A stretch of DNA of 16,823 nucleotides. Origin: Trichosporon coremiiforme (taxonomy: Eukaryota; Basidiomycota; Tremellomycetes; Trichosporonales; Trichosporonaceae). The notes under the pieces are model-generated. The model had not been told where the DNA came from and ran no database searches. It saw only the letters and a program-made list of their open reading frames with translations. The position numbers were made by a program, and so were the translations under genes. Each line of letters starts with the position of its first letter. Positions within the stretch are counted from its first letter, which is position 1. The DNA is taken from NCBI GenBank assembly GCA_039545355.1, contig BCJJ01000112.1:1-16823 (forward strand). The letters run 5' to 3'. This document shows, piece by piece, positions 1 through 16,823 of this stretch.

Positions 1-70
1 GGGTTTGCAGTTTATAGATTTCGTGGAGCGGTCATAGACCGCAGATGGGAGAGGAGGTTGTTATGGGCTT

Positions 71-1976
71 TTAGTGGGCCGCGGCCTGGGCAGCCTTGAG
101 GCACGCCTGGATCTGGGCACCGTTGCAGTTCTCGACGGTGAGAGGAGCCTTGTTGCCGCCCTTGTTAGCGGCGAGCTGACACTTGTCCATCTGAACGTAG
201 CACGACTGGTTCAGAGCGTCGATGAGGAAGTTGTAGCGCTGGCCAGACTGGCGGTAGAAGAAGCCCTCGGCAGTGACGGGGGGAGCGGCGATGCCACCAA
301 GAGCCTCGGTGAAGGTCTGCAGGTTGCCCTCAACGGCAGCGGCGGACGAGCTGGCGGGAGCAGCCGAGGTGGGGGCGGGCTCGGTGGCAGAGGAAGAGGT
401 GGGAGTGGCAGCAGCAGTCGACGAGGGGATGGGCTGGGTTTCGAGAACCTTGCTCGAAGGAGCCTGGGAGTAGGAGTACGCAGACGAAGCAACGGGGGAG
501 ACAGCAGGGGCGGAAGCAGACGACTGGACGGGAGCAGCAGTCTCGATGGGGGCAGCAGACTCAATGGGGGCAGCAGACTCGATAGGAGCAGCAGACTCGA
601 TGGGGCCAGCGGACTCGACCGGGGCAATGGTCTCGACGGGGGCGGCAGACGACTGAGGGGCAGCAGAGGACTGGGCAACACTGGAGGTCTTGGCGGGAGC
701 AGTGGACGAGGCGGCAGTAGTCTTGACGGGGGCAGCGTTGGCACCGGGGAGGTAGGGCTTGATAGCCTTGAGGAAGATTTCGTTGTCGCTGCCGTCGGCG
801 TTGGGGGTGAGCGAGAGCTCGTAGTTGGGATAGGGCTGGAAGCTACCGGCCGACCAGGCGGTGAAGCCAACGATCTGCTCCTCGTTGTCGGCGATGTACT
901 TCATGGTCTGAGGAAGGTAGTTGAGGCACGACGAGGTAACGGCACCGCCAACCTCGGTGACAATGGCACGGCGGCCCTGCTGCTTAAGGTAAGCAACGAG
1001 GGGCTCGAGCATGTCGAGACCGTTGTTGGTGCACTCGTGCGAGGTACCAGAGCCGTCGCCGTCGATGTACTTGTGAACATCGAGGAGGAGCTTGTCGACA
1101 CCACCAGCGGGGTCGGTAACCTCAAGGATGGGCGCGTTGGCACCCGAAGCCCAGACCTTGGCGTTGTCCCACGAGTTGCCGGGGATGATGATGGTCTGCG
1201 AGGTGGCGCCAGCCTCACGAATGGCGTTAACGGCCGCCTGAATAGTCTTAGCCAGGACATTGGTGTCCTGGTCGTGGGGCTCGTTCATGATGCCTGAAGT
1301 CAGCTCGACTCACGGTTCTCGCAGCTCACCGAACATGACCTTGTCGTTGTCAGCGTACTTGGCCGCGAGGAGCGACCAAAGACGGGCAAAGTCAGCATTG
1401 CTGGGGCCGTCGACACCAATGACGCCCGAGTTCCAGCGGCCGTAGTTGTGGATGTCGATGATGGCGTAGGCACCCTTGGCAGTGACAGCCTGGACGAGCT
1501 TGTCGTACTGGGCGAAGAAAGCCGCGTCAAGCGACTTCGACGAGCTGTCGTTGTTGACGAGGTACTGCCAGCCAACAGGGAGACGGATACTGCGATGGTC
1601 AGGTTTCGCGGTTCGCCAGTGCACCTACATGTTGGAACCGGCCTCGACAAAGTGCGAGATCTGCTCAGTACCAGGGCAGTAGCTGTCTTGTTAGTTACCG
1701 GTGCGCTCGATCATAGCCACAACTGATCTATGGTGAAACAACGAACCTGGTGCCTGACCAACCCCAGACGTTGACGCCAAACTCGCATCCCTGCCGGTCA
1801 GTGCTCTTGTTTCAGAAGAAAGGTGGCCTCGTTCCTATCGGGGGTGCGCCGGAAGCACGGCTACTCACAGCGATGTTGACACCTCCGAGACGGGGCAGGG
1901 AGCGCTTGTTAAGAGAGATAGGGGCCGCAACGGCGGAGCCGAGCAGGGCGAGGACAGAGAGGAGAGCGAACTTCAT
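71..1976 (-). CDS. Secreted GH5 (subfamily 5-like) endo-beta-1,4-glucanase, five exons
   Basis: Cleaves internal beta-1,4-glucan bonds outside the cell. Exons on the minus strand: 1976-1869, 1790-1747, 1682-1629, 1589-1330 and 1293-71, joining in frame to 562 residues. Introns are 78, 64, 39 and 36 nt. The start at 1976 gives a signal peptide (MKFALLSVLALLGSAVA, then AP), followed by a Kex2-like KR at 24-25. The catalytic domain spans about 30-340 and has the GH5_5 signatures LGGVNIAGCEFG, IRLPVGWQYLVNN (70-82), DIHNYGRWN, MNEPHD with acid/base Glu160, and VTEVGG with nucleophile Glu269. It resembles Trichoderma EGII in order and spacing. A Ser/Pro/Ala linker (about 340-478) with six-residue repeats leads to an 84-residue C-terminal domain with four Cys (520, 527, 545, 553), which I do not recognise as a known cellulose-binding module. 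Family is secure. The donor of intron 2 (GTTCGT) is the weakest splice call. Confidence 0.93.
527..643 (-). repeat. 18-nt (six-residue) tandem repeats encoding the cellulase linker
   Basis: About six degenerate 18-nt units coding for A-P-[IV]-E-[ST]-A in the linker between the GH5 domain and the C-terminal cysteine domain. Copies differ mainly at synonymous sites and at I/V and S/T. Such proline/alanine/serine spacers are usual in fungal secreted hydrolases. Copy number may vary between strains. Confidence 0.8.
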
Positions 1977-3919
1977 TCTGATTGTGATTGATTGTTCTGG
2001 TAAACCCAAGAGGTAGGAGGAAAGGGAGTGTTAATGCGAGTAGGTGAGGGGGAGGCTTGAGAAAAGAGTGTGAGCTGTACGGTAACCAGACCGGAGCAGA
2101 TGCTAGAGTTGAAGAGAGAGAGAAGGTGAGGAGGATGAGGAAACTGTGGTGAGCAACGGTGGTCAGTCTTATATACGTTCATCAACACCTCGACAGTCGA
2201 CGAGTGCAACTTGAGAACGGGCCGATTATGTGCCCGGTGCACAGAGGCTTGGAACGCTCCGATCTTCTGACAGCCTCTGCGACGCGATGGAAGGTCGTTG
2301 CGACAGTTGCGACGAGCAATATGTGACTGCGGTCGGTACCACTCATCTAGGGACAAAGGAGGCGGTTGTGAAGTTCTCAGGCCTTTCGGACTGATTCCAG
2401 GCTGGGCGTATCCTGTCCGATGCGTCAGAGGCCGCGTTGACTCCGATGCCTCCGTCCAGTCGGGTTCCAGACGTTAGAGATAAGTAGCCAAGTCGGTCTA
2501 TGGGACGTGCATCGGGCGAGCGACGTGCTGGCCGATGGAGGTCGCCCGTTCGCGTCGTGGCGTCAGACATGTTGAGCGCCTCCGTATTGAACTGCCCAGT
2601 CGGGTGGCACAGTCAACCGCCCCCTGTCCCGGCAGCGCCCGGTCTTCTGCGGTGACTTGAAAGACCGCAACTCACATCACAGCGACAGGTACTGGCGGCC
2701 CAACAGATGTCAGTGCCAAGGATGGTCTGTGAAGAAAGCACCAAGTGCACGGGTCCATGTAGTATGCAATGGACGAAAATGCAGGGAGTGTGACTGATTA
2801 GGAGGAAGGGATGTCAACTGGTGGGTGCGAGTCGGCTATCAAACAGGCGTACCGATGACGTGCGGCCGCCGGTTTCGCGGTCGCTGGGTTTGTTGGCGTG
2901 CGTTGTCAACGTCAACTGATGACGCACGAATTTTGTTGTCTTCCCCGCATCTGCTCATCTCGCCGTCCATCCGTCTTTTCTTGCATTCCCTCACGGTTAA
3001 TACAACGCGTTCATCGGCAGAGTAATCCGCTCCCAGACTGACGTCCAGAGATGGGTCGATAATCGCTCCCTCCCAACAGCAAACTGCGAGCTAAGCCCGC
3101 CCTCCTCACCGGTCTAGAATTGGCAGAGCACAGTCTTGAAAACCAGCTTGGCAGCTGGTGCTCTCGGCGATATCATCACACTTGAACGAGTCAGGGGTTG
3201 GCCACGAGTGGGGACTGAGTCTTGGACCACGACCCGTCGCGTACAAACTAACGGACGGAGAGCAGGTTCATCATCGGCTGATAACGAGTCTCAGTGTTAC
3301 CTCCCTCCTCCGCGAGGAAGGTCGCTCACGCTGGCCGGTGCACCAGTTTGACCGTCTTGAACGATACGAACAGATCAGATCGACCGAGTCTCTTCCAAAT
3401 AACTGATATGCTTGTGCTGGCGCCCACTTTCATCCCTGCGCCCTACCTGTGACAGTCAGCCGAAAGCCACCACTAAGGCTGCCCCACCATTCCTGCACGG
3501 AGCATCGACGCGGTCCGAGGCCAAGGCTCGAGAGGGGGCTTGTGAGCTCGAGCCTCAGTCCTCACTCAATGCCACCGGACGCTCGGTCGCTGCAACGTCT
3601 CTCCCAACAGGACGTCCGCGGTGCGGAGTATGAAAGCGCTCTTGCCTCCTCTTTGCACTTCTAGTGATCGTCTTGGCAATCCAGACCACGTAACGCAGCG
3701 CGCAGTGCAGGTGCGATAAGCCGGTTCCCATCGCCAGTGCCAGTGTTCCGCTGTGATCCGCTCCTTTACCCCGACCTCAACCGCATCCCCGCGACCTGTG
3801 ACCTCGACCAGTGAACTCGACCGTGTGTGTGACCTCTGCCCGACCCGGAAGCTCTCCGTATCGCACTCGTTCAACAGAGGTACGGTCCCCTCGTAGCCTA
3901 CAGGCAAGTCGCGCCCAAG
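1977..3919. other. Divergent intergenic region, GH5 cellulase / alpha-beta hydrolase
   Basis: About 1.9 kb between two divergent start codons. The left part holds the cellulase leader and TATA box. The right part (about 3650-3919) is CT/GA-rich leader of the hydrolase gene. Short open frames exist at 2343-2570, 2825-3025, 3136-3406 and 3412-3664. None shows a recognisable domain, a convincing chain of introns or a good start context. I see no tRNA, transposon end or long repeat. Confidence 0.6.
2169..2175 (-). promoter_or_regulatory. TATA box of the GH5 cellulase gene
   Basis: TATATAA on the minus strand, about 195 bases upstream of the ATG at 1976. The stretch between them is CT-rich on the minus strand (including a run of CT dinucleotides near 2115-2125), as in many fungal leaders. 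Position and composition support this as the core promoter. No activator site was identified with confidence. Confidence 0.55.
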
Positions 3920-5249
3920 ATGTACGCGCGCCTCCCCAACTGGCTGCATCGGCTGTTCGACCTGCTCGGGCGGCCGTTTGTGAATCTCGTTGTCCTCCCC
4001 TCGACCTTCTTCTACCACTCGGCTCGCTACGTGCTGCGCTCGTACCCCCGGACGCTCGGGTGCCCCCACCTCTCGTACTGGACCTACATCAAGACCAACC
4101 TCGCCCGCGTCCACTCGGGATGGAGCAAAGGCAACTGGGTCAACTACGCCGACCCCGATGAAGGCAAAATACTCCCCTCACCCTATGCCAATCTCTGTGA
4201 TATTGAGAAGCTCCTCGTGCCGGCCGCGAGCGCGCCGCGCGTCGGCGTCGCAGCCGTCGGTATCGTCCCCTCTGTTCCTGTCCCCGGTTTCATGCTCCGC
4301 AAGAAGAAGCTCTTCGGCCAGCCGGTAAGCTCCTCGTTCACTAAACCTAGCTGACACGCAGCCCAGTGGTCTGTTCGAGCGCGCCAAGCGCGGAGAGCGG
4401 ATCCTGTACTATCTCGTTGGCGGCGGGTTCGCTGGCGGGCACCCGCTGGACTCGCACCTCGTCTGGTCCATGGCGCAGATCACCAACGACCGCATCTTCA
4501 GTGAGCTAACGTCCTCCATGCAAGCTGACACCTTCAGCCGTAAACTACCGCAAGTCGCTGGACAAGAGCAGCGCCTTCCCCGCCTCTCTCCTCGACGCGC
4601 TGGCCGGATACCAGTATCTCCTGTTGCTCGGCTTTGAGCCGAAGAACATCATGCTCTGCGGCGACTCGGCGGGCGCTAACGCCTGCCTCGCCCTGGCCCG
4701 ATACCTTGACGCGCTGACTGATGCCGGCCACCATATCGGCCAGGTCGGCGCGCTGTGCCTACTCTGCGTGAGTTACTCGGACACGGACTAACTGACATTC
4801 AGCCCTGGGCGGACATGACCTGCTCCTTCCCCTCGTACAAGCGCAACTGCTGCACTGTGAGCTAGTCTGTCGATGTGAGCTGACGCCAGGACGTGGTCCA
4901 CGACCTGCGCACAGTGTACATCCCCTCGCACACGCGCCACTCGTCCCCGGACTCGCTGTACTTCTCGCCCGCGCTCGCGGCGGAGAATGACGAGCACTTC
5001 CACCGTCTCGCCGAGGGCAAGACGCGCGTCTACGTGCTGACGTACACGACCGAGCGGCTGTATGACGAAGCTGTCGCGCTGGCTGACGCGCTCGAGAAGG
5101 CCGGCGTGCAGGTCACGAAGCGCGAGATTGCCGGCGGCACGCACCGCGACTTCCTCCAAATGGATCGCAAGCCGGCGCACCAGGGGTGGAGCTGGCCCAT
5201 TGTTGCGGTCGACTTCCAGCACTTCTGGCTCGCTTGGAGGAACATGTAA
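3920..5249 (+). CDS. Alpha/beta-hydrolase, HSL-like esterase / steryl-acetyl-hydrolase type, five exons
   Basis: Probably hydrolyses small esters such as acetylated sterols or lipids. Exons 3920-4324, 4362-4500, 4538-4767, 4803-4856 and 4890-5249 join in frame to 395 residues. Introns are 37, 37, 35 and 33 nt, each GT(G/A)AG..CTGAC..CAG. The N-terminus (about 10-40) is hydrophobic and may associate with a membrane. The nucleophile elbow is GDSAGAN with Ser225. The catalytic His is in GGTHRDF (His361). The acid is in the TTERLYDE segment, where Glu331 takes the place of the usual Asp. The oxyanion motif normally HGGG reads VGGG at 154-157. The start is the first ATG after a pyrimidine-rich leader, and no earlier in-frame ATG extends it. 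Family secure, substrate inferred only. The gene converges on mS35, 159 bases away. Confidence 0.88.
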
Positions 5250-5408
5250 ATGTCCTGTAGGAATCGTAGAGAATGCAATACCTGTTGGTCTTGGCGTTCG
5301 CGTCGGTTTTTGCACACTCGGCTCCTGTGGTCAATCGTCAGTTGTGAGATGGAGATGAGGCTCCTGAGACACTGATCGGTACAAGAATGCCATGCTATGC
5401 TTAAATGT

Positions 5409-6561
5409 CTACTGCTTCCTCCTGGTCGGCTTGGTCTGGGACTCGAGCAGAGCTTTCTCCTGCTGCTTGGGCGTGAGCCAGTCGATGGGGAATCCCTTAA
5501 CGCCTCCGACACGGTGGGGGTTGCGCTTGAGGGCCTCAATGGTGATGCCGCGGTCGCGGGTTCCTCCGTTGCGCTTCTTAGCGCGCATGAGCATGTAGCG
5601 CGGGTCCTCGTGGACATCCTTCGGCAGGGGCGAGTTCTTGTCGTTGGCGGCCTCGACGAGACGCTCGAGCATGTCCGACGCAGACTTGCGGTTCATGCGC
5701 ATCGTTGCGTACGTCTCCTCCGAGATCTTGACGTAGCCCTCGATTCCGACACCCTCGGTCGCCTGCTGCAGCTCCATCCGTCCCGGCCAGCCGGGGGTCC
5801 ATCGCGGTCCGGCGAGGACCTTGAAGCGGCGGAGAGCGTCGGCGCCCTCGAGAGGGAGCGCGGAAAGAGGAGCGATAACAACAGCCTTCTGCTGGAGGGG
5901 CGAGTCGGGATCGGAGAGGTCGATCGTGCGCTGGACGCGGATCTGGCCCTTGGGCAGCTTGAAGGGCTTGGCCTCGGCCTGGGCTGGAGCGTTAGCGTCA
6001 CTATCTCGACGGATCCTCTCCCTTCTGCTCTTCTCGGCGAGACAAGATGCACAATTGTTATCCCGTCCTTCGACTGTCCACCCCCGATTTCCCGACAGCA
6101 GCACACTCACCCTGCAACGCCGGCCGGTCGAGCTCAGCCTTGCTCATGAGCGAGCGCATCTCCTCCATCTGCTGGACACGGAGGAATCCAGCCGACGACG
6201 GCTCATCCCACCCGTAGTCGGGCATCTCAGCAAGGTCCCAAGGGTTACGCTTGGGGTAGACGGGGTACGGGGCGTTGTAGCTCTTCTGCTGGTCGGCAAC
6301 GAGGGTCTTGCGCTCCATCTTGCACTGCTCGCGGACGCGCTCCTGCAGGTTCAGTTTCCGCTCGAGCTCGCGGTCCTCGAACGAGACCTCGCGCTTCTTG
6401 GCCGGCTTCGGCGCCTTCTCGGACTTCTTGTCGGCGGCGGCCATGGCGGGCTTGTCGGAGGAAGACGAGGCGTCGGTCGACTCGAAGCGGGCGGCCTGTG
6501 TCGGAACGGCGACGCGGCGCACAGCGAGCGCGCTGCGCGCACTGCGGGAGAGGAGGCTCAT
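5409..6561 (-). CDS. RSM24: Mitochondrial small ribosomal subunit protein mS35 (Rsm24 family), two exons
   Basis: Structural protein of the mitochondrial 37S ribosomal subunit, needed for mitochondrial translation. Exons 6561-6111 and 5983-5409 give 341 residues. The intron (6110-5984, 127 nt) has GTGAGT, a CTAAC branch site and CAG. The N-terminus is an Arg/Ser/Ala-rich import presequence, with likely processing around Arg25-Phe26. Residues 36-85 are charged and Lys-rich. The conserved core lies in exon 2: the VLAGPRW motif at about 206-212, then VKISEETYATMRMNRKSASD, a variant of the family pattern, and a basic C-terminus ending TRRKQ. Assignment rests on this core and the presequence. The symbol follows the yeast orthologue. 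An in-frame alternative acceptor at 6074 would add 30 residues. Confidence 0.8.
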
Positions 6562-7044
6562 GGTGTGTCTAGGTGGTGAGGACGATGCCGAGCGGACCGT
6601 TTTTGACGAGACCAGTAGTGGACATGGACTTTTTCGGTGCATCTCGCGAGCCGCGCGCCTTTTGCTTCCGCTCGGCAGGCACACAATCTTCTCTCCGAGC
6701 CTAACTCGACCTCCACCGCTGACCATTGTTTTTCGAAACCTCCGCAGACATCTTCCGCTTAGGCGAGCATAGTTGCTGAGGTATAAGAATTATGCATGCA
6801 TATCGCTGCCGATGCTACTATGCTATTGTGGATAGTACTGACTACAGACATGTCTGTCTCTGGATCTACACGGTTGTAGAGTTACAACACTTGATTATGA
6901 TAGCTGATACGTCGTGACCACGTGGTGATTCGAGAGATGTGACCTGGGACACTGGGAAAAGCGGGATGAGGGGGTCGTTTGGATGTCGCTGATGGGTGTG
7001 GGTCGACAAATGATGAGATGCTGGGTATAGCCTGGTTGGGGTCG
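6562..7044. other. Intergenic spacer upstream of mS35, downstream of the GPI-type gene
   Basis: Holds the mS35 promoter (right after 6561) and the 3' end of the upstream minus-strand gene. The middle (6770-6900) is noticeably AT-richer than the rest of the window. It contains a perfect 14-base palindrome at 6844-6857 (ACAGACATGTCTGT) and a small hairpin at 6873-6888 (GTTGTA / TACAAC, loop of four). Without a T-run these are not convincing terminators. No gene seen. Confidence 0.5.
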
Positions 7045-7482
7045 CTAGAGGGTAGCGGCGATAGCCATGGCAACGGAGAGGACGAGTCCGAGCCGCGTTG
7101 TTGCTCTTGCGGCACCGTTAACCGATTTCTTATGGATTGGGTAAACGGTGCAGGAGTACAGATTCGACTGTGACTCTTTGACGCACTCCTTCCAGTCCTC
7201 GACGTGCTTTGGGTCGAACATGAGGCAATTGTTCTTCTCGCACAGATAGTCGCCCTGGTTCTCGAAACAGCATGCCTGGATCTCGGAAATGTCAGGCTCC
7301 TCCGTCTCCTCACTCGTCTGCAGCGCGTACGTCGCTGAGCATAGCGTGAAGTTGTTTTTCGGATCGAGGTCGCGCCCTTGCACGCCGACATAAACTGAGG
7401 CTGAGCAGTTGCCGTCCGACACCCAGACCGAGGGGTGGCTGCTGTTGCTGGGGCCAGGCATCGATAGGAAGGTTGCGCTCAT
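7045..7482 (-). CDS. Small Cys-rich, probably GPI-anchored surface protein, function unknown
   Basis: A 145-residue frame from the first ATG downstream of a TATA box. It has eight cysteines in the middle part (including a CC pair and CEKNNC), three N-glycosylation sequons (NSS, NCS, NFT) and a C-terminus SVNGAARATTRLGLVLSVAMAIAATL-like in pattern: a small-residue omega region, then a hydrophobic tail with no residues after it, typical of GPI-anchor signals. These point to a cell-surface protein. However, the predicted start gives no signal peptide, so the 5' end is doubtful. A signal-like hydrophobic stretch lies just upstream in another frame (about 7515-7560). No family recognised. Conserved cysteines and sequons make random occurrence unlikely. 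Confidence 0.6.
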   Translation of the reverse strand: MSATFLSMPGPSNSSHPSVWVSDGNCSASVYVGVQGRDLDPKNNFTLCSATYALQTSEETEEPDISEIQACCFENQGDYLCEKNNCLMFDPKHVEDWKECVKESQSNLYSCTVYPIHKKSVNGAARATTRLGLVLSVAMAIAATL

Positions 7483-8405
7483 CGTGGGGCAGTGCCGCAA
7501 GGTCGCTCAGTCGCAGGGGCCGCGAGTACCGCAGCCAGAGAGACCGCGATGACGGTATGCGACGAGGGGGGCGGAAGTTGTCGGCGGCGCGAGGATGCAA
7601 GTGGTGAGTTTGCGGCGACTGTAGGTCTGTATATACCGGAATGCATGCCCTCTTTATCCTTCTGCTGCAGCGTATCGAGGGAAAGAAGGGGAAGGGAGCA
7701 CAGAAGGGCCGACGACGACTGCCAAGCCTTGAGCATCTTGGGCACCTTGGGCGAGCCTTGTACGACCGCAGGATGTCGCAGGGCACGGCGCTGTGCCAAG
7801 CCTTGGGTGATCGGTCCACGCCCAGGGCTGCCTCCACCACAGATTCTACCATACACCGCGCCTGGTGTGTGTGCCAAGTTGCCGAGCGGCCAAGCTTCGC
7901 TGCAGCCATCCAAGCACCGTAAGGACTGCTGCTCGCCCTCACCGTCACCCCTGTCACCACCGCTCCGTTCGTCAAGGAGCACGCGGTGCCCTTCACTGGT
8001 GCCACTTGCTCTGCGCTCGGAGCCACGCCAAGCGCCAGCGGCGGTTAAGACGTCTCGGCGACAGCCGAACCCACTGATGCAGTGAGGCTCGCACAACCCC
8101 ATGCTCCACCTGTCCAAACCGCTAGCAACGAGATCGATTCAGCCAAGAGTGTAACGAGGTACGCAGTCTGGAATGCGGAGCAAAATCTATGCATAGATTC
8201 CTTTGTCTTGATGTCAATTGTCTCGCTTCCTCCCTCCTTGAGGACAACAGTCGAGATCCCACGTGGCCTTCTGCACGTGACTGGCGTCATGTAAAGGCGG
8301 AGGCTATTTTTCTGAACTTCGGCGCTCACTACGGCTCGCTGAAGTTATTGCGCGGGCTGCTCAAATCTGTCGCGCTGAGCTGAACGACATCACAACAAAG
8401 CAAAC
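7483..8405. other. Divergent intergenic region, surface-protein gene / UTP12
   Basis: Contains the leader and TATA box of the minus-strand gene on the left and the UTP12 promoter on the right. An E-box-like CACGTG lies at 8274-8279, about 130 bases before the UTP12 ATG. Open frames on both strands across 7490-8120 overlap each other, have no domain and look like GC-rich chance frames. No RNA gene seen. Confidence 0.5.
7630..7635 (-). promoter_or_regulatory. TATA box of the small surface-protein gene
   Basis: TATATA on the minus strand, about 150 bases upstream of the ATG at 7482. It overlaps the region just after an ATG at 7646, which argues that the 7646 ATG is upstream of the transcription start and not used. 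Confidence 0.45.
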
Positions 8406-11393
8406 ATGGTCCGCTCGTACATGCGCCACGGGCCGACACAGGTGAGCTCGCTTGTATCCTGCCGAGCTGACATCAGGCTTTCGGCGTTGTCACATCACCG
8501 ACCGCGAACGCGAGCTACGACGGACGTTACGCCTTCGTCCCCGGCTGGGAGGATGTGCTCGTGTGGGACGTGAAGCGCGGTGAGCAGGTCGCGATGTGGC
8601 ATGCCGTTGGCGTCACCTCTCCGGTCAGCTACCTTGCGCCTGCACCGCCGCCGTCCGAGAGCTCTGCTTCCTGGCCCGCGACCTTCGCCGTGGCTTACAA
8701 TGACGGTGCGATCCGACTTTGGTCCTGGGCGCCCGGCTCTGAGGCTACCGAGGTCGTTACGTTCAACGGACACAAGAAAGGAATCAACACTCTCGCCTGG
8801 GACGCCGACGGATCCCGCCTCGCTTCCGGAGGTGTCGAGGGAGAGGTGGTCATCTGGGACCGTGTTGCCGAGGTCGGCCTGTTCCGTCTCAAGGGACACC
8901 GCGGCGCCATCACCAGCATCACCTTCCTCCCCCACCCCACGCAGAGCGCTACGACCCACCCCGGATATCTCCTCACCACGAGCAAGGACACGTACCTCAA
9001 GCTGTGGGACCTGAGCACGCAGCACTGTGTTCAGACTGTTGTTGTTGGCCGCGGAGAGGTCACCTCTGCCGCCGTCCAGGAGGAAGGCGCGGAGGACGGT
9101 CGCTACATCGTTGTCACTGGCAGTGGTGACGGAGAGGTCAAGGCCTGGAGCATCGGCAAGGAGGGTCTCGCCGATGGACTGAAGGAGAACGAGGACGGAG
9201 AGGTAAGCTAGAGCGGCGTCGAGTTCCAGCTAACATCAGCTTCCCAAGCTTGTTGTGCCCGTGTGCTCCCTCCCGCTTCCGACATCGACGCACGCTGTCT
9301 CGCAGATCACCTTCCACCCCTCGCTCCCGCTCATCTTCGCCCAGACGACGGACAAGACGACGGCCGTGCTCCGCCTGCGATCCGAGGAGGAGGTGGCCGC
9401 GAAGCGTTCGCGCCGTGCGAAGCGTAATCGCGAGAAGGGCAAGAAGAAGGGTGTTACGGAGGAGGAAGTCGAGGTCAACGATCTCGGACCGGTTGCCTGG
9501 GAGGACCGGGTGACAACATGGTGTGTCATCCGCGCGAACGCCAAGGTGCGCTCCTTCGCGCTCTCGCCGTACGATGGCGGCAAGACGTTTGGCGTCCTCC
9601 TGCAGCAGAGCAACAACTCGCTTGAGGCGTACGCCGTCCCCGTTCCGCAGGGCAAGAGCAAGCTCGCCGACGGAAGCGCTCCCGAGCCGACGAAGGTGCA
9701 CTCGGTCGAGCTCCCCGGACATCGCCAGGATGTGCGTGCCCTCGCGGTCAGCAGCGATGACCAGGTCCTTGCCTCCGCCGCGAACGGAACGCTCAAGGTG
9801 TGGAACGTGCGCACGACGGCGTGCCTGCGTACGATGGAGTGTGGCTACGCGCTGTGCTGCACCTTCCTTCCCGGAGACCGACACGTTGTCGTTGGAACGA
9901 AGGCGGGTGAGCTGCTTCTCTTCGATGTGGCCGCCTCGACGCTGCTGAGCCGGTACGAGGCGCACAAGGGCCCGGTGTGGTCTGTCGCCGTTCGTCCAGA
10001 CGGCCGTGGTCTCGTCTCCGGATCAGCAGACAAGGACGTCAAGTTCTGGGACTTTGAGATGCGCGAGGACGGCGAGGGCGAGCGTGTCGTGAGCCGTTTG
10101 GGCGTCGAGACGGTGTACAAGACGAAGCAGCTCGCGCTCGTGCACACGCGCACGCTCAAGATGACCGACGACGTGCTCTGCGTCAAGTACTCGCCTGACG
10201 GTCGTTTCCTCGCCGTGTCGCTCCTCGACTCGACGGTCAAGATCTTCTTCCAGGATTCGCTCAAGTTCTTCCTCTCGCTTTACGGACACAAGCTCCCCGT
10301 CCTCTCCATGGACATCAGCAGCGACAGCAAGCTGATCGTGACGTGTTCGGCGGACAAGAACGTCAAGATCTGGGGCCTTGACTTCGGAGACTGTCACCGC
10401 TCGCTGTTCGCGCACGACGACTCTGTCATGGGCGTCGCCTTCGAGAAGAACAGCCACTACTTCTGGACAGTCGGCAAGGACCGTCTGCTCAAGTACTGGG
10501 ACGGCGACAAGTTTGAGCTCATCCAGAAGCTGGCGGGACACCAGGGCGAGGTGTGGGCTCTCGCCGTGTCGCAGCAGGGCGAGTGGGTTGCGACCGGAAG
10601 TCACGACAAGAGCATCCGTATCTGGGAGAAGACGGACGAGCCGCTGTTCCTGGAGGAGGAGCGCGAGCGCGAGCTGGAGGACGCGCACGACGCCGCGCTC
10701 GCGGACCAGATGAACCGCACCGACCTCGATGGCGAGGAGGGAGAGGACGGTGTCGAGGCCGAGGGCGTCCAGAAGCAGACGGCCGAGACGCTCATGGCCG
10801 GAGAAAGGATCATGGAGGCGCTTGAGCTCGCCGACGCTGAGAAGGAGGCGTGGAAGGAGTACGAGGCCGAGGTCGCGCACCACCGCGAGGCTGGCAATGA
10901 GGCTGCGGCCGCAGGCGTGCCCCAGCCCCAGGGCAGTGCGGAGCTCAAGGCCCGCGGCGTCACGCCAGAGGAGCACGTGTACCAGACGCTGTCCAAGATC
11001 CCCGCTGCGCAGATGGAGGACGCCCTCCTCGTCCTGCCCTTCCGCAATGTCGTCTCTTTGCTCGGATACCTCGACGCGTGGGCGCGTGCCGACCGCGACA
11101 TCATCCTCACCTCCCGCCTGCTCCTGTTCCTCGTCAAGACGCACCACGCACAAATAGTCGCGAACCGAGTCATGCGCACGCAGCTCGTCGATCTGCGCCG
11201 CTCCGTCCGCTCCGCCCTCGAGGGACACAGGAAGCGCATGGGCTACAACCTCGCCGCGCTCCGCTTCCTCCGCAACAGGTGGGAGAGCGAGCAGACCGCC
11301 GGCCTGCTCGAGGAGGAGAACATGGACGAGGAGGCGGTGCGCAAGCGTATCGAGGAGGGACGCGCCAAGAGGAAACGCGTCAATGTGGCGTAA
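8406..11393 (+). CDS. UTP12: U3 snoRNP / SSU processome WD-repeat protein Utp12 (Dip2, WDR3)
   Basis: Nucleolar UTP-B component required for 18S pre-rRNA processing and 40S subunit assembly. Exons 8406-8441, 8477-9202 and 9240-11393 join to 971 residues (yeast Dip2 is of similar size). Introns of 35 and 37 nt carry GTGAGC/GTAAGC and CTGAC/CTAAC sites. The N-terminus MVRSYMRHGPTQ-AFGVV matches the family start, and the ATG context (CAAACATGG) is good. At least twelve WD-blade ends are visible (e.g. LVWDV, IRLWSW, VIWDRV, LKLWDLS, LKVWNVR, VKFWDFE, VKIWGLD, LKYWDGD, IRIWEKT), which fits two tandem beta-propellers. A basic patch (KRSRRAKRNREKGKKKG) sits near residues 306-325. A charged helical region precedes the C-terminal Utp12 domain (about 847-950), and the protein ends in a basic KRKR tail suited to nuclear import. 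Identification is strong. Confidence 0.97.
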
Positions 11394-11725
11394 GCCGAGC
11401 AAAGCGAGAGCTCGAAGGATTAGAGGGGAGGACAATTAGAGGGGACATCATCACTGTAGTAGCCAACTTCATAGAGATCTGCATATCATCTCATTACGGC
11501 AGCCAATCGCACTGCGCCATCCGGGACGAAGCCCGACGGCAACGGCGTCCATCAGTCCCTCGCTGCTGTCCAACCCGTCTGCAACCCTTCCGCAACGTGC
11601 ACCGAATGCGCCGCTAGTCAAACGCTGGCATATCTTCTCGTTACATGATACTTCTGACTATATACACTCTTGTGATCGCTGTCGGACTCAGGTTCCTCGG
11701 TCATGGGGTGATGGGGAGCACGCTC
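11394..11725. other. Convergent 3' spacer between UTP12 and the Ser-rich gene
   Basis: Carries the two 3' ends facing each other. AT-richer around 11640-11690. I see no further gene, repeat or RNA. Confidence 0.5.
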
Positions 11726-12100
11726 TCAAAAGGACATGTGCATGTCCGAGTTGGAGAAGCGCGACGAACGAGGCGGCTGCAGGGGGTGCTGCTGGCTTCC
11801 GGCGCTGGCACTCTTCATGCCGCTCATCATGTTCTTGAGTTCGGTGGTAGGCGACGTGCCCATGGATCCGCTCATGGAGCCCTGAGACGAGGCCATGGAG
11901 GACTCGCTCATGCGGCGCTGGCCGCCGGGAATGTCCATGCTCTCGGACTGGGAGGTGGACGACGTGTTCGAGGCGAGGGAGGGGCGGCGCTCAACCGGCT
12001 TCAGCGGCTGGGGCATCACCTTCTGGTTACGCTTGAGCCACTTGGTGCGCTCGGCCCACTGGCGCGATTCGGTCCACTGGCGCGACTCGGAGGGGTTCAT
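11726..12100 (-). CDS. Small Ser/Met-rich protein with N-terminal W-repeats, function unknown
   Basis: Single exon, 124 residues. The start at 12100 is the first ATG after the TATA box at 12209-12215. An in-frame ATG at 12223 overlaps the TATA box region and is unlikely to be in the transcript. The N-terminus has three consecutive six-residue units, SESRQW, TESRQW and AERTKW, followed by a basic segment (LKRNQK). The rest is low-complexity, rich in Ser, Met, Gly and Gln, with RRPS and RRMS sites that resemble basophilic (PKA-type) phosphorylation motifs. No signal peptide or membrane segment. Composition resembles small stress- or growth-phase-induced fungal proteins, but I recognise no named family. 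It converges on UTP12. Confidence 0.65.
   Translation of the reverse strand: MNPSESRQWTESRQWAERTKWLKRNQKVMPQPLKPVERRPSLASNTSSTSQSESMDIPGGQRRMSESSMASSQGSMSGSMGTSPTTELKNMMSGMKSASAGSQQHPLQPPRSSRFSNSDMHMSF
12056..12091 (-). repeat. Two near-identical 18-nt units encoding the ESRQW repeats
   Basis: Units 12056-12073 and 12074-12091 are nearly identical at the DNA level (CCACTGGCGCGAYTCGG core) and encode consecutive copies of the ESRQW motif. A third, more diverged copy (AERTKW) lies just to the left, at about 12038-12055. The low divergence of the first two suggests recent tandem duplication. Confidence 0.7.
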
Positions 12101-13715
12101 GCTGGCTCGTTGGGTCTGGAAGGCGTTCGCGGTTATGTCTGTGAAGTAATTGCAGAGTGAGTGGGCAATGAGGGGAGGGGAAGAGGACACGTCAAATGGG
12201 GAAGGGCATATATACCGCGACACTCTGGGTCAGGTGGACAGCGAGTTGTTCCATCATGCCCCCGGGAAGCTTGCGGGGATGAACATGCGGCGTTCGTTGG
12301 CGCATGGTCTACCATCGAGTCAACTGGTGCAGTGAGAAAGGCAGAGTGGGCGGTATGCCCCGGACGCCTGGCGAGCGCCCAAGAATGGCACAAGAAGACA
12401 TCTATGTGATCCACCCCCGTAGCATTCCTTAGTCATGAAGCCCACAGACTGAAGTACTGAGAGGTCATGAGATCTCGATGCGCCGCAGTATGCGCGCAAA
12501 TAATGAACGCACATCGGTCAATTTACGGTCAGCTGGACTTCAATCCTGGGGACCCCGCCCCCGCCCTCTCACCGTTCTGAGGCGTGAGAGCCAAGGATTT
12601 CTGGTTCTGCACGTGGTCACACGATGCCAATTCGAAAAAGACGCGTCGGCTTGAAGCCCGAGGTGGGCCGAGATTCGGGCCAGACCGACGATCCTGCTCT
12701 ACCTGACTCACTTGTGAACATGTGCTCTGCGCGTGAATGAAGGAGGAGGTCATGCGGCGAAGACGTCAGAGCTGTTTCCGTGCCCGAGAGAAGACGCCGC
12801 ATCGTTTGATCGACACCCCTTCCCCCACCCCAAAGGAGGGCGGGGAAGGCGGGGGTTGGATTGAGTTGACTAGGCTGCGTCGGGCGAAATCTTTGGTGGC
12901 GAACTTATCCTTATGCTGTCGCCACTTGAGCAGCACGACACCGGGGGTTAGCCTGGTATCAGTACAGCCATGTGACAACAGCCGCAGTGAAATGGATGGA
13001 AAGAAGGAATGTTTCAGAGAGCAAGACATCGACACATGGAGGGGGAAACACCTCGCCGTTTCACAAGTGCACGAGTGACACTGGCGCAGCAGCACGTCGT
13101 CAGTTTCGTTCCTGGTTCATTCCCAACTTGACGACCACTGCCAAAGGAGGTAACGCGTTTCAGAGCACCACACCACCGTTGCCATGCACACATTGCGCTC
13201 CTTTTCTGATGCACCGACGCTTTTGACACTTCACTATCCGCTCTGGCCACTCCCCTCTGTCTACAATCATCTTCCCAGAAAGCTCGCTCGGCCTCGCAGT
13301 TTCCGGCAGTGTTCGTCCGGGATTAGCGGTGGATGCTAATGTCAGAGCAAGCGTGGCCGCGCACTGAGCAGGTGCAGAGCCTTCCTCGTCTTGCGACGCC
13401 GTGAGTTCCGGCAGCTACCCACCCGCAGAAAGTGAGCTGATAGTCAGTTCCCGCGAAGGACCGTCGATCCTTGACCGACAACAACGTCTCAAATGTCAGT
13501 TGACGTTCTTTGTCATCGACGACCCAGTCGTCGGATGGACCTTGTCGCGATCTGTGTATGAGCAACCTGCTGCACTCAGCTCAAAGGAGCCTTCCTCAGG
13601 AATGAGACCAGTGGGCGACTCGGATAAAATATGATTGTGAACTGAAAGGACCTGTTCGAGCAGCTGCCTGGAAGCCTGATCAGCGACGAGAGGGTGTCTG
13701 GGCTACACTCCAAAG
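12101..13715. other. Long intergenic region with no convincing gene
   Basis: Begins with the promoter of the minus-strand Ser-rich gene and ends with the presumptive upstream region of the gene at 13716 (an AT-rich GATAAAATATG at about 13623-13633 may be its core promoter). At 12818-12849 there is a C-rich then G-rich inverted repeat (CCTTCCCC / GGGGAAGG) with several G-runs. Open frames at 12737-13095, 13014-13250 and 13323-13634 have no domain, poor codon character and no splice-site support. Confidence 0.5.
12209..12215 (-). promoter_or_regulatory. TATA box of the Ser-rich small-protein gene
   Basis: TATATAT on the minus strand, about 110 bases upstream of the ATG at 12100. This is the third minus-strand gene in the window with a TATA element 110-195 bases before its ATG. 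Confidence 0.5.
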
Positions 13716-14263
13716 ATGCAGCTAGATGATTCGTGAGCTTCCTGAGCCTTCGAAACGCTGCTAACCCGCAGCAACAGGTTTTTACCTGCACCGCAGAGCA
13801 TTACCCCGGTAGACTCGTAAGCTGCAATGGCCCGCACGTCAAGCTAAACCTCAGCACGTTTAACAAGACGCTGGGGAGCGGTACGGCGCCGTCTTGGGAG
13901 AGGCGTGACTTGCCAATCTCCGTGTGCAATTCCAACAGCGACGTCCGCGCAGGGTAAGCTCAATGGTTCTCCCGTCGTACTCAGTTGACATCAAGTGGTG
14001 GACCTTCTCCTCCGCCTCGACAGCATTATGTGAGTCTCGCTCCATCATTTGCCCACAAGATGACCACTCTGGTTTGGATTCAAAGGTGACCGTTATCAAT
14101 GAGAATAGGTGTCTGATAACATTGCAAGATAGACCCAGGTGCACCCAGCTAACACCAGGGTCATATTGAAAACAAGGCAAAGCTTGGGGAACGCCAGAAC
14201 GGTAAGCTGCATCGCGGATATCACAACAGCATAGCTTGACACGCAGAGACGAAAAGGCAATGA
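13716..14263 (+). CDS. Tentative six-exon small gene, function unknown
   Basis: Found from splice signals, not from a long frame. Exons 13716-13732 (17 nt), 13772-13816, 13855-13953, 13996-14029, 14159-14201 and 14247-14263 (17 nt, stop TGA) join with no frame break to 84 residues, starting MQLDDS and ending ETKRQ. Introns 1, 2, 3 and 5 (39, 38, 42 and 45 nt) have GTGAGC or GTAAGC donors and CTAAC/CTAAAC/TTGAC branch motifs just before the acceptor, like the window's confirmed introns. Intron 4 (129 nt) contains internal AG|GT borders. Five consecutive in-frame junctions support coding, but the protein has no recognised domain and the exons are tiny. It could instead be a spliced non-coding RNA or a decaying gene. 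Confidence 0.4.
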
Positions 14264-14910
14264 CCGTGAGTTCAGCCAATCCGTGTTGCCTCTTCTAGAC
14301 TTCCATGATAGCCATTCATCTCCGTCACCTAAGGGACCACGATTGAGAGTTCATACCTGTCAGGAGTTGCTCAGATGCGCGAATGCCGTCAATTGAGCGT
14401 ATTCTGTGAGGAGGGCGTTCAACCCTGAAATGCTCCCCCAGTCCTCGGCGTGACGACCATTCGTTGTTCTCCTCGACAAGTAAGCCTCTTGATGCATGGT
14501 GGTCTTCATAGAGGACTGCAATAAGGTGAGGAGAGCCCATGTTCTTTCCTCAGGTAGAGCGCTGATACTTTGGAGGCAGCGCCCCGATCTGCGCACAGAC
14601 ATCTGAGAGGAGGGAAGCGAGCGTCAGCGAAAATAGCCCCGCTCTCAACCTTCATGCGAGCTGCGCACGCACGCACGCTCGTCCGCGCTGGTCACTGCGC
14701 AGTGCGTTGTTTGTTTTGACTTAGAGCTGGGTCCTTCCTCGTGTTCGAACTTCTGTCATCGCGTCTTCCTCATCGCCTCGCCGCCTCGATCTTCCGTTCT
14801 CGACCACTCAGCTCTTCCTTGCCACCACTGGTTCTTCCAACGGACAGAGCCGTGGACAAGTTATCTGACCATAGCTTTGTTGTAACTTGCCGTCGAGCTA
14901 ACGTGCAGCC
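14264..14910. other. Spacer between the tentative small gene and the BTB gene
   Basis: A possible extra donor (GTGAGT) lies at 14266, immediately after the stop of the small gene. Two further AG|GT-bordered stretches lie at 14526-14553 and 14554-14579. The right part (14720-14910) is the CT-rich leader of the BTB gene. A CTAACGTGCAG acceptor-like motif ends three bases before its ATG, so a 5'-UTR intron is possible, but I found no matching consensus donor. Open frames on the minus strand here (14325-14602) have no recognised domain. Confidence 0.45.
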
Positions 14911-16191
14911 ATGTCCGCCCTTCAGCTCAAGTCCGGGGGGTACCGCTCTCCACCCCAGGTTCAAAGCCCGGCTCCGACACCCGCACCGCAAGGCAGGGCG
15001 CAGCGCCGCCTCTCGAAGCAGCTGCTCGACATGGAGCTGACGGCGAGCGCGAACCCGCACCACGACGTGCTGCTTATCTGCAAAACACACTCGACGAGGA
15101 AGGTGCAAGTGCGGGCGAATGGACAAGTGTTAAGAGCATGCTCGTGAGTGTTTGGTTCCCTTCCGTGAAACCACCGTGTGAAAGCACCTTAAGCTGTTTG
15201 GGTACAAGTCCTCTAGCTGACAGCAGCGACGTCTTCGACACGATTTTGGACGAAATCGACCTCTCCTCCGCCTTGCCGAGTATCGACACACTACAGCCCA
15301 TCGAGTCCATGACCGCCTTCATCACCTTCATCACGCCTCACGCACACAAGCACAGCTTCACGGTCGACGAGCTGCTCGAGGTCGCGCGGACGGCGAATGT
15401 GTTCCGCTGCCGGCCATTCGTGTCTGCCAGCGTGAAGCGATACGTCGAGAAGGCTTTTGTTGGGCCGATCACGAACAGTAACTTCTTCGCACTTCTGAGG
15501 TGAGTTGCCGCGCAGTCCAACAAGCTGACAGGGCAGGTGAGCTGGGTCTCGATCGTCGTATGATAGCTGACGTGACAGGTGAGCTCATCGTTACTTCGAG
15601 AGCTGACGCGACAGGTAAGCTTTTCGCCCGACTTGGTAAGCTGACGGGACAGGTGAGATGACGGTTTGTGCTGCCGGAGCTAATGAGCAGGTGAGGTACC
15701 CTGTTTTAATGTTCCAGCTGACTGTGCAGGTGAGCTTCGCAAGTATGCGATCTCAGCTGACGTAGGAGGTAAGCTTAGAGTACTACATGGGCTAACAGAA
15801 GGTAAGTACACAGTGACGTTCCAGCTTGATACGATCTTCCCTTCGTAAGCTGATACCAGACTCGCCCACCTGACCGCCTCCTCCGAACTCTGGGACAAGG
15901 CACTGAAGGCTGGTCCGAAACCAGGCGCCTTCTTCGCTCCGACACGACACGGTGGGGAGGTGAACCCCGCCTGGCCGTCGCCAGAAGAGGCGGCCGACGC
16001 CATGGCTCGAGAGCCAGATGTGTGGCGCGCGCTCGTGTATCTCGGCAACGAGCATGCGCTCACTGGATCATTGACGGATGTGAAAGTAGTCTACGACGGT
16101 GAGCTGTGGTGGACATGGTATAGCTGACGAGACAGCGGGACGGCTCTGCATATGCAGAGATAACGACCGGACGACATTGGTCCGATTCTAG
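14911..16191 (+). CDS. BTB/POZ-domain-like protein containing a tandem intron array
   Basis: Exons 14911-15143, 15224-15499, 15860-16098 and 16136-16191 (stop TAG) join in frame to 267 residues. The start has a good context (GCAGCCATGTC). A Pro/Gln-rich N-terminus (1-35) precedes a BTB-like fold at about 50-150: HHDVLLICK (beta strand), GQVLRACSSDVFDTIL (the 'vL..rS.vF' motif), then helices typical of fungal BTB proteins, with a helical tail (FALLRLAHLTASSELWDKAL) spanning the exon 2/3 junction. Such proteins often mediate dimerisation or recruit cullin-3 ubiquitin ligases. No extra domain identifies a partner. Intron 1 (15144-15223) has a CAGCAG acceptor that may give or drop one Ser. Intron 2 is the 360-nt array at 15500-15859. 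Intron 3 is 37 nt. Two more introns are probable in the 3' UTR. Exon structure is well supported, function broad. Confidence 0.75.
15500..15859 (+). other. Head-to-tail array of nine intron-like units with zero-length exons
   Basis: Lies between BTB exons 2 and 3. Units: 15500-15536 (37 nt), 15537-15578 (42), 15579-15614 (36), 15615-15652 (38), 15653-15690 (38), 15691-15729 (39), 15730-15768 (39), 15769-15801 (33) and 15802-15859 (58). Every unit starts GTGAG or GTAAG and ends AG. Each has CTGAC, CTAAC, CTAAT or CTGAT five to seven bases before the end. Units 1-4 share AGCTGAC followed by a seven-base tail (AGGGCAG, GTGACAG, GCGACAG, GGGACAG). The interiors differ, so these are not fresh copies of one sequence. 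The unit size equals the normal intron size in this window. Joining 15499 to 15860 restores the frame (CTG AG|A CTC). The array is seen directly. How it is spliced is inference. Confidence 0.85.
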
Positions 16192-16209
16192 CTGCGCCGC
16201 CGATTCGAA

Positions 16210-16243
16210 TAGCCGCGGGTGGACCGTAGCCGCGGGTGGACCG
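16210..16243. repeat. Perfect 17-nt tandem duplication
   Basis: Two identical 17-base copies (TAGCCGCGGGTGGACCG) at 16210-16226 and 16227-16243, in the last exon after the BTB stop codon. A 17-base unit changes the frame, so gain or loss of a copy would shift any reading frame through here. Confidence 0.85.
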
Positions 16244-16251
16244 GAGCCACG

Positions 16252-16288
16252 GTGAGCTGTGGCGTTTGCAAGGGAAGCTGACTACCAG
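16252..16288 (+). other. Probable 3'-UTR intron of the BTB transcript
   Basis: 37 nt: GTGAGC donor, AGCTGAC branch motif and TACCAG acceptor, 60 bases after the TAG at 16189-16191. It shares its first eleven bases (GTGAGCTGTGG) and its length with the coding intron at 16099-16135. Confidence 0.6.
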
Positions 16289-16343
16289 AAGCACTACAGT
16301 CGAGCCAGCACAGCAGCTCCTGCAAGGAAGGGCATGGTAGACA

Positions 16344-16384
16344 GTGAGCTAGGTTTAAATTGAGGCCGCTAGCTGACTGATCAG
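16344..16384 (+). other. Second probable 3'-UTR intron of the BTB transcript
   Basis: 41 nt: GTGAGC donor, AGCTGAC branch motif and GATCAG acceptor. It follows the intron at 16252-16288 after a 55-nt exon. Downstream, 16385-16620 holds the presumed end of the transcript, with no other gene seen. Confidence 0.55.
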
Positions 16385-16620
16385 CACATCGCACATGAGT
16401 GGACCCTTGAGTAGATGAGTAGACTAGACAAGACGAAGTGGCAGGCGACCATGCATAGCATCTTCAGACGTTCGGACAGCCGCGGCAACCGGCGCCTCGC
16501 TCTCCACCTCCACCCACCGAAATTCCAGACCCTCTATCTCCACCCAATCGCCATCCATGCCCAACGTCCAAAAACCATCTTCTCCGTCCTTCCATGCATA
16601 TGAAGGGCCGCAGAAGAGCG

Positions 16621-16625
16621 AAAAA
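16621..16625 (-). terminator. RNA polymerase III terminator of tRNA-Asp
   Basis: A run of five T on the minus strand, seven bases past the tRNA discriminator base, as expected for pol III termination. Confidence 0.75.
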
Positions 16626-16632
16626 GGAAGAG

Positions 16633-16704
16633 CTTCCTGTCGGAGAATCGAACTCCGATCTCCCGCGTGACAAGCGAGCATACTAGCCGTTATACGAACA
16701 GGAA
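16633..16704 (-). tRNA. tRNA-Asp(GTC): tRNA-Asp (anticodon GTC)
   Basis: A complete intronless cloverleaf on the minus strand. The acceptor stem TTCCTGT/ACAGGAA has seven perfect pairs. The D stem is GTAT/GTAT with G-U pairs, as in yeast tRNA-Asp. The anticodon arm is CTCGC-TTGTCAC-GCGGG with anticodon GTC, and the T arm is CGGAG-TTCGATT-CTCCG. The discriminator base is G, the identity element for Asp. The T arm doubles as the internal B box and the D arm as the A box. Length is 72 bases without CCA. Confidence 0.95.
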
Positions 16705-16823
16705 GGGAAATGGCGCCTTGCGAGCGCTCTGTTGGGATCAGAGACGAATGTTGCCCTATCGACGATGTCAACAGTGGCTCGTCTATGATGCGATTGAAAA
16801 GTGAACTAGAGATGAAGATTCAT

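Follow-up and report, generated by a model that had tools for sequence, protein, structure and literature searches.

An array of nine head-to-tail intron-like units, predicted to be removed stepwise, in a predicted gene of Trichosporon coremiiforme

Positions 15500-15859 (+) of the window (the whole stretch of DNA analysed, 16,823 nucleotides) were found to consist of nine consecutive GTRAG...CTRAY...AG units, arranged head to tail over 360 nt. The array is real, lies far beyond chance, is intron-like in every unit and is not explained by repeats. Judged from the sequence, it probably represents a chain of minimal introns that would be removed stepwise by the major spliceosome, each cut restoring a donor. 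The units and the predicted gene in which they lie are as follows (a slash marks a splice border; bits refer to the splice-signal score described below):

14911..15143 (+), exon 1 of the host gene (predicted, ATG at 14911); open frame, best coding score -0.15 (weak) versus -0.52 and -0.37
15144..15223 or 15144..15226 (+), intron 1 (predicted), 80-83 nt; GTGAGT...CTGACAG/CAG, acceptor at 15223 or 15226
15224..15499 (+), exon 2; ends in ...NFFALLR with the AG of a split Arg codon, coding score +0.15 in frame
15500..15536 (+), intron unit 1, 37 nt; GTGAGT, CTGAC, CAG; 24.1 bits
15537..15578 (+), intron unit 2, 42 nt; GTGAGC, CTGAC, CAG; 27.9 bits
15579..15614 (+), intron unit 3, 36 nt; GTGAGC, CTGAC, CAG; 27.9 bits
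15615..15652 (+), intron unit 4, 38 nt; GTAAGC, CTGAC, CAG; 26.8 bits
15653..15690 (+), intron unit 5, 38 nt; GTGAGA, CTAAT, CAG; 16.3 bits
15691..15729 (+), intron unit 6, 39 nt; GTGAGG, CTGAC, CAG; 23.3 bits
15730..15768 (+), intron unit 7, 39 nt (36 nt with the TAG at 15765 as acceptor); GTGAGC, CTGAC, TAG/GAG; 23.3 bits with GAG
15766..15768 (+), possible 3-nt exon GAG, from the NAGNAG acceptor of unit 7; would add one Arg in frame
15769..15801 (+), intron unit 8, 33 nt; GTAAGC, CTAAC, AAG; 17.9 bits
15802..15859 (+), intron unit 9, 58 nt; GTAAGT, CTGAT, CAG; 20.4 bits
15860..16098 (+), exon 3; AG/A (Arg) joins exon 2 in frame, coding score 0.0 versus -0.53 and -0.67
16099..16135 (+), ordinary 37-nt intron in the host gene (predicted; part of the yardstick); GTGAGC...CTGAC...CAG

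The units measured 37, 42, 36, 38, 38, 39, 39, 33 and 58 nt in order, each beginning one base past the end of its predecessor, with a possible gap of 3 nt between units 7 and 8. All eight internal borders read AG/GTRAG, the juxtaposition by which ratchet points are recognised, and the border between units 7 and 8, TAG/GAG/GTAAG, could be read with either 0 or 3 nt between the units. The original prediction, of nine GTRAG...AG units of 33-58 nt between two exons joining in frame, was borne out by a chain finder (GTRAG, CTRAY and AG, 28-70 nt, head to tail), which returned exactly these nine. Its further claims, that every internal border reads AG/GTRAG and that the units are fused introns, were supported, the second in part, by eight of eight borders, by intron anatomy in nine of nine units, by in-frame exons and abutting borders and by a fungus near Trichosporonales, subject in both cases to the 3 nt that may separate units 7 and 8. 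The count of eight AGGTRAG motifs held for the array interior, and a ninth was found at the exon/array border (nine occurrences in all, at 15498-15806).

An earlier AG was present in units 1, 5 and 8, at 3-4 nt past the branch-site A, and absent from units 2, 3, 4 and 6; an AG only 3-4 nt beyond the branch-site A is considered too close for use as an acceptor. The ordinary intron at 16099 likewise has such an early AG (1 of the 13 yardstick introns). With a cruder script, in which each donor was paired with the closest acceptor, units 7 and 9 came out shorter, ending at 15765 and 15849, respectively; units 5 and 6 were missed because GTRWGY donors were demanded. The shorter form of unit 9 would leave behind CTGATACCAG, read as AGC TGA and thus as a stop, so that 15859 is the acceptor that fits the frame. 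Additional GTRAG donors at 15636 (unit 4) and 15845 (unit 9), both on the + strand, overlapped branch sites (GTAAGCTGAC and GTAAGCTGAT, respectively).

Splice signals were scored with a PWM built from 13 hand-picked ordinary introns of the window, each left out in turn. Altogether 31 intron-like rows were available, nine of them in the array; from the other 22, 13 were picked and nine dropped (2762, 6563, 13401, 13817, 13922 and 15144 on the + strand; 2675, 1868 and 1313 on the - strand), mostly for being long, weak or overlapping. Against this yardstick, which hand-picking biases toward short clean introns, the nine units averaged 23.1 bits versus 24.3 for the 13 ordinary introns (Mann-Whitney p = 0.50), and the weakest (units 5 and 8) were still inside the ordinary range of 16.2-30.4 bits. 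A U2-type donor, branch site and acceptor at genome-typical spacing were present in all nine units, the distance from the branch A to the unit end being 6-8 nt, compared with 4-9 nt in ordinary introns. The GAG acceptor end of unit 7 had no parallel among the 13 ordinary introns (12 CAG, 1 AAG). Two introns of the neighbouring Utp12 gene (8442-8476 and 9203-9239; 35 and 37 nt, respectively) match the array units in form and size, and the spliced Utp12 readings MVRSYMRHGPTQAFGVV and GELPKLV agree with annotated homologues.

Under the stepwise reading, each donor would pair by intron definition with the nearest downstream branch site and acceptor, at 33-58 nt, and excision of one unit would rejoin an AG to the next GTRAG, restoring a donor. 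No unit interrupts the signals of another, so removal of any one would leave the others whole and, as far as the sequence alone can indicate, the order of removal would be free; 2^9 states and 9! single-unit routes would then converge on one end product, and any order would give the same mRNA. Neighbouring units could hardly hold two spliceosomes at once, and removal would therefore probably be successive. Partly spliced RNA would carry a TGA or TAA right after Arg170, would be non-productive and would probably be degraded. The internal signals would be kept by selection, as unused ones would be expected to decay while the middles of the units drifted. A free order is argued against by recursive removal in flies, which, in the available part of the report, runs 5' to 3' with AGGT-to-AGGT junctions not found (PMC6110457).

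An alternative that we consider unlikely, while taking it seriously, is that the 360 nt form a single intron removed in one step (15500 to 15859), with the internal sites as unused leftovers of duplications or insertions. The outermost donor and acceptor suffice for an in-frame product, and the window holds longer introns than the units (intron 1, 15144-15223/15226, 80-83 nt), so that a length of 360 nt is not impossible for a single intron. The reported excess of conventional over recursive lariats in human introns under 1 kb (PMC10156609, in the part of the paper available) also favours single removal to some degree. The spliceosome would, however, have to bypass eight good nearer acceptors, and nine of nine units keep signals of normal strength and spacing although their middles share nothing, whereas unused sites should decay.

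Exons 2 and 3 had their best coding scores in exactly the frames that join, although these scores (+0.15 and 0.0) were below that of Utp12 (0.45), which was itself part of the training set. The array scored -0.76 to -0.87, and its three frames contained 9, 10 and 11 stops. The array intron is in phase 2, and any retained GTRAG donor reads AG/G TGA or AG/G TAA, so that a retained unit puts a stop right after Arg170. Of the 512 combinations in which units are kept or removed, 511 hit a stop, and the frame was kept to the end in one (full removal). Retention of parts of the interior as coding exons, which the original prediction had named as an outcome that would count against it, is thus disfavoured by the sequence, with the 3-nt GAG as the only usable-looking candidate. 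Among 98 acceptor/donor combinations, three gave open in-frame internal exons (3, 21 and 66 nt) and five more were open but out of frame. The 66-nt candidate (15779-15844) would require a 15-nt intron after it, and the 21-nt candidate (15781-15801) requires a GAG acceptor that lies 20 nt from the branch site and behind better ones; both were rejected. Alternative splicing, in which some of the mRNA would retain an interior stretch as a short coding exon, draws what plausibility it has from the GAG triplet and appears improbable, given that whole-unit retention always stops, that the two longer exons depend on these poor configurations and that the array is non-coding by score in all three frames.

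The spliced host protein of 253 aa had no homologue at E <= 0.001 among 882 candidates and no Pfam family at E <= 1, its best match in PDB had an E of 0.83, and the structure model of exon 2 was poor (mean pLDDT 57.1). By eye we took it to resemble a BTB/POZ protein, a likeness to which the profile and homologue searches gave no support. A search with exon 2 (E <= 1) yielded five related ORFs out of seven candidates, from other assemblies, with 92, 89, 89, 76 and 74 of the 92 exon 2 residues identical. Each of the five stops precisely at ...NFFALLR, whose final Arg lies just before the first donor. We infer that a phase-2 GTRAG donor conserved at the position of 15500 would explain this shared end; as protein sequences, the related ORFs fit a stop at the first donor and are silent on the other eight units. 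Except for the nearest one, they are alike only from SDVFD onward: over the 29 intron 1-derived residues upstream of exon 2 in the window, identities were 27, 3, 8, 5 and 10, figures in which the frame and the ORF start may differ. This poor likeness may hint at fast intron turnover. A scan of viral contigs with the exon 2 relatives gave no match.

The neighbouring Utp12 was 79% identical to its counterparts in Cutaneotrichosporon cavernicola and Vanrija humicola and 75% identical to that of Cryptotrichosporon argae (all Trichosporonales), and 98% identical to the Utp12 of one further assembly. Two pairs of Utp12 and exon 2 homologues (P0001/P0122 and P0002/P0124) appear to come from the same assemblies, which suggests that Utp12 and the host gene remain neighbours in relatives. 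Two more intron-like units, similar in form to those of the array, lie on the + strand at 16252-16288 and 16344-16384 (37 and 41 nt, respectively). As the host gene is read here, both follow its stop codons, and they are perhaps introns of its 3' untranslated region. A 17-nt repeat in 2.5 copies (TAGCCGCGGGTGGACCG; 16210-16252, +), detected by Tandem Repeats Finder, adjoins a predicted intron donor. Further upstream, a run of intron-like units (13401, 13733, 13817, 13922/13954 and 14202) occupies 13401-14246 on the + strand, where no gene was named, and could perhaps mark another intron-dense transcript. The only Rfam match in the window at gathering thresholds was a tRNA at 16633-16704, which corresponds to a tRNA-Asp (gtc) gene at 16632-16704 (-).

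Chance did not account for the array. The whole window contained 16 AGGTRAG motifs on both strands, versus a mean of 3.86 in 200 shuffles (sd 1.82, largest 11), and runs of three AGGTRAG spaced 24-50 nt apart gave seven matches, all within the array, versus none in 200 shuffles. With the chain finder, the longest chain in the window was nine units on the + strand and one on the - strand. Of 20,000 dinucleotide shuffles of the 360 nt, three yielded a chain of two units and none a longer one; no chain exceeded one unit when the window was shuffled 300 times. A harsher control drew on viral stretches selected for carrying three spaced AGGTRAG sites, of which there were at least 120. Among the 120 listed, the longest chain with branch sites was 0 or 1 in 112, 2 in four, 3 in three and 7 in one; where a branch site was not required, one chain among those listed reached 11 units and one reached 8. 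Chains of such length therefore do arise in repetitive DNA. Among the stretches listed, those in which a chain with branch sites had at least three units (L049, L031, L058 and L105) were visibly related repeats, L049 consisting of seven units of 45 nt. The array differs from these in that its units vary in length, Tandem Repeats Finder detected no repeat within it and the unit middles are unrelated: their mean similarity z was 0.43 within the array (36 pairs), compared with 0.63 between array and other introns (117 pairs) and 0.46 among other introns (78 pairs). A coding repeat or minisatellite was rejected on the same evidence, and a structured RNA was rejected as well (fold z = -0.94; 16 of 100 shuffles folded equally well). 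That the array is a tandem repeat or assembly artefact merely resembling introns is very improbable: repetitive viral DNA can mimic such chains, as the seven-unit chain among the stretches listed indicates, but the viral chains are repeats in a way that the array, with units of 33-58 nt, is not, and the array is flanked by open exons and five related ORFs stop at its first donor.

The same observations bear on how the array arose. In a substitution model without selection, at 10% change, a mean of 2.83 of the nine units stayed intact, and all nine did so in none of 2,000 runs. Intact signals combined with unrelated middles point either to selection on the signals or to recent arrivals from different sources. 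The units may derive either from an old tandem duplication or from repeated insertion of whole introns at AG/GT; if duplicated, they would have lost all visible similarity yet kept every splice signal, and if unrelated introns had been inserted recently, their intact signals would need no selection. A recent tandem duplication was rejected, as the middles show no residual similarity. A 3' end, CTGACGNGACAG, is common to units 2, 3 and 4 and the ordinary intron at 16099 (15570-15578, 15606-15614, 15644-15652 and 16123-16135, respectively, all +) and occurs in no other compared intron; noticed after the fact, it may be a weak hint of common descent within the host gene.

Several known systems resemble the array in part, as far as the available portions of the cited papers describe them. 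Ratchet points juxtapose an acceptor and a donor, with the consensus (y)nncag/gtaagt (PMC2773006), and up to seven high-confidence ones have been reported in one fly intron, with segments nearly all longer than 1 kb (PMC6110457). The array shares with ratchet-point splicing in flies and vertebrates the abutting acceptor and donor, a donor restored by removal of the upstream segment and several sites per intron; it differs in placing eight sites within 360 nt of a fungal sequence, in segments of 33-58 nt, with a stepwise removal that is here predicted from the sequence. The usual setting of ratchet points, a long host intron with segments mostly longer than 1 kb, is thus absent, although this trait is typical rather than strictly defining. 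Rat tropomyosin has a zero-length exon (Grellscheid and Smith 2006, as described in PMC2773006), in which a 3' splice site is likewise followed at once by a 5' splice site within a short intron setting, but it is one site, tied to a pseudo-exon, whereas the array has eight in a row.

Fungal stwintrons, which are nested U2 introns in pairs (PMC7138796, PMC5639578), resemble the array in that several U2 introns form one intervening sequence and are thought to be removed successively by intron definition (PMC7138796, PMC9024468). The nine units of the array, by contrast, are each whole and adjoin one another without nesting. The donor, branch site and acceptor of every unit are uninterrupted, which sets the array apart from stwintrons in the strict sense. 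In the broad sense a stwintron is a canonical intron within a canonical intron, with the elements undisturbed (PMC9024468); a side-by-side reading fits all units, and the sequence also permits nested pairings (for example, donor 1 with acceptor 9). Introners offer a process by which one place could gain entire new introns (PMC9860276), but they are families of similar copies, whereas the array units share nothing beyond splice signals: in a comparison within the window, they showed no similarity to one another or to the 13 other introns. Intron gain by tandem genomic duplication (PMC4974935) could build such joints through head-to-tail duplication, but it is described for one gained intron, and in the array whole introns would have been multiplied, with no residual similarity left.

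The original statement that nothing like a nine-fold array had been described was upheld in part. No fungal array of nine, or of more than two, units was found in the titles and abstract openings of the open-licence papers listed, nothing direct on recursive splicing in fungi was found in that literature, and the available part of a newer stwintron paper (PMC12403724) contains no terms for tandem or tripartite introns. On the other side, zero-length exons, multi-site ratchet points (PMC6110457) and two-unit nested fungal introns (PMC7138796) are known. The array is best read as following the logic of recursive or multi-unit introns on a much reduced scale, and its units outnumber those that the cited papers describe in fungal introns.

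If each unit is spliced, rules of intron definition would become testable in one short stretch, where a choice must be made among nine near-equal neighbours without exons, and the array would bear on the order of removal, on the minimum size of a zero-exon segment and on the delay caused by nine cycles. With all partly spliced forms halting at one and the same codon, the array could, speculatively, act as an all-or-none gate on the host gene. Splicing of each unit would further make it a natural record of intron multiplication at one place, touching on the origin of new introns. More tentatively, the array may be an intron train, in which nine independent minimal introns at one position, grown by repeated insertion of unrelated introns into AG/GT joints, would be excised in any order in up to nine spliceosome cycles that converge on one mRNA, with incomplete states stopping at the same codon. 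If that possibility were true, an intron border would be a self-renewing landing site for new introns.
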